From contig NZ_VYIJ01000004.1 in assembly GCF_008709555.1 (NCBI RefSeq), positions 1 to 64,000 of the forward strand: a stretch of 64,000 nt of DNA. Reading direction: 5' to 3'. Positions 1 through 64,000 of this stretch are shown here, piece by piece; the stretch's first letter is position 1, and each line of letters starts with the position of its first letter. Both the position numbers and the translations under genes were made by a program. The notes beneath the pieces are model-generated. The model searched no databases. It saw only the letters and a program-made list of their open reading frames with translations, and was not told the origin of the DNA. The DNA comes from Thermoplasma sp. (GTDB taxonomy: Archaea; Thermoplasmatota; Thermoplasmata; Thermoplasmatales; Thermoplasmataceae).

Positions 1-214
1 ACATCCTCTTCAGTACGATGCTGCTTATTTCAGATCCATCGTAGCTGAGCTTGTTCACAGTATCGTCATGCTTCCTGAACTTCATGAGCGCCCAGAATGT
101 TACGAAGATGTTGACGTCGATCCCGTTAGCGACAGCACCGGATGTTATTACACCCGCTGCGGCTATCTTATCTATTGTTCCAGAGGCCAGAACAATCGAC
201 ATGGTCTTTGACAT
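1..214 (-). CDS. DsrE/DsrF-like small protein, partial (runs off left edge)
   Basis: Minus-strand reading from ATG at 214 gives MSKTMSIVLASGTIDKIAAAGVITSGAVANGIDVNIFVTFWALMKFRKHDDTVNK..., DsrE-like. Confidence 0.6.
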   Translation of the reverse strand, partial: MSKTMSIVLASGTIDKIAAAGVITSGAVANGIDVNIFVTFWALMKFRKHDDTVNKLSYDGSEISSIVLKRM

Positions 215-459
215 AAGTATCATATCGATATTGTTATTTCGTAAATAAAACTTATGTTTATAGCAGATTATTTCCAATATCAGTAATATAATAATGAATT
301 ACAGATGATTATAAATTATTATGTAATAATCAATAGTAATAATTATGCATCTTTTTAATTTATATTAACTGATTCCATAAGCAATATACCGATAATGGTC
401 AAATAATGCACATATAAATAAACTTATATACGCATTTAGAATAGGGATTTGGTGATAAT

Positions 460-1044
460 ATGAGTGCAGAATTCATAGATTCATTGGCTGTAATGCTGCT
501 TGCGTTGGGAATGTCTACGGCCATTGGTGCAATGTACTTTCTCTTCTCAGCTCTTGGAAATGAGAAGAGAATTCAGGGCATACTTATGCCGGCGATTGGT
601 ATCGGGGTCTTTGATTTCCTCAGTGGTTTCATAATGTCTTTCACCTGGCCACTGCCGTCGAGTTACAACATGCTCTTCGGCGATCCATTGCTAGTGACGG
701 GCCTGATTCTGATCATGTCAGCATTCGCTTATTACAAACACTACGATCTCTCCTCCGTATCTATTCTGCTGTTCTTCCTAGGCATATACGTTCTCATAGA
801 GGCGGTTGGCATAGTGAACTACCATCTGGAATCAGGCGACAACCTCCTAGCTGCAATGGGATTATATATAGTGGATGGAATAGGTGCTCTGATCTCACCG
901 ATAATGTTCATAGATCCTAAGAAGGGCAAGCTAGCCTACATGGTCGAGGCGGTTATACTCATAATAGGTACGATCATAGCGCTGTTTATCGGATACACCG
1001 CCATATATGGCCACCTGCTAGACTTCATAAAATATTTCCCATAA
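460..1044 (+). CDS. polytopic membrane protein, DUF981-like
   Basis: Open frame with multiple TM segments; pattern resembles archaeal DUF981. Confidence 0.65.
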   Translation: MSAEFIDSLAVMLLALGMSTAIGAMYFLFSALGNEKRIQGILMPAIGIGVFDFLSGFIMSFTWPLPSSYNMLFGDPLLVTGLILIMSAFAYYKHYDLSSVSILLFFLGIYVLIEAVGIVNYHLESGDNLLAAMGLYIVDGIGALISPIMFIDPKKGKLAYMVEAVILIIGTIIALFIGYTAIYGHLLDFIKYFP

Positions 1045-1047
1045 AGA

Positions 1048-1353
1048 TCATTTTTTCTCTTTGAATTTATTTATTATTTCCAATTTATCTATGAAGTTTG
1101 GATTTATATAATATATCTTCCCGTATCTGTCACCTTTTGATATCAGTACTCCGTTATCTTCCAATATGCGAATATGATGCTCCGACGTCCTGTAATTTAT
1201 ACCCAGAGAAACGCTTATTTGGTTCAGATTTGATGGCTTTTCTTTGATATGTTCCACTATGCGTAATCGCATAGAACCTCCTCTGGTTCCAAAAAACAGC
1301 CACCAGATGAGACGCCTGTATTCATCGTAATATTCGGAATCTGAAGCCAACAT
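1048..1353 (-). CDS. ArsR-like winged-helix transcriptional regulator
   Basis: RLRIVEHIKEKPSNLNQISVSLGINYRTSEHHIRILEDNGVL wHTH pattern. Confidence 0.8.
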   Translation of the reverse strand: MLASDSEYYDEYRRLIWWLFFGTRGGSMRLRIVEHIKEKPSNLNQISVSLGINYRTSEHHIRILEDNGVLISKGDRYGKIYYINPNFIDKLEIINKFKEKK

Positions 1354-1384
1354 TTACAGATAAGATAAATGTATATAAATATGA

Positions 1385-1665
1385 AATATTATGAGCCATC
1401 GCTCAAATGATGTGCTCCTCGTGCTAAAGCATCTTAACCTCCACATTTGCTTTTTTTCCACCCACTCCTCATCGCCTGGGATCGTTTTGCAGGACCATTT
1501 CAAATCAGACATGGGATGGTTATTCAGCGTTAGCATCCTGCATGCCTTTCAAGAAAAAGGCATATCCACAGGCCTTGCCACGGTCCTATCAATATCGTTT
1601 CGAAGGTTTACTCTTCCAGCGCAATTCATATCCTTTCTGAAAGTCGAAGATTATTTGCTCATCTT
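1385..1665 (-). mobile_element. possible decayed TnpB (IS200/IS605 family) 3'-end relic
   Basis: Minus-strand GTTAAGATGCTTTAGCACGAGGAGCA resembles the relics at 47.9 and 60.9 kb; frame fragments with internal stops (ARPVDMPFS*KAC..., VEKKQMWRLRCFS). Confidence 0.35.
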
Positions 1666-1922
1666 TTTGTAAACACCTATTTTTGTGAAACCGATGCGAG
1701 AAATTGCTTTGATCGAAATCCTTAGGACTGAAAATTTGGGATATATCTAAGATCTACATATTCCCCTGTGCAATTTACTCTTTGCTATAAATGGGTCATA
1801 GATCCGAACGCCGTATATTCTTAATAATGTTTCCTGATCGGAAAGATCAACGGCTAATGTAGAAACGATGACGATAAAAGCACTAAGCTTAATAAGACAC
1901 AATTCCATGAAAGATAGTAATT

Positions 1923-2372
1923 ATGTCTCTAATTGTAACAGACATATTGAAATATTACGAACCCGAAATAAATGATGATCGCATCTCAAAGCTCTATATA
2001 ACCACATCCAGGAAAGTTCTGGGGCAGGCCTACAGTCTCCAGAACAAGATGATGGTCGTTGGAAAACTCCTGGATGTTGCAATAGTTCCTGACAAAGAGA
2101 AGATAACAGAAACTGCAGTTCCAGGTAGAGACAGACTGATCGGAACAAAGCTGGAGGCCTATTTTTTCACTGCAAATGGAAGCGATAGGGATTATCTCTT
2201 CTTCTCCTCGAAGTTCAGTCATATCCTGACAGAATATGCCATATTTGCTGAGGAATATGAAGTCAAGGTTGAGTTCATCTATGTGCAGAAAAAGATAGGA
2301 AAGATAAAACTGTACACGAAAGGTACAGTCATGGACAGTTACAGATCACAGGAGAGTGAGAGTGTTGGATGA
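1923..2372 (+). CDS. uncharacterised protein, translationally coupled to Vps4-like ATPase
   Basis: 149-aa ORF overlapping the start of the downstream AAA gene by 17 nt. Confidence 0.75.
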   Translation: MSLIVTDILKYYEPEINDDRISKLYITTSRKVLGQAYSLQNKMMVVGKLLDVAIVPDKEKITETAVPGRDRLIGTKLEAYFFTANGSDRDYLFFSSKFSHILTEYAIFAEEYEVKVEFIYVQKKIGKIKLYTKGTVMDSYRSQESESVG

Positions 2373-3483
2373 GGCAAGCGAGAAGATAGACAAGGCCACG
2401 AAATTGCTCCAGGGAGGCATGAAGGAGGAATCTCTGGGCCACAGGGACAAGGCAAAGGAATATTATTTTGCGGCTTACAGGCTCATGCTTGAGGCTGCCA
2501 ACGCATCACCTCCAGATCTTAAGAAGAAGAGACTTGATCAGTGCAATATAATTCTCAGCGCCTACCAAAGGGTCAACGATAACGTTCAGGCCAACCCGGA
2601 ATCAAGAGAAAACGATAGTATATCAGAAGGTGAAGCCCTACTGGAGGAGATCGGCCTCGAAAAACCAGAAATACCCAGGGTTACGTTTGAGGATGTTGCA
2701 GGACTGGATGAAGTAAAGAATGAGATCCTGGGCAAGATCGTATATCCCATGAAATTCAAGGAGCTTTCCCAGGAATACAACATTCAGTTCGGTGGTGGAA
2801 TGCTCCTCTATGGGCCACCTGGAACCGGAAAAACATTCATAGTCAAAGCCATAGCGAATGAGGTCAGAGCGAGATTCATAAATGTGAATCCAGCTAGCCT
2901 CTACAGCCAGTGGTTCGGAATGTTCGAAAAAAACATATCGAAGCTGTTCAGGGCTGCAGCGCTTCTATCCCCAGCCATAATCTTCTTTGACGAGATTGAC
3001 GCACTTGTGCCCAAAAGAGATACTTCAAATTCGGACGCCGCAAAACGGGGTGTTGCGCAGTTGCTCAACGAGGTTGGAGGTATAAATTCTCAGAAGAACA
3101 AGAACCTCTTCATAATAGCCGCCACAAACAATCCATGGGAGATAGACGAGGCAATGCTTCGGCCCGGAAGATTCGATATAAAGGTATACGTTCCCCCACC
3201 GGACATCGTAGCGAGAAAGAAGATATTTCAGCTCAACATGGCCAAGGTGAAACAGGCCGGCAGTATTGATTATGACCTGCTCGCCCAACAAACAGAAGGC
3301 TACAGTGGTGCGGATATTGAGTTCATATGTAAGAAGGCAAGTCAGAATGTCTTCATGGAGGCAGTGAAATCTGGAAAACAGAGACAGGTCGAGACGAAGG
3401 ACCTTCTGGATGTCATAGGGAGCATAAGACCATCAATTGATGCCGATCTGCTCTCAAAATACAGGGAGTTTGCAGGTATTTGA
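2356..3483 (+). CDS. MIT-domain AAA ATPase, Vps4/CdvC-like
   Basis: N-terminal MIT-like helices (EKIDKATKLLQGGMKEESLGHRDKAKEYYFAAYRLMLEA); Walker A GPPGTGKT, Walker B IIFFDEIDAL, arginine-finger region AATNNPWEIDEAMLRPGRFD. Confidence 0.9.
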   Translation: MRVLDEASEKIDKATKLLQGGMKEESLGHRDKAKEYYFAAYRLMLEAANASPPDLKKKRLDQCNIILSAYQRVNDNVQANPESRENDSISEGEALLEEIGLEKPEIPRVTFEDVAGLDEVKNEILGKIVYPMKFKELSQEYNIQFGGGMLLYGPPGTGKTFIVKAIANEVRARFINVNPASLYSQWFGMFEKNISKLFRAAALLSPAIIFFDEIDALVPKRDTSNSDAAKRGVAQLLNEVGGINSQKNKNLFIIAATNNPWEIDEAMLRPGRFDIKVYVPPPDIVARKKIFQLNMAKVKQAGSIDYDLLAQQTEGYSGADIEFICKKASQNVFMEAVKSGKQRQVETKDLLDVIGSIRPSIDADLLSKYREFAGI

Positions 3484-3552
3484 CGACGGGGATTGAGATG
3501 CGTTCGCTGTTCAAAAAATTAAATTATCAATAGCTGCAGGTCGTTATTCCGC

Positions 3553-4020
3553 TTACGCCACAGAAAAACCTTCATCATCCTTTTTCAAGAGACCTGAATA
3601 AACTCCCCACTCTATCAGTATGACCTCAAGATCATGTGTACCGGATGGTGAATTGAAGGTCTGCACACCTTCCTCATTCAGAGATTGCATGAGCTGATCC
3701 AGATCGAAGCGACGGAGCCTCAGTGCTGTTTTGAACGGTTCGATATTCTTCAAGGATTCCCTTATTATCTCTTTCCGCCTCCTTATGCCCGATCGGACGT
3801 ATTCTCTCCCCTTATCCGTTATTATTATGTCCCCAGATTCTGCAGAAACGAACCCGAGATTTGATGCGGTGTACACTATGGGCATAAGGTCGTCTATATC
3901 CACCTCCATCTCCTTTTCAAGCCTGTAAAGATCGGTCTTACCTTCAAATATATTATTCATAACATACAATAATCCAACGAGATCGGCTATCCTTGCGTTG
4001 GGATCAACGACTTCGGTCAT
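3553..4020 (-). CDS. ABC transporter-associated 'AAA-associated C-terminal' domain protein
   Basis: Resembles the AAA_assoc_C domain of nitrate/sulfonate-type transport ATPases; sits next to such a transporter. Confidence 0.6.
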   Translation of the reverse strand: MTEVVDPNARIADLVGLLYVMNNIFEGKTDLYRLEKEMEVDIDDLMPIVYTASNLGFVSAESGDIIITDKGREYVRSGIRRRKEIIRESLKNIEPFKTALRLRRFDLDQLMQSLNEEGVQTFNSPSGTHDLEVILIEWGVYSGLLKKDDEGFSVA

Positions 4021-4093
4021 CGTCAGTTAATGCAATGCATAATATTAAAAGTGTTCTATCTGAGGATTTATCCGGGAAGGAGAACTCGCATTA

Positions 4094-5719
4094 TCAAGCT
4101 GCAAATACTCCCTCCTCCGCCACATACCTTTTCCTGGCAAGATCCATCATCCTCCTTGTGAAGAGTATGGAATATATGGCAACAACTATACCGAAGATGA
4201 ATGATCCCCATCCAGCCAGTGCTATATTCCCTGTATTTGTCTGAACATCTATGAATTTCATGAGACCAAAATGTACCTCGAGACTTCTTCCGGCAACTAT
4301 GTCTGGCCAGTATTCCCCTATCATCAGGCCACCCCACGCGCTGTTTATCGTGGACGATATGCCGGAGATCAGGTATGGAAATGTTCCTGGCAGTATTATA
4401 CTGCGCATCCTGCTGAAATAACCCATATTCAAGTTCTTCATTACCTCAAAATACTCGGCCGGAAGGGCCTTAACGCCCATCCAGAATGAATAGAATATGT
4501 AGTAGAATGTGCTGACAAATCCCAGAGAAAGAACATAAAACTCATCTGTGAATGCACCCAGTACTGAATGTATGGCTGTGAAACTGGCCGCAAATATGAA
4601 CGGTAAGTATATGGGTGGCGGATAGGCACTGAGCGCCTGTATTATCGGAACGCCAATTCCCTCGGCGCGCGAATGCATCGCCAGATAATATCCAAGGAAT
4701 ATGGCTATCACGAAGGATATCGCCAGTATTACTCCGACCCTAAGATAGTCATAGAGCAGATAAAGGACAATCCTTGGCGTAATACTGAAAAGCCTTCCCC
4801 ATTCCGAATGTGGCACCGAGATGATCAGATCCACGCTGGAATACAGTATTAAGCCCAGGATGATCACGCCTATGGCTATGCTGGTATACCTGCTGATCTT
4901 TTCCTTGCGGATCTCGTGCTTCTCGAATACCTCTGGTGGCCTTGAAATGGCCCTGGATCTGTAATATCCTGCTAGCCTTGAAAGTGGATTTCTGGCCACG
5001 ACGGATAATAGCCTTGTTGTCTGCTTGACGTTAAGACGCCCCCTTCTTATGATCGGAGCATCTGTATCGACGGTATACTTCGACACCGCATACCTGCTGA
5101 ATTCCCTAAGCCCAATTATTATAAGTATAATAACCACGGCGAGTATCGCAAGATCAATGTATATTAGCCGTGTCTGGCCGCTGGCCACCAGGGAGTCCAG
5201 AACAGTGCCTATGCCGAATGTCTGGTACGTGTGTATTCCCACGCTGAAGACCTCGCTCACCGTGATGTAGAAAAAGCCGTCAGATACACTCGGGAATAGG
5301 TTTGCTGCTATCCTCGGATAGGAAAACGGTATGAAAATTCGTCTCATCTTTGTCAGGAACGACATCTGATAATTCTCCGCGACCTCCAGCATCTCACGCG
5401 GTACAGTCTTGAATGCCTGATATTCTCCTATCCATATGTTCCAGACAACAGCGGTAAAGACAAGGAAATCCGCTGCCATCTCGACTCCAAGTGGACCACC
5501 GATCCTTGTGACGAATATTATGAGAACTATTGGAAAAAATGATATAACTGGAACCGACTCGAAAACCTCTATAAGAGATATGTAAATATTCTCGAAAATT
5601 TTCCCCTTTATAGCAGCATATGCCAGGAACCAACCGGTGAATATTGAAATGAGTATGAGACCAAGCACGCGACCTGCAGTGGCAAGTGTTGCAAGGGTGA
5701 TGAGGAGGATCTCATTCAT
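4094..5719 (-). CDS. ABC transporter permease, nitrate/sulfonate/bicarbonate type, two fused permease domains
   Basis: Two BPD-type permease halves (e.g. EYFEVMKNLNMGYFSRMRSIILPGTFPYLISG and EMLEVAENYQMSFLTKMRRIFIPFSYPRIAAN). Confidence 0.85.
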   Translation of the reverse strand: MNEILLITLATLATAGRVLGLILISIFTGWFLAYAAIKGKIFENIYISLIEVFESVPVISFFPIVLIIFVTRIGGPLGVEMAADFLVFTAVVWNIWIGEYQAFKTVPREMLEVAENYQMSFLTKMRRIFIPFSYPRIAANLFPSVSDGFFYITVSEVFSVGIHTYQTFGIGTVLDSLVASGQTRLIYIDLAILAVVIILIIIGLREFSRYAVSKYTVDTDAPIIRRGRLNVKQTTRLLSVVARNPLSRLAGYYRSRAISRPPEVFEKHEIRKEKISRYTSIAIGVIILGLILYSSVDLIISVPHSEWGRLFSITPRIVLYLLYDYLRVGVILAISFVIAIFLGYYLAMHSRAEGIGVPIIQALSAYPPPIYLPFIFAASFTAIHSVLGAFTDEFYVLSLGFVSTFYYIFYSFWMGVKALPAEYFEVMKNLNMGYFSRMRSIILPGTFPYLISGISSTINSAWGGLMIGEYWPDIVAGRSLEVHFGLMKFIDVQTNTGNIALAGWGSFIFGIVVAIYSILFTRRMMDLARKRYVAEEGVFAA

Positions 5720-6537
5720 AGCTTCTTCACCTTCGGTGGTGTGAGATAGTTGTATAGGGCATCGAGTATCTGGTTGAATTCCTCGCTCCTCGGATTCCTT
5801 GGCCTTGGCAGATCCACATGAACCTTCCCCACAACGGTAGCAGGAACATTGTTAAGCACGTATATCTCATCGGCAAGTTCCACCACCTCGGTCAGGTTAT
5901 GAGATACCAGAACCACGCCCTTCAGAGGAGTGTCCGGACTGAACAGTATATTGTAAATATCCTGCCTGAGGCCTTCAGCTGTCAATTCATCGAGATGCGC
6001 AAATGGCTCATCCATCAGAAACACAAGTGGGCTTGCGGCAAGTGCACGTGCTATTGCAACTCTCTGCCTCATGCCGCCGCTCATCTCCTTTGGATACAGA
6101 TCTTCGAAACCCTGCAACCCGACCATCTCAAGTGCATTTCTGGCAGCCTTCTCAGCCTCTTCATCCGAAACGTTTCTGACCTTGAGCGAAAGCATAACAT
6201 TCTCCAGGGCGGTCAACCACGGAAACGTCACTATGGACTGATGTATCAGTATTATATCTGGCGTCGGCCTTATTATTGGCTTTCCGAACAGATATACAGA
6301 TCCGCGGTCAGGTTTCAGAAAACCTCCGAGGATCCTCAGGAGAGTTGATTTGCCTATGCCGGATGGGCCGACTATGGCAACAAACTCGTTTTGACCGACA
6401 TCGATGTTGATATTTTCAAATACCTTGTACCCATTTTCATAGGAAAAATCAATACCTACGGCACTGAGAACATACTGGGCAGCTCTGGCTCGTTGCATTG
6501 CGTTATCTTTAATGAGATCCTCGTCCATGGATATCAC
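5716..6537 (-). CDS. ABC transporter ATP-binding protein, nitrate/sulfonate/taurine type
   Basis: Walker A GPSGIGKST, signature MSGGMRQRVAIARAL, Walker B FLMDEPFAHLD. Confidence 0.92.
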   Translation of the reverse strand: MISMDEDLIKDNAMQRARAAQYVLSAVGIDFSYENGYKVFENINIDVGQNEFVAIVGPSGIGKSTLLRILGGFLKPDRGSVYLFGKPIIRPTPDIILIHQSIVTFPWLTALENVMLSLKVRNVSDEEAEKAARNALEMVGLQGFEDLYPKEMSGGMRQRVAIARALAASPLVFLMDEPFAHLDELTAEGLRQDIYNILFSPDTPLKGVVLVSHNLTEVVELADEIYVLNNVPATVVGKVHVDLPRPRNPRSEEFNQILDALYNYLTPPKVKKL

Positions 6538-6672
6538 CTGATGGGACAGTGAATCTCCCCGATCATGAGCCCAGATTTCCAGTGCAGAGATCTCAGTTTC
6601 TTCTCACGGGGCAATCACCGTAAAGCCCGATTCCTAGAACATATATAAACACTGTTTTACACGTTATTATCT

Positions 6673-7647
6673 TTATTTTAAGAACTTCGATAAAAGCATG
6701 ATATCGTTGACAACGGCACCTGCAGTTTCATATGGACCATCATATACATCACCTACATTAACAGTGCCATTGTTATCCGTAGTTATCTGATAGCCAAGTC
6801 CATCCATGCCTATTCCTTTCAGGAAATCGTTTTCTGGTAGAGAGACAATTCTGGATACTGCTACGGGTCTTCCGTCATCAGAGTAAACCTCGGTTATAAG
6901 GCGATCATTTATGCCATAAGCCTTTTCTTCAACACCAGTATATTTAATGTCTCTGAGCATGTATTCCGTGCCGAATATATGATTTACAAGTATGACGCTC
7001 TTCCTTGCGGCATCCAGGCCCATTAGGTCGTCCTGTGGATTTCTCTCCGCTATTCCCTTATTGATGGCCTCTTCAACGACATCCCTGAGAGTCCTTCCAG
7101 CGGCCATATTTCTTATGACGTAGTTGATAGTGGAGCTCACGATTCCCCTGAAACGGCTGATCTTTGAGGGCAACACGGAATAGTCAAGGACACTGAACAG
7201 AGGAACGCCGCCGGCCACCGTGGCTTCATACCTTATGGCCTTTGAATTTGATCTTGCAGATTCCATTATATCATGCCATCTGTTGGCCAACCCTGATTTG
7301 TTTGCCGTGACGACATTCATTCCGCTTTCGAACGCCATACGATAGAGATCCGATTCTCTTATACCGTCTCTTGAAGCGGGTGTGCAGTCCACAAGCACAT
7401 CCGCATGCTCTCCGAGGAGATCTTCCGGACCTGAAAAATCTTTATTGGACAGCCTTCCGGCCTTCTCTTTTGATTCTATGATATGCAGGATATCCAGATC
7501 CTGACCGGCTACGTAGCTCCTTGAATCGGATACGCCTACAACTCTTATCCCACCATTTGAACTCCGATGATTATTGATCTGTATGATCTTGAGAACGTTC
7601 AGACCGACATTTCCAGTACCAATGAGTATTATTCGTGTCTCCTTCAT
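6673..7647 (-). CDS. hom: homoserine dehydrogenase
   Basis: N-terminal Rossmann IGTGNVG; VTANKSGLA; EATVAGGVPLFS. Confidence 0.88.
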   Translation of the reverse strand: MKETRIILIGTGNVGLNVLKIIQINNHRSSNGGIRVVGVSDSRSYVAGQDLDILHIIESKEKAGRLSNKDFSGPEDLLGEHADVLVDCTPASRDGIRESDLYRMAFESGMNVVTANKSGLANRWHDIMESARSNSKAIRYEATVAGGVPLFSVLDYSVLPSKISRFRGIVSSTINYVIRNMAAGRTLRDVVEEAINKGIAERNPQDDLMGLDAARKSVILVNHIFGTEYMLRDIKYTGVEEKAYGINDRLITEVYSDDGRPVAVSRIVSLPENDFLKGIGMDGLGYQITTDNNGTVNVGDVYDGPYETAGAVVNDIMLLSKFLK

Positions 7648-7821
7648 TCTGTTGATAAATGGCGTGGATCTATAAAAGCTTCAACATGAGCCAGAAAATG
7701 AGATTAAGCCTACTGGGTGGTTTTTTATGTATTTGAAATTTAAAGAAAAACCATGGAAAAAGGCTCACCGGTCGGTCACATATGCAACAAATTTAAATAC
7801 GTGCTTTATGTTAATCATCCA

Positions 7822-8130
7822 ATGGTTGAATTAACGGGCTACATCCTTTTGATTGTTGCCCTGATAGATGGCCTGCTGTTCGGGCTTGCGATCAAGAAAG
7901 GCGTGACATCTTTCATACTAATAGTGATCGCACTGATCCTGTCTACGTACGTTGGCTTTTCGTTCGCTCCGCACGTGTCAATAACGAACATGACTGCAAG
8001 GCTCCTGCCATACGTCAAGAGTTATGCAGCTCAGATAACCAACGATATCTCAATAGGCTTCGGTGGATCTCTGTCGCTCACGGTGATCCTTTTCCTGATA
8101 GGGCTGGCCGTAGGGCTCTGGAAGGGATGA
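7822..8130 (+). CDS. small membrane protein
   Basis: Tracked ORF starts at 7753, but an internal ATG at 7822 lies ~25 nt after a TTTAAATA box; three hydrophobic segments. Confidence 0.6.
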   Translation: MVELTGYILLIVALIDGLLFGLAIKKGVTSFILIVIALILSTYVGFSFAPHVSITNMTARLLPYVKSYAAQITNDISIGFGGSLSLTVILFLIGLAVGLWKG

Positions 8131-8251
8131 ATGCCTCACAAAAAAGATGTGTTCGATGACTGGATTCTTCATCCATAGTTTATATTTTTAAAAGTTATTA
8201 TATATCTCATATGGATGTGATCCAGAAATAGGTTTTGATGGATAAAATGAT

Positions 8252-8893
8252 TTATTTTGTATGATCATCGTCATTTTTAACGCCGCCAAGAGATTTTAGC
8301 AGGTTTTCAAGATCTTTATCCGTTGTTGAAGACTCTGCCGCTTCCTGCACTGTCGGCTTCTCTTGAGATCTCTGGCCCTCACCCGAGAGCGAGGTAAGTA
8401 TCTTTTCCACACTTTCCGGATTGTATTCGCCCCTCTGGTTCACTGCAGTTGTTATCTGATCCAGCTGACTGCTCAGCCTCTCCTGTATCTGATCCGAAGC
8501 TGAGATTATTTTCTCCACATTCTGCTGCATCTGTATCACCTGTTTCTCTGTGAGCTGGCTCTTAAGCAGATCCTCAGATCCTTCCTTTAGGGAGGCCCAT
8601 ACCTTCTTGGTGGTGTCCGCAAACTGAAGATTGAGATCTATGTTCTCAAGGAATAGCTTATAATCCTTGAGGCCCCTTATGGCACTGTCAAGGGATACTA
8701 TGTTCGATGCAAAGACCCTGGCCTTCTCTATATTGCCGTCCTTCAATGATATCTTCGCGTTCTGGATGTTCATCTCTCTGTTTTTCTCGTATTGCCTGAT
8801 TGCCCTGTCTATATCGGATTTCCACTTGCTTATCCTGGAACGCCTTTCAAGCATCTTCTCTTCTTCGCTTTTTCCAAATTTGAATAACACCAT
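8252..8893 (-). CDS. ESCRT-III/Snf7-like (CdvB-like) protein
   Basis: Charged helical hairpin with NAKISLKDGNIEKARVFASNIVSLDSAIRGLKDYKLFLENIDLNLQFADTTKKV, matching CHMP/Snf7 'K.GN...AR.yA...v' pattern; C-terminal DKDLENLLKSLGG MIM-like. ATG at 8893 with GGAG upstream preferred over TTG at 8908. Confidence 0.82.
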   Translation of the reverse strand: MVLFKFGKSEEEKMLERRSRISKWKSDIDRAIRQYEKNREMNIQNAKISLKDGNIEKARVFASNIVSLDSAIRGLKDYKLFLENIDLNLQFADTTKKVWASLKEGSEDLLKSQLTEKQVIQMQQNVEKIISASDQIQERLSSQLDQITTAVNQRGEYNPESVEKILTSLSGEGQRSQEKPTVQEAAESSTTDKDLENLLKSLGGVKNDDDHTK

Positions 8894-9040
8894 AATTATC
8901 TCCTTCAATCCCTCTGTTTTTCTTCCCTGTTAAAATATTAATTTAATGTGAGATATAAACTTTTATACGTAACCACCTCAAGTTGTTCGAATAATGCGGA
9001 CAGATGACCTTGGATGCACCAGTCTCTCATTTTCTCTGAA

Positions 9041-10006
9041 CTATATGCTGTTTGCGTAGATATCCTTTACAGCGACAAGATCCCTGAGAGCCCGTTCAGG
9101 ATCGAATGGTACCGGTGTGTTATCAACGATGCTCCTCAGGAAACCGGATACCTCATCCAGGAATATATCGTGGTAACCAAGATCCATGGGGTCTCCATTC
9201 AAAATAGGATCACCGTAGGCTCGTTTTCCCTTTGGGGCCTCAAAATTCTTTGGCTTGCTTCTGAGATCCTCTATGATGCTACCGTCGGTTCCCACTATCT
9301 CGAACGAGGGAAGGTCTGGAGGATTTGGGTATCCCCATGAGTAGAAGAAAAGGCCGTTTGATCCGTTACTGAACTTGAAGATCGCCTCGACCGTATCAGG
9401 CTCCTCGATGGATGCAACGGACCTGTAGAAGTTTGACCTCACTGAGCTATAGGCCCCACCGAGGTTCAACAGAGTATCTATGAAGTGTATGCCACCATCT
9501 ATTAGGGGACCACCGCCCATAACAGATGCCTGGGATCTCCAGCCGTGCCAGTTGTATTTCCTCTGATCTCTGATAATGACTGTATGCATGGTCCCTATTT
9601 TCCCAGATTCGATTATGTCCTTTGCCTTCCATACACTGGGATCAAAATAATACTGATCGGCTACCATGAACTTACGCCCATGCTCAGTGGCTGATCTTAT
9701 CATCTCCCTGGCATCTGCGATCTCAGTTGCTATTGGTTTCTCAACCAGAACGTGTTTACCGAGCGAAAGTGACTTCACGGTCACATCCCTGTGCATGTTG
9801 TGAGGCAATACCAGATCGAATATTTCCGCATCGGATCTGAACGCTTCCTCAAGGCTTCCGTTCACCTTCACTATGTCATATTTCGCTCTGAGATCGCTTA
9901 CAACATCGGCTTTTCTCTCGGTTATCTCGATATCTACGTCAAGCTTTGACCATGCCTCAATATGACGTTTTCCGAACCCATTGAGACCTATTATATTGAC
10001 CTTCAT
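9041..10006 (-). CDS. Gfo/Idh/MocA-family oxidoreductase
   Basis: GxGxxH Rossmann start, KHVLVEKPIATEIADAREMI, GGGPLIDGGIHFIDTL. Confidence 0.88.
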   Translation of the reverse strand: MKVNIIGLNGFGKRHIEAWSKLDVDIEITERKADVVSDLRAKYDIVKVNGSLEEAFRSDAEIFDLVLPHNMHRDVTVKSLSLGKHVLVEKPIATEIADAREMIRSATEHGRKFMVADQYYFDPSVWKAKDIIESGKIGTMHTVIIRDQRKYNWHGWRSQASVMGGGPLIDGGIHFIDTLLNLGGAYSSVRSNFYRSVASIEEPDTVEAIFKFSNGSNGLFFYSWGYPNPPDLPSFEIVGTDGSIIEDLRSKPKNFEAPKGKRAYGDPILNGDPMDLGYHDIFLDEVSGFLRSIVDNTPVPFDPERALRDLVAVKDIYANSI

Positions 10007-10267
10007 GACTTATCATATCAATAAAGAGTTCATCAATAATTAAATTTGGCATGCAAACAGGAGAACATCAGAGGATGCAGTGTTCTCACCATATAGTTTA
10101 GATATTTTGCCATTTCTCATCTGTCATCGCATATGCGATTTTCATATTCGGATTTAGAAATATTTTTTAATTGTTTTCCCATAATGCATAACATAAGAGA
10201 TGATGCATAAAGTAATGACTCCATCATATCTTATATTTAGATGTTTAAATAAATATAGAATACAGGA

Positions 10268-10567
10268 GTGATGATGGATTTGAATATAAGACGAGTGGTG
10301 CTTGATGTGGACAAGGGCCTCAACAGGCCGACACTGGTTGAACTTGCTGCTGCAATAGAGAGGGTCCAGGGGGTAGAGGCCGTGAACATCATAGTCACAG
10401 AGATGGATATGGAGACCATGGGCACGAACATCACAGTGGAGGGTACAAACATAAATTATGATGAACTTATAGAGACAATTGAAAATACTGGGTCTGCGAT
10501 CCATTCTGTTGATGAAATAGCCGTAGGAAAGAGACTCATCGAGAACGTGAGGAGAAACCAGAATTGA
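10268..10567 (+). CDS. DUF211 protein
   Basis: LNIRRVVLDVDKGLNRPTLVELAAAIERVQGVEAVNIIVTEMDMETMGTNITVEG. Confidence 0.8.
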   Translation: MMMDLNIRRVVLDVDKGLNRPTLVELAAAIERVQGVEAVNIIVTEMDMETMGTNITVEGTNINYDELIETIENTGSAIHSVDEIAVGKRLIENVRRNQN

Positions 10568-11088
10568 GGGGCCGTATACTCTTCTCGGTTACTCTTGGGC
10601 TTTCCGATGGAATAATAACCTCGCTAATGATAGCTGCGGCAGCGCTTTCGTCGTCTGCCTCGCTTGGAGTGACCGAAGCACTGAGGATAGGAGCAGGATC
10701 GGCTATAGTTGGTGGTTTCAGCTTCTTCATCGCAGAATATGCTAGGTTGCGCGGAGAGGTATTCAGGATGTCCAGACAGCTTGCAATGGATTCCCCTCGA
10801 AAGCTCATGAGAAGCAGAATTGGCATAGAGATCACGGAGGAGGCCCTGGAAGGCACTGCAATAGCTGGAGCGTCAGGATTCCTTGGTTCCATGATACCAC
10901 TTGCGACCGATGCGTTGTTGCCAAATTATCATATTCTTCCATTTGCAGCTGCGGTAATCGCACTGGCCTTTCTCGGCGTGGGTCTTGCCAGATCAATATC
11001 CGGCCACTATGCTGTATGGGCTGTTGGTATGTCTGCGGTTGGTGTTATAATGTCATATGTGGGGGTATTCCTCCACATAGTTTCATGA
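10564..11088 (+). CDS. VIT1/CCC1-family-like membrane protein
   Basis: GLSDGIITSLMIAAAA and AGSAIVGGFSFFIAEYARLRGEV; ATGA-type overlap with DUF211 gene. Confidence 0.7.
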   Translation: MRGRILFSVTLGLSDGIITSLMIAAAALSSSASLGVTEALRIGAGSAIVGGFSFFIAEYARLRGEVFRMSRQLAMDSPRKLMRSRIGIEITEEALEGTAIAGASGFLGSMIPLATDALLPNYHILPFAAAVIALAFLGVGLARSISGHYAVWAVGMSAVGVIMSYVGVFLHIVS

Positions 11089-11164
11089 TTTCTCGAGTTT
11101 TAAGTAAGGATCAAATTCATCTGCCTAGATGGAAAGTTCATTTATAATTGGGCTATATGTGTGA

Positions 11165-12349
11165 GTGATCACGGACATCCTGACGCAGATACTCGTACTG
11201 TTATCCGTATCGATGCTTCTTGGTGTTCTGCTTGACAGATTCAGGATACCAGGGGTGGTTGCCTACATCGTCTCCGGAATCATCGTTGGCGTGGGAGTAC
11301 TCAGGATAATATTACCATCACAGCCCATTTCAGACATAGAGAGCATATCCCTGTTCTTCATAATACTATCAATAGGAGTGGAGGCAAACACTGAATACAT
11401 CTACGGTAACCTCAGGAGATCGATACTCTTCACCATATCTGGTTTTGTTCTTCCAATGGTTCTTGGCCTTGCCATACTGAATTTAATCAGTCCGTTCGGT
11501 TTCATCGCATCCTTCTTTGTTTCTTTATCTGTGAGCGTACCTTCCATTTCCATAATAGCAGTTCTCCTCATGAAATATGATCTGCTGAAGGTCAATGGAG
11601 GCCGCCTCATTCTCTCCTCGGTCGTTCTTACGGACATAGTTGCCTTCATCATGCTCTCCGCCACCACCGAGAATATCTACAGGGTCCTCGAATCGCTGGG
11701 ATTTGTGATACTTTTCTTCATCTTGATAGCGGTATTCGACGTTCTGATCAGGCGCAGGACATTGGGAATAATGGCCTGGATAGAGAAGCGGGAAGAAAGC
11801 GCAAATATTGCGTATCTCCTATTCTCAATCGTCATAATAGCAGGCCTGCTGGTATCTATAATATTTGAAGCAATAGGCATAACCTACGTCCTTTGATCCT
11901 TCTTTGCAGGGATATTAATTCATGAGGCTTCGGTAGGTGAAAAATATCACCGGATGCTTCTGAACACACTCAAGAGAATAAATGACTCCTTCTTCATACC
12001 TCTCTTCTTTTCCATATCCGGGGCCAGCGTCGTATTCCCAAAAGCCGGGATATTTTTGATATTTCTGCCGGCACTTATCGTTATCATAGCATCCGGTACA
12101 CTCCTAAATTATATATTATCAAAGAAATTCATAAGGAGCATAACACCACTGACAACCATGTCCGTCCTGGGTGGAAGGGGAGCTGTTGGCGTAATAATAG
12201 CTGCGATAGCATATGACACCAACATAATAACAGCAACAGAGTATTCCCTTGCAATACTCGGAACTGTACTGATCTCACTGATAATAACGCCACTTATATC
12301 GCTCGCTGGGGCTGGAAAGAAGGACATGAATAGTCCGGTAAATACGTGA
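11165..12349 (+). pseudogene. CPA2/KefB-type cation/proton antiporter interrupted by in-frame TGA (11894-11896)
   Basis: ORFs 11165-11896 and 11954-12349 are in the same frame; continuous reading ...AIGITYVL*SFFAGILIHEASVGEKYHRMLLNTLKR... restores a CPA2 transporter. Confidence 0.8.
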
Positions 12350-12481
12350 AATACGTTATGATACCTGTTGGATCAGCAGAATGTCGGCACTTCATAAGAT
12401 TATGAAATAAAAAATTAAATCTAGAAATATTTTATACTTTATAATCGGAAAAGTTAATTAAATAATATATCCTATTGACCT

Positions 12482-13132
12482 ATGGCAGATGAAATGGAAC
12501 TTGGAGGTTATCCCACAGAGACAAGGATACTTATTGCATTGAAGAGATCGGATGGGATGACGCTTCAGCAGATTGCAGACCAGATAGGAGTATCTAAGAT
12601 GGCGGTACTTAAACACATTCAGGCCCTTGAAAACAGGCATCTCATTGAAAGAAGAATAACAAAGGGCGATATGGGTAGACCGTTTTACAGATTCTATCTG
12701 TTGAGAGGATCCTCTGAGGCATTCGGTTCTTCCAGCGGCGGGGTTCTGGCAGATCTGATCGAATTCCTTGTTGCCACAGGAAACAGGGATCTTATCCTTA
12801 AATTCCTCAATAAGCGATACACTGAGATTGCAGAAACTTACAGGATAGCCATTGGCAGCGCAAGGGATGATGAGAGGGTAGAGAGGCTCGTTAAGCTACG
12901 GTATGAGGAGAACTACGTCCCAGAGATCAAGAAGGTGGGAAATGGCAAGTACGAGTTGCTAGAGTACAACTGCCCAATCTTTACCATATCAAGGAGATTT
13001 GGTGAGGCATGTGCACTGGAATGTCACCTTTTTGAATCCGTTTTGGGAATGAACGTTACGTCTTCACATACGCAGGTAAATGGTCATGGCACGTGCAGGT
13101 TCCTTATAGAAAAAAAGGAAGCAGATCTTTGA
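12482..13132 (+). CDS. SufR-like wHTH regulator with probable Fe-S ligand cysteines
   Basis: N-terminal HTH MTLQQIADQIGVSKMAVLKHIQALENRHLI; C-terminal NCPIFTISRRFGEACALECHLFES...CRF. Confidence 0.78.
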   Translation: MADEMELGGYPTETRILIALKRSDGMTLQQIADQIGVSKMAVLKHIQALENRHLIERRITKGDMGRPFYRFYLLRGSSEAFGSSSGGVLADLIEFLVATGNRDLILKFLNKRYTEIAETYRIAIGSARDDERVERLVKLRYEENYVPEIKKVGNGKYELLEYNCPIFTISRRFGEACALECHLFESVLGMNVTSSHTQVNGHGTCRFLIEKKEADL

Positions 13133-13254
13133 ATTTTGCACCACCATAAGCCAGAAATGCTGACATTCTCTATCAATTCGATTTTCTTCGATTGTTGTTC
13201 ATTTATAAATTTTATAAACTGTTTAATTTATTAATTCAGCTGAAATGAAACGGC

Positions 13255-14499
13255 GTGAATCCCAATAATAAAACGATTGGCCTTTTCAATATGACCAAGG
13301 TGATGTTCCTCTCATCCAGCCTCCCCATCGAGATATATATAATGTTTCTGCTCAGCTCGACCCATACAGGGAGGATTATCTTCGGTGCCATCATGCTGGT
13401 CTCTCTTACGGTCATAACTGGACTTCAAGCGCCCATAGGGAAGATAATAGATTCGATGAAAAGAAAGACCATCGTTCAGATCATACAGGGATCGTCGTCA
13501 ATAGCAGAGGTTCTCATCTTCATAGTATGGAATTTTTGGCAGGTAAGTCCAATACTCATCCTATCAGCTCTTATGATCTATCTTGATGTAAGCGAAACAT
13601 TCTACTTTGATGCAATGCGGGCGCTTCTACAGACCATATCCGAATCAGGATTGTACGTCAGATCCAATGGCCTCTCAGAGATCTCCGGCCAGCTCCCATC
13701 CATCATCGGACCGATTATGGCCATTCCGCTCCTGCATTTTCTTGGACCGCGAACGGCACTCGTTGTTGCAGCCCTCCTTGCATCGGTTTCGCTTATACCC
13801 CTATGGTATCTGCGGGACGATTACAGACCGACCAAGAACACCAGACATGGTGTAGATGGAATGACTGGAACAATATCTGTCATCAGAAGATTCCCGAAAC
13901 AGATCGCACTGATATACCTTCTCAATTTTCCTTTCATAATGGTCACCGTTGGTAATCTGGTGAAGCCCGTATTCATAGTGAACGTCATCCACGGCGGTGT
14001 TGCGGATATTTCATTGTCAGAAATTGATTATGCAGCGTTTGCCGCCATAACTGGCCTCTTTATGGCCATATTCCCAAGCAGGAGGGAGATGACAAACACC
14101 TTCATCTTCTTCCTGATCTATCTGGCTGGACTGATTTTAATGCCGTTCTCTTCAAGTTTTGTAGCCTTCCTGTTATTTCAGAGTCTGCATGGAATTGGAA
14201 ACCCGGGAACGCGCATAAACAGAAATTCTCTGGTTATGAAGTATGTGCCAAGAGATCTTCAGGGCAGATTTTCCTCAGGCGTTTCTCTTTTCTCCACCAT
14301 AACCAGAATGACGATACTCGCCGTGTTCACCGTTGAGATCGACCGGGTGAGCTCCATTGATCTATTTCTGGCAATGAGCGCCATAACGGTCTTGGCGATG
14401 GCTATTGCCCTTGTTCTGAAGGGTGGCACCAACCTATGGTCTATCGCGGAAACGTACGACGAAGCGTCTGGAAAACCAAGGACGGATTCAGGATCCTGA
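13255..14499 (+). CDS. MFS transporter
   Basis: ~12 TM segments, MFS-type loops; GTG start. Confidence 0.8.
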   Translation: MNPNNKTIGLFNMTKVMFLSSSLPIEIYIMFLLSSTHTGRIIFGAIMLVSLTVITGLQAPIGKIIDSMKRKTIVQIIQGSSSIAEVLIFIVWNFWQVSPILILSALMIYLDVSETFYFDAMRALLQTISESGLYVRSNGLSEISGQLPSIIGPIMAIPLLHFLGPRTALVVAALLASVSLIPLWYLRDDYRPTKNTRHGVDGMTGTISVIRRFPKQIALIYLLNFPFIMVTVGNLVKPVFIVNVIHGGVADISLSEIDYAAFAAITGLFMAIFPSRREMTNTFIFFLIYLAGLILMPFSSSFVAFLLFQSLHGIGNPGTRINRNSLVMKYVPRDLQGRFSSGVSLFSTITRMTILAVFTVEIDRVSSIDLFLAMSAITVLAMAIALVLKGGTNLWSIAETYDEASGKPRTDSGS

Positions 14500-15645
14500 C
14501 CGGTTCCCGAAGGAACTTCTGAAGAGGAAATAGTACAGCAGTGGGTCAGCAGCCGTTATTATTCCGCCTATGAGCGGTGGATAGATCGTGCTGATGGAAA
14601 GCAGGTCTCCGGCCACAGGTGGAGATGCTGCAGAAAAACCCGTTCTGGTCATAGAGGTAACTCCCGAGGCTGTGGCCCTTTCCGTGCTATCCACGATACC
14701 CATAGAAAAGGACTGTCGAACCGGCACCGCTCCCATCTGAAGGCCCTGCCTGGCAATATAGACTGCAGCGGCAAGAGGGGGGACTGTTACGAAAGCCAGA
14801 ACTATGAGCAGGATCGAAGATGCCGATCTTGTCCACACTATTGCGCTGAGCTCTGACTCAGGTTTTATGATCCTTGGTATCAGCAACATAGGCAGAAGAA
14901 CAAAGATATTTGAGATGCCAAAGATCAACCCTATCTCACCGGATGATATACCATAACGAAGGTGGAACCAAAGAGAGAAGATGGGTGATATAAATCCAGC
15001 ACCTATCCCATTGGGTATAGTTGGTACCGAGAGCTTTATCATCCGCTTCCATGATATCGTGGGAAGCAATCTGCTGCTCTTGACACCGTTGTCCTTGAGG
15101 AATACAGTTATCAGCATGCCTATGATGCCCATGAAGCCGGCTACATAAAAGAGACTAAAGACGTTTCCATCCAACCTCTCAACAACATCGATGAGGAATG
15201 AGCCAGCGCTAGAGGATATCAGGCCAATAGCGGAAGCTGTTGAAAGTACTCTTGAGAACCTGCTTCTATCCGTGAACTCAGTTATCAATGCAGTCTGAAC
15301 AGCTCCAAAAGGCCCTCCGGATCCTATCGGCCCACCACCGGAACCTGTGAAGCTGCCAAGACCACTCAGAAGTATAAGGATAGAAACGTCCTTTGAACTG
15401 AGGAATACGAAAGATGAGACTGCAAAGATAAGATAAAGGAAAACAAGCACCATCTTTCTTCCGTAGTGATCCGCAAGCATTGCCATGAGAAAGGTGAGTG
15501 AAGAGCTCAGGACTATTGCTGAACCAAGTATTATGCCCACCGTAAGAAAAGAGTATCCGATATGATGAAGGTACAGGCTGACAAGAACGTTGAGAAAACC
15601 GTAACTGAAGCTCAGGAGCGCCCTGGCAGAAACAATATTAGCCAA
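14488..15645 (-). CDS. MFS transporter
   Basis: MLADHYGRKMVLVFLYL motif A-like loop; ~12 TM. Confidence 0.85.
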   Translation of the reverse strand: MANIVSARALLSFSYGFLNVLVSLYLHHIGYSFLTVGIILGSAIVLSSSLTFLMAMLADHYGRKMVLVFLYLIFAVSSFVFLSSKDVSILILLSGLGSFTGSGGGPIGSGGPFGAVQTALITEFTDRSRFSRVLSTASAIGLISSSAGSFLIDVVERLDGNVFSLFYVAGFMGIIGMLITVFLKDNGVKSSRLLPTISWKRMIKLSVPTIPNGIGAGFISPIFSLWFHLRYGISSGEIGLIFGISNIFVLLPMLLIPRIIKPESELSAIVWTRSASSILLIVLAFVTVPPLAAAVYIARQGLQMGAVPVRQSFSMGIVDSTERATASGVTSMTRTGFSAASPPVAGDLLSISTIYPPLIGGIITAADPLLYYFLFRSSFGNRSGS

Positions 15646-15705
15646 ACTGAAAACGGATCCTGAAGTCCTTTCTATGGTTCCCGCCCCCTGATCCTATAAT
15701 CTTTA

Positions 15706-15779
15706 TGCCCGGGCCGGGATTTGAACCCGGATCTGAGGCTCCGCAGGCCTCCAGGATATCCAAATTACCCCACTCGGGC
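15706..15779 (-). tRNA. tRNA-Arg (anticodon GCG)
   Basis: Minus strand GCCCGAG...GAGGC-CTGCGGA-GCCTC...CCGGGTTCAAATCCCGG-CCCGGGCA; T-arm and acceptor stems fold by eye. Confidence 0.88.
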
Positions 15780-16004
15780 ATTCACGGTATTCATTTTACA
15801 TATTTATAGTGACGTCAGGGTTTCCACTAAACCCAGGTTCAGGTTATAGAAAGCGTTATGAAGAAAATTTCTTGGTGAGTAAATGATTAACGTTGATCCA
15901 ACGGTGAACCAGATCTCCGATCCGTGCTTTCCTGCAGCACATATCTAGAATTCATTGAAGGTACTTACTAATAAAAAGGATATAAAAAGAACGGTCGTGA
16001 TCGT

Positions 16005-17186
16005 TCAGATTATATGAAGTTTTTTTCCGAGATCTGAAAATGCGTCCACAGCGATCTTTATATCAGCGTCTGTGTGAACTGCAGACGGCATGAGCCTGAT
16101 CCTGGCCGTACCCTTTGGTACCGTAGGATAAACGATTGGCGAGGCAAATACGTCCTTCTCGTCGTACAGTCTCTTGCTCAGATCTACGGTCTTTTTCTCG
16201 TCCCCTATTATGACCGGCGTTATCGGCGTCTTGCTGTGGCCTGTGTTGTATCCTATATCAGATAATGATTTTTTCAGTATGTCGGAATTGTGCCACAGCT
16301 TCTTTATCAGCGAATCGTCCTTCTCAAGGATCTCTATGGCCTTGAGGACTGCAGCGGCATCACCTGGGTTAAGAGCGCTGCTGAAAAGGAACGGCCTGGC
16401 CTTCTGCTTCAGAAGATCTATGAGATCCGCTGACCCAGCAACAAATCCACCCATGGATCCAAGAGCCTTAGAAAATGTGCCCATCTCTATGTCTACTCGA
16501 TCCTCGAGATGGAAATAGTTGACTATTCCCCTACCATGATCGCCAAGAACGCCTTCTCCATGCGCATCGTCCACGTAGACCATCACGTCGTTCTTTTCGG
16601 CGACCTCCGTTATCTCAGGCAGAGGCGCGATATCTCCATCCATGCTGAAAACTCCGTCTGTTATCACCACGGCCTTCTTGAAAGCTGACCTGTTCTCTCT
16701 GATCTGTTTTTCAAGGTCCTCAACGGAGAGATGCTTGTACACGATCCTCTTCGCTGAACTCAGCCTTGTCCCATCTATTATGCTGGCATGGTTGAGCTCT
16801 TCAGAGAATATGACGTCATCCTTTCCAACGAGCGCCGGTATCGTTCCCACATTTGCCAGAAGCCCTCCCTGATATACCAGAGCAGATTCCATGTGCTTGA
16901 ATCTGGCTATCTTTTCCTCCAGCTTTGCATGAATCTCGTCTGTACCTGCTATGGATCTGACAGCACCAGCACCGACTCCGTACTGCTCTATAGCCTCTAT
17001 GGCTGCCTTCTTTGTCTCAGGATGATTGGCGAACCCTAGATAGTTGTTGGAGCACATGTTCAGGACTTTCTTACCACCGATAGTCACCCATGATCCCTGA
17101 GCGCTCTCTATCGTCCTTATCGGTACGTATCTACCCTCAGCCTTGAGGGCTGAAAGCTCCTCCTCCACCCAGCTCAATTTCTGCAT
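16005..17186 (-). CDS. kbl: glycine C-acetyltransferase / alpha-oxoamine synthase family
   Basis: NMCSNNYLGFANHPE, YVDDAHGEGVLGDHGRGI, TFSKALGSMGGFVAG. Confidence 0.85.
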   Translation of the reverse strand: MQKLSWVEEELSALKAEGRYVPIRTIESAQGSWVTIGGKKVLNMCSNNYLGFANHPETKKAAIEAIEQYGVGAGAVRSIAGTDEIHAKLEEKIARFKHMESALVYQGGLLANVGTIPALVGKDDVIFSEELNHASIIDGTRLSSAKRIVYKHLSVEDLEKQIRENRSAFKKAVVITDGVFSMDGDIAPLPEITEVAEKNDVMVYVDDAHGEGVLGDHGRGIVNYFHLEDRVDIEMGTFSKALGSMGGFVAGSADLIDLLKQKARPFLFSSALNPGDAAAVLKAIEILEKDDSLIKKLWHNSDILKKSLSDIGYNTGHSKTPITPVIIGDEKKTVDLSKRLYDEKDVFASPIVYPTVPKGTARIRLMPSAVHTDADIKIAVDAFSDLGKKLHII

Positions 17187-17406
17187 ATTTATTTAATCGG
17201 TAGAGCCTATATAATCATTTCACAGCGTTATGCTGCCTGCCACATATTTGCTTGCCCATCTACACATTCACCTAGCTGGTCGGGCTGGCTGCGGCATCAA
17301 CACGATCCTCACAAATTGCTATATACCTGAAAGCTATCAACTCATAGAGCAGGTAGTGAGAACCCTCGCATAATTAAAGATAAACTAATGGTGAATAGGT
17401 GATCAG

Positions 17407-18006
17407 ATGGATGAAGAGATGCTAATTCCAGAAGAAGAGTACCAGAAGTCGGGAGTGCATATCGGTACGCAGGTCAAATCCAGCGATATGAAGCCGTATA
17501 TATTCAAGATAAGGAACGATGGCCTTTACATCCTCGACGTCAAAAAGACAAACAGCAAATTGATCGTCGCAGGAAAAATGCTGGCCCGCTTTGAGCCACA
17601 GGATATACTCGTGGTTGCCCAGAGGCAATATGCCTTCAGACCGGTTGCCAAATTTGCTGAGGTCACAGGCGCTACGGCAATAACTGGAAGGTTCAATCCA
17701 GGCACGCTCACAAATCCAAGCCTGAAGTTCTACAAGGAAGTAAAGGTCATAATTGTGACCGATCCGCTGGCCGACGTTCAGGCCATGAAGGAGGCAATAA
17801 AGGTTGGCATCCCCATAATAGCCCTGTGCGATGCCAACAACAAGACGGACTTTGTGGATCTGATAATACCGACGAACAACAAGGGAAGAAGATCCCTGGC
17901 GGTTATATACTGGCTGCTTGCCAGAGAGATCCTGAAGAACAGGGGAACAATAACCAGCTACGACCAGTTCAAGTATACAATAGATGATTTCGAGGCTCAG
18001 ATCTAG
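17407..18006 (+). CDS. rps2: 30S ribosomal protein S2
   Basis: [33 protein letters not shown]...[11 protein letters not shown]...[12 protein letters not shown]. Confidence 0.95.
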
Positions 18007-18872
18007 ATAATATCCTTAACCCTTTTCAGCGCTACGTATCTGACCTCATTTTTATATATATCTGCATATATCATTGTTTTTCTTACGCTTGAGGCGACAC
18101 GCACTCCCCTGCTTATGGCGTACCATCTCTCCTCCCCAGACATAACGCTTACAAGGTATTCGGCATGCTGGCTGTCCATGCCAAGGTATACCCTGAAATT
18201 TGCACCGTACTTGAACCCGGTCTTCACAATACAGCCCCTATTGATGAGATCCGAATATACGGTATCGACTGGCGTTGCGTTTCGGTTTCCAGCGATGTAG
18301 TTCGCCTCATTCTCCGTCAGAAGCCTTAACCCATGAAATGCAGACCCTATCCATGAGTCCAGATCTCCAGTCACGAAGCTCCTACCGCCCATCCTCACAA
18401 CCGTTCCAGATATTTGCGATACCGGATTTCTCCCCTCCGGGAATACCTCCTGCGATGAGTATATCGTCGGATCGCCCTCCTCATCCACGGTGAAGTAGTA
18501 GTCCACGGGATTCTCAACAAGTTCTGAGAATTCTATCCTGTCGTATTCTCTCATGACCCTGAGGCTAAGCGGTTTTTCCGTTCCCTTCCTGAAGTAGATC
18601 AGCCCGGAATCCTCCTTCACGCGATACCCCTTGTTTTTCAGAAGTTCATAGGCCACATACCTGTCAAAAGTGACCGTATCGAAGATATCCCTGAAGGCCC
18701 CCTCTTCTTGGAAACTTATAATGCCCTTTAAATATAGATATAAGCATTCATACTGGTCTAGAACTAGGTTATCTCCGCTCAAATAGCCGATCCTGTACTT
18801 TCCTATGATGTAATTTTTGCTCTTACCATTCTCGATAAAGAAGATGCGGGATCCACAGATACCCTGTTCCAT
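18003..18872 (-). CDS. endA: tRNA-splicing endonuclease
   Basis: [48 protein letters not shown] catalytic Tyr/His/Lys region; duplicated-length protein. Confidence 0.88.
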
Positions 18873-19379
18873 CTATTTCCTCAACACATTCCTGCTTATT
18901 ATCTTATCAACCATATCATCTAGGATGCCATCGAAGCCTGTACCATCCTTGCACGAGACCATATAAAATTTAGAACCGAACCTCTTGCTCAGTTTTTCAA
19001 GATCCTCTTTCCATATCTGAGCCTCATATTTCAGATCGGTCTTATTTCCTACTATGTAAACATTGATCTTGTTCATTTCGTATGCCCTCGCAATGACTTT
19101 TTCAGCGAATCCAAGACTCTCTGGATTGGTTAGATCTATTATCACGATCATCCCAGTGGCAGTACCCATGACTTTCCCGGCATCTTCATCTGCCTCCTGA
19201 AAGAGTATATCGACGCTGTATCTTTTACCATCTATCTCTCGTGTAACTGTCTTCTTGATCATGGATCTTGGAATGCCAGGAGCCATCTCTCCGTACACCA
19301 TGAATGATATGAATGATGATTTTCCTGAACCCTTTGAGCCAATCACGAGGAATTTCCAAGCTAGTTTCTGAATGGGCAT
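18873..19379 (-). CDS. Ras-like small GTPase
   Basis: P-loop GSKGSGKSS, NKTD (G4), SCKDGTG (G5), size ~168 aa. Confidence 0.82.
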   Translation of the reverse strand: MPIQKLAWKFLVIGSKGSGKSSFISFMVYGEMAPGIPRSMIKKTVTREIDGKRYSVDILFQEADEDAGKVMGTATGMIVIIDLTNPESLGFAEKVIARAYEMNKINVYIVGNKTDLKYEAQIWKEDLEKLSKRFGSKFYMVSCKDGTGFDGILDDMVDKIISRNVLRK

Positions 19380-19546
19380 TGGGCATCAATAGGTACCTTT
19401 TAGTTATACTTTTTCCTCTGAAATAACGTCCTTGCGTGCTGGATTTCCCTGACCACTGACAGCAGATCTCAGACGGAATTCGTGAAAAACGCATCTGCTA
19501 AATAATGGCACTATAATTTTATATATTTACATGATATTTAATAATC

Positions 19547-20755
19547 ATGGAATACAGATTTTCTGATATATTTCGGTACATAAAGCCCTCTGAGATAAGG
19601 TCGTTATTGAAGTACACCTCCGATCCGGATCTTATTTCATTTGGCGGTGGAATGCCAAACCCAGAATCATTCCCACTGAATGAGATGAAGGAGATACTCA
19701 ACGATGTTATAGGGAATTACGGTAAAAAAGCTCTTCAGTATGGGACTACCGAGGGTCTTGACCCACTCAGGGATGAGCTCGCAAAATATGTCGAGAAGAC
19801 CGAAGGGATCAGGGCGAAGAGGGAGGAGATCATTCTGACGACTGGATCACAGCAGGCTCTATACGCCATCGGGAAGATATTCACCAACCCGGGAGACACC
19901 GTCATAACTGAGGGGCCAACCTATGTTGGAGCCATATCCGCCTTCAATTCCAACAAGGCCGAGATGATAGCCGTTGATCTAGACGATAAAGGAATGAACA
20001 TAGATGCCCTTGAGGACAGGATAAAGAACCTCATGTCCAATGGGACAAAGCCAAAGTTCATATATGTGATTCCGACATTCCAGAATCCAGCAGGAACCAC
20101 GATGGTGCTTGACAGAAGAAAACAGCTGCTGGAAATATCAAAAAGATATGAGATACCCATAGTTGAAGATAACCCGTATGGCCAGCTAAGGTACGATGGA
20201 GCACCTGTTCCGTCCATAAAGAGCATGGATGACGACGGGAACGTGATCTATCTGGGTACATTCTCAAAGGTCATGGCACCTGGCCTGAGGCTAGGATATG
20301 TGATAGCGGACAGGCAGATAATAGAGAAGATAAACCTTGTGAAGCAGGGTCTTGATCTAGCATCTGATTCTCTATCAGAATACATCGCGTACGAATATCT
20401 GAAGAGGGGAGACATATACAGGCAGATACCCAAGACTGTAGACCTGTACAGGAAAAAACGCGACCTGATGCTTAAATCAATATCTGAGTATTTCCCAGAA
20501 GGGGTCAAATACACGAAGCCGAATGGGGGTATGTTCCTGTGGGTATCCCTGGATGAGAGGATCGACACGACAAAGATGCTGGAAAGGGCACTGAAGGCAA
20601 AGGTTGCATACGTGAGCGGTGCCGCATTCTATCCTCATGGAGAGAAGCATAACAGCATGAGACTTAACTTCACCTATTCAGACGATGATAAGATAGTAGA
20701 GGGAATAAAACGCCTCGCATACGTCATAAATGAGGAGATGGAGGTAGTGGAGTAA
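19547..20755 (+). CDS. PLP-dependent aminotransferase (LysN/MocR-like aminotransferase fold I)
   Basis: ISFGGGMPNPESFP, ALQYGTTEGLDPLRDELAKY, YLGTFSKVMAPGLRLGYV. Confidence 0.92.
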   Translation: MEYRFSDIFRYIKPSEIRSLLKYTSDPDLISFGGGMPNPESFPLNEMKEILNDVIGNYGKKALQYGTTEGLDPLRDELAKYVEKTEGIRAKREEIILTTGSQQALYAIGKIFTNPGDTVITEGPTYVGAISAFNSNKAEMIAVDLDDKGMNIDALEDRIKNLMSNGTKPKFIYVIPTFQNPAGTTMVLDRRKQLLEISKRYEIPIVEDNPYGQLRYDGAPVPSIKSMDDDGNVIYLGTFSKVMAPGLRLGYVIADRQIIEKINLVKQGLDLASDSLSEYIAYEYLKRGDIYRQIPKTVDLYRKKRDLMLKSISEYFPEGVKYTKPNGGMFLWVSLDERIDTTKMLERALKAKVAYVSGAAFYPHGEKHNSMRLNFTYSDDDKIVEGIKRLAYVINEEMEVVE

Positions 20756-20820
20756 CCTCCATCCCCATGGTTTTCAGCCTAAAGCCAAATATATTTTATC
20801 GTTCATGCCATAACGTCAGG

Positions 20821-21807
20821 ATGATAACCGTCATAGGAGGGACCTTCTCAAAGCTTCACAAAGGACATAAGGCACTGCTAAACGCGGCCATAGATACAGG
20901 AAATGAGGTTGTTATCGGCCTGACCAGCGACGAATATGTGAAGAAGAACAAAGTATACCCTGCAGTGCCTTACAGTGTGCGCTATAGGGCATTATATAAC
21001 TTTATGATAAAGCGAACTAAAAGGTTCAGAATAAGACAGATAGATGACAGAAATGGCAATGCCCCCTATGAGAAGGATTATGAAGCGATCGTTGTATCGC
21101 CTGAGACCTATCCACGATCGCTCAAGATCAACGAGATTAGGGTGAGCAACGGCCTTCCGCCTCTGAAGATAATACGCGTCCCATATGTCCTTGCTCAGGA
21201 TCTGTTCCCCATAAGTTCTACGAGGATAATTAATGGGGAGATAGACACCAATGGAAGAAGACTGGCCCCACTTAAGGTTGGCATATCCACCAGAAATGAG
21301 GCAAAGATCAACGCAGTGGAAAAATTCGTCAGGAGATTCGTGAAGAACTACCAGATAATAAAAAACGAGAATTACGATCTGAAAACTCAGCAGCCATTTA
21401 ATGAGGAGACCATGGAGTTGGCAACAAAACGCGCCATGGAATCGCTGAGAGACAATGATTATTCTGTTGGAATTGAATCAGGTATAATATACGAAAAATT
21501 TTCAAAGAGGTATTACGATGTGCACTACTGCGTCGTCATGGATAGATTCGGAAACGTCACGAGGGGCATGAGCAGCGGCTTCGAAATCTCAGATCATATA
21601 GTAGACAGGATTAAGCACGATCGTACATTTTCCGATGCCTATTCTGGACATTTCAGCGTAACTGAATTGGATCAGGCGGAGGGCATAATCGGAAAACTAT
21701 CCAATGGAAAATTGAGGAGGATAGAACTCATTGAGGAATCTATCAGAAATGCGTTCATTCCCAGACTCGATCCTGACTTTTACGATTCAACGTACACACC
21801 GCCGTGA
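20821..21807 (+). CDS. fusion: archaeal phosphopantetheine adenylyltransferase + ITPase-like DUF84 NTPase
   Basis: N-term GGTFSKLHKGHKALL and PISSTRI; C-term KVGISTRNEAKINAVEKF...NEETMELATKRAMES...VGIESGI. ATG at 20821 preferred over tracked 20767. Confidence 0.85.
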   Translation: MITVIGGTFSKLHKGHKALLNAAIDTGNEVVIGLTSDEYVKKNKVYPAVPYSVRYRALYNFMIKRTKRFRIRQIDDRNGNAPYEKDYEAIVVSPETYPRSLKINEIRVSNGLPPLKIIRVPYVLAQDLFPISSTRIINGEIDTNGRRLAPLKVGISTRNEAKINAVEKFVRRFVKNYQIIKNENYDLKTQQPFNEETMELATKRAMESLRDNDYSVGIESGIIYEKFSKRYYDVHYCVVMDRFGNVTRGMSSGFEISDHIVDRIKHDRTFSDAYSGHFSVTELDQAEGIIGKLSNGKLRRIELIEESIRNAFIPRLDPDFYDSTYTPP

Positions 21808-22040
21808 TCCGACCATCAGCTAAGCTTCTGGGATTCGTTTTAGGCGAAGGATCTGCACCGGCATCTTTCCGGACTGTCCCTGATCCGATTATCACGAACG
21901 TATGAATGCCATCAATGGGCTCTTCCATTGTGGGAAATCGTGCATTCTTTGCCTGAAGGATATTTTAAAGCTTTCCCCAGCCACCTACTTTCTTTAAAGG
22001 TTGGTTTCTGTGAGCGGAAAGACAGTTAGCGGAACTATGG

Positions 22041-22973
22041 TTATGATTTATGAACTCTGCTCCATCTTCTTCCAGAAATTATGCTCAATGCTAAAACGAA
22101 GAGCGACATGCAGAGAATAGCCAGAAGCATGTAGATTAGATCGCTGAATCCAGTGGGTTCAGCAGCCACAATGAAAGCCGGGATCAGGCTCATCTTGTAG
22201 ATGGTGCTCCCAGTGAATATACCCATGCTCACGATCTTCTTCCCACCCATAAGCGACACAAGTATCATTATGACCTCAGGGAGGGAAGATATGATGCCTA
22301 TGCCATATGCACTGAGGTCCACAATGCTGATGCCGGTATACGCTGCTATGCCTAATGTGCTCCTTACCAGCACATCTGATGATATGAATATGAGGAAGAA
22401 ACTGACAACAAGACTGATCTTAGAGTATCCACGTGCATCATGATCCGACACTATGTTGCTCCTCATCTTTATGATGAGATAGATGATGAAGGGTATGAAG
22501 AGTACTATGCTCCCGTACCATGGTACAGAGACGAATATCTCAGCAAAGATGATGGATATCGTGGTCAGCATAACTATCATTATCATATCCACTGTGAAGA
22601 TCCTCACTACGCGCAGATAGCTTACAGCCATGATCACGGTGAAGAAAATCATGGTTATGAGGTTTGAACCTTCCACCGCACCCATGCCTATCTCAGGGTG
22701 ACGGAATACCAGAGATGAAACTGATAGCGCTATCTCATCAAGAACAGAAGCAAGGCCCACGAATATTGTTCCCGCATACATATCACCTATGCCCACGGAT
22801 CTGAACATGGGAACCGCATTGTCGAAGAACAGATCGCTTGAGTATACAAGAACGAACAATGAAAATATGAAAAATACAGAAATGTAAATAAGTGAACTGG
22901 CAGCTGATAAAAAGACGATGATGGATAATATTGCCAGTGATGATAGTATTTCAATGGAGTGCGGCTTCCTCAA
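22041..22973 (-). CDS. CaCA-family cation exchanger-like membrane protein
   Basis: Two alpha-repeat-like motifs GLASVLDEIALSVSSL...VEGSNLI and IISSLPEVIMILVSLMGG...GIFTGSTIYKM. Confidence 0.75.
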   Translation of the reverse strand: MRKPHSIEILSSLAILSIIVFLSAASSLIYISVFFIFSLFVLVYSSDLFFDNAVPMFRSVGIGDMYAGTIFVGLASVLDEIALSVSSLVFRHPEIGMGAVEGSNLITMIFFTVIMAVSYLRVVRIFTVDMIMIVMLTTISIIFAEIFVSVPWYGSIVLFIPFIIYLIIKMRSNIVSDHDARGYSKISLVVSFFLIFISSDVLVRSTLGIAAYTGISIVDLSAYGIGIISSLPEVIMILVSLMGGKKIVSMGIFTGSTIYKMSLIPAFIVAAEPTGFSDLIYMLLAILCMSLFVLALSIISGRRWSRVHKS

Positions 22974-23346
22974 TCTGGTTCTCTCCCGCCTCTTCTATCA
23001 TATCCCCACGTATAATCTTTCTAGTTGATATGGACGTAGGCCGAAGTTTATCCACGAGATAGGCAAAGGCATCATCCGCCGTCCGCGGATCCCCGCATGT
23101 ATAAATATCCAGCGTTACAAGGCCATACTCGGGCCACGTGTGGAACGAAAGATGCGATTCGGCCAAAAGCACTATGCCGCTTGCACCCTTTGGCCGGAAC
23201 TGGTAATAGTCCGATGATATCTTAGTCAACCGGCCGTACTCTACAGCGCCCTCTATGATAGGATACATGCGTTCTGTAGTAGCTATCAGTTCTGAATCCA
23301 CCCCGTAGAAATCTGCAATGATATGAATTCCTACTCCCACTTCCAT
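22951..23346 (-). CDS. speH: S-adenosylmethionine decarboxylase proenzyme
   Basis: LLAESHLSFHTWPEYG cleavage motif, TLDIYTCGD. Confidence 0.95.
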   Translation of the reverse strand: MEVGVGIHIIADFYGVDSELIATTERMYPIIEGAVEYGRLTKISSDYYQFRPKGASGIVLLAESHLSFHTWPEYGLVTLDIYTCGDPRTADDAFAYLVDKLRPTSISTRKIIRGDMIEEAGENQIEEAALH

Positions 23347-23532
23347 CGTCCTCCATACAGGTTTTCACCCCTTAGGTTAAGGAAAGAATTAATATGTTGT
23401 ATTTAAATATTTTACATAGCTGGATCATATGTATAAAATTTATGAATAGCTATTATTTTAGCAAATCCATTGCCAGTTATTCATAATTTATAAAAGATAA
23501 TATTTTAAATATAATAATAAGGTTCAAAATAT

Positions 23533-24291
23533 TCATGAAAGGTCTATTATGTTCGCTTTGACAGGGCTGTAACGGTTTTCAAGCTGTGGTATCTCTGCCA
23601 TTGAATAGTGCAGACGCCTCCGTGAAGTGACTAGGATGGCGTTCTGCCCCCTGACACAGGCTTCGAAGGCCGCCTGCAGCGCTGAATACTCTATATCTGG
23701 TTTCAAACCTATGCTGTTCAGCGCCACGTATCCTGCCTCTCCCATTGCAGCCAGCAGTGCTGGCCTGAGACCGTCTATGGTTTTTTTCAACTTATCATTC
23801 ACCATGTGGTCGATTGAATCTGGAATGACAAGAACCGATAGCTTTCCGAATGGAACGTCGATAAGCCCAGAAAGGCCAGTGATATCGACAAGGCCGCCAG
23901 CGTGTGCATCGTTCACAGCCCTGCCTGTTGCGCCTCCTCCACTAAGGTAAGCGTAAAGATATCCATCCTTCATTCTCAGATATACCGTAGAACCAGAGTT
24001 CATATCCTCGGCAGCTATCGCCTCCCAGACCATCACGCTGTCCAGATCGAGTATATTTGATGTGATAAATTCCCGCATATCAGAGAGCTGCCTGTAAAGG
24101 AAGTCAAACCCCTTCTTCGTTATCCTGTTCTCGTCATCTATGAAATCCTCTTTGCGCAGATTCTTTATATGATATATTACTCCCTGAAGGGTTATGTCCA
24201 TCTCCCTTGCTATCTCTGAGGGCTTCCTTTTTCCATGGTATATATTCAGAAGAACTATGATCTGGTTAATCTGGTCTGGTTTGGGTAACAT
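23533..24291 (-). CDS. archaeal wHTH transcriptional regulator with C-terminal sensor-like domain
   Basis: KPSEIAREMDITLQGVIYHIKNLRKEDFI HTH; long conserved-looking C-terminal domain. Confidence 0.75.
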   Translation of the reverse strand: MLPKPDQINQIIVLLNIYHGKRKPSEIAREMDITLQGVIYHIKNLRKEDFIDDENRITKKGFDFLYRQLSDMREFITSNILDLDSVMVWEAIAAEDMNSGSTVYLRMKDGYLYAYLSGGGATGRAVNDAHAGGLVDITGLSGLIDVPFGKLSVLVIPDSIDHMVNDKLKKTIDGLRPALLAAMGEAGYVALNSIGLKPDIEYSALQAAFEACVRGQNAILVTSRRRLHYSMAEIPQLENRYSPVKANIIDLS

Positions 24292-24364
24292 TCATTACAA
24301 TATATAAATGAAACTAATATTTTTTACTGTAAGGCTTTGCATCACTTGACAAGGTGGATCTGCA

Positions 24365-25249
24365 TTATAGACGCGCCGGCAACAATATACCAAGTATAAG
24401 CGATATCAGATACAGGAACCCTATGAACGAATTGGCATTGAAGAACGACCTTCTGACCGTTTCAGGCTTTGATGGGTCAAGTATCACATGCTGGTAAACC
24501 ACAAGGAAGCTTATCGCGATCATGGCCGCAAGGTACCAGTACGTCCTCACGTAGAATAGGACTGCCCAGAACGATAACAGCGTTATAGCGTGAAATATAA
24601 CAGATATCTGGAGCCCTCGTTTCAGCCCGTATCTTACCATCAGCGTTTTAAGGCCATTCAGCTTGTCGTACTCTATATCCGGTATAACGTATATAACATC
24701 GAAGCCGGCTATCCAGAAGGATGATCCTATGAATATAAGATATATGGAGGGGTCCATGGGGAACGAAGGTATGACCGCAAGATACCCCGCAAGGACGCCG
24801 ACGCCGATTGTCGACCCCATATATATGTGCCTCCACGGCGTGATCCTCTTTAGAAGAGGGTCCGTAAGGAAAAGGAATATAACCAATGGAGAGAGAATCA
24901 GGACAAGCCTGTTGAGGAAATACGTGGATACCTCGAATACGACAACGAAGAATACCGTCATCAATATGGCTTCCCTCTTAGATATCCTCCCTGAAACCAG
25001 AGCCCAGTCTTTCTTTCTTGGATTGATAACGTCATAGCGGAGGCCCTCAATCCTGTTTATGGACATTGCAGAGGCCCTTGCAGATACAGCGGCTATAAGT
25101 ATAAGTACTATCTTCAGGGGATATATGTACCTTCCAGCCGCGATAACGTATCCAGTGAATATGAAGGGCAGATCGAAGACCGTGTGCTCCAGCTTTATGT
25201 AATCAACTATATCTCTGAAGTTCATATGCGTACCCGCCACATCTGGCAT
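24365..25249 (-). CDS. ubiA: UbiA-family prenyltransferase
   Basis: SINRIEGLRYDVINPRKKD and DVIYVIPDIEYDKLNGLKTL Asp-rich motifs. Confidence 0.92.
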   Translation of the reverse strand: MPDVAGTHMNFRDIVDYIKLEHTVFDLPFIFTGYVIAAGRYIYPLKIVLILIAAVSARASAMSINRIEGLRYDVINPRKKDWALVSGRISKREAILMTVFFVVVFEVSTYFLNRLVLILSPLVIFLFLTDPLLKRITPWRHIYMGSTIGVGVLAGYLAVIPSFPMDPSIYLIFIGSSFWIAGFDVIYVIPDIEYDKLNGLKTLMVRYGLKRGLQISVIFHAITLLSFWAVLFYVRTYWYLAAMIAISFLVVYQHVILDPSKPETVRRSFFNANSFIGFLYLISLILGILLPARL

Positions 25250-25261
25250 CGCCAGGTCTCA

Positions 25262-26707
25262 TCACTGAGTCAATCCATTCTTCTTCATCAGATCCCTGAC
25301 CTTGTTTGCGAGGTCCTCCGGCATCTCAAGGACGTCTGGCCAACGTCTCTGGTATCCCTCATCCGGCCTCTTCTTTGTTGCGTCAATGCCCATTTTTGAG
25401 CCGTAGTTGAAGATCGGTGATGCATGATCAAGACTGTCCGTAACGGTGCCCGGTATTATTATTACGTCCCTATCCGGATCTATCCTGGTGGTCATAGCCC
25501 ATATTACCTCCTTCCTGTTGTGCACATTTATGTCATCATCCACAACAACGATGATCTTGGAGAACATCATCTGGCCCATGCCCCATAACCCGAACATCAC
25601 CTTCTTTGCATGACCGGGATACCTCTTCTTTATAGAAACTATGACCATATTGTGAAATACCGCCTCCTCCATGGTGTTTATATCCACTACCTCAGGCATG
25701 ACCATCTGTATCAGAGGCAGGAACATCCTCTCTATGGTCTTTCCCATTATAACGTCCTCATGCCATATTTTTCCGACTATTGTCGTTGGATAGATCCTGT
25801 CCCTGCGCTCTATGATCTTCTTAATGTGGAATACAGGGAACTGCTCCTCCAAGGAGTAATAACCCGTGTGATCTCCGAACGGGCCCTCTACACGCGTCTC
25901 GGCGGGATCGATATACCCTTCAAGGACTATCTCAAAATTCCTTGGGTATTCCACGTTTACCGTTTTGCCCTTCACGAGATCGAAACGTTTCCTTGAGACA
26001 AGCCCACGAAACATGAACTCGTCAATTCCATTAGGAAGAGGGGCCACCGCAGAGAATATGGTCAGCGGATCCGATCCTATTACGACAGCGACGTCCATGA
26101 CCTCATGTCTCTGCGCCTCCTTCTGGAAGTTCTCCGATCCTCCCTTGTGAATATGCCAGTGCATTCCAGTGGTTTCGCTGTCATAGACCTGCATCCTATA
26201 CATGCCCATGTTCCTTGTCCCTGTTTCAGGGTCCTTCGTTATGACAAGAGGTAGAGTTATGAATTTTCCGGCATCCTGCGGCCAGGTTTTGCATATCGGG
26301 TACCTGAACAGATCCACCCTGTCCAGATCGTCATAGCCTGACGGCAGACTCTGCGCTATTTTTGGCCTCAGACCGCCGAGCTCCCTCATCATCTCAATGC
26401 CCTTGCCTATGAAGCTCTCGCTATCCCCCGGTGGCTGAGCTATCTCGGCTATCCTGCGACCGATCTGATATGGATCATCGCCCAGGATTGTCTTCATCTT
26501 CTCGTACGTTGAGAACAGGTTACCCACAGCCGGTATCTCACTTCCCTTCACCCTGTTGAACTGTATCGTCCGCCCACGCCCTATGCGCTCTTCCTCGCTT
26601 AGTATGTATGTAAGCTCCAGATCCGGGTCTACCTGGTCGTTCACTGATATAAGATCATTCTTCTTTGCCAGAAAATCAAGATATTCGTGCAGATCATCGA
26701 ACAGCAT
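25262..26707 (-). CDS. ubiD: UbiD-family decarboxylase
   Basis: GMYRMQVYDSETTGMHWHIHKGGSENFQKE, VEGPFGDHTGYYS, MTTRIDPDRDV. Confidence 0.94.
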   Translation of the reverse strand: MLFDDLHEYLDFLAKKNDLISVNDQVDPDLELTYILSEEERIGRGRTIQFNRVKGSEIPAVGNLFSTYEKMKTILGDDPYQIGRRIAEIAQPPGDSESFIGKGIEMMRELGGLRPKIAQSLPSGYDDLDRVDLFRYPICKTWPQDAGKFITLPLVITKDPETGTRNMGMYRMQVYDSETTGMHWHIHKGGSENFQKEAQRHEVMDVAVVIGSDPLTIFSAVAPLPNGIDEFMFRGLVSRKRFDLVKGKTVNVEYPRNFEIVLEGYIDPAETRVEGPFGDHTGYYSLEEQFPVFHIKKIIERRDRIYPTTIVGKIWHEDVIMGKTIERMFLPLIQMVMPEVVDINTMEEAVFHNMVIVSIKKRYPGHAKKVMFGLWGMGQMMFSKIIVVVDDDINVHNRKEVIWAMTTRIDPDRDVIIIPGTVTDSLDHASPIFNYGSKMGIDATKKRPDEGYQRRWPDVLEMPEDLANKVRDLMKKNGLTQ

Positions 26708-26781
26708 ACCAGCTCATGCCAACTGACATTAAGAAATTTAGCCATAACGTTATCGCTTGATTCTAATATGGATCTATACCA

Positions 26782-28113
26782 TCAAGACTGAAGCAGATTC
26801 TCCGCTACATGAGGATTGGATAGAAAATGAACATGTGCATAGGTGGCCGTAACCGTACCATCTGAGAATCCGTCCTCGGTTGAGGATGACCTGCTCCGAA
26901 GCAGGAACGGATGATTGTACGATCCTTCGAACCTTATCCTCGACTTGTGAAATTCATGCCCCTTTGCTGTTTCTCCGGACTTAAGTATTCCGGTATCCCT
27001 CCTGGCGCTGATCTCTCTGTACCCTATTACAAGCTTATTCTCCAAATACACGGATGCTGGGATGATCCCAACACCCTGATAGACTCGGCCTTCTGTGCTT
27101 TCCAGTGATCTGCACAGGAACATGTATCCTCCACACTCCGCGTAGATGCCAGTGCCATGGCCTGCAGCGAAAAGTATTGCATCCCTGGTATCCTTGGCGG
27201 CCTCGAGCATTCCTGCAAATACCTCTGGATAACCACCGCCAAGATATATAAGATCGCTATCTGAGCCAGGTACTTCGTTCCTTATGGGGGAGAAATAACT
27301 GATGTTTGCACCCATCCTCCTCAATATCCTCAGATTTTCCTCGTAATAGAAATCAAAGGCGCTGTCCATAGCCAAGGATATCTTGAATGTGCCCAACCGA
27401 TCAACAGCTGGACGGTAGGATGTATAAATATCTTCTGCGGATCCGGCTATATCGATCAATCTTTCGGTATCTATGAAGGTGCTCGACTCTATGGCTTCGA
27501 ATACACTGTTTATCTCACCTATCTCGTAGGCCTGTACAAGACCAAGATGCCTGCTCTCAATAACGGCCCTCTCATTCCTTGTCATGTATCCCAGAACTGG
27601 GACACCGGTCTTTTCCTCGATCGCACCCCTGATCAAGCGATAGTGCGGTTCTCCGGAGACTCTTGTGACGATGACCCCGCGGATCAGGTCTCCGGCATAG
27701 GCCTTAACTCCAGCGACGATGGCGGCACCAGTGGCCGATATTCCATAGCCATCAAGAACCAAGATTATTGGCGTTCCGGTCCTGCGTGCCAGATCGTATG
27801 TGCTGCCAGAAAAATCCGTTCCGGTTCCGTCGAAGATGCCCATGACGCCTTCAATTATGGATATGTCGTAGCCCTTAGATCCTTCGATCAGCAGGTATTT
27901 TATCTGATCATCATCCATCATCCACAGGTCAAGGTTCTCGCTTGGAACACCGGAAGCCAACCTGTGAAACTGCGGATCTATGTAATCCGGGCCAATCTTG
28001 TATGGCTTGACCTTGACATGCTTCGCCATCAGTTTAAGAATTATGGAAACTGTTATGGTTGTCTTTCCGGCGCCACTTTCGGTACCGGCCACTATCAGTC
28101 TAGGGATCTTCAT
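26782..28113 (-). CDS. cbiA: cobyrinic acid a,c-diamide synthase-like glutamine amidotransferase
   Basis: AGTESGAGKTT, GVMGIFDGTG, LGGGYPEVFAGML, YAECGGYMFL, HEFHKSRI. Confidence 0.9.
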   Translation of the reverse strand: MKIPRLIVAGTESGAGKTTITVSIILKLMAKHVKVKPYKIGPDYIDPQFHRLASGVPSENLDLWMMDDDQIKYLLIEGSKGYDISIIEGVMGIFDGTGTDFSGSTYDLARRTGTPIILVLDGYGISATGAAIVAGVKAYAGDLIRGVIVTRVSGEPHYRLIRGAIEEKTGVPVLGYMTRNERAVIESRHLGLVQAYEIGEINSVFEAIESSTFIDTERLIDIAGSAEDIYTSYRPAVDRLGTFKISLAMDSAFDFYYEENLRILRRMGANISYFSPIRNEVPGSDSDLIYLGGGYPEVFAGMLEAAKDTRDAILFAAGHGTGIYAECGGYMFLCRSLESTEGRVYQGVGIIPASVYLENKLVIGYREISARRDTGILKSGETAKGHEFHKSRIRFEGSYNHPFLLRSRSSSTEDGFSDGTVTATYAHVHFLSNPHVAENLLQS

Positions 28114-28874
28114 CCGAAATAACCCAGATCCTCCTTATTTTGCTTGTTCTGAAATTCCTCAGCCATCTTTCCGGTTATCTGCTCTATCTGCTTGCTGCGC
28201 GTCTCGATATCGCTCATGTCTATCTTTATACCTATCTGCTTTTGAAGAACGTTGAGGACCTCCATGGCACTCTTTGGATCGGCAAAGTATCCTGAGGTCT
28301 CGCCCATAAGGCAGGCACCGTTCATGCTGAAGAGCTCCATTCCAAGACCCAGGATTAATCCGGCGGAACCAACTATCCCCCCACCTGGTTCTCCCTTCGG
28401 AAAGACAACGCCGTTCTTTTCAAGTTCCCCTATCAGGTTCTTATCGGTCACGGCCCCAAGAACACGCGGCTTGTCGACTATCTTCCCTATGCTATAGCCT
28501 CCAAGCGTGTAGATCATGGATACACCTATCTCCTTGGCTATCTGAAGAACCTGATATGATAGTTCGTATTGCGCCTCCTGAGTGGTTCCCTGAAAGTCAC
28601 CAGCTAGAATCACCAAATCATGTTTTCCGCGCATTTTCTTATAGTAGATCGAGTTCCTTACAAGATGCACCACACTGTCGTCATTGATGAATACCTGAGG
28701 CGGAAGGTATTGTGAAAATATATCATACATCTTTGTCATGTTCAGTTTTTCAACTATGTAATCCGCCGCTATCTTCCCCACATTCCCGATGCCTGGCAGA
28801 CCTCCGATTAGTATCGGGGATTTAAGTTTGACATCCTTATACTTGATGACCACTATTTTCTCCATTAATTTCAC
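28110..28874 (-). CDS. PAC2/proteasome assembly chaperone-like protein
   Basis: PILIGGLPGIGNVGKIAADYIVEKL; GEPGGGIVGSAGLILGLG; next to nop10-aIF2a as in other archaea. Confidence 0.85.
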   Translation of the reverse strand: MKLMEKIVVIKYKDVKLKSPILIGGLPGIGNVGKIAADYIVEKLNMTKMYDIFSQYLPPQVFINDDSVVHLVRNSIYYKKMRGKHDLVILAGDFQGTTQEAQYELSYQVLQIAKEIGVSMIYTLGGYSIGKIVDKPRVLGAVTDKNLIGELEKNGVVFPKGEPGGGIVGSAGLILGLGMELFSMNGACLMGETSGYFADPKSAMEVLNVLQKQIGIKIDMSDIETRSKQIEQITGKMAEEFQNKQNKEDLGYFG

Positions 28875-29025
28875 CTCTCAACTCCTCAATCCTGTACTTC
28901 CTGAACCTGTCCACGGGGGAATAACGTGGCGGCACAGCCATGTAGGTATCTGAACCGCACTTTGGGCATTTCTCCTCCATAGTATAGGTGTGGCACCTGG
29001 GACATTTCCTTATCAGTGATTTCAT
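28837..29025 (-). CDS. nop10: ribosome biogenesis protein Nop10
   Basis: IRKCPRCHTYTMEEKCPKCGSDTYMAVPPRYSPVDRFRKYR. Confidence 0.95.
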   Translation of the reverse strand: MKSLIRKCPRCHTYTMEEKCPKCGSDTYMAVPPRYSPVDRFRKYRIEELRGEINGENSGHQV

Positions 29026-29786
29026 TGCTTGTTGAACTCCACTTCAACTTGCAGCTTTTTTGCCTTTTCGTTGACTATCTGTACAACTTTTTTGAGTGTT
29101 TCTTCTGCCTTCTTATAGTCCTTGTCCTTGACCACGACCCTGTATCTTGGAGCACCAACATATTCGAGTTCAACCTTGCCTGCATCCTCTGGTATGGCGA
29201 GAGCTTCCTTTATTCTATCGACACCATCGGAGGCGAGGGAATAAACCTCAAAGTAGCCGGAAACTGAAACTTCCGGTATCGTTATGTTTTCCTTGGCAAT
29301 CCCCACAAACACATCCTTCCAGTCGCCCTGAATATCAGGAAGCCATTCCCCGTTTGACTGCGCGGCATTTTCAAAGGCGGCAAAGAGCGTCCCAAACAGC
29401 TCAACAAGCTTTCTGCCAAACTGGTCTTTGCATTCTTCCTGTTTCCGATTCAATCTGTTGCATACTATTTCGAATAGCTTATCGGCCTTCTGCTCGTTCT
29501 TCCATTCGGCTATTTTCTCCCTGCTCTGATGCTGATTTACACGCTTCAGCGAGAGGTCAACGACCTTTCTGTCCGGATTAACGCCTATGACCTTGCAGAC
29601 CACGCGCTGACCTTCGCGAAGGTAGCTCCTTATATGTTTGACCCAGCCCGTGGCAACCTCCGATATGTGTATATAGCCTTCCACACCGGGATACTCCTCC
29701 AGGACACCGTTTGCCCCGAAGTTCTTTACCTCCGTTATCCTTACGACCACGAGGTCTCCGTTGTCTGGGAGGGGTTTAATATTCAT
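29022..29786 (-). CDS. eif2a: translation initiation factor aIF2 alpha
   Basis: S1 domain GDLVVVRITEVKNFGANGVLEEYPGVEGYIHISEVATGWVKHIRSYLREGQRVVCKVIGVNP. Confidence 0.96.
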   Translation of the reverse strand: MNIKPLPDNGDLVVVRITEVKNFGANGVLEEYPGVEGYIHISEVATGWVKHIRSYLREGQRVVCKVIGVNPDRKVVDLSLKRVNQHQSREKIAEWKNEQKADKLFEIVCNRLNRKQEECKDQFGRKLVELFGTLFAAFENAAQSNGEWLPDIQGDWKDVFVGIAKENITIPEVSVSGYFEVYSLASDGVDRIKEALAIPEDAGKVELEYVGAPRYRVVVKDKDYKKAEETLKKVVQIVNEKAKKLQVEVEFNKQ

Positions 29787-29986
29787 AGTACCTCTACTAC
29801 CTCACCAGAGGTTGCGAGCGTACCTCCAGTCGGCTTTGCGATGGTGGCGCCGCATATGTTGCAGGTTACAATCGAAGATGGCCTGGCAAAAACTACCTGA
29901 ACGTTACCACAGTCCTTGCATTTGATCTTCACGAAGTGGCCGTTTATGTTCTTTGGTTTGACGAATTTAACATCTGCCATATTCAT
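29783..29986 (-). CDS. rps27e: ribosomal protein S27e
   Basis: [38 protein letters not shown]. Confidence 0.96.
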
Positions 29987-30264
29987 GCCTCCACGATCTC
30001 AAACTTCTTGGCCCTTATTCCTGGCGGCGTTACTGCCTTGTGGCACTCATCACAGACAAGCCTCAGGGCTATCCTCTTGGTAGGTTTCTCCCTTCCCTCG
30101 AATTTTGGCCTCGGGAAACCTCCGTAACCAGATGTCACCCTTCTGAATCTCCTCTGTCCCGCCTTTAATTCGCTGGCTTTCCTCTTCCTTACCCTCTCCA
30201 CTGAATGGCTGGTATGCTTTTTACAGTACGGGCAATACGCCATTATCTTCTTAGGCATCTTCAA
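29983..30264 (-). CDS. rpl44e: ribosomal protein L44e
   Basis: [33 protein letters not shown]. Confidence 0.95.
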
Positions 30265-30400
30265 ATAGATTCACCTTGATGTGCAAGTATTTCAATCTAT
30301 TATTTTTACCTTTTCGCCATCACCGATTTGAAAACCTCTTTTGAAAATAATGGACGCATGTCAATTGAACGATATCCGGAATCAAATGAAAAATAAAAAA

Positions 30401-30688
30401 TCAGAGTTTCTCTATCACATTTTTCAGCTCATCACCAGGCTTTATCCCTATCTTCTGCGCTTCCTGCGAGGCATCCGCAACCTTGGCGGAAAGCATATCT
30501 TCCAGCGTCTTCACTCCGGTCACGCGGACTGCAATATCTCCAATCTTATTCGCCGTCTCTATGTTAAGATATCCGCACATCGCATATCCTCTGCTTCCCT
30601 TTAGGAATAGAAGAGGGGCATTTCCAAGGTCGCTCTTGAAGAATTGGTAGACCTTTCCACCGATCTCAACAGAATCTATCTGCATCAT
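30401..30688 (-). CDS. DUF1805 protein
   Basis: PLLFLKGSRGYAMCGYLNIETANKIGDIAVRVTGVKTLEDML. Confidence 0.75.
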   Translation of the reverse strand: MMQIDSVEIGGKVYQFFKSDLGNAPLLFLKGSRGYAMCGYLNIETANKIGDIAVRVTGVKTLEDMLSAKVADASQEAQKIGIKPGDELKNVIEKL

Positions 30689-30803
30689 GCTTCGATATCT
30701 GACATCCCAATAAATTACTTTCCAGAAGGGTTATCGGAAAGGATCCAACGGCAGCTTTGATCGTATCATACCAAGATTTGTATATAACGACATCATTAAT
30801 GCT

Positions 30804-31778
30804 GTGATAAGCATGGTTCTCCAGGATATTGACGGGATATTTGACTCTCAGGCTCTCCTCGCAGGTCGTTTCCATAATGATCTGACTGCCATAAATGAAA
30901 AGTACGATCTGTTCTATCTAATGCTGCCGACAATAAATGAGAAGAAGGTCGTATCGTTTTACGTATTCCTAGAGGATGATCAGATTCCAGAGAGGCACAG
31001 GGAGGAAATAGAATCTGTGCTTAACAGATTCAACCCTGTTGTAAAAAACGGCATCTGGAAGATATATCTGGATACTGAGAGCTTCAAGCTGAGTGAACCA
31101 TTTTCAACCTTCTTTGGCATCGATAGCATTGTATTCGATATGGCTTCCATGAAGGGCGGAGAGATGCTACTGCCTGTACGTTTCATCTCAAAGGATAAGG
31201 ACGCTCTTGTTAACTCCGTCATAGATTCAGCGGGTTATGGCGAAAATATATATCTCAGATACATTGGCGAAAACAAAGGTTTCGACTACTCATTCACCGC
31301 AATAAAGTTACTGGAACAGGTTTATAAGCTGACGGTTTCCATAGACAATCCTAATGTGATGCATGGAATATATGCTGAAACTAAAAAGAACATCGCCTGG
31401 AGGAGAGAGTCAAAAGCACCCCACAAGGACAATACCGAGGATTACATCTATGCGCTGGATGATACCCATACCATACCAGATATACTCATAGACACCGCAT
31501 ACACTGGAGAAAAGGGAACAATTTACATCGGGAAGCACTCCAACTATGATATTTACAGAGCTTTCTTTGGCGATTCGCTAACGAACCATATGAGCAACGT
31601 CATGATATCGGAAAACGTCTATTACCTCAGAAGATGGTCAAAGTACGAGGATGGTAAGCTCTTCCTATATTTCTACACAACTGTTTACTTCCTAAGGCTT
31701 ATTCCGGCAATTCTGGGCGACACGAAGAAGAATTTCCCCAAGGTAAACATGAGGATCGACGAAATAACACCCCTGTGA
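30804..31778 (+). CDS. uncharacterised protein (lineage-restricted candidate)
   Basis: 324-aa ORF on an otherwise unoccupied stretch; no family recognised. Confidence 0.7.
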
Positions 31779-31789
31779 TAACTTTTTTT

Positions 31790-31965
31790 CCTAAAAGCCA
31801 CGTCGTCGTTCAGGGTATTCGTGATCTGTTCCTTGTAAAAGCAGCCACCCTTTATTTTCTGGGAAGAATCTCTACCAGTATTATATAGGCGATAAAGGAG
31901 AATGATCTCCACGGGCATGGGCTCCCCACCTGTCCCACATTTACGAAATATAAATCCTTTCATTG
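31790..31965 (-). mobile_element. possible TnpB C-terminal relic
   Basis: Minus-strand CRKCGTGGEPMPVEIILLYRLYNTGR-type reading (ORF 31685..31963); MPVEI segment parallels TPVEI of the 61 kb relic. Confidence 0.3.
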
Positions 31966-32106
31966 TGGAAGCTTAAATCTCAATCGCCTTAATGACTGAA
32001 TACATGAACTCCCAGAACCTTAACCTTCGCTTAAATATGGATCGATTAACGTGCCGTCGTTCTTCTTTAAAAAACATTAAAGCATATACGCTTCATCCGA
32101 AAAATA

Positions 32107-32928
32107 TTAGATCATCCTGAATGCGTCAACGTCAAGAACATCGTATACATCAGTTCTGCGGTGTTTCAGTACAGGCACTTCTTCACGGTATTTTTCAACG
32201 AGGGAGAAGTTTATGTCGAATGTTATGACGCCCTCTTCCATCCCCATCTCTGCCAGTACGTCTCCATATGGGGAAACCACCATGGAGTGTCCTGTGAACC
32301 TATGACCCGTCTGTGCAGCACCGATGACGAAAATGCCGTTCTCCATCGCCCTGGCCCTCAACAGCGTTTTCCACTGATCATATTTGCGATCGCCCGCGAA
32401 CCAGCCTGCCTGATAAACTATAAGCTTGGCCCCCTCAAGCGCCAGCATTCTGGCCGGTTCAGGGAACCTCAGGTCATAGCATATCTGAACTCCGATGGGG
32501 TCTCCTGATCCATTGAAGACTCTGGGTGTCATATCGCCCTTCTCAAAAACGCTGCTCTCCTTGAAACCAAATGCATCAAAAAGGTGTAGCTTTCTGTATT
32601 TCAGAATCAGACCGAGCTCATCAATGTAAACTGCGGTATTAAATGGCTTCAGGTTGAAGTAATTTTTCTCAGGTATATTAATTATTATCTTCTGACTCGC
32701 ATCTCTTGCTGCTTCAGTTATGCTCTTAACGAATTTTCCATCCAACGGCTCTGAAATCGACGCAACATCATCCTTTCCATCGAACGATGGCGCATAAATC
32801 TGGTATTCGGGAAATATCACAAGTTCGGAGTTCTTTGCCCTCTCCAGCAGTCTGTAAGAAGCCTCTATATTATTTTCCTTGTCTGCACCGGATTCCATCT
32901 GAATTATAGCCACTTTCATACGAGACAC
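32107..32928 (-). CDS. nitrilase-superfamily carbon-nitrogen hydrolase
   Basis: Glu-Lys-Cys triad contexts: LVIFPEYQ, KYRKLHLF, GVQICYDLRFPE. Confidence 0.93.
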   Translation of the reverse strand: MSRMKVAIIQMESGADKENNIEASYRLLERAKNSELVIFPEYQIYAPSFDGKDDVASISEPLDGKFVKSITEAARDASQKIIINIPEKNYFNLKPFNTAVYIDELGLILKYRKLHLFDAFGFKESSVFEKGDMTPRVFNGSGDPIGVQICYDLRFPEPARMLALEGAKLIVYQAGWFAGDRKYDQWKTLLRARAMENGIFVIGAAQTGHRFTGHSMVVSPYGDVLAEMGMEEGVITFDINFSLVEKYREEVPVLKHRRTDVYDVLDVDAFRMI

Positions 32929-33050
32929 CCACCGAATGGTTCACGGAGATCTTACACGTTTATATCGTACAATTATATTTTAAGGTATTCAGGCGCAGGC
33001 AAGATCCGACAAAGTCCGTAATTCAAAGTCGATCATTGGGAGGGAGAGAT

Positions 33051-33785
33051 CTATTCGGAACACAAATTTAGCAACATCCTAAGTACCATTCTCATTTCGA
33101 TATAATCTTTAACATGAAAATTAGCATGCGATTCACCATCACCAACCTTTATGGTCACAGCATCCTCATTCTCCTCGAAGGCAAGCTCGTCCGTTGCATC
33201 ATCACCAGCGATTATGGCTGGTCTACCTTTCCTCACAGATCTGATGGCAGAACCCTTGTTGACGCCAGGAACGCGTAGCTCTATGATCATCTTTCCGTAG
33301 TATGTTTCCACTCCGAATTCCTTTGCAATCTCTTCTATTCTCGATCTGAGTGCAGGCTTCATGTCCGCACCCATGAGACCAAGGTGATAGAGTACGGCGA
33401 GATTCTTCTTGTATATTCTCAATCCCGGGAAATCTGATACCCATGCTTTTGTGACATCGTATATCCTGTTAAAGACGTCCAGAAAACGATCCGATCCATT
33501 ATGGTATATCATTTGCCCTCGGATAATGGAACAGGCCCCATGATAGCATATCATGTCTATATTAAGTGGAAGGAATCTCCTTATCTCTTCCGGAGATCGC
33601 CCAGTCACGATATAGGTGTCGAATCTGTTCCTGAGATCTGAAATTAAGGAAGTAAGATCACTGTCTGCATAGCTCTCCTCTGGATTCATTATTATTGGAA
33701 CTAGAGTGCCGTCATAGTCCAGAAATAGAATTGGGTCCTGTCTCACGACTGCACGCAGCGCCTCTTCAAGCGAGTGTCCTATCAT
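33051..33785 (-). CDS. otsB: trehalose-6-phosphate phosphatase
   Basis: HAD motif LFLDYDGTLVPI, TGRSPEEI, IAGDDATDELAFE. Confidence 0.92.
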   Translation of the reverse strand: MIGHSLEEALRAVVRQDPILFLDYDGTLVPIIMNPEESYADSDLTSLISDLRNRFDTYIVTGRSPEEIRRFLPLNIDMICYHGACSIIRGQMIYHNGSDRFLDVFNRIYDVTKAWVSDFPGLRIYKKNLAVLYHLGLMGADMKPALRSRIEEIAKEFGVETYYGKMIIELRVPGVNKGSAIRSVRKGRPAIIAGDDATDELAFEENEDAVTIKVGDGESHANFHVKDYIEMRMVLRMLLNLCSE

Positions 33786-35091
33786 TGATCTTCCTCATCG
33801 CAAGCGCATTAATTCTTTTGATCCACCAGTCTGTGTCCCTCCTTGATACCTCCATCTTCATCCTCTTGAGCCTTTCCTGTATCTCATCCTGTCCCATATT
33901 CATGGCATTGTAAATGGCCTCCGCCACCTCTCCAAGGCTGTTTGGGTTCACCACTACGGCCCCGTCAAGGCAATTGGATGCGCCAGCAAACCTCGACAAT
34001 ATAAGAATTCCCCGCTCAGATGCGGCCACGAACTCCTTAGAGACCAGGTTCAAGCCGTCTATGAGTGGCGTTATCAGGGCTATATCCGCATTCTTATAGT
34101 ATGATATCAGCATTCTGTCGGAGATCTTCCTGTACATGTATAGTATGGGCATCCAGCTTATGGATCCAAATTCTCCGTTGATTCTTCCAATATGCATCTC
34201 AAGCTCACGCTTCATAACCACATAGTCTGAAACCGTGGTTCTGCTTGGGGTCACTATCATTACGTAAACGAATTTACCAACGAGATCTGGATGCCTCCGA
34301 AGCAGTTCTTCTATGGCAAGAGCGCGATTAACCAGGCCCTTCGTGTAATCAAGTCTGTCTATGGAAAATATTATCTTTCTGTCCATAAGTGCGTAGCTTC
34401 TTATCTCTGTACCCTTGGTCCTGCTGAAATAACGATAATCTATGCCAAGTGGAACGACCAGACTTTTAACCCTGGAATTGCTGTCCAATAGATCCAAGAA
34501 GTTCTTCCTGTAAGTCTCTGTGTGGAATGTTATGAAATCCGATCTGGAGAGACTGTCAATTATATCCCTGCTCTCAGGGAGCGTTTCGAACATCTCCCTT
34601 GAAACCCATGGTATGTGCCATGTGAAGATTATCCTGTTAGAAACGCCCTGATCTCTCAGCATCTTGGGAATAAGCGAGAGCTGATAATCATGTATCCAGA
34701 TTGTGTCGTCTTTGGAAAGGGACTGCATGATCACAGAGGCAAATTTTTCGTTTACCCTCCTGTATATCTCATAGCCATTATCCGTGTATTTAACCCTCTC
34801 TCTGAAGTAATGAAAAAGCGGCCAGAGAGTTCTGTTAGAGTATAGATCGTAATAACCGCGCTTCTCAGGTACACTTAGCATCACCCTGCGGATCCTATAT
34901 TTGCCGACATCTTCATCAAGATATTTACCATCGAGCTTGCCATCTCCCCAGCATATCCATGTTCCACCGTATTTTTCCATTGCCCTACGTAGCGCCGTCG
35001 CAACGCCACCAACATTCTCTTTAATGACCTCCTTTCCTGCAACCCTGTCATGGGAAAACGGGCATCTGCTGGAGACGACGATGTATTTCAT
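33766..35091 (-). CDS. otsA: trehalose-6-phosphate synthase (GT20)
   Basis: IWIHDYQLSLIPKMLRD, FHTETYRKNFL, PLGIDYRYF, DRLDYTKGLVNRALAIEELL. Confidence 0.93.
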   Translation of the reverse strand: MKYIVVSSRCPFSHDRVAGKEVIKENVGGVATALRRAMEKYGGTWICWGDGKLDGKYLDEDVGKYRIRRVMLSVPEKRGYYDLYSNRTLWPLFHYFRERVKYTDNGYEIYRRVNEKFASVIMQSLSKDDTIWIHDYQLSLIPKMLRDQGVSNRIIFTWHIPWVSREMFETLPESRDIIDSLSRSDFITFHTETYRKNFLDLLDSNSRVKSLVVPLGIDYRYFSRTKGTEIRSYALMDRKIIFSIDRLDYTKGLVNRALAIEELLRRHPDLVGKFVYVMIVTPSRTTVSDYVVMKRELEMHIGRINGEFGSISWMPILYMYRKISDRMLISYYKNADIALITPLIDGLNLVSKEFVAASERGILILSRFAGASNCLDGAVVVNPNSLGEVAEAIYNAMNMGQDEIQERLKRMKMEVSRRDTDWWIKRINALAMRKINDRTLA

Positions 35092-35249
35092 ATATCCTTA
35101 TTGTCTTTTGATATTAAAAACCTAAAGAAGATTGAGTGTGCAAAAAAAAGAAATGAATCGGGTACTTCATTTTTTATAAGGCGATTTGTATGTATGCGGA
35201 AGCCGCAGAATCACGAAAATCTTATATAGAGGTGTTCCATATAGTGTTT

Positions 35250-35371
35250 GGCAACGGTCATAGCAGCAGGGAAACACCAGATCCCATTCCGAACTCGACG
35301 GTTAAGCCTGCTGCGTATTGCGTTGTACTGTATGCCGCGAGGGTACGGGAAGCGCAATATGCTGTTACCAT
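35250..35371 (+). rRNA. rrf: 5S ribosomal RNA (isolated locus)
   Basis: GGCAACGGTCATAGCAGCAGGGAAACACCAGATCCCATTCCGAACTCGACGGTTAAGCCTGCTGCG...GCTGTTACC; terminal helix GGCAACGG/CTGTTACC; TTATATA box ~27 nt upstream. Confidence 0.95.
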
Positions 35372-35412
35372 TTAAAGAATGAAAGTTTTTTACATATCTC
35401 TTTGATTCGGTC

Positions 35413-36696
35413 GTGATGATAAATCCTTGGTCATCATCTGATTTCTTCGACTATGAAAGGCTGAAGAGGGATTTCGGTATAGGCGATATGAATGTGGATT
35501 TCGATCATTTTCTCTTCAGGAGGCATCTCATCCTCGGCCAGAGATCAATAGAGTATATCGATTATACCCTAAAGCACAACCTCAAATTCAACGTGATGAC
35601 TGGCCTAATGCCATCCGGGGAGATGCATCTTGGAAACAAGAGCGCGATCGATCAGGTCATATTCTTTCAGCGACTCGGGGGGAGGGTATCTATAGCGGTG
35701 GCAGATCTCGAGTCATATTCCACAAGGGGAATAAGCCTTGAAAAGGCCAGAGAGGTTGCCATAGAGAAATACATACTGAACTACATCGCCATGGGCCTGG
35801 AACCATGCGAGATATATTTCCAGTCCAGGAACAGCGATGTGCAGTTCCTGGCGTACATGCTGGGCAACAGGACAAATATGAATGAGTTGAGGTCGCTATA
35901 CGGATTCACTGATACACACGATCTTCTCCATATAAATTCACCACTGATACAGGCTGCGGACGTCCTGCACACACAGATGAAGAAGTATGGAGGCCCAGCA
36001 CCCACGGTGGTGCCTGTTGGCTTCGATCAGGATCCGCATCTCAGGCTGATGAGGGATCTTGCCAAGAGAATGAGGGTATTCAACATACAGTATGATAGGG
36101 ATCTTATCGTGTCCGTCAAGGGTAAGGACGATCCAAAGGAGTTCATAGATATGGCCTACGACTATCTCTCGAAAAGGTTTGACGGGGTGAAGAAGGATTA
36201 CGAATACAGGGTTGTGAGGGCAGAGGGCGTCAATCAGGAGGATCTAGTAAGTATAGATCTTGATCTTGCCGGCATGGAAAGCCATTACAATGATTTCACC
36301 TTCATAGCCCCATCTGCAACGTATCAGAAACTGATGAAAGGGCTTAAAGGCGGCAAGATGTCCTCATCTGTGCCCGATTCACTCATATCTCTCAACGACG
36401 ACCCGAAGAACGCAAGGAGAAAGATAATGGCCGGAATGACCGGTGGCAGGGATACAGAAGAGGAACAGCGCAAACTTGGAGGCGAACCGGACAGGTGTCC
36501 CATATTCGATCTCTATAATTACGAGGTTGATGATGACAGGTACGTGAAGGAGGTCTACGACGATTGCAGAAATGGAAAGAGGATGTGTGGTTTCTGCAAA
36601 CGGGAAATAGCCGATAGAATGAGCGGCTGGCTGTCAGAACTCCAAAAAAAGAGGGAGGAGGCGAGAGAAAAACTCTCACTTTATGTTCATGAATAG
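35413..36696 (+). CDS. trpS: tryptophanyl-tRNA synthetase
   Basis: GLMPSGEMHLGNKSAIDQ (HIGH-like), GGKMSSSVPDS (KMSKS-like), AADVLHTQ. Confidence 0.95.
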   Translation: MMINPWSSSDFFDYERLKRDFGIGDMNVDFDHFLFRRHLILGQRSIEYIDYTLKHNLKFNVMTGLMPSGEMHLGNKSAIDQVIFFQRLGGRVSIAVADLESYSTRGISLEKAREVAIEKYILNYIAMGLEPCEIYFQSRNSDVQFLAYMLGNRTNMNELRSLYGFTDTHDLLHINSPLIQAADVLHTQMKKYGGPAPTVVPVGFDQDPHLRLMRDLAKRMRVFNIQYDRDLIVSVKGKDDPKEFIDMAYDYLSKRFDGVKKDYEYRVVRAEGVNQEDLVSIDLDLAGMESHYNDFTFIAPSATYQKLMKGLKGGKMSSSVPDSLISLNDDPKNARRKIMAGMTGGRDTEEEQRKLGGEPDRCPIFDLYNYEVDDDRYVKEVYDDCRNGKRMCGFCKREIADRMSGWLSELQKKREEAREKLSLYVHE

Positions 36697-37698
36697 ATCC
36701 TTTTCCATTAATTCCTTCAATTTATTCAGTTCTGACGGCTTAAAAATACCATATTCTGTTATGAAGCCTGTAACGTATTCATTCGGTGTGACGTCAAATG
36801 CTGGATTCCTGCTGTGGCTCTCTGCAGGACCTATGCGCGTTCCATTGATCTCCAGAACTTCATTCTCATCGCGTTCCTCGATCGGTATCTCATCGCCGCT
36901 CTTAATGCTGAAATCGAAGGTGCTTCCCGGAGCAGCAACGAAGAAAGGTATGCCGTTGGTCTTGGCTAGTACGGCCTTCTCGTATGTACCTATCTTGTTC
37001 GCGAAATCTCCGTTGCTAGCGATGCGATCGGCACCGACTATGACAAGATCGACCTCCTTGCGCCTCATGTAGAACCCAGCTGCGTTATCCGCGATTATGG
37101 CATGATCGATGCCCTCCTGTGCAAGTTCCCATGCGGTAAGCTTCGCACCCTGCAGCCTTGGTCTTGTCTCGTCCACAAATACGAAAACGTTCTTTCCATC
37201 GCCATGGGCCATCCTTATCGGAGCAAGCGCCGTGCCCCAGTCAACGACGGCCAGCGCACCGGCATTGCAGTGCGTCAGAATTCTGGCATTCTGACCTATG
37301 ATCTGGTTACCTATCTCACCGATCTTCCTGCTTCTGCCGGATATCTCCATCGCGTATCTCCTTGCGGAGTTCATGTCGAAGTCGTTGATCTGCATGTATT
37401 TTATGGCCTTGAATAGGTCGTAGGCCGTGGGCCTGGTAGACCCGATCTTCTTCACGGCCTCATCCATGTTTTCTCCCTTCTTTTTTGCCATTGCGAGACC
37501 ATATGCTGCTGTCACACCGATGGCAGGTGCGCCCCTGACAACCATATTCTTGATCGCGTACGCAATATCGTCCGAATTCTTTGCCTCGAATATCTCAATT
37601 TTTTCCGGAAGCTTGCGCTGGTCGATCAGCTTTACCTCATCATCCTCATACCAGACGGCTTTCAGTGTCCTGACTTCACCATCTATGACTACCTTCAT
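36676..37698 (-). CDS. mtnA: methylthioribose-1-phosphate isomerase / aIF2B-family protein
   Basis: MVVRGAPAIGVTAAYGLA, ILTHCNAGALA, VDETRPRLQGAKLTAWEL, GADRIASNGDFANKIGTY. Confidence 0.93.
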   Translation of the reverse strand: MKVVIDGEVRTLKAVWYEDDEVKLIDQRKLPEKIEIFEAKNSDDIAYAIKNMVVRGAPAIGVTAAYGLAMAKKKGENMDEAVKKIGSTRPTAYDLFKAIKYMQINDFDMNSARRYAMEISGRSRKIGEIGNQIIGQNARILTHCNAGALAVVDWGTALAPIRMAHGDGKNVFVFVDETRPRLQGAKLTAWELAQEGIDHAIIADNAAGFYMRRKEVDLVIVGADRIASNGDFANKIGTYEKAVLAKTNGIPFFVAAPGSTFDFSIKSGDEIPIEERDENEVLEINGTRIGPAESHSRNPAFDVTPNEYVTGFITEYGIFKPSELNKLKELMEKDLFMNIK

Positions 37699-37930
37699 TG
37701 CGCATTACCTGATTCTTCATTTTCATGTTATATTTAACTGATTCTCATGATCATCGAACTGATGCAGGCTGATCTGCTTTGCAATTGGATCGCGTGAAAG
37801 ATCGATCTTTGGACCTCTCGGATCTGCCCGGTTATTGCGATGCTGAGCCTCCGACATATTTCGGAATGCCCATATGGCTTGCCGGTTATGCCTCTCGCAT
37901 GCTGATGCCTTTCTCGGTATCTGGTGCAAA

Positions 37931-39328
37931 TCATTCCGCCATGCTGTCCGATTTATTCTCCTCCGGAACCATCTGCATCTTCTGCATGGTTTTCAGCACA
38001 AAGATGAAGATGGCCATACCGAGAAGCGATCCGAACAGATCCTGAGGAAGGTAGAGAAACAGAGGATTAAGTGGATTCAGAGGAACAAGATTGAAGATTA
38101 TGCCAACTACTAGTCCAGATATCCCGGCTATGTTGGCATTTCCAAGTCCGTTCCTTGGTATCGAATAGAAATCTGCACTGACCGCATTATACCGGCCCAT
38201 CATGAACCAGTCTGCTATGATGACGAAGGTGAATGGAAATATCACCGATCCGCTAAGATTCAGGAAACCTGAAGCATAGTTTAGAATGCCAACATAGGCG
38301 AGTACCGCGCCGAGCGTACCCAGGATAACTGTGGATACGGGTTGTGCATACTTCCTTATCCTTCTGTTGAACAGCCCTTCTATGGCGGAAAGCAGATCCG
38401 CTGTGGCTGGATAAAGGTTCATTGAGTTTGTGTGTATTATGGCTAATGATGCACCTATGGAAGCTATGATCGCGATCAAGCCTTCGACGCTGCTGATGCC
38501 ACCGAATCTGATGGCGGCAAGATTCCAGTTTCCAGCAGCCGCCTGCGAGATCAGGCCAAGAACGCCCATCATGTAAACAGGGATAATGATTCCGATCGAT
38601 GGCGCTAGAAAGAATAATGATCTTTCTGAGATGGGTTCGCCGTCATGTTTCATTCTTGCAAATCTGCTTATTGTTGATACTTTGTACGCCCAGGCAAGTA
38701 TGGAAAAGGCTAAAACGAGACCTATTGCAGATCCCCAGTTGACGGAGGACGCTGGACGAAGCAGATCAGCCATATCGGGTCGATAGACCGTGAACAGAAA
38801 ATACGCCAGGACGCCATAGCTGATCACAAGGAGGATCGCAGTATACCTGTAGAATTTCTCAAGGTATTTTGCCCCAAAAAGCACCAGCACTATCTGCACC
38901 ACGGCCATGAACGTTATCCAGACGATCGGAGATGAAGATGTCACCGAAGAAAGTATGAGACCGCCAGTTACATCGTTTAGTCCAAACCAGCCAAGGTTGA
39001 CAAATGTGAATATCAGCGACATGACGCTGGAGGAAGCATAACCCAGCGTCTTCCTCGATATTATCATCGCCGGTACGGGAAAGGTCCTCCCCATATCAGA
39101 GAATATTCCAACTGGAATAAATCCGATCATGAAGGCCACAGATACAGCAACGATCATGTCGATCAGCCCCAGCGGATAGAGTAAATAGCCAATCAGGGGC
39201 GTGAGTGCAGAAGCGCTAGCCATTGACCAGAAAACCATCATTTTCCAGGGGCCGATCATCCTAGAGGAAAGTGGAATGGGATCGACTCCGATTGTCTCTA
39301 TCCCATGTTCACCTATACCTGCATCCAT
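37931..39328 (-). CDS. NCS1-family permease (cytosine/purine type)
   Basis: ~12 TM; FVNLGWFGLNDVTGG; NLSGSVIFPFTFVIIADWFMM. Confidence 0.82.
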   Translation of the reverse strand: MDAGIGEHGIETIGVDPIPLSSRMIGPWKMMVFWSMASASALTPLIGYLLYPLGLIDMIVAVSVAFMIGFIPVGIFSDMGRTFPVPAMIISRKTLGYASSSVMSLIFTFVNLGWFGLNDVTGGLILSSVTSSSPIVWITFMAVVQIVLVLFGAKYLEKFYRYTAILLVISYGVLAYFLFTVYRPDMADLLRPASSVNWGSAIGLVLAFSILAWAYKVSTISRFARMKHDGEPISERSLFFLAPSIGIIIPVYMMGVLGLISQAAAGNWNLAAIRFGGISSVEGLIAIIASIGASLAIIHTNSMNLYPATADLLSAIEGLFNRRIRKYAQPVSTVILGTLGAVLAYVGILNYASGFLNLSGSVIFPFTFVIIADWFMMGRYNAVSADFYSIPRNGLGNANIAGISGLVVGIIFNLVPLNPLNPLFLYLPQDLFGSLLGMAIFIFVLKTMQKMQMVPEENKSDSMAE

Positions 39329-39404
39329 TGAAGTGAAAATGCGTCGATATATTTTATTTATCGCTGATGACGAATTTCGTACACGAGATATATATTCACA
39401 TAAG

Positions 39405-40007
39405 CTAAATATCCGTTATGTGTTTCTGTGCAGATGGCCATACAAAACAGTTCCTGCATCTGGGTTCGTACAGATCCTTACCTCCTATCCTTATTATCTC
39501 ACCGAATGCCGGCATTCCGTTTATTATCCTCTGCGTGAAGATGGCATCATTTCCACACCTGGAACAAACAGCACTGAGCGTGTATATCTCATCCGATATT
39601 GCAAGTATCTCAGCCGTCATATGGAATGGGTTGCCGAAGTGATCCCTGTTCAAGGCGGCAACATAGACGATCCTTCCGGAGTTTGCCAGATCCTCCAGCC
39701 GCTGGGGTAGCTTCGAGGCTTGTTTCCAGAACTGCGCCTCATCAAAGCCCAGAACCACCGAATCCTTGATCCTCGGAGCCAGAAAATCTCCGAACCTCTC
39801 ATCCGTTGGCGCTAAGACCGCTGGCAGCCTGACGCCTTTATGGGTCACAACCTCATTCTCTGAATACCTTGAATCTATCTCCGGCTTGAACAGTGTAACC
39901 TTTCTGCCTGCGAGGATATGCCTTTCCATGAGCTCTATCAACCTTGATGTTTTTCCTGAAAACATGGGACCAGTTATGGTTATTATCTTACCGGGATTCC
40001 CGTTCAT
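39405..40007 (-). CDS. tdk: thymidine kinase
   Basis: GPMFSGKTSRLIELMER, VVLGFDEAQFW, two CxxC-type zinc sites. Confidence 0.96.
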   Translation of the reverse strand: MNGNPGKIITITGPMFSGKTSRLIELMERHILAGRKVTLFKPEIDSRYSENEVVTHKGVRLPAVLAPTDERFGDFLAPRIKDSVVLGFDEAQFWKQASKLPQRLEDLANSGRIVYVAALNRDHFGNPFHMTAEILAISDEIYTLSAVCSRCGNDAIFTQRIINGMPAFGEIIRIGGKDLYEPRCRNCFVWPSAQKHITDI

Positions 40008-40149
40008 CTACCGTTAATCGAACTTTATTTGAAAAACTTATTTCGTCATTTATAATTAAATCAGTTGCAACATTTATCATTCTTTTTAATTTGGAAATTG
40101 GAATTAATTTATAAGATAACATAGATATAAATCTTCATGATACCACCAC

Positions 40150-40776
40150 ATGATACGCTTCGGCAAGATTGTATTCACCGGCACTGATCTAGGAACGGAT
40201 TTCAAGATATACCGTTCCTTCTCTCACCTTCTTCTTCCAGATCCGAGGTCCACTAATTACTTCGTTATGCAGTGCAGAGGGGGGCATGTGCACTTCTTTC
40301 TTGGGAGTGATGACCTTACGAGCTTCAACTTCATCAGCAGGTTCTTTGTAAGGCTCTATCCCAGCTACATAGTCGACGAGGATCCAGATATGCAGATAAA
40401 TGCGTCAAGACGTTATCTTTTGAGGAGAGGGGACAGACGATCCGGCGAGTTCTATTTCCCGGACCTGATCGATGACATAGTGTCGTTTCACAGCACATTT
40501 CCGGATATCCCCCTTACCTATGTGTGCAGCGTGATATCCGGAAAGACCCATGCAGGTAGAAGGTATTCGATGTACATCGATATCGGGATCGGATCCTCAG
40601 AACTCAATCTGGACAGCATTTTTACCGTATTCGAGGAAACATTCAATTCTCTCAGGATGAGACATGGCGTAAAACTGAAAAAGATCAGGATCGCACCAAT
40701 CATGATGAATGACCTGATGCGGTATCCATTCAACCTCATAAATTTCGTTCGAGTACCGGCTGACATAAATGTTTGA
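40150..40776 (+). CDS. uncharacterised partner of HerA/TraG-like ATPase
   Basis: 208-aa ORF overlapping the start of the next gene by 8 nt. Confidence 0.75.
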   Translation: MIRFGKIVFTGTDLGTDFKIYRSFSHLLLPDPRSTNYFVMQCRGGHVHFFLGSDDLTSFNFISRFFVRLYPSYIVDEDPDMQINASRRYLLRRGDRRSGEFYFPDLIDDIVSFHSTFPDIPLTYVCSVISGKTHAGRRYSMYIDIGIGSSELNLDSIFTVFEETFNSLRMRHGVKLKKIRIAPIMMNDLMRYPFNLINFVRVPADINV

Positions 40777-42682
40777 CTATGATCCATCGATCCATTCTGG
40801 AAGAAGGATGGATTCTGGCATATTGATCGGATACCAGAATGACGGTTCACCCTACTTTCTTCCTGTAGATATGTTTTCAGGGCATCTTTCAATAACTGGA
40901 AAGACCGGTACAGGGAAGTCCAGCTATCTGCGTTTCCTCATAAAGAACATGGATGATGTACCCGGCAATCTTGTAATAATTGACCCGCATGGTACACTTA
41001 TGGATTCGGTATACAGTTCCAGAAGAGATCTGGTGTATCTCGGTCTCGATAGTGTCGTTATTGATGGGTTGGAAAGGAAGATGATGATGAACGTTCTCGA
41101 TCAGGATGCTGATCCTGATATGGTGGCTGGATGGATTAAGTCCATATTCTCATCATCCTCGTTTTCCAACAATACATGGGGACCAAGGCTTGACGTCATG
41201 TTCAGATCGGTTCTTGCTGAGTACATAAGGGATGCCGAATATCCAACGCTCTCAGATTTTTTCAGCATAATTGCAAGTCCAGTAAGGACAAGGGCCTTCA
41301 TATCTGGCATGCAGGACGGCCCGGTTAAAGATCTCATACAGAGTTTCATCTCGGATAGGGCGTACTGGAGGGAATACACCGCATCGACCCTCAATAAGAT
41401 CATACCAGTGATATCCTCCATGAAGCTTTCAGATCTGGTATCATCCAGAAAATCATTTGATCTCTATTCCACGATGTCGCAAGCCGGTAAGCTTGTATTC
41501 GTGGATGTTGCCAAGGGAAAGATGCCATCCGACGTGTCCTCGCAAGTATCCTATCTAATTCTAATGAAGATATGGTTTGATTCGCTCAGGAGGTACGGTA
41601 ATGGCCGGGTTGTGAACACGTACATATTCGTTGATGAGGCTCAGAACATACCCACGGGGATACTGGAAACCATACTGAGCGAAGGCAGAAAATATGGCAT
41701 GCGGTTGATACTCTCGAACCAGTACATGGATCAGGCATCGGCCTACCAAGCAGCGCTTTTTGGGAACGTGAGGAACTACATATCATTTCAGGTCTCTCCA
41801 TCGGACGCTGTTATTCTTTCCAGAACCGTAGAAGAGAGAAGGCGTAACCATATGATCAGCGTTCTTACCTCACAGCGCCTTCACAAGTTCACAGCGTGGT
41901 CAAGCGACCAGACCCTGGGACCGGCAACGCTCTCGTTCACTCCGCCTGTATTCACTCCGGATGACCGGATACAGAAGAGTATTATAAGGTATGGATCAGA
42001 ACCGGACTGGACCATGGAGAAGGATGTGCAGACGTCTCTGCATTCACAGCTGATAATGGATTTTGCAAGGTTCCTGGATATGAATGGAATAAAAGTGCAG
42101 TTCGGCCATTTTGGCAATCTGATACCTGATGCTCATTTCTATCTGGATGGACGGATCTATATGGTTGAGGCGGAGGTATCCGACATGGAACATCCCTCAA
42201 GGATATTGGAGAAGATCAGGAATTACAGAAACTACAATCTCATATTCATAACGGATGATTCCCGGATCGAGGAACTATACAAGATTCTCTATGAAAGGAG
42301 GAAAGTGAACATCGACGGCACCATACAGTTTGCAGGATCTGTCAGATCGCATATATCAGACATCTCCGGCATATTTGAGAGAGTATGGATAGTGTCCGCA
42401 CAGGGAAAACCCAAATATCATTTCCTCGGAAAAAACCACAGGTTCATTAGATCAGTGTTGGAGGAGTCTCCATTCATGACAAGACTGAAGCGCGTCAGGT
42501 TTGGCCCAACCCTCATGACGATATATGAACTGATGAAATCCAGAGACACATATATATTTACGAAGGATGAAATTATTTCATTTTTCAATTTTGATACTGA
42601 TTTTATAGAATCAATAATTGACGAAAACGGAATTATTTCATTGTATGACATTTTTTTAAATACAAAACTAAAATTTCACTAG
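40769..42682 (+). CDS. HerA/TraG/VirB4-like DNA-pump ATPase with C-terminal PD-(D/E)XK-like region
   Basis: Walker A TGKTGTGKSSYLRF, NLVIIDPHGTLMD, Walker B TYIFVDEAQNI, sensor LSNQYMDQ; C-term IPDAHFYLDGRIYMVEAEVSDMEHPSRILEKIRNYRNYNLIFIT. Confidence 0.82.
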   Translation: MFDYDPSIHSGRRMDSGILIGYQNDGSPYFLPVDMFSGHLSITGKTGTGKSSYLRFLIKNMDDVPGNLVIIDPHGTLMDSVYSSRRDLVYLGLDSVVIDGLERKMMMNVLDQDADPDMVAGWIKSIFSSSSFSNNTWGPRLDVMFRSVLAEYIRDAEYPTLSDFFSIIASPVRTRAFISGMQDGPVKDLIQSFISDRAYWREYTASTLNKIIPVISSMKLSDLVSSRKSFDLYSTMSQAGKLVFVDVAKGKMPSDVSSQVSYLILMKIWFDSLRRYGNGRVVNTYIFVDEAQNIPTGILETILSEGRKYGMRLILSNQYMDQASAYQAALFGNVRNYISFQVSPSDAVILSRTVEERRRNHMISVLTSQRLHKFTAWSSDQTLGPATLSFTPPVFTPDDRIQKSIIRYGSEPDWTMEKDVQTSLHSQLIMDFARFLDMNGIKVQFGHFGNLIPDAHFYLDGRIYMVEAEVSDMEHPSRILEKIRNYRNYNLIFITDDSRIEELYKILYERRKVNIDGTIQFAGSVRSHISDISGIFERVWIVSAQGKPKYHFLGKNHRFIRSVLEESPFMTRLKRVRFGPTLMTIYELMKSRDTYIFTKDEIISFFNFDTDFIESIIDENGIISLYDIFLNTKLKFH

Positions 42683-42719
42683 GAAAAAAGATTATACTAC
42701 TTCTTAATAGTGTCTTGAT

Positions 42720-42890
42720 ATGACTGACAACAAGAAGATAATGGATATCGCGAGAATGACAAAAAGAGGTGCTTCTGTCAGAGTTACAATTCCCAAGAAA
42801 GTACTGAAGAAACTCAACTTCAAGGATGAAGATCTCATCGCTTTTTATGAATCGGATGACGGCCGAATATACATAGACCTTTTGAAGTGA
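42720..42890 (+). CDS. AbrB/SpoVT-like swapped-hairpin protein (not in ORF track)
   Basis: MTDNKKIMDIARMTKRGASVRVTIPKKVLKKLNFKDEDLIAFYESDDGRIYIDLLK, 56 aa. Confidence 0.8.
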   Translation: MTDNKKIMDIARMTKRGASVRVTIPKKVLKKLNFKDEDLIAFYESDDGRIYIDLLK

Positions 42891-43004
42891 GGTGTTTTAG
42901 ATATCGAAATATGCTTGACATGATCCCGCGAAATATGATATTTAATTCTGCGTTATCCGGACTAATCTGTCAGACATGCATGGGCAAATGCTTTTAGTGC
43001 CACA

Positions 43005-43535
43005 TTGCAATCCATACACATGAGTATCCCCAATCTCAGCAAGCGGGAGCTGATCGTCCTGGGAGCACTGTATAATAATTCCAGATTGACCATAGAGGAG
43101 ATATCAAGCGAAACTGGCATAGGCAGGAATACCGTTGCGCAGATAATAAGGAAACTTGAGAATAACGGAACCATAAAGGGGTACACAATAAGAATGGATG
43201 ACTCAGACATGGAGACCGTCATTGCCGTGGTGAATGGCCAGACAGACATTCCGGAGCATGTCATATACGAGGATTATGCGCTGAGCAATGGCAGGCACAT
43301 GCTCGTCTTGGACAGATCTGCACTCTCCATGAAATTTCCCTATGAGTACCTGTGGATCTCAACAGGAAGAAGCTACGGGAAAGCCATGGAAGCAAGGACG
43401 GCTAGCGTCTGTGATTATTGTGGCAAGACAATCGTTTCTGATCCCATCATAGTGCACAGCCATAACAGGGATTACTATGTATGTTGCCCTAACTGCGAGC
43501 ACGATCTGAAAAAAAGATTGAAGACGGATAGTTAA
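43005..43535 (+). CDS. Lrp-type HTH regulator with C-terminal TRASH-like metal-binding domain
   Basis: HTH RLTIEEISSETGIGRNTVAQIIRKLENNGTI; CDYCGKTIVSDPIIVHSHNRDYYVCCPNCEHDLKKRL. Confidence 0.8.
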   Translation: MQSIHMSIPNLSKRELIVLGALYNNSRLTIEEISSETGIGRNTVAQIIRKLENNGTIKGYTIRMDDSDMETVIAVVNGQTDIPEHVIYEDYALSNGRHMLVLDRSALSMKFPYEYLWISTGRSYGKAMEARTASVCDYCGKTIVSDPIIVHSHNRDYYVCCPNCEHDLKKRLKTDS

Positions 43536-43540
43536 ATTTT

Positions 43541-43768
43541 TCAGATATCCAGCTCTCCAAGCCCCATCACTATGAGCACAAAGCCTATGAAGGAAAATAG
43601 AAGTGCAAGCCAGCTTCCTATCTGGTGTGGCCCAACCTGGCTGTTAATAGTGGGTAACACCTGATAATCCAGGAACACCGGTATGGAGATTATCAAGAGG
43701 ACGATCCCTGCAATTATCTTTCCAGTCGATCTCTTCTTCTCCTTCAGCATCTCCTGAATACCGCTCAA
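43541..43768 (-). CDS. small two-TM protein in cytochrome b cluster
   Basis: Overlaps neighbouring minus-strand ORF by 4 nt; two hydrophobic segments. Confidence 0.65.
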   Translation of the reverse strand: MSGIQEMLKEKKRSTGKIIAGIVLLIISIPVFLDYQVLPTINSQVGPHQIGSWLALLFSFIGFVLIVMGLGELDI

Positions 43769-44103
43769 AAACCGCTCACCCCCAGCAACGCAAATGCAAA
43801 CACATAGAGGATCAGCGGTGCTATGATCGTCCTCATCGATACCTTTCCATTTCTCGTATGATTGTGATACATGGATATGCCATAGAGAACGAGAGAAGCT
43901 ATCATCACTATTAGAGTGAAGGCCTCCAGCGAGAACAGGTATCTTCCGTAATTCCCGAACACCGGTGAGGTCATCTGGCTTATTGGCTCATGGTACATCA
44001 GTGCTATTGGCTTTATTATCAGCGTGTACAGTATCAGCGTGATAGATCCGAATATGTAAATCATCATAGAGGAGTAGTATAGCCTGAGAGAAAATCTATC
44101 CAA
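43765..44103 (-). CDS. small membrane protein in cytochrome b cluster
   Basis: Three hydrophobic segments, abutting neighbours. Confidence 0.65.
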   Translation of the reverse strand: MDRFSLRLYYSSMMIYIFGSITLILYTLIIKPIALMYHEPISQMTSPVFGNYGRYLFSLEAFTLIVMIASLVLYGISMYHNHTRNGKVSMRTIIAPLILYVFAFALLGVSGF

Positions 44104-44295
44104 TCAATTCACCTCCATCTCATGCCTCATTATTATAAACGCTATCGCACCGCTGAGTATCAGATCGATAGCGAAGACCACCGCCCAGATGCGCTGATCG
44201 CCCGTGCTGTTGCTCAGCGCTATGATCCAGAGCACTATGGCTATGACGAATTGCAGACCGCCTATGGAGTAGACCGCCTTTACCGAACTGTTCAT
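44104..44295 (-). CDS. small membrane protein in cytochrome b cluster
   Basis: Two hydrophobic segments; 4-nt overlap with cytochrome b stop. Confidence 0.6.
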   Translation of the reverse strand: MNSSVKAVYSIGGLQFVIAIVLWIIALSNSTGDQRIWAVVFAIDLILSGAIAFIIMRHEMEVN

Positions 44296-45464
44296 TTGTC
44301 CTCACCATCCTTTCTTGCAAACCTCATGGCATAAACTGTGGCGAAGGAGACGAATGTTATACCCCACCACATGAACATGGTCAGAAGCCTTGTCTGCGAA
44401 AGCCCTGGCTGGCTTGCACCCCATATTGCCATGACCGGGATGCCAATAATCATAAATACGCCAAAGGCTGTTATTGCTGGTCTATCGAGGGGATGGGTTC
44501 CGCTGTACCTATCTATGAACGGCAGTATGAAAAGAAAGACGAAGAATAGTATCACGAGCGGGACTCCTCCGGTGGTCAGACCGTATCCTGCAGTATCCAT
44601 AAGCTTGTAAACTGGTAGTATATACCAGTCTGGGAATGGCGTGGTTCCATATACGGGCAATCCGTAGGCATCAGGTATGACCTGTGGGAAAGCCGCCGAG
44701 AAGACGAGTATAACTCCGATGAACATCAACGAAAGAAATACCGTGTAAAGAAGGTTGACCGGGAACCATGGGACAAGCTTCTCGTTCTTCTCATATTTAA
44801 CACCGTATGGCCCGGATTTTTCAAACAGGAAGAAGTGTATGAACGCAACTATTATGATCAACGTCGACAGTATCATGACGTGAAGACCGAGTATGTGGGA
44901 GAATGTCTGTGCGGTCGTACCGTTTCCAACCAGTATGGATATCAGCCAGTTGGATAGGCCAGGAAGAAGCCTCCCAATTATGCTGCGCTCTATGAGAAGC
45001 TCCCCCACATGCGTTGCAGCCACGCTAATGTAAGTGTATGTCAGCATGTATCCAACTATTGCTGTGGTGTATACCAGTATGAAGAGCACAACACCAAGTA
45101 TCCACTGGAGCCATCTCCACTTGCCCTTGTATGCACCGATAAAATAATTCCTGAGCATGTGAGCGTAGACCAGGACTATCATGGCGTAGGCCATATACAG
45201 ATGAGACGTAAGCAGTGCATATCCGAACGGGACTGTGCTCGTAATGGCGATCGTTGATGAGTAAGGATGCCCACTCTGGTAATAGTAGAATAGCAGCATG
45301 CCGGATACTGCCAAATATGCAACGGCAGCCATCAGAAACGAACCTGTCCAGTAGTCAAGCCTGAACTCCTTCCTCGATATTGGCCTGAGAAGTATCTTAT
45401 AGGATCCTGGATATTCCGTATCTTCTTCCATCAGCTTTGTTAAATCGTATTCGTTTTTTTCCAT
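44292..45464 (-). CDS. cytochrome b (copy 1)
   Basis: GSFLMAAVAYLAVSGMLLFYYY, HLYMAYAMIVLVYAHMLRN, LGLHVMILSTLIIIVAFIHFFLFE haem-ligand helices, PDWYILPVYK; internal ATG at 45464 (MEKNEYDL) preferred over tracked 45590. Confidence 0.88.
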   Translation of the reverse strand: MEKNEYDLTKLMEEDTEYPGSYKILLRPISRKEFRLDYWTGSFLMAAVAYLAVSGMLLFYYYQSGHPYSSTIAITSTVPFGYALLTSHLYMAYAMIVLVYAHMLRNYFIGAYKGKWRWLQWILGVVLFILVYTTAIVGYMLTYTYISVAATHVGELLIERSIIGRLLPGLSNWLISILVGNGTTAQTFSHILGLHVMILSTLIIIVAFIHFFLFEKSGPYGVKYEKNEKLVPWFPVNLLYTVFLSLMFIGVILVFSAAFPQVIPDAYGLPVYGTTPFPDWYILPVYKLMDTAGYGLTTGGVPLVILFFVFLFILPFIDRYSGTHPLDRPAITAFGVFMIIGIPVMAIWGASQPGLSQTRLLTMFMWWGITFVSFATVYAMRFARKDGEDK

Positions 45465-45465
45465 A

Positions 45466-46314
45466 TCAGAACCTCCCGCTCCACTTGTAATTGGAACTCG
45501 AGACAACGACGGTCTTGTAGTTTCCGATGGTGCTGTCATAGGGCAGTGCTGATCCTCCTGAGAGATTTTCCTGGGCAACCTCAGGCCCATAAACCTCCCC
45601 GTTTGGCTGCCATAGGTGCGTTCTTATAACTGCATTAACAGGGTTCATACCTATTGCATAGAGATAATCCGTTGTCGTATCATGGTAAAACAGAACCTGA
45701 GGTAGAGAATGGTTGGCTGGGCTTGGCGCTGGGCCTCAGTTATATAGGTTGTGAGGACCTCTCACAGGATCATACTGGCTCCCATGGCACTTGCAGTAGA
45801 TCAAGCCGTATGTTGGCCAATTTGATTTCGTGTAGCCTATCAGCTGCGCCTCGAATGGTATCGAATTGCCCGGGTGATAATCCAGAAGCGGGACTGTACA
45901 TCCAAGATGCTGACAAATGCCACTGTACGCGGTTATACTGTCGATTCCGCCTTGAGAATTTTTTACGTGTATGGCGTTAGGGATCGTAACATTCCTTAGT
46001 CTCATAAGTATATTCGGTTCATCTTGAAGAGGATAATTGAACACCAATATAGGATAGCTACTGCTGGAAGGCACAGCATAGGGGATCTCAGATGCCGTTA
46101 TTGGGTTGTTATCTGGATCTACAAGTAGAGCTGTGGGATATTTGCCATCATACGATGTTACGGGGACATTTCTGGTTGTAGGAACAAAGAATCGCTCGAG
46201 GGATATACCGCCTATTGCCACCGAGAAGAGTGAGAGCATAGCCCCCTTCAGAAAAGATCTCCTATTCTCGTCCACGGAATCCGCGGACTGCCCAGACTTA
46301 TTCCGCATAATCAA
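45466..46314 (-). pseudogene. Rieske iron-sulfur protein (copy 1) with in-frame TGA at 45736-45738
   Basis: Tat signal ENRRSFLKG; CQHLGCTVP and CKCHGSQYDP cluster motifs; same-frame continuation GPAPSPANHSLPQVLFYHDTTTDYLYAIG...SGRF* ends at cytochrome b start. Confidence 0.85.
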
Positions 46315-46703
46315 CTACAAAAAATTATTTTACTTAATTATTCTGTGAATTCGCAAGCAAAATTATACAAATTACCTTATATTTATAATAGAAAGTTATA
46401 ATTTTTTCAGATCAGCTTTCTAGCGCGATAAGAACAAATATAATTATTTCAATATTAAATAATAATATTTTAATTGTTCCACATCCTTTCACTACATTTA
46501 TCTTATATTATAAATATTTTTAGTAATTTCGAATAAATCTGATTTGATTTATTTTTATTTAATATCACATAATAATAATTAAACATAATATCACACAAAT
46601 CGGTAGGCTGCAAATATCAGATACGGCAGTATGATCACCGAATTTACACCTATCCTTTTAGAGACAAAGATTAAATATTGTAATTTGCTGATAGATTGAT
46701 TAT

Positions 46704-47012
46704 ATGCTTGATTCAGCCATTGAATGGTTAATAGTCATCGTTGCTATCCTTGTTCTATTTGGAAGTGCAAAGAAGGTTCCTGAGCTGGCAAAGAATATAG
46801 GAAGAGCAACCGGAGAATTCAAAAGGGGCCAGATGGAGGTAGAGGAAGAGATACGGAAGGCCATGTACTCTAAGCCAGCACAGGCTCAAGCTGCCTCTTC
46901 CACAGGTATAGACTATGTAGCCGTTGCGAAGACAATGGGCATTGAGACAGATGGAAAGAGCGTAGATGACTTGAAGGCAGAGATACAGGAAAAACTTCAG
47001 CATGCCCAGTGA
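46704..47012 (+). CDS. tatA: twin-arginine translocase subunit TatA
   Basis: Single N-terminal TM then GSAKKVPELAKNIGRATGEFKRG amphipathic helix. Confidence 0.93.
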   Translation: MLDSAIEWLIVIVAILVLFGSAKKVPELAKNIGRATGEFKRGQMEVEEEIRKAMYSKPAQAQAASSTGIDYVAVAKTMGIETDGKSVDDLKAEIQEKLQHAQ

Positions 47013-47817
47013 ATTATTAGACCTGCTACAGAAAAATATTGAGGAGCTTCGCCTAAGGGCAGTTAGGGCGCTGATAGGTTTTTTCGTTTTCTTCTTTATA
47101 TTTTTTACGTTCAGGTTTCAGTATGCAATCATACTTGGGCACAGGGTGATTATACCATATCCTGACCCGTATGACAATGCGGGCGCACAATTCTTAAAAA
47201 TCTCAGAGTACCATGTCCTGCCGAAGAACGTGGAACTCATCGCACTGAAACCAACAGACGCTATGGTTGCTGATATATACAGCGTCATGTTTCTTGCACT
47301 TCTTTTCAGCATGCCCATAATCGTCATGGAGGCTGCAAAATTCATAGCACCTGGCCTGAAGAAGAAGGAATTGCAGGCCATAAGAAGCCTTGGCATACCG
47401 GCTGCGGCTCTCTTTGCCATAGGAAGCCTCTTCGGATTCTGGTACGTCTTTCCTCTCCTTTTCAGAATATTCTTCTATTTTGATTTCGCCGTTGGATCGT
47501 CTCCGACCATGGGCATAGCCAACTATACATCATTTTTCTTCATATATATAGCATCATTCGGCCTATCGTTCGAAATGCCGGTCATTATGGTGGGTTTGAC
47601 GAAGCTAAGACTCGTTCCAGCCGGCTTCTGGCTCAAGAACTGGAGATATGCTGTCGTGGGTTCTCTGATATTCGGCCTCGTTTTCTCTCCAGGGGTTCTA
47701 GGTGTTAGCATGATGATAATGGCCGTACCGATGATGGCGCTTTACGTGATCGGAGCGTTAATTGCCAAGAGAGTTGAGAAAAAGGATCAGGCATTATACA
47801 ACGTTGCCACTGATTGA
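47002..47817 (+). CDS. tatC: twin-arginine translocase subunit TatC
   Basis: NIEELRLRAVRALIGF, EAAKFIAPGLKKKE, SFGLSFEMPVIM. Confidence 0.94.
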   Translation: MPSELLDLLQKNIEELRLRAVRALIGFFVFFFIFFTFRFQYAIILGHRVIIPYPDPYDNAGAQFLKISEYHVLPKNVELIALKPTDAMVADIYSVMFLALLFSMPIIVMEAAKFIAPGLKKKELQAIRSLGIPAAALFAIGSLFGFWYVFPLLFRIFFYFDFAVGSSPTMGIANYTSFFFIYIASFGLSFEMPVIMVGLTKLRLVPAGFWLKNWRYAVVGSLIFGLVFSPGVLGVSMMIMAVPMMALYVIGALIAKRVEKKDQALYNVATD

Positions 47818-47845
47818 GGTATGGTATGCTTTTATTTGCGTCTCT

Positions 47846-48060
47846 TTGCCGTGAGTTACTCCTCAGCTAAAGTATAGAAGCTTCCTGGTTCAACGGCCGA
47901 CCTCTGTCCATATTGAATATGTAATAGAAAAGCACTACTTTTATGAATCCAATTTTCAGTATGTTTATTATGACATTGAAGTGTGAGTTTTTCTATTAAG
48001 ATAAGTCCATGTATCTCCTGTACGAATATATGATGATTTATCAGTTCTCACAAACTTCTA
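47846..48060 (-). mobile_element. decayed IS200/IS605 TnpB 3'-end/omegaRNA-like relic
   Basis: Minus strand shares GAAGCTTC-ATAC-TTTAGCTGAGGAGTAACTCAC and AGGAGATACATGGACTT with the 60.9 kb relic, in the same order and orientation. Confidence 0.65.
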
Positions 48061-48091
48061 GCCATCCTTTAAAGACCAAAATTAAACTTGA

Positions 48092-49501
48092 ATGCTTGAA
48101 GATCGTATGAGGCTTATGTATAATGTGAGGTTGATACATTATTCCGCGAATCCATTTATAACTGCACGTTATAACCATATCATGGATTCTGTGGTCAAAG
48201 AGATAAAGAACTATGCAGACGGTGTTTCGTATTCCAGGATGACTGAGGAGGAAAAGGAAGCTCTGAAGATGAGGATAGCGGATTCCATTATCACTGCGTA
48301 TACCGCTAGGAGTTCCCCGCCGGTCAATGCCCTCCTCGATGTTCTCGGCGACGTTAGCTCAAAGACGGCCACACCGCTGTACTTCAAGGATAGGAAGATA
48401 TTCTCACCTTACGCGGTGCTGATCAACGGATGCATGACCAGATACATGGACTATAACGATACATATCTATCAAAGGAGGCTCTGCATCCCTCCGATAACG
48501 TTCCACCAATACTGGCAGCTGCCCAGATGGCTGAAGCGGACGGAAAGGATATACTCAGAGGTCTGAAGATAGCATATGACGTCGTGTGCTCATTGGCCGA
48601 TGCGGTTTCAATAAGGGATCGCGGCTGGGATCACGTCAACTATGATTCAATATCCTCATCAGCCGGCATAGCATCGATCTTCGATCTTGATGATGAAAAG
48701 TTTGAGAACGCCATCTCTTTGGGGATAATCAATAACGTGAGCATGAGGCAGACCAGAGCTGGAAAGCTGAGCATGTGGAAGGGGTGCACGGTGGCCTATC
48801 AGACCATGTCCTCTCTTCTGGCCGCAATGAACGCCAGATCCGGACTTACAGGCCCATCAGAGATATTCGATGGAGAAATGGGCTTCAAAAAACAGGTGTC
48901 TGGCCCATTTGATCTCAGGATATCACCGCATGTGCTTAAGACCATGATAAAGAACTATCCTGTGGAATACCATGCTATGAGTGCCGCTCAGGCTGCATCC
49001 CAGATAAGAAACAAGATAAAGGGTAAAATAAAGTCGATCAGTGTGGATACCTTCAGGGTAGCGCACACAATCATAGTCAAGGATCCTGAGAAACTAAGAC
49101 CGGAGAACAAGGAGACGGCGGATCACAGTATGCCCTATATAATCGCTTATACCCTTCTATACGGGGAACCAGACGTCAATTCCTATGATGCAAGATATCT
49201 CAAGGACGAGAAAATACTGGATCTGATAGACAGAATGAAGTTCAATGTCACGAAGAAATTCGATGACATGTACCCTGAATATCTGCCGGTGAAGATCCAG
49301 ATCGAAGACGATGAGGGAAAGAAGGATATCGAGATCGATGTACCCAAGGGTCATTTCAAGGATCCGTACACATGGTCAGACCTGATGAACAAGGCAGAAC
49401 GCGTTGATCCGAAGATAGCTGATGTGGTCAAAGAGCTAAGAAACCTTGATAGAATGCATGCTGGTGAGATCTTCGAGGTGATAAACCGTGTCAAGGCTTA
49501 A
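48092..49501 (+). CDS. prpD: MmgE/PrpD family 2-methylcitrate dehydratase
   Basis: LINGCMTRYMDYNDTYLSKEALHPSDNVPPILAAAQ; MRQTRAGKLSMWKGCTVA; NYPVEYHAMSAAQAA. Confidence 0.93.
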   Translation: MLEDRMRLMYNVRLIHYSANPFITARYNHIMDSVVKEIKNYADGVSYSRMTEEEKEALKMRIADSIITAYTARSSPPVNALLDVLGDVSSKTATPLYFKDRKIFSPYAVLINGCMTRYMDYNDTYLSKEALHPSDNVPPILAAAQMAEADGKDILRGLKIAYDVVCSLADAVSIRDRGWDHVNYDSISSSAGIASIFDLDDEKFENAISLGIINNVSMRQTRAGKLSMWKGCTVAYQTMSSLLAAMNARSGLTGPSEIFDGEMGFKKQVSGPFDLRISPHVLKTMIKNYPVEYHAMSAAQAASQIRNKIKGKIKSISVDTFRVAHTIIVKDPEKLRPENKETADHSMPYIIAYTLLYGEPDVNSYDARYLKDEKILDLIDRMKFNVTKKFDDMYPEYLPVKIQIEDDEGKKDIEIDVPKGHFKDPYTWSDLMNKAERVDPKIADVVKELRNLDRMHAGEIFEVINRVKA

Positions 49502-50372
49502 GGACAACGTCAATGGAGGCCCAGCCGCCCTGCGAGAACTGATCAAGAACGATATGGTGGTTGCGCCAGGTGTCTTCAGCGGCATATCTGCACTTGTGGC
49601 AGAGAGGGCTGGTTTTCGATCAGCATACCTCTCTGGATCTGGAGTCGCAGGCATGATGGGCCTTCCGGACCTGTCCGTCACAACGCTCACCGAGGTCGCT
49701 GCAGAGGCATACAGGATTACCACTGTATCGAGTTTACCGATCATAGTGGATGTTGATACCGGCTTTGGTGAAACTGTCAACGTGATGCGGACCGTCAGGA
49801 TGATGGAGGATGCTGGCGCAGCTGCAATACACATCGAAGATCAGGAACAGCCAAAGAAGTGTGGGCATCTCAACGGAAAGCGTGTGATAGACAGGGATGA
49901 CATGGTGAGGAAGATCAGAGCCGCGGTATCGACCAGAAAGAACGAGGATTTCATGATCATAGCAAGAACGGATGCCAGATCGGTGAACGGACTTGAAGAT
50001 GCAATAGACAGGGCCAGTGCGTACATCGAGGCCGGCGCTGATGCCGTATTTACTGAAGCGCTTGAGAGCAGAGATGAGTTCGTTGAGATGAGGAAAAGGG
50101 TCAGAGGGTATCTGATGGCCAACATGACCGAAGATGGAAAGTCGCCACTTCTATCCGTGAGAGAACTCAGGGAGATCGGATACAACATTGTGATATTTCC
50201 CCTTACAGCTTTCCGGGGCATGCTGAAGGCAATAGACGGAATATACAGGGATCTGATGAGGGATGGTACTCAGAGGAACTTCCTTGACAGGATAATGCGC
50301 AGATCAGAATTCTACGAACTCATCGGTTACTACGACTATGAAAAGGAAGATAACGTATTCTATAAAATATAA
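49488..50372 (+). CDS. prpB: 2-methylisocitrate lyase / ICL-PEPM family
   Basis: PIIVDVDTGFGE, IHIEDQEQPKKCGHLNGK, IIARTDARSVNGLEDAI. Confidence 0.94.
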   Translation: MSRLKDNVNGGPAALRELIKNDMVVAPGVFSGISALVAERAGFRSAYLSGSGVAGMMGLPDLSVTTLTEVAAEAYRITTVSSLPIIVDVDTGFGETVNVMRTVRMMEDAGAAAIHIEDQEQPKKCGHLNGKRVIDRDDMVRKIRAAVSTRKNEDFMIIARTDARSVNGLEDAIDRASAYIEAGADAVFTEALESRDEFVEMRKRVRGYLMANMTEDGKSPLLSVRELREIGYNIVIFPLTAFRGMLKAIDGIYRDLMRDGTQRNFLDRIMRRSEFYELIGYYDYEKEDNVFYKI

Positions 50373-50375
50373 AAA

Positions 50376-51998
50376 TTATTCATTATAAGTTATTTTTCTG
50401 TATATCTTGGTTATGGATCCCAGCGAAAGCATTATTATTCCTATTGCAAGGGAGTAGAATGCCTCGTCGGTAACGGATGTCGGGTTCATGATCGAGACTA
50501 TTGTTGCCAGAAACAGTGAAAAGAATCCAAGAACGGCAGCTATGGCGATGTAAAAGTACCTGCTCTGAGTGGTCTTCTTTGTCTCGGAACTGAAATAGCC
50601 TGCGGATTTCATGAGGATAAGTATCATCAGGACTATCAAGACCGCGAGGAAGATCGAGGCCTCAAGATATATACCTCCATCACCCCTGAAGTACCCCGGC
50701 AATAGGATACCAAGCTCGAATGCAAAGAAGCCTATTACCGGTGCAGATCCTATGGCCGCTATGTGGTTGTAGTTCAGCTTTCCCATCCTGAAGTACTTCG
50801 CCACAACGGTTGTTATGGGCAGAACGATTATCAGTGGTACGATGAAGAAGATCAGGGCATATCCTGTCGGAATCTGTATACCTGGCGTCAGGGCACCCCA
50901 GACAGAAAGTCCGATCAGATAGAATATGCCAGTTATGGCAAGTCCTGTGAAGATTGGCCTGTCAGAGAGTTTTAGCGAGAACGTGTTGTCTATGTATGGC
51001 AGTATTATCAGATAGACGAGGGGGAATCCTGCAAATATTACTGTGGCCCAGAATGGCCCTATCCCCTGTGCAAACTGGAAATCCAGCTCCTTGTACATGA
51101 AGAGCAGGAACCATGGCGGATATGCGGGAACTGCAGAGGCTGCTGGATTTCCTGGGGCTACCTGCGGGAATGGAGAGAACAGCGTAGGGACTCCAGGAAG
51201 GAGAGCTGCAAGCGCTGGAAGTATGAATATCGCGGCGAATGAGAAGAAGCCGAGTTCCACCATGTAAACCATGTTGTACGGGTACCATGGCTTGTAATCC
51301 GGCTTCTCTTTATCGATCGCAGGTGCCATGTAGTTTGTCTCGCTCCTTCTTGGCATTATGGTTCTTGCCTCAGCCAGGAAGAAGTGTGCAGCAACCACGA
51401 CAGCTATGAGACCTGCCAGCAGGATATGCCATGCCAGAAGCCTGTGGAACAGATCCGTCTGCGTTCCGTTTCCGAATATTATCTCCATTATGTAATTGCC
51501 TATTACCGGAAAGCCCTGTGCTATCCCGCGCCCGACATCAGTTGCGTCTGCGGACAGCACGTCACCGCTGAGAGAGTAGCCGAAGTATCCGACGCCAAGC
51601 GTGAGAAGAAGAAGCAATACGCCTGAAAGGAACTGATCCCGCCTTGGCTTCTTGTAAGCTCCAACGAAAACGTTCCTGAGCAGGTGGATATAGAGAAGAC
51701 CTATCATTATATACGCGCCGTACAGGTGCGTGGTCAGTATTATCTCACCATATGGAACGCTGTGCAGAAAATTCTCTGTGCTTGTGTATGCGTTTGACGG
51801 CTGATAGTAGAATAGCATGATCAGCCCGGTGATGACTTCGTAGATGAACGCAAACATTGTCAGCGCACCGGTCCAAAACCACACACCACCTTTCCTTCGC
51901 ATGTAATCTGGAACGCGCCTCGGTAATGGTTCTGGATTGTTTATTATGTTGACGATGCTTTCATAATCCTCTGGTTTTTTCTCTTCCACTTGAAACAC
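50376..51998 (-). CDS. cytochrome b (copy 2)
   Basis: TTHLYGAYIMIGLLYIHLLRN, HRLLAWHILLAGLIAVVVAAHFFL, PPWFLLFMYKELD. Confidence 0.92.
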   Translation of the reverse strand: MFQVEEKKPEDYESIVNIINNPEPLPRRVPDYMRRKGGVWFWTGALTMFAFIYEVITGLIMLFYYQPSNAYTSTENFLHSVPYGEIILTTHLYGAYIMIGLLYIHLLRNVFVGAYKKPRRDQFLSGVLLLLLTLGVGYFGYSLSGDVLSADATDVGRGIAQGFPVIGNYIMEIIFGNGTQTDLFHRLLAWHILLAGLIAVVVAAHFFLAEARTIMPRRSETNYMAPAIDKEKPDYKPWYPYNMVYMVELGFFSFAAIFILPALAALLPGVPTLFSPFPQVAPGNPAASAVPAYPPWFLLFMYKELDFQFAQGIGPFWATVIFAGFPLVYLIILPYIDNTFSLKLSDRPIFTGLAITGIFYLIGLSVWGALTPGIQIPTGYALIFFIVPLIIVLPITTVVAKYFRMGKLNYNHIAAIGSAPVIGFFAFELGILLPGYFRGDGGIYLEASIFLAVLIVLMILILMKSAGYFSSETKKTTQSRYFYIAIAAVLGFFSLFLATIVSIMNPTSVTDEAFYSLAIGIIMLSLGSITKIYRKITYNE

Positions 51999-51999
51999 C

Positions 52000-52779
52000 T
52001 CACGTTGATGGAAGCCCCTCGTTTACCACATCCGTGCTATTTCCAGAAATGGCAGTCCCACCTGACAGATCGCTGCTGTGACCGTAGATGGTAGGACCAA
52101 CCATGGACACAGCCTTGTAGGTGTCCGTTGAAGAATCATATGATAGGACAACGCTGGGCAGTGGATGCGTTGTAGGGCCAGTGACCACGGAAAAGCCGTT
52201 TATAGGGTCGTACGTGCTTCCATGGCAGTTGCAGTGAATGAGCCCATGGTTCGACGATCCTGAGATGCTTGTGTTGGGTATGGACGTTCCGGGTGGATAG
52301 TAATGTATCTCTGGAGGGACGCAGCCCAGGTGCTGACATATTGCGCTAGACGCCACAACCGACTTGTATGGCCCGACTCCACCGGGCGATGTATAGGTTT
52401 GACCGGTTGCAGGTATTTTCACGGTCACTGCCTTAATTGCCACATCCTGGCCGGAAGAATTTCCAAGCCTGAGCAAGAAGTTTGGCTCATTCTGAAGCGG
52501 GTAATCGAAAACCACTATCGCAGGCGAGTTCACCGTCAGATCGCTTGTCGTGATGGGCTTACCTGTCTTACTGTCCACTAGTGTAAGCGTTGGAAAAGTG
52601 GACGATGTAACTTCCTGGGGCGGAATTATATTCTGAATCAGGCTGCGCAGGGAAAGACCTGCCACAGCCGCTATTGAAATTATACCCATGGCCTTTATGA
52701 AATTCCTGCGCCCTGGATCGTTAATAACATCCTGATCCTGATTATCTTTGCATTTCTTATCCTTAGGAGTATCTGCCGT
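52000..52779 (-). CDS. Rieske iron-sulfur protein (copy 2), proposed ACG start
   Basis: CQHLGCVPPE and CNCHGSTYDP; in-frame upstream extension DVINDPGRRNFIKAMGI supplies the Tat motif missing from the tracked 52689 start. Confidence 0.8.
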   Translation of the reverse strand, partial: TADTPKDKKCKDNQDQDVINDPGRRNFIKAMGIISIAAVAGLSLRSLIQNIIPPQEVTSSTFPTLTLVDSKTGKPITTSDLTVNSPAIVVFDYPLQNEPNFLLRLGNSSGQDVAIKAVTVKIPATGQTYTSPGGVGPYKSVVASSAICQHLGCVPPEIHYYPPGTSIPNTSISGSSNHGLIHCNCHGSTYDPINGFSVVTGPTTHPLPSVVLSYDSSTDTYKAVSMVGPTIYGHSSDLSGGTAISGNSTDVVNEGLPST

Positions 52780-52952
52780 CTATAACACCTCCAGAATCAT
52801 AGTATTCCCTGATTGATTCTTTTAAACTAGCTAATGAAATAAAGTCTTAACCTAACTATTCAGGTTATTACGGTGTTATTGGAGGAGATGATCCATAGAT
52901 CTGCCTAACACTTAAGACCAAAGTATTTTATCCATTCGCTATATGAAATATC

Positions 52953-53540
52953 GTGGATACCAAGGTCTGTAACTACGTTCTGTGTTCTGAGAGATCTCAG
53001 ATAAATTTTACCATATCACATTTTGTCCTATCAAAGGTATCCGGACATTTCAGCAGGTTCTTTGGCTGTGCTTTGATCAGCGAAATGGAATCAGTCGATT
53101 ACGCCTTCCTCAAGATAGACGTGACGAGCATCAGAACCGGTAACAGCATAAGGGACAGGAACCTCATGAAGAGAAGCTACTTCAACTCATCTGAATACAG
53201 GTACATAGAATGTGAGGTCAAAGATCTCGATCTGAAAAAAACTTTAGATCATCCGGTGGATTTCCATGTAAGAATAAAAGAAATGGAGGAGGTTATCCCA
53301 TTCAATGTATTCGTGATCTCGGCGAACAGCGATATGATCAACCTGAGAATAACTGGCAAGATCAAAACTCAGGATTTTGGACTGAAATGGCCGTCTCCAA
53401 TCAAGGCGGGCTTGATGGTTGGGTCAGAGGCCAACCTTAGCATCTTTCTTTCATTGTTCAGGGGTCAGACTACGATAGAGAATCTCGGAAATAATCCATC
53501 ACAATCTTCTTCAGTCCACGTCGCATCACATCGGAAATAG
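52953..53540 (+). CDS. YceI-family protein
   Basis: INFTISHFVLSKVSGHFSRF..., IDVTSIRTGNSIRDRNLMKRSYFNSSEYRYIECE. Confidence 0.75.
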   Translation: MDTKVCNYVLCSERSQINFTISHFVLSKVSGHFSRFFGCALISEMESVDYAFLKIDVTSIRTGNSIRDRNLMKRSYFNSSEYRYIECEVKDLDLKKTLDHPVDFHVRIKEMEEVIPFNVFVISANSDMINLRITGKIKTQDFGLKWPSPIKAGLMVGSEANLSIFLSLFRGQTTIENLGNNPSQSSSVHVASHRK

Positions 53541-54099
53541 AAGATGTCTTTATTCCAAAGCTCTTGGCAAGATCCTTCATCGATATCTGCCTGTCTATAT
53601 CGAAATACCCCAGCTTGAGAGCACTCATTATGACCTCCCTTTCCCTGGGCGTGAGTTCATTCTTGGAATATTCGCTGATGGAGATGACAATGACGTTTAT
53701 CTCCTCCTCCTTAAGCTTTCTGAGGGCTCTGTTAAACTCTGATCTTGTAGGCGCGATGATCCTGTATCTTACCTTATCGAAACTGATGGATTTGCCGCCC
53801 ATAACCATCATATTGAATGACTCGAGTATACGGCATGCCGTACAGCTCTTACCCTCTGCCCAGATCGCGTCTTTACCGCTGAGGTTGGCTTTCAACACAT
53901 AGCCGGGATACTTTTTTATCTCGTTGAACAGCGAATGCCGATCCATTGAGGGTTTTATAAGATGTATGGTAGTATTTTCACCTATCCTAAGCCTCTCGAT
54001 CACGGCCTGTGGATCCCTGTCCAGAACAAGGTTGGTGACCCAGCAATCCTCCCTCTCCACTTCGATGATAGCTTCAATTGACGGGTTGTTTCCTTTCAA
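53470..54099 (-). CDS. Bat/HTH_10-type transcriptional regulator
   Basis: LTPREREVIMSALKLGYFDIDRQISMKDLAKSFGIKTSSISDVMRRGLKKI. Confidence 0.9.
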   Translation of the reverse strand: MKGNNPSIEAIIEVEREDCWVTNLVLDRDPQAVIERLRIGENTTIHLIKPSMDRHSLFNEIKKYPGYVLKANLSGKDAIWAEGKSCTACRILESFNMMVMGGKSISFDKVRYRIIAPTRSEFNRALRKLKEEEINVIVISISEYSKNELTPREREVIMSALKLGYFDIDRQISMKDLAKSFGIKTSSISDVMRRGLKKIVMDYFRDSLS

Positions 54100-54154
54100 T
54101 CTAACATGTTAGGCATCCATCAAATATAAGTATTACCTTTAGCGTTCCGATAAG

Positions 54155-54814
54155 ATGACAGATATCAGAGTAAGGGGCTATAGGAGCATTTCATTCTGGC
54201 AGGAAGAAGGCATAGGGCTGATCGTGATAAGGAGCGATAGCCATGGCGAATTTGATCTTAATACCCTTGATGAGATCACGGCGGCCATGGGTATCGCAGC
54301 GATGGATGAAAGCGTCAAATCTGTAGCAATAACCGGAATGAACAATGTATTCGGACGACGCATCGTGAGCGGCCAGCTATCAAATAACATCGTATACAGA
54401 ATGATGCAGTCCTCATCAGCGCTGATATCTATGATATATTCTTTAGAAAAACCGGTATTCGCAATACTCAACGGCGACGCCATAGATGAGGGTTATGAGA
54501 TCGCACTTCTCGCCGACATGATAATAAGCGCTGACGATGTACGGGTTGGCTTCGAAAAGGGTTACGAGTTCAAAATCGGGGGATCCTTCACATCGCTAAG
54601 GATGCGGAGAACCGACCTCTCGGTGGCGGAAGAGGGCATCAATGTTGATCGCGTGCTGAAGCATGAGAGTCTGCTTGAGACTGCTAAGGAGATAATAGAG
54701 AAAACTGCAGATGCCAATTTCTCCATCAGAAGAAAACAGAGATATAGAGGTATAACTGAACTCATAAACATGGAGAAGCTGAACTTCTATGAGCACTATC
54801 TTATGCGAACCTGA
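54155..54814 (+). CDS. enoyl-CoA hydratase/isomerase (crotonase) family
   Basis: FDLNTLDEITAAMGIAAMDESVKSVAITGMNNVFGRR; LEKPVFAILNGDAIDEGYEIALLADMIISADDVRVGFEKGYEF. Confidence 0.8.
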   Translation: MTDIRVRGYRSISFWQEEGIGLIVIRSDSHGEFDLNTLDEITAAMGIAAMDESVKSVAITGMNNVFGRRIVSGQLSNNIVYRMMQSSSALISMIYSLEKPVFAILNGDAIDEGYEIALLADMIISADDVRVGFEKGYEFKIGGSFTSLRMRRTDLSVAEEGINVDRVLKHESLLETAKEIIEKTADANFSIRRKQRYRGITELINMEKLNFYEHYLMRT

Positions 54815-55200
54815 ACGCCTAAGTGATATCGAGAATTATGTAATGCATTGTTATGCATGGTATTCTTGAGGTCGCCGGCATTCTCAACAGCCGCCTGATC
54901 TGGATGGTACAGGCGATTATATTTCATCAAACACCAGGAGTGCTCTTCCTGCGGTAAACAGGATATCGAGTGATCATCTAAGGATAACGATTGCCACCGA
55001 TGCCAACCTATCACTGTCGCAGATGGCGCTGCGTTTCGAACGCTTCAATTCCTTCCAGATTGGACGATCTAACTTCCAACATGTACATGACATTCGTAAG
55101 AAGCCCCTCAATTTTAAAGCATGATACATAATTATATTGAAATCATTTAACAATTAAAACTCTAAATGCCGAAGTTACTAGAAGGCGATCATAGGACTCC

Positions 55201-57120
55201 TCATTTCCCCTTTAATCTTTTCCTGAGTTCTGAAAAAACGTTTCTCACGTCATAGAAGTATATGTTATCGTAGGGGCAGGCAAGTATGCATGATCCGGAT
55301 CCAACACATTTCGAGCTCTTGAAATAACCCTGCTTAATGAACTGGCCTGCAAGATCCCCGGCACCGACTTCACATGCCGTGACGCAGGCCTTTGTTTTGC
55401 AGGTCACGCATTTGGATGGATCATGCACCTTCAGCCTGAATAGACCGATCCTGCTGAAGAACCCGACGAAAGTACCGGTTGAGCACCACCCGTACCTCCT
55501 GCATGGACTCATTCCGACAAGCGGTATGCTCATGAAAAATATGTACCAGATCACGTTCCACACCGTAAAAGAGTATATCACTGCTGGATCGGCGCCATAT
55601 GGATCGGCCATATGACCGGTGCTGGCAAGATACGAAAGATATGCGGCGATGAGTATGAGTACCCATGATGAACCGATCACCGGGTATAACGATTCCTTGA
55701 ACCTGCTACCAATGTGCTTTCTGCTTAACGGGGCGGAATAATTGTATTTTATCATGGCCTGGCCAAGTGTACCACCGTACATGACGGCGGATGGACAGAG
55801 TGTGCTGCAGTAGCTTCTTCTACCGAAGAGCAGAGCAAGGACGGCGTAAAGTGCATAGCTTCCGATCAGTGCTCCGAGTATGCCTGGGTAAACAGGTCCA
55901 AGGCTTCCCACATTTCCCCAGAATGGCAGGATTTCATAGTACCGTGGATCCACAAAATTTGGGAAATAAATGGTGTAAAGTGCATAGGCTATGAGGGCAA
56001 AGGTCAGGTTCCATCTCTTCTCGCGCCACCTGAGCTTTCCAATCCTCACTATAACAAGAGAGGCCATCTCCACGCCCATTATTATCAGAAATATGTATGA
56101 ATTTGTTACTGAACCGAATACTAGAATGGCGTTGAGAACCGCCGCGCCAAGACCGCCCTGCATACCGATGCCGAAGCTGTTCATGAAGGAATTCAGACCA
56201 TGAACGTTTCCAGTGACCGATATTATTGATGCTGCCGCCAGCCACTCTGCAAGGAATGAAAAAAGGAGCACATAGAACATCTTGTACCTGTTGTTTGACC
56301 ATCCGATTCTGCCCTTTGCTCCATTGCCCATGAACAAAAAAAGAAAGTAGAATGCCATCTGAGCCAGCATCGATGCGTCAAATAGTGCGAGGAATCCGAT
56401 CGAACCGAAGACCAGCGATAAAAATAGGCCGACCGCAGACAGGCTCATCAGACCGAAAAAGATCGATATCAAGATTATTTTACTATAGTTCATCGTATCG
56501 AACTTTGCTGCGATCACCTCAAAGAGCACGGCCATGAAGATGACCATTACTGCTGTAAAATATAAAATGCCGTACAGCGGAAGATAAGATCCAGGAAGGA
56601 AAAATGGATTGAATAGACCTGATAGGGCTATACCCGAGAACACCACTTTCTTGATCCTATCTTGCTCAAGGAATAACAAGGAAAGAGCCATTTCTATCTC
56701 CATGGATACTATGAATAGATAGCTGCTGACACTGTGGATCAAAGCATATATCATACCATTTTTCAGCAAGGTTGGATAGGATATCATGGTGAGAAAGTAG
56801 GCCATGGTCACCTCGTTTGCTATTAGAAGCGATATGAACAACGATATCCTGGGCGTGCTCTTTGAGGAATCCCTAGTCAGATAAACCCATACGATCGCTG
56901 CGCCCATCAAGGCCATAGGTATGTCAACAGCAGCGGATGCCTTCGTGAAAGTCAAAGGACGATTGAAGTATATGATGAGACCCAGAAACATCGAGATCAT
57001 CATAACCTCTATGAATATCTCCAGACCAACATTGGTGCTTTTTTTCATGATCCTGTAGAAGAGATAGAAGAAGATCAGCGACATCAGGATCTCGATCGGA
57101 AAATCAATCAGCGTGTTCAA
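55201..57120 (-). CDS. polytopic membrane protein with NapH-like 4Fe-4S C-terminal region
   Basis: RRSYCSTLCPSAVMYGG, CRRYGWCSTGTFVG, CVTCKTKACVTACEVGAGD, CVGSGSCILACPYDNIYF. Confidence 0.82.
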   Translation of the reverse strand: MNTLIDFPIEILMSLIFFYLFYRIMKKSTNVGLEIFIEVMMISMFLGLIIYFNRPLTFTKASAAVDIPMALMGAAIVWVYLTRDSSKSTPRISLFISLLIANEVTMAYFLTMISYPTLLKNGMIYALIHSVSSYLFIVSMEIEMALSLLFLEQDRIKKVVFSGIALSGLFNPFFLPGSYLPLYGILYFTAVMVIFMAVLFEVIAAKFDTMNYSKIILISIFFGLMSLSAVGLFLSLVFGSIGFLALFDASMLAQMAFYFLFLFMGNGAKGRIGWSNNRYKMFYVLLFSFLAEWLAAASIISVTGNVHGLNSFMNSFGIGMQGGLGAAVLNAILVFGSVTNSYIFLIIMGVEMASLVIVRIGKLRWREKRWNLTFALIAYALYTIYFPNFVDPRYYEILPFWGNVGSLGPVYPGILGALIGSYALYAVLALLFGRRSYCSTLCPSAVMYGGTLGQAMIKYNYSAPLSRKHIGSRFKESLYPVIGSSWVLILIAAYLSYLASTGHMADPYGADPAVIYSFTVWNVIWYIFFMSIPLVGMSPCRRYGWCSTGTFVGFFSRIGLFRLKVHDPSKCVTCKTKACVTACEVGAGDLAGQFIKQGYFKSSKCVGSGSCILACPYDNIYFYDVRNVFSELRKRLKGK

Positions 57121-58567
57121 CGATCATCACCCTGTTTCTCCCTGGAAGTGAGAGTCCTGCGAAGCTGTTCAAGGATAGGTGCGTTGTGTACCACATTATG
57201 GGAAGCATGGCGATCCAAAGAGCCAAGCTGAACCATACCTGATCTATGAGAGGCATGAACGGCCATATGTGCACCTCCATTACGGACGACATGTAGAATA
57301 TCACAAGCGGGACGACGTTGAAAACAACAGTAACATATTCTAGGTATGTGTACCTAGTAATGGAAGGCATCAGGCTGTATCCTGAACCTATGAGTATACC
57401 GGCTGAGTATCCAGTGATCATCATCAGTGCGTAGAATGCTGGTTTATAATAGGCCATGAAGGTGAGATCCGGAACGAACCATAAGTATGAAATTAGTATG
57501 CCCAATACAGACAATGCAGAGGCAACAACTTTATAGGATGAATTCAGCGTCAGGAAGCTGAACAGTATTGTGGCGAATATGAAGCCAGATAGAACCATGG
57601 CCATACCGCCCACAAAGAAGAATATGATGTTTTTCTCCAGCCCCAACGAAACAAGAAATTCCAGGATCAATGGGAGTACCACCGATCCCGCCAGGATGGC
57701 CACTGCCTGCACAACCGATCTGTCCCTTGGCCGCACAAAGAACCTCTTTATCCGCCTTCCTGATCTGTAAAAGCGTGATACAAAAATATACGTCAGTATG
57801 AGAAGGGTGAGGCTCAGAAGCAGCACCGGTATAAGTATCACATCGATTATAAGCGCCGCCACCGCAGGCAGAAGTGAGATGAAGCTCTCACACTGACAGC
57901 TGAATGCGCTTGTTAGACCTGAAAGAGCCGAACCTATTGTATTGCCGTGCCTGGATGAATACGATATGATCTGGTAATAATTCTCTGAAACCAATGCTGC
58001 AACGGCAAAGAAAACGATCTCTATGAACGGACTTATCAGCACATTTATGTTCTCAGTAAGAACGAAGATACCATCGATATCAAGGCCCAGCGGCACCATT
58101 CCGAGCCCCCTGAACAGGCTGACATCAGATTCTATTATCACTGGAGCCCTAGTAGGCAGAGATATCGATACCAGGCCACCAAGGTAGATCATGAATATTA
58201 TCGTACCGACAAATGCCGGTAATCTTATGAGGTAACCCTCTGTCTCACCGACAAGTTTCAACTCCGCCATCATGGCAAGAATAAGCGATATCAGGGCGAA
58301 CCAGAACATTGGATACCTGTAAAAAGAAATGAGTATTATAATAAGGAAAAAAACATAGAATGTGTTACCATACATCGCTGCTGATTTTGAAAATCTGCCA
58401 ACCGGCAGGGAACTTATGAGAAGTATTGCAGGAATTGAAAATACGAAGGCAAATAGAATCATAGAGTCGCTGGTTATGAATATATACCTGTTGTAAAAGA
58501 TTCCAATAGTCAGAAAAAATATAAAAAATGATATGAGTTGAAAGAGAAAAATGGTTTTGTTATGCAT
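57104..58567 (-). CDS. polytopic membrane protein of unknown function
   Basis: Many TM segments; 17-nt overlap with the 4Fe-4S gene; contains SAFSCQCESFISLLPA. Confidence 0.75.
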   Translation of the reverse strand: MHNKTIFLFQLISFFIFFLTIGIFYNRYIFITSDSMILFAFVFSIPAILLISSLPVGRFSKSAAMYGNTFYVFFLIIILISFYRYPMFWFALISLILAMMAELKLVGETEGYLIRLPAFVGTIIFMIYLGGLVSISLPTRAPVIIESDVSLFRGLGMVPLGLDIDGIFVLTENINVLISPFIEIVFFAVAALVSENYYQIISYSSRHGNTIGSALSGLTSAFSCQCESFISLLPAVAALIIDVILIPVLLLSLTLLILTYIFVSRFYRSGRRIKRFFVRPRDRSVVQAVAILAGSVVLPLILEFLVSLGLEKNIIFFFVGGMAMVLSGFIFATILFSFLTLNSSYKVVASALSVLGILISYLWFVPDLTFMAYYKPAFYALMMITGYSAGILIGSGYSLMPSITRYTYLEYVTVVFNVVPLVIFYMSSVMEVHIWPFMPLIDQVWFSLALWIAMLPIMWYTTHLSLNSFAGLSLPGRNRVMIVEHAD

Positions 58568-58569
58568 GT

Positions 58570-59280
58570 TTAATCTACTACGACTGTTCCGGTCATCCAG
58601 CCAACAGTGGTCATTGCCCCGCTCCAGCCTCCGTTAACTTCGCTGAGGCCGCAGGGAACGTAACACTGCCATGTGTATGTGCCCGTATTATTCAGGTAAA
58701 GATATGCCAGTGTTGTTGATCCACCCCATGTGGGGATGTTCACCAGTATCTGCCCGCTGTTTATTATTGTGAACGTGTGCGTAATATTGTATCCTCCAGT
58801 CGAGTTTCCGAACCAGTTGATCTGGCTGATCACCTCTGGCTTCTGAAGCGTGGTGGTTCCGTTTTTATAGGTCGAGAGCGCAGAGGTTGTATTGTACTGA
58901 TATTCAACACCACCGACTGTTCCGATGACCTTGGTGAATATGGTGCTGTTCGATGTGCTTGTATTACCTATGTTCGGTGTCGGGCCGGAGTCATAGTCTA
59001 TTATCGTAAGGACAATCTCCCTGTGCGCAGGTAATATTATATTGGCTGCTGATTCTAGGGTGTTGTTGGCTGCCAGTATGAAATATGAAGGCTGGTTGTG
59101 TTCGTAAGTAGAGTTGTAGACGTATGGGTTCGATGGCGTTATGACAAGCGTCAGGTAGTAAGGTCCTGTAGATGGAGCAGATACAGGATGGCTGGTTGTG
59201 TATGAGTAGGCCACACCTATACCAATACCGCCTATCACGACGACCGCTGTAACCAATGCATAGAATACTTTATCATCCAT
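58570..59280 (-). CDS. membrane-anchored cupredoxin, cytochrome oxidase subunit II/CuA-like
   Basis: N-terminal TM; THTFTIINSG; GTYTWQCYVPCGLSEVNGGWSGAM resembles CxxxCG CuA loop. Confidence 0.7.
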   Translation of the reverse strand: MDDKVFYALVTAVVVIGGIGIGVAYSYTTSHPVSAPSTGPYYLTLVITPSNPYVYNSTYEHNQPSYFILAANNTLESAANIILPAHREIVLTIIDYDSGPTPNIGNTSTSNSTIFTKVIGTVGGVEYQYNTTSALSTYKNGTTTLQKPEVISQINWFGNSTGGYNITHTFTIINSGQILVNIPTWGGSTTLAYLYLNNTGTYTWQCYVPCGLSEVNGGWSGAMTTVGWMTGTVVVD

Positions 59281-59399
59281 CTGTTATCGCTATTAAAATG
59301 ATGTTTCGCTATTTAACCGTGAAAGCTAACATTTTAGGTCATTGCACATCGACAATGGAGGTGAAAAAGATCTTATTCAGATAAGGAAATTATTGCTTC

Positions 59400-60299
59400 T
59401 TATCTCTTCACCCTGCTGTAACCAACAACTCTCGGAAACCCGTTCTGATCCGCAAGGACAAGCGTGTCCTTCAGGACTGGCAGCTTGAGCCTTGTGGTGT
59501 ATGCATCACCTTCAGGGCTGCATTTCACAAAGTTCATGAGGTCTGATATGTACGGATCAGAAAGCGTATCCCTGTCCTTAAGCGATCTGTGAAATGTGAT
59601 ATTGTCTTCGACCTGATTTGTGTATTCGAATGGCTTCTCGGCTAAAAACATACCCCTGGAAAGCTCCTCAACCTCAACATTCTTCAACGCTATCCCTACC
59701 CTGGTACCGGCTTCTGCTTCTTCGAAATCAACGTCGTTTACCTGTATTGACCTTATCTGAACCTGCCTGTTGATCTCTGATAAATAGAGATCCTGGTGTT
59801 TTCTAATCTTTCCGGACAGTACGAAGCCAAGAACCACCGTACCTACGCTCTTTACCTTGAAGTAGTGATCTATAACCACAAGCGTGTTCTGATCGTCCCT
59901 ATCGATCTTAATGTTCTTTATCCTATCCAGTATTTCCATGGGCCTTCCGGAGAAGAATTCTGGATCGATGTTCGTATCCTTGAGCAGCCTTCTGATCGTG
60001 CCCTGCTTATCCTCGCTGGCAACTATTATACCCCTCTTTTTTCCGAACAGGTCAAGGGCAATTATCGTCTCAGCGAAATATTTGTCGAGATTCTCACCGT
60101 TTATTATGAAAATATCCGTCGGATATATGGAATCCGTGAGCGATGATATCTTGTCTGGATACTTGATCGGTTCTATAAACGTCATCACGCCGTCATCATC
60201 TTTCCTGTTGTATAGACGTATGTCGCTCTCTGTGCCCTTCTTCGAAATTTCGCGGAGTATGTCCTCAACGCCATAGGCAAAGACATTGAAATGGTACAT
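59400..60299 (-). CDS. EF-Tu/SelB-like protein with degenerate G domain
   Basis: Domain II-like IDHYFKVKSVGTVVLGFVLSGKIRKHQDLYL...VQIRSIQVNDVDFEEAEAGTRVGIALKNVEVEELSRGMFLAE; no P-loop, no NKxD. Confidence 0.72.
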   Translation of the reverse strand: MYHFNVFAYGVEDILREISKKGTESDIRLYNRKDDDGVMTFIEPIKYPDKISSLTDSIYPTDIFIINGENLDKYFAETIIALDLFGKKRGIIVASEDKQGTIRRLLKDTNIDPEFFSGRPMEILDRIKNIKIDRDDQNTLVVIDHYFKVKSVGTVVLGFVLSGKIRKHQDLYLSEINRQVQIRSIQVNDVDFEEAEAGTRVGIALKNVEVEELSRGMFLAEKPFEYTNQVEDNITFHRSLKDRDTLSDPYISDLMNFVKCSPEGDAYTTRLKLPVLKDTLVLADQNGFPRVVGYSRVKR

Positions 60300-60373
60300 A
60301 CGACCCTCATGCCATATGTTTAGATTAAAATATCCTTTTTATTGCGGAAGCTAAGAAACATTTTAATCGTGAT

Positions 60374-60853
60374 TTGGGATCAAATCCGGATCCCATGGAT
60401 GTTAAGAGGTACTGCCCTGTTATAGATTCCGATCTGCCAGCCGATCATGTCTATTTCAAATTCAGAAGTGATATAGAAGCGGCCGAGGCATACCTGGGTC
60501 TGGCCATAGCGGAAGGAATCAAGGTAAATGAGACCAGGGAAATACTGGATATGATAGACACAATATACAATTCGCTGTCCGATCCTGAATCAAGACTAAA
60601 CGATTTTCAGGAGAAAAGGCTGAATTTCACAGAGGAAGACTGGTACGATATGAAGGAGAAAGCAAACAACGGAAACCGATGGTCAATGTACATGTTCTTG
60701 GCCAGGAGTTCCATCGATAGCGCTGTTTACTGGCTGTACAGTCTCAAAGAAACCGAGGAATTCAGAGAAATCGTGAATGACGAAACCATTTTAAAGTTAA
60801 TGAAGACGGGCTTTGTGATATTGAGGGAGTCGCTTGGAGATATAAGGCTATGA
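60374..60853 (+). CDS. uncharacterised helical protein
   Basis: 159-aa ORF; helical charged composition. Confidence 0.7.
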
Positions 60854-60869
60854 CCTCTCGAACCGAGGT

Positions 60870-61220
60870 TTTGATTTGTAAAGAGGAAAGGTGAACTACC
60901 TCTCCCTTGCGGATGGGGCTTCCACCCACTTAACCACGTCTGAGTGAGCTACTCCTCAGCTGAAGCATCGGAGCTTCCTTTCAACGAAGAGACATCTGCC
61001 TGTACGGATATATTCCATGCAAGCCCGAAGTTGCGATCTCCACAGGCGTGAATTCGGACCGCACCGGCCCTACTCAGCCATTTCGTTTATACTGCGTGGT
61101 TATCGCAGTACATGCATTTATACCAGACTTCTTTATTATTTTTCCATTGGGGGAAGTCCGTGTATCTCCTCCCTGAAGGTCTGAGTCTTACTGCTTCCCT
61201 CAAACTCCTAACTTTTCTTT
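60870..61220 (-). mobile_element. IS200/IS605 TnpB 3'-end relic with omegaRNA-like terminus
   Basis: Minus strand: remnant reading EVWYKCMYCDNHAV*...; GAAGCTCCGATGCTTCAGCTGAGGAGTAGCTCACTC; terminal AAGTGGGTGGAAGCCCCATCC-GCAA-GGGAGAGGTAGTTCAC. Confidence 0.75.
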
Positions 61221-61234
61221 AAAATTAATTGATA

Positions 61235-62086
61235 TCAGGTAGTGTGCGTGACAGATATACCGCGCAGGAAATCAAGGTATGAAAGCGGTTCCTTCACATA
61301 CCTGTCCAGTATGTTTGTTTCCCTGTAGTAGTCCTGAAACAGAAGATGGGACTCATATTCGGTGAATAGACCGGTGTCCATAACCGCAGATATAGCCTTT
61401 TCCAGTTTCGTTTCTCCTATCTCCTTCTTTCCATTCATCTTTCGTATGTAGTTCACTATCTTTATCAGGGGCAGGTTGTCGTTGCTGCATATATCGTAAA
61501 CCCCCTCCCTCTTGAGTATCGAATTCACAACGGTAACGACATCATCCACATAAACGGGCGCCAGATTCCCTTCCGGAGATAGATGCCCTATCTTCTCTGA
61601 CAGTTTTCTGAACCTGTCCGTGAAGTGATCACCTTCGCCAAATAGGAAAGACAGTCTCACAACCAGGCCGCTCTTCAGGACACGCGTATTGTCCTCCACT
61701 AGCCTCTTTGTTCTGAAAAACTCCAACGGATATGATGGCTGGTTTATTATAGAGAAAGACACAACCTTCTGATCGGTGTTGTTGGCCTTCACGGCGTTTA
61801 CAACGTTTTTTATACCAGCAAGCAGGATCTCGCGGTTTCTCTTCTCATCAGCATTCCAGTCTTCAACCGCAAATATGGCCACATCTGCGTCTTTCATAGC
61901 CTCTGCGACCTTGGAGTAGTCAGTAACATCGCCTGATATCCACCTGGCATCCTTTCTCGTGATCGTGTTTCCCCTGTCAAGTGAAAAGTATGCCATCTCA
62001 TCTGCATCCAGTCTGTTGACCAGATGGCTTCCCAGGAAGCCCGAACCACCGAATACTATAACCTTCACATGCTTGTATTTTTTCAA
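61235..62086 (-). CDS. NAD-dependent epimerase/dehydratase family protein
   Basis: VIVFGGSGFLGSHLVNRL; WISGDVTDYSKVAEAMKDADVAIFAVE. Confidence 0.88.
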   Translation of the reverse strand: MKKYKHVKVIVFGGSGFLGSHLVNRLDADEMAYFSLDRGNTITRKDARWISGDVTDYSKVAEAMKDADVAIFAVEDWNADEKRNREILLAGIKNVVNAVKANNTDQKVVSFSIINQPSYPLEFFRTKRLVEDNTRVLKSGLVVRLSFLFGEGDHFTDRFRKLSEKIGHLSPEGNLAPVYVDDVVTVVNSILKREGVYDICSNDNLPLIKIVNYIRKMNGKKEIGETKLEKAISAVMDTGLFTEYESHLLFQDYYRETNILDRYVKEPLSYLDFLRGISVTHTT

Positions 62087-62309
62087 CCTATTAAAAATTG
62101 ACGTAGCTGTTTAGAAATATTGGTCTTGCGGCATACAGCGATCGAACGCCTCATCTCTCACCATGCTTATTGACCGCATGCCATTGGACTCTGCTATTTC
62201 CTCCTGCAAAATATATCATGCAGGGCTGGCCTGCAGCATCGTTTTCAGCAGTTTGAACTACAAAACGAATAACGTTATATATAAACTAACAATTCAATGC
62301 CGAACTGCA

Positions 62310-62561
62310 ATGCCTAAGACACCAGCTAATGTTAAACCGATGGATGTACTGAAATCAGCGCTATCCAGAAACGTACTGATAGATGTTAAGGGAAACAGAG
62401 AATACTCCGGTACACTTGAGGGCTACGATGTGTACATGAACATCGTGCTGCAAAACGCAAGCGAGATAATCAATGGAGAGAACAAGGGTGTATACGACCG
62501 TGTTCTGGTGAGGGGCGATAACGTAATATTCGTCTCTCCATCAAAGGGTGATGGTTCATGA
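62310..62561 (+). CDS. archaeal Sm-like protein (LSm)
   Basis: [45 protein letters not shown]...[16 protein letters not shown] at 62310 preferred over tracked 62163. Confidence 0.93.
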
Positions 62562-62722
62562 GCAATGGAACAGCCGTAATGGGTAAGATAAATAACAAGA
62601 AGACGCACATAAGATGCAGAAGGTGTGGTCATCACACATATAATGTAAGGACGAAGAGGTGCTCTCACTGTGGATTCCCTGCCCCAAGGATCAGATCCTA
62701 TAAATGGGCAAAAGCCAAGTGA
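62558..62722 (+). CDS. rpl37e: ribosomal protein L37e (not in ORF track)
   Basis: [58 protein letters not shown] overlap with LSm stop. Confidence 0.95.
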
Positions 62723-64000
62723 AGACTGTGCAGTTGTGGGTTTCAGAGGCAGGATCGATGCCTATGATCCCATAATAACTGCACTCCGAACGCTGCAGCA
62801 TAGGGGGCAGGAATCTGCCGGTATGGCCGTTTTTGACGGCAGGAAGACCATACTGAAGAAGGGCCGCGGCCTTGTGACAGATGTTTTCAATCCCTCCACA
62901 GACAATATGAAGGGTAAGATAGGCGTTGGCCACACGAGGTATTCAACAGCAGGTTCCAAGGATGTGATCGATGCCGGCCCGTTTGTTATAAACTCTCAGA
63001 TCGGATTCATCTCCGTCTCTCATAATGGCGAGATCGTCAATGCAGATGAACTCAAGGAGGAGATGAAGAGAGAGGGTGTGAATTTCCAAAGTGATTCGGA
63101 TACAGAGGTGCTGCTGGCTGAACTTTCCAGAAACATCTCCAAGTACGGACTCAAGAAGGGCTTTGAGGTGTCCATGAACACGCTCAAGGGGGCCTATGCC
63201 TGTGCTGTTGGAATAAATGATAGACTATTCGCTATGAGGGATCCAAACGGGATAAGGCCACTGGTTATTGGAAAGAACGCCGATGGGTACATAATTGCCA
63301 GTGAGAGCTGCGCCATAGATGCTCTTGAAGGCACCGTGATAAGAAATGTCGAACCCGGGGAGGTTGTCGAGCTGACCGACGACGGCCCGAAGACCATAGC
63401 AATCCACAGTGGAGAGAAAACTGCCCACTGCATGTTCGAATACGTTTACTTCTCAAGGCCAGACAGCACCATCGACGGCATAAACGTCTATATGGCCAGG
63501 GTCAGGATGGGTATGATATTGGCCAGAGAGAGCCCGGTTGAAGCGGATCTTGTCATACCAGTCCCGGATTCAGGGAGATCGCAGGCGATAGGATACTCAA
63601 TGCAGTCCGGCATACCGTACACTGAAGGATTGATGAAGAACAGGTACTCGGAACGCACATTCATAATGCCAACGCAGAACGACAGGAAGGCGGCCATCAG
63701 GCTGAAGCTCAATCCGGTCAGGGAGGTCATAGCCGGAAAGAGGGTGGTCCTGGTTGACGACAGCATTGTCAGGGGAAACACGATGCGCTTCATCGTCAGC
63801 ATGATGAGAAAGTATGGTGCGAAGGAGGTACATGTGCGCATTGGGTCACCCCACATAATAGCGCCATGCTACTTTGGCGTTGACATGAAAACGAAGGATC
63901 AGTTCATAGCCAGGGGAAGGACGGACGCGGAGATAAACAGTGAGATAGGAGCAGATTCGCTTGCCTTTCTCTCCATAGATGGCCTTAAGGAGGCCATAGG
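62670..64000 (+). CDS. purF: amidophosphoribosyltransferase, partial (runs off right edge; not in ORF track)
   Basis: [56 protein letters not shown]...[11 protein letters not shown]...[14 protein letters not shown]. Confidence 0.94.

Follow-up and report, generated by a model that had tools for sequence, protein, structure and literature searches.

An ESCRT-III/Vps4 module with a small predicted beta-barrel partner in Thermoplasma

Components of the locus

The window, that is, the whole 64,000-nucleotide stretch of Thermoplasma DNA analyzed here, belongs to a genome of 1.45 Mb (99.8% complete) and carries genes for an ESCRT-III-like protein, a Vps4-like ATPase, and a small predicted beta-barrel protein. 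For comparison with relatives, we take genome G059 to be T. volcanium and G065 to be T. acidophilum; the genus names attached to the handles g3, g2, and g4 (Ferroplasma, Acidiplasma, Picrophilus, and Cuniculiplasma) are likewise tentative and are used with -type or -like. The features of the locus are the following.

1923..2372, plus strand: barrel-1, a 149-aa beta-barrel predicted by AlphaFold, third module component, directly upstream of vps4
2356..3483, plus strand: Vps4/CdvC-type AAA ATPase (AAA and AAA_lid_3 in Pfam; colinear with CdvC 4lcb)
2359..2580, plus strand: MIT domain of the Vps4-like ATPase, residues 2-75 (AlphaFold fold match; sub-threshold in Pfam)
2800..3195, plus strand: AAA+ core, residues 149-280 (PF00004 match)
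3553..6537, minus strand: ABC transporter block (AAA_assoc_C protein, fused permease, ATPase; Pfam), bystander
6673..7647, minus strand: homoserine dehydrogenase gene hom (PF00742, 2e-30), bystander, following ESCRT-III in T. volcanium too
7822..8130, plus strand: 102-aa hydrophobic membrane-type protein of a conserved family, adjoining ESCRT-III, loosely associated fourth gene
8252..8893, minus strand: ESCRT-III/Snf7 (CdvB-like) protein, 213 aa (PF03357; CHMP3 profile match; ATG start at 8893)
8288..8311, minus strand: MIM1-like motif LENLLKSL, residues 195-202 of ESCRT-III (pattern conserved in homolog tails)

A sequence-only reading of this DNA had proposed a Snf7/CHMP-like protein at 8252..8893 and a MIT-AAA ATPase at 2356..3483, and both assignments were borne out. 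The former matched PF03357 above the Pfam cut-off (E=1.1e-9, 38.6 bits, cut-off 27.3), and a 17-member profile of its family found human CHMP3/Vps24 structures as the best PDB match (2.6e-5). The ATG start is backed by alignment of homologs. No further Snf7 match was found in the genome. Ferroplasma-type ESCRT-III proteins, encoded beside or near vps4 (L099:3333-4022, L100-L103), are highly divergent (E about 1e-5 to 1e-7) and are overlooked by single-sequence search.

In the ATPase, Pfam detected AAA (1.5e-39) and AAA_lid_3 (1.9e-10), with Vps4_C below threshold (0.006). The NCBIfam CdvC model (NF041006) aligned colinearly over residues 13-372, at 225 bits below its equivalog cut-off of 650, and CdvC/Vps4 4lcb was the best single-AAA PDB chain among the matches listed (profile positions 8-366, E=8e-76), its alignment running colinearly across the MIT, AAA, and C-terminal regions. 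The MIT domain was sub-threshold in Pfam (E=0.016), and its sequence profile matched MIT chains at 0.011-0.05, but TPR repeats too. For this fragment, AlphaFold gave a three-helix bundle (pLDDT 84.7), for which ranks 1-11 of the PDB fold search were all MIT domains (probability 1.00, TM 0.67-0.77), including VPS4, Spartin, and Sulfolobus structures; the E-values of these matches lie at 0.03-0.13 because the query is short. Translation of vps4 may start at GTG 2362 rather than at 2356, with GGAG at 2351-2354 upstream.

Both genes of the proposed two-gene module were thus confirmed, but a third gene had been overlooked. Barrel-1 ends within the start region of vps4, overlapping it, and is immediately followed by vps4 in Thermoplasma as well as in the g3, g67, and g11 loci. 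Its product had no Pfam or NCBIfam family match and no significant match in a sequence search against the PDB. The AlphaFold model is all-beta-rich (pLDDT 87.1, pTM 0.84), and a fold search with it against the PDB gave no significant match (best E 0.08). A PRC/CdvA-like barrel was considered and rejected, with this best fold E-value and no PRC among the 50 matches listed. In our search of the genome collection, barrel-1 homologs were found solely in genomes of the same family.

A 2024 study (PMC10936438) described a minimal ESCRT system of Thermoplasmata, composed of Vps4, ESCRT-III, and an arCOG07400 beta-barrel, and named T. acidophilum and T. volcanium as carriers, alongside a complete FtsZ machinery. 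Barrel-1, compared by description only, probably fits this arCOG07400 protein. Since the same three-component system has been published for Thermoplasma, the window harbors a real ESCRT-III/Vps4 module that is a further member of a kind already described. We consider it highly probable that it constitutes this minimal system, with a single ESCRT-III polymer subunit, a single Vps4 motor, and the small barrel. What we add to PMC10936438 is the conserved MIM1-like tail, the ancestral gene order along with an inversion by which the cassette was broken up, and the distinction of a second barrel paralog.

The suggestion that the ESCRT-III C-terminus contains a MIT-interacting motif gained plausibility. 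Its tail follows the pattern hydrophobic-xx-[L/I/M/R/K]-hydrophobic-xx-hydrophobic, placed 3 to 12 residues from the C-terminus behind a variable linker. This pattern was present within the last 30 residues in 18 of 21 chosen diverse homologs, compared to 0.4 on average and 5 at most for shuffled tails (5000 shuffles), a test that speaks for conservation and is not an independent prediction, as the pattern was defined after viewing the alignment and the sequences are related. Leu198 is invariant in all 17 aligned ESCRT-III sequences. Relative to strict MIM1 (LxxRLxxL), the window tail keeps the hydrophobic spacing, but its fourth residue is Leu and not Arg; the canonical spelling was found only in Cuniculiplasma-type paralogs, whose tails (LKERLRKL or LRERLKDI) show canonical MIM1 spacing. 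The pattern was not matched in the tails of Ferroplasma-type homologs. From its sequence, the motif is plausibly MIM1-like and is predicted to be a docking site for the Vps4 MIT domain. A 2022 survey (PMC8970359), whose methods describe a regular-expression search for MIM2, described euryarchaeal Cdv proteins as lacking an interaction motif, and the Thermoplasma tail provides a specific candidate there.

Gene order and neighboring genes

In T. volcanium (G059, L106), the genes are ordered barrel, vps4, ESCRT-III, small membrane protein, hom, ABC ATPase, and ABC permease, and contiguous barrel-vps4-ESCRT-III genes also occur in g3, g11, and g67 genomes. Relative to G059, the block from ESCRT-III to the ABC genes is inverted in the window as well as in G065, G113, and G189, which accounts for the distance of about 5 kb between ESCRT-III and vps4 and for their location on opposite strands. 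Distant g4 and g66 genomes (L104, L105) have ESCRT-III, barrel, and vps4 genes clustered in altered order. A scan with bacterial-type promoter and terminator models, which are not meant for archaea, remained at chance level.

The small membrane protein belongs to a family with a conserved DGLxFGLxIKKG motif and a C-terminal WKG/LKG. It is encoded in the ESCRT loci of Thermoplasma, g11, g67, g68, g9, and part of g4, elsewhere independently of ESCRT genes, and beyond the family in f28. An obligate fourth component was rejected, as members are also unlinked to ESCRT genes and present in genomes without ESCRT-III matches.

The neighborhood had been taken as a functional hint, and a role in transport or in the metabolism of amino acids, shared by the module with hom and the ABC transporter, would account for the recurrence of the same arrangement in the window, G065, G113, and G189. 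Yet in T. volcanium ESCRT-III directly adjoins vps4, with hom and the ABC genes just coming next, and such neighbors were not seen in the loci read from other genera. This contiguity, together with the inversion in the window, leaves the hom/transporter neighborhood without a functional message: the hint did not survive, the T. volcanium gene order contradicts a functional tie, and we regard a joint role as extremely improbable. The identity of the ATPase itself could also be questioned. Its AAA domain scored no lower against CDC48 (TIGR01243, 234 bits) than against CdvC, Pfam left both MIT and Vps4_C below threshold, and the Thermoplasma CdvC branch is the longest in the tree of PMC8970359, all of which would suit a diverged Cdc48/VAT-type unfoldase with a MIT-like bundle, next to a Snf7 protein that is vestigial or an unrelated helical protein. 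Such an origin is very unlikely in our view, considering the presence of one AAA domain only, the full-length colinear match to 4lcb, the MIT fold match of the AlphaFold fragment, the ESCRT-III linkage kept across genera, and the conserved MIM1-like tail.

Cell division, FtsZ, and a second barrel

The earlier proposal of a module lacking CdvA in a genome of euryarchaeal type was corroborated: CdvA (PF18822) had no match in this genome, with a positive control in Sulfolobus acidocaldarius, and both partner proteins were confirmed. The genome does encode two FtsZ proteins above the cut-off, with one additional weak match, one SepF, and two PRC-barrel proteins, which suggests that division probably does not depend on the ESCRT module alone. 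These genes make an accessory function in membrane scission, such as vesicle release, membrane repair, or late abscission, the most likely role of the module in Thermoplasma.

A chiefly Cdv-like machine, acting in division with FtsZ or downstream of it in final abscission, is a less likely role in this organism, although one to be taken seriously. Among 77 family genomes, 15 had no FtsZ match; all 13 FtsZ-less g3 and g11 genomes carry a barrel gene, and in most of them ESCRT-III was detected by profile or position, so that barrel-vps4-ESCRT-III persists where FtsZ is missing. PMC10936438 proposed a division role for Acidiplasma and Ferroplasma. Against this stand the FtsZ, SepF, and PRC-barrel genes and the missing CdvA match in the window genome, many FtsZ-bearing family genomes without detectable ESCRT-III, and two Picrophilus-like g2 genomes in which neither FtsZ nor ESCRT-III was matched. 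The earlier notion of a role possibly separate from division is therefore favored by the FtsZ, SepF, and PRC-barrel genes of Thermoplasma, but the retention of the module by some FtsZ-less relatives keeps a division role conceivable for the family, and in these relatives the module may be a main division component.

The barrel family comprises two paralogs, the ESCRT-linked barrel-1 and barrel-2 with a PAGCGPNDG motif, a distinction that is new relative to PMC10936438. Barrel-2 was found in 14 of the 15 FtsZ-less but in none of the 62 FtsZ-bearing family genomes, the carriers including the Picrophilus-like genomes in which ESCRT-III is likewise undetected; as the FtsZ-less genera may share ancestry, which would confound the pattern, these raw counts carry no significance value. 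Carriers are all ten g3 genomes, G150, G151, G020, and G187 (genes L112:5430-5732, L150-L161), and in most g3 genomes barrel-2 directly follows a helicase-like gene, so called by sequence inspection. In G141, it was not found in the region where the neighbors of G151 barrel-2 are conserved. The matches to G151 barrel-2 (L156:5054-5419) and ESCRT-III (G151:C43:10223-10825) were reported with internal stop codons, which may merely mark match ends. In blastp, the Picrophilus-like barrels resemble barrel-2 more closely, with E-values of about 1e-10 to 1e-16 as against values above 0.02 for barrel-1, and according to PMC10936438 an arCOG07400 member is the only division candidate in P. torridus. 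These data hint that a duplicated barrel accompanies FtsZ loss and make barrel-2 a concrete candidate for how Picrophilus and FtsZ-less relatives divide. It would be rather speculative, and we give it little weight, to see in the barrel family a lineage-specific targeting factor for membrane scission in Thermoplasmatales, whose duplicate barrel-2 joined in replacing the lost FtsZ.

Judging from the protein families, ESCRT-III would polymerize at the inner face of the cell membrane, and the MIM1-like helix in its flexible C-terminal tail would be offered to the MIT-domain groove of Vps4. Vps4 hexamers would then extract subunits from the filament, and the resulting remodeling could sever a membrane neck in the direction away from the cytoplasm. 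The small barrel would most likely target or nucleate the filament or adapt Vps4, possibly filling the place held elsewhere by CdvA or by proteins of the winged-helix or adaptin-like type. Here the proposed mechanism is weakest, and the barrel role is a guess, as no significant structural match was obtained.

Relation to known ESCRT and Cdv systems

Several Cuniculiplasma-type relatives (L038, L039, L040, L042, L043) have multiple Vps4 and ESCRT-III genes in one locus. Their expanded loci, such as L042:2655-19208, encode up to three Vps4 paralogs, coiled-coil proteins, and at least two ESCRT-III proteins, one of them with a canonical MIM1. Also encoded are a HEAT-repeat protein (1.4e-5 in L042), a membrane-type DO-GTPase (double-GTPase) protein (2.7e-10 in L042), and a GAP1-N2-like protein, whose L043 counterpart scores 4.9e-4. 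The set resembles an ESCRT system under GTPase control and differs from the minimal one of Thermoplasmata; a limited literature search found no publication on it.

The window module has its closest counterpart in the Thermoplasmata system of PMC10936438, sharing the three components, the genus, and the coexistence with FtsZ. With the crenarchaeal CdvA/CdvB/CdvC system it shares the pair of ESCRT-III and MIT-AAA Vps4, including the colinear CdvC match, but differs in the lack of CdvA, the single ESCRT-III, the presence of the FtsZ machinery, and, by inspection, a tail that is MIM1-like and not proline-rich MIM2. Compared to eukaryotic ESCRT systems, sequence similarity is weak, and the module is single-subunit, with no other ESCRT subunits at the locus; common to it and the Vps2/Vps24/CHMP3 class with VPS4 are the CHMP3 profile match, the C-terminal MIM1-like helix, and the MIT domain. 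A machine that cuts membranes in eukaryotic cells is found here in a small version in an acid-loving archaeon, and the set of Thermoplasma, a genus of cultured, wall-less acidophiles, is among the smallest ESCRT-III/Vps4 sets.

Follow-up and report, generated by a model that had tools for sequence, protein, structure and literature searches.

MOBC relaxases, the proteins of the Replic_Relax family (PF13814; PMC5357655), are listed in NCBIfam as 'MobC family replication-relaxation protein' and are part of the PD-(D/E)XK superfamily (PMC12857230). They are represented by TraX of pAD1 and MobC of CloDF13, are free-standing, have an N-terminal winged helix and act on the oriT of plasmids. Their motif arrangement is PD...ExD...K. 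They are associated with VirD4-type T4CPs: among the nearest bacterial T4CPs checked, a separate Replic_Relax gene adjoins that of the T4CP in Embleya, Pelotomaculum and an Acidobacteriales MAG, and in Enterococcus pAM373 the two lie a few genes apart.

In the conjugative plasmids of archaea the DNA-cutting mating enzyme, the relaxase, has to our knowledge never been found. Plasmid transfer in S. islandicus requires TraG (PMC9899855), and that of pT33-3 requires its VirD4-like protein (PMC12857230). The TraG/VirD4-like proteins of the Sulfolobales and Thermococcus plasmids (pNOB8, pING1, pAH1, pSOG1, pTC and pT33-3) are about 1000-1370 aa long, possess their own N-terminal domain of 240-290 aa, and have a VirB4 partner. 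They end in a PD...EIES tail, and the stretch ahead of this tail is winged-helix-like by eye. Since the protein is needed for the transfer and carries such a tail, the tail is a candidate for the missing enzyme, as far as motifs and weak profile scores can point to one. Every Sulfolobales conjugative plasmid seen has a small ORF of about 125-165 aa that is convergent with traG and either overlaps its 3' end or directly adjoins it (L214-L220, L260-L263).

Two other described systems are built around motors of the FtsK/HerA superfamily. In the HerA-NurA end-resection complex the motor is coupled to a nuclease. The ATPases of the Ced/Ted DNA import systems (CedB, CedD) are chromosomal and serve DNA exchange in archaea. 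They are VirB4-type, often membrane-anchored, go together with the CedA channel and have no described nuclease tail; it takes both CedB and CedD to cover one VirB4-like N-terminal domain (PMC11868833).

The locus considered here belongs to a heat-loving Thermoplasma-type archaeon with a genome of 1.45 Mb in 46 contigs, and lies in the window, which is the whole stretch of 64,000 nucleotides that was analysed. We suggest, with about even confidence, that two of its genes encode one domesticated conjugation-type DNA translocase with a MOBC-like nuclease, serving DNA exchange or end processing. All features are on the + strand. The first gene (40150..40776) encodes a protein of 208 aa, of no known family, with the C-terminal end ...NLINFVRVPADINV. 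The second (40769..42682) encodes a protein of 637 aa, which reads as a DNA translocase of VirD4/TraG type with a fused nuclease-like domain. The stop of the former and the start of the latter overlap by 8 nt (40769..40776), which suggests translational coupling. An AbrB/MazE-like gene of 56 aa (42720-42890) starts 37 nt past the ATPase gene, so that the three ORFs, the overlap and the gap are those of the earlier note on this DNA. We regard the ORFs as genes and not as chance frames, because the ATPase has homologues in 48 of 61 relatives and the 208-aa protein in about 30, and because the sister species examined have retained the overlap. Among named records the nearest ATPase is that of a Thermoplasma MAG (70% identity); Thermogymnomonas acidicola holds a further one. 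In T. acidicola (L165:9842-11400) and in another genome (G010) the ATPase and the nuclease-like tail are in two frames, split or frameshifted.

The surroundings of the gene pair are of housekeeping type, with thymidine kinase, a permease, TrpRS, an eIF2B-like protein and cytochrome genes (most named by eye), and the same holds for the ATPase neighbourhood in other genera. Neither T4SS nor integrase nor defence genes are seen beside the pair, and the GC content of the module (0.445 vs 0.454 for the window) is typical. A mobile element was rejected on these two observations. The locus is also not part of an integrated conjugative element with full T4SS genes nearby, which the earlier note had raised against its own reading: VirB4 above cut-off is found in none of 21 genomes, the window's own included.

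The motor is, by its HMM scores and its place in the tree, a VirD4/TraG-type coupling ATPase and not a HerA. In Pfam the window ATPase matches TrwB_AAD_bind with 38.2 bits (cut-off 20.5), DUF87, and TraG-D_C with 22.1 bits (cut-off 22); among its homologues TrwB_AAD_bind matches 30 of 30 and TraG-D_C 24 of 30. An HMM of the ATPase part finds bacterial T4CPs at up to 4e-97 and the archaeal plasmid TraG proteins at 3.6e-54 to 1e-27, whereas HerA of the same and related organisms scores more weakly (2e-20 to 1.5e-16). In a tree of 38 ATPase domains the Thermoplasmata proteins form one clade (99/97), which lies near the T4CPs and is distinct from both HerA and VirB4. A HerA is encoded elsewhere in the genome and falls in a separate clade, and the NurA of the genome is on another contig (G000:C43), not beside the ATPase. 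Thus, from the HerA/TraG-like label proposed earlier, the FtsK/HerA superfamily and the TrwB/TraG domain remain and the HerA part falls away. Against curated models the window ATPase reaches 20.9 bits for the HerA equivalog (cut-off 970) and 23.7 bits for CedD (cut-off 600), and phage records hold no match to it. The Walker A sequence GKTGTGKS occupies residues 44-51 (40898..40921) and the Walker B acidic pair is D289-E290 (41633..41638). The Walker A lysine, D289-E290, R307-K308, Q318 and N333 are invariant in 22 sequences. With the P-loop already at residue 44, the long N-terminal region is absent from the ATPase, as had been noticed before. No 19-residue window in the ATPase or the 208-aa protein is strongly hydrophobic, so an N-terminal membrane anchor is not detected; by hydrophobicity the archaeal plasmid TraG proteins likewise have none.

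This makes the window ATPase similar to plasmid TraG in its VirD4-type domain (E ~1e-27 to 1e-54), in the lack of an obvious N-terminal membrane helix and in the PD...ExE tail at the C-terminus. However, unlike plasmid-borne TraG, it is chromosomal, only 637 aa long, without the N-terminal region, accompanied by a separate 208-aa gene and not by VirB4. HerA-NurA shares with it the coupling of a superfamily motor to a nuclease, but here the ATPase is of another clade, and the putative nuclease belongs to another family and is part of the motor's own polypeptide; HerA and NurA are present in the genome besides it.

The C-terminal domain spans about residues 415-520 (42011..42328) and is probably of the PD-(D/E)XK type, a reading that we hold with good confidence. 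In 39 diverse sequences, where identity in the domain averages about one third per column, H425 (42041..42043), D454, E467, E469 and D472 are invariant, and P453, S471 and K482 (42212..42214) are nearly so. The PD motif is P453-D454 (42125..42130) and the ExE motif E467-x-E469 (42167..42175); the most conserved stretch of the ATPase C-terminus is IPDAHF...VEAEVSD. In our reading the order of elements, a helix with the H, a strand with PD, a strand with ExE and a helix with the K, is that of the PD-(D/E)XK core. D454, E467 and E469 correspond, as residues, to the conserved D and E-x-(K/E) of this superfamily, and BamHI provides a precedent for ExE in place of ExK.

That the domain is moreover MOBC-like we consider slightly better than an even bet. 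The arrangement PD...ExD/E...K of the MOBC/Replic_Relax active site is present in it. In Pfam the isolated domain comes closest to Replic_Relax (E 0.031, 14.8 bits, gathering cut-off 25.3); with other members CoiA_nuc and Hjc are also hit, below threshold, and phrog_2190 (replication initiation) matches five members. All these family-level matches fall below the curated cut-offs, Replic_Relax above cut-off has no match in 145 genomes of the phylum, and a sequence search of the domain against the PDB finds nothing. In hhalign the domain aligns to ten Replic_Relax proteins with P 8e-4, with the PD, ExE/ExD and K positions matched, and to the tails of thirteen archaeal plasmid TraG proteins with P 0.0034 over 135 columns. 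As controls, 38 unrelated families from the same loci all gave P 0.01 or worse, reversed profiles gave nothing, and after shuffling of the columns the probabilities did not exceed 0.1%. The Hjc profile is not significant against the domain (P 0.18), and the plasmid TraG tails reach only P 0.07 against Replic_Relax. We note that in Thermoplasmata the T4CP and the Replic_Relax-like domain are in one protein; this fusion is a link between them that does not depend on the weak sequence scores. The nuclease-like C-terminus of Replic_Relax type, anticipated by the earlier note, is thus supported by the invariant residues together with the sub-threshold Replic_Relax match. The winged-helix end that it had added is not seen: there is no Pfam match at the end of the window protein and no winged helix is detected in it, and in an order-level relative HTH_45 appears ahead of the domain with E 0.02. 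Hence, the domain would share with MOBC relaxases the PD...E-x-D/E...K motifs and the association with a VirD4-type T4CP, and unlike them it is fused to the T4CP, has no detectable winged helix in this species and has no known oriT.

The 208-aa protein belongs to a family absent from Pfam. Searches of Pfam, NCBIfam and PADLOC give nothing above cut-off (DUF3432 only at E 0.08, in one relative), and the PDB gives nothing significant. Its partnership with the ATPase, proposed earlier from the overlap, gains support from matching presence and absence even where the genes are unlinked. Among 35 near-complete genomes from the taxonomic family, 23 have both genes and 12 have neither. In the aIF2-alpha tree all genomes that lack the pair group in one clade, which therefore records one joint loss or gain, not many; repeated independent losses were rejected on this ground, and the co-absence, being a single event, counts against the explanation that we prefer. 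In the sister species examined the two genes overlap by the same 8 nt. Outside this genus the partner is unlinked from the ATPase in most genera, and is often near V-type ATPase genes.

We suggest that the partner probably stands in place of the N-terminal domain that is fused in related ATPases. Its position fits the proposal that it supplies the missing domain; homology to such a domain is not detected. In hhalign the partner is not significant against the N-terminal domains of plasmid TraG proteins or against the ~200-aa products of genes that in other families run into the start of the ATPase gene (k53, k18). A split-off N-terminal domain is thus argued from position and from the tail motif L..hh.hP, picked post hoc, which occurs in 20 of 23 partners vs 2 of 1458 other ORFs. 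In two other families of the order, different genes of about 167-221 aa extend 7-38 nt into the start of the ATPase gene. These encode 218-221 aa in L105, L110, L079 and L101 and about 167-212 aa in L080, L102-L108 and L111-L112; they look like position-equivalents of the partner, with no homology to it detected.

The gene pair is chromosomal, mostly single-copy and vertically inherited, and is present in 16 of the 19 genera of its family. Few proteins of the neighbourhood evolve as fast as the partner and the ATPase: between two species the identity is 34% for the partner and 50% for the ATPase, vs 67-89% for most neighbours. The AbrB gene, taken earlier as a third member of the module, is far more conserved than its neighbours (84-98% within the genus, where the ATPase has 50-77%), has a separate history and is not found beside the ATPase in other genera; on this evidence it is not counted as part of the unit. 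A toxin-antitoxin role of this gene was rejected, as no toxin adjoins it within the genus.

We suggest that a former conjugation coupling module became a vertically inherited chromosomal system in Thermoplasmata. The 637-aa protein would be a soluble, presumably hexameric VirD4/TraG-type DNA-translocating ATPase, whose C-terminal domain would be restriction-endonuclease-like and akin to the MOBC relaxases (Replic_Relax). The 208-aa protein would be its obligate subunit, added at the ATPase N-terminus. The resulting cytosolic translocase, in which the ATPase subunits carry tethered nuclease domains, would bind, cut and move chromosomal or incoming DNA, most likely for intercellular DNA exchange or for the processing of broken DNA. 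The sequences show the type of motor, the conserved residues of active-site kind, the overlap of the genes, their co-occurrence, the lack of a T4SS and the vertical inheritance; what we infer is the nuclease fold and activity, the complex with the partner, the hexamer, the direction of movement and the role. The genome has no VirB4 and no channel or pilus gene is seen beside the pair; a transfer role would therefore be one without its channel. On this reading, organisms without known T4SS would have converted a conjugation motor into a chromosomal machine of the host.

The strongest of the other explanations is a DNA-repair machine parallel to HerA-NurA, in which the motor feeds broken ends to its own nuclease domains and yields recombination-ready ends, with no transfer between cells. 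HerA-NurA is a precedent for such a motor with a nuclease (PMC9960219), and the mostly single chromosomal copy, the vertical inheritance in 16 of 19 genera, a genome without T4SS and the soluble appearance of both proteins all agree with repair. However, the organism already has its own HerA and NurA, the relatives of the motor are T4CPs of conjugation and not HerA, a whole clade lives without the pair, and the pair evolves faster than its neighbours. We hold this explanation to be unlikely, at roughly one chance in four.

A system against viruses or plasmids, where pump and nuclease destroy foreign DNA as the HerA-nuclease defence complexes do, is considerably less probable. Defence pairs of HerA with a nuclease are known (PMC11291478), the fast evolution of both proteins would suit them, and the best defence match is PADLOC MADS protein 8 (E 7e-14). 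But this match is limited to the ATPase domain, and no other defence gene adjoins: genes that would mark an operon of HerA or MADS type are not found, the neighbours being housekeeping. The distribution is core and vertical, not patchy, and in most genera the genes are unlinked, unlike those of defence operons. The defence module that the earlier note named as one possibility is not supported by a vertical, mostly single-copy pair in 16 of 19 genera, and of the exchange, end-processing and defence roles the last is the least supported. Least probable of all, though not far behind, is a catalytically dead domain for DNA binding or scaffolding on a mere translocase, e.g. for chromosome segregation, for which speak the ExE instead of the usual ExK and the library matches that all stay below cut-off, and against which stand the invariant H, D, E, E and D over 39 sequences of such low mean identity and the same arrangement, PD...ExD...K, in Replic_Relax proteins.

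Returning to the domesticated translocase with a MOBC-like nuclease, we put forward a wider proposal as a tentative one, a little more credible than the repair machine and still improbable. The PD...ExE tail of archaeal TraG/VirD4-type proteins would be the missing archaeal relaxase, a nicking domain of MOBC type fused to the coupling ATPase, used by the conjugative plasmids of Sulfolobales and Thermococcus and domesticated in Thermoplasmata as a two-gene chromosomal machine for DNA exchange. Should the TraG-type tail be a MOBC-like nuclease, its fusion to the pump would explain why this enzyme escaped notice.

Three further observations concern other genes. Many genera of the family have, adjacent or close to the ATPase, a gene for a protein of about 310 aa that matches nothing in Pfam or the PDB, and another family of the order, f3, has it near the ATPase too (L069:7794-8744 and equivalents, alignment A3). 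It is found only in genomes of the ATPase-bearing lineages and is absent from this genus and from the ATPase-less clade. At a separate locus (L114:2068-7277, L115, L118) the genomes of family f3 encode a membrane protein of about 343 aa, a protein of about 194 aa and two tandem VirB4/CedD-like ATPases, which looks like a Ced/Ted-type DNA-import locus in Thermoplasmata. Finally, positions 2356-3483 of the window, following a 149-aa gene, encode a protein of 375 aa that by its sequence resembles an AAA ATPase of Vps4/CdvC type.
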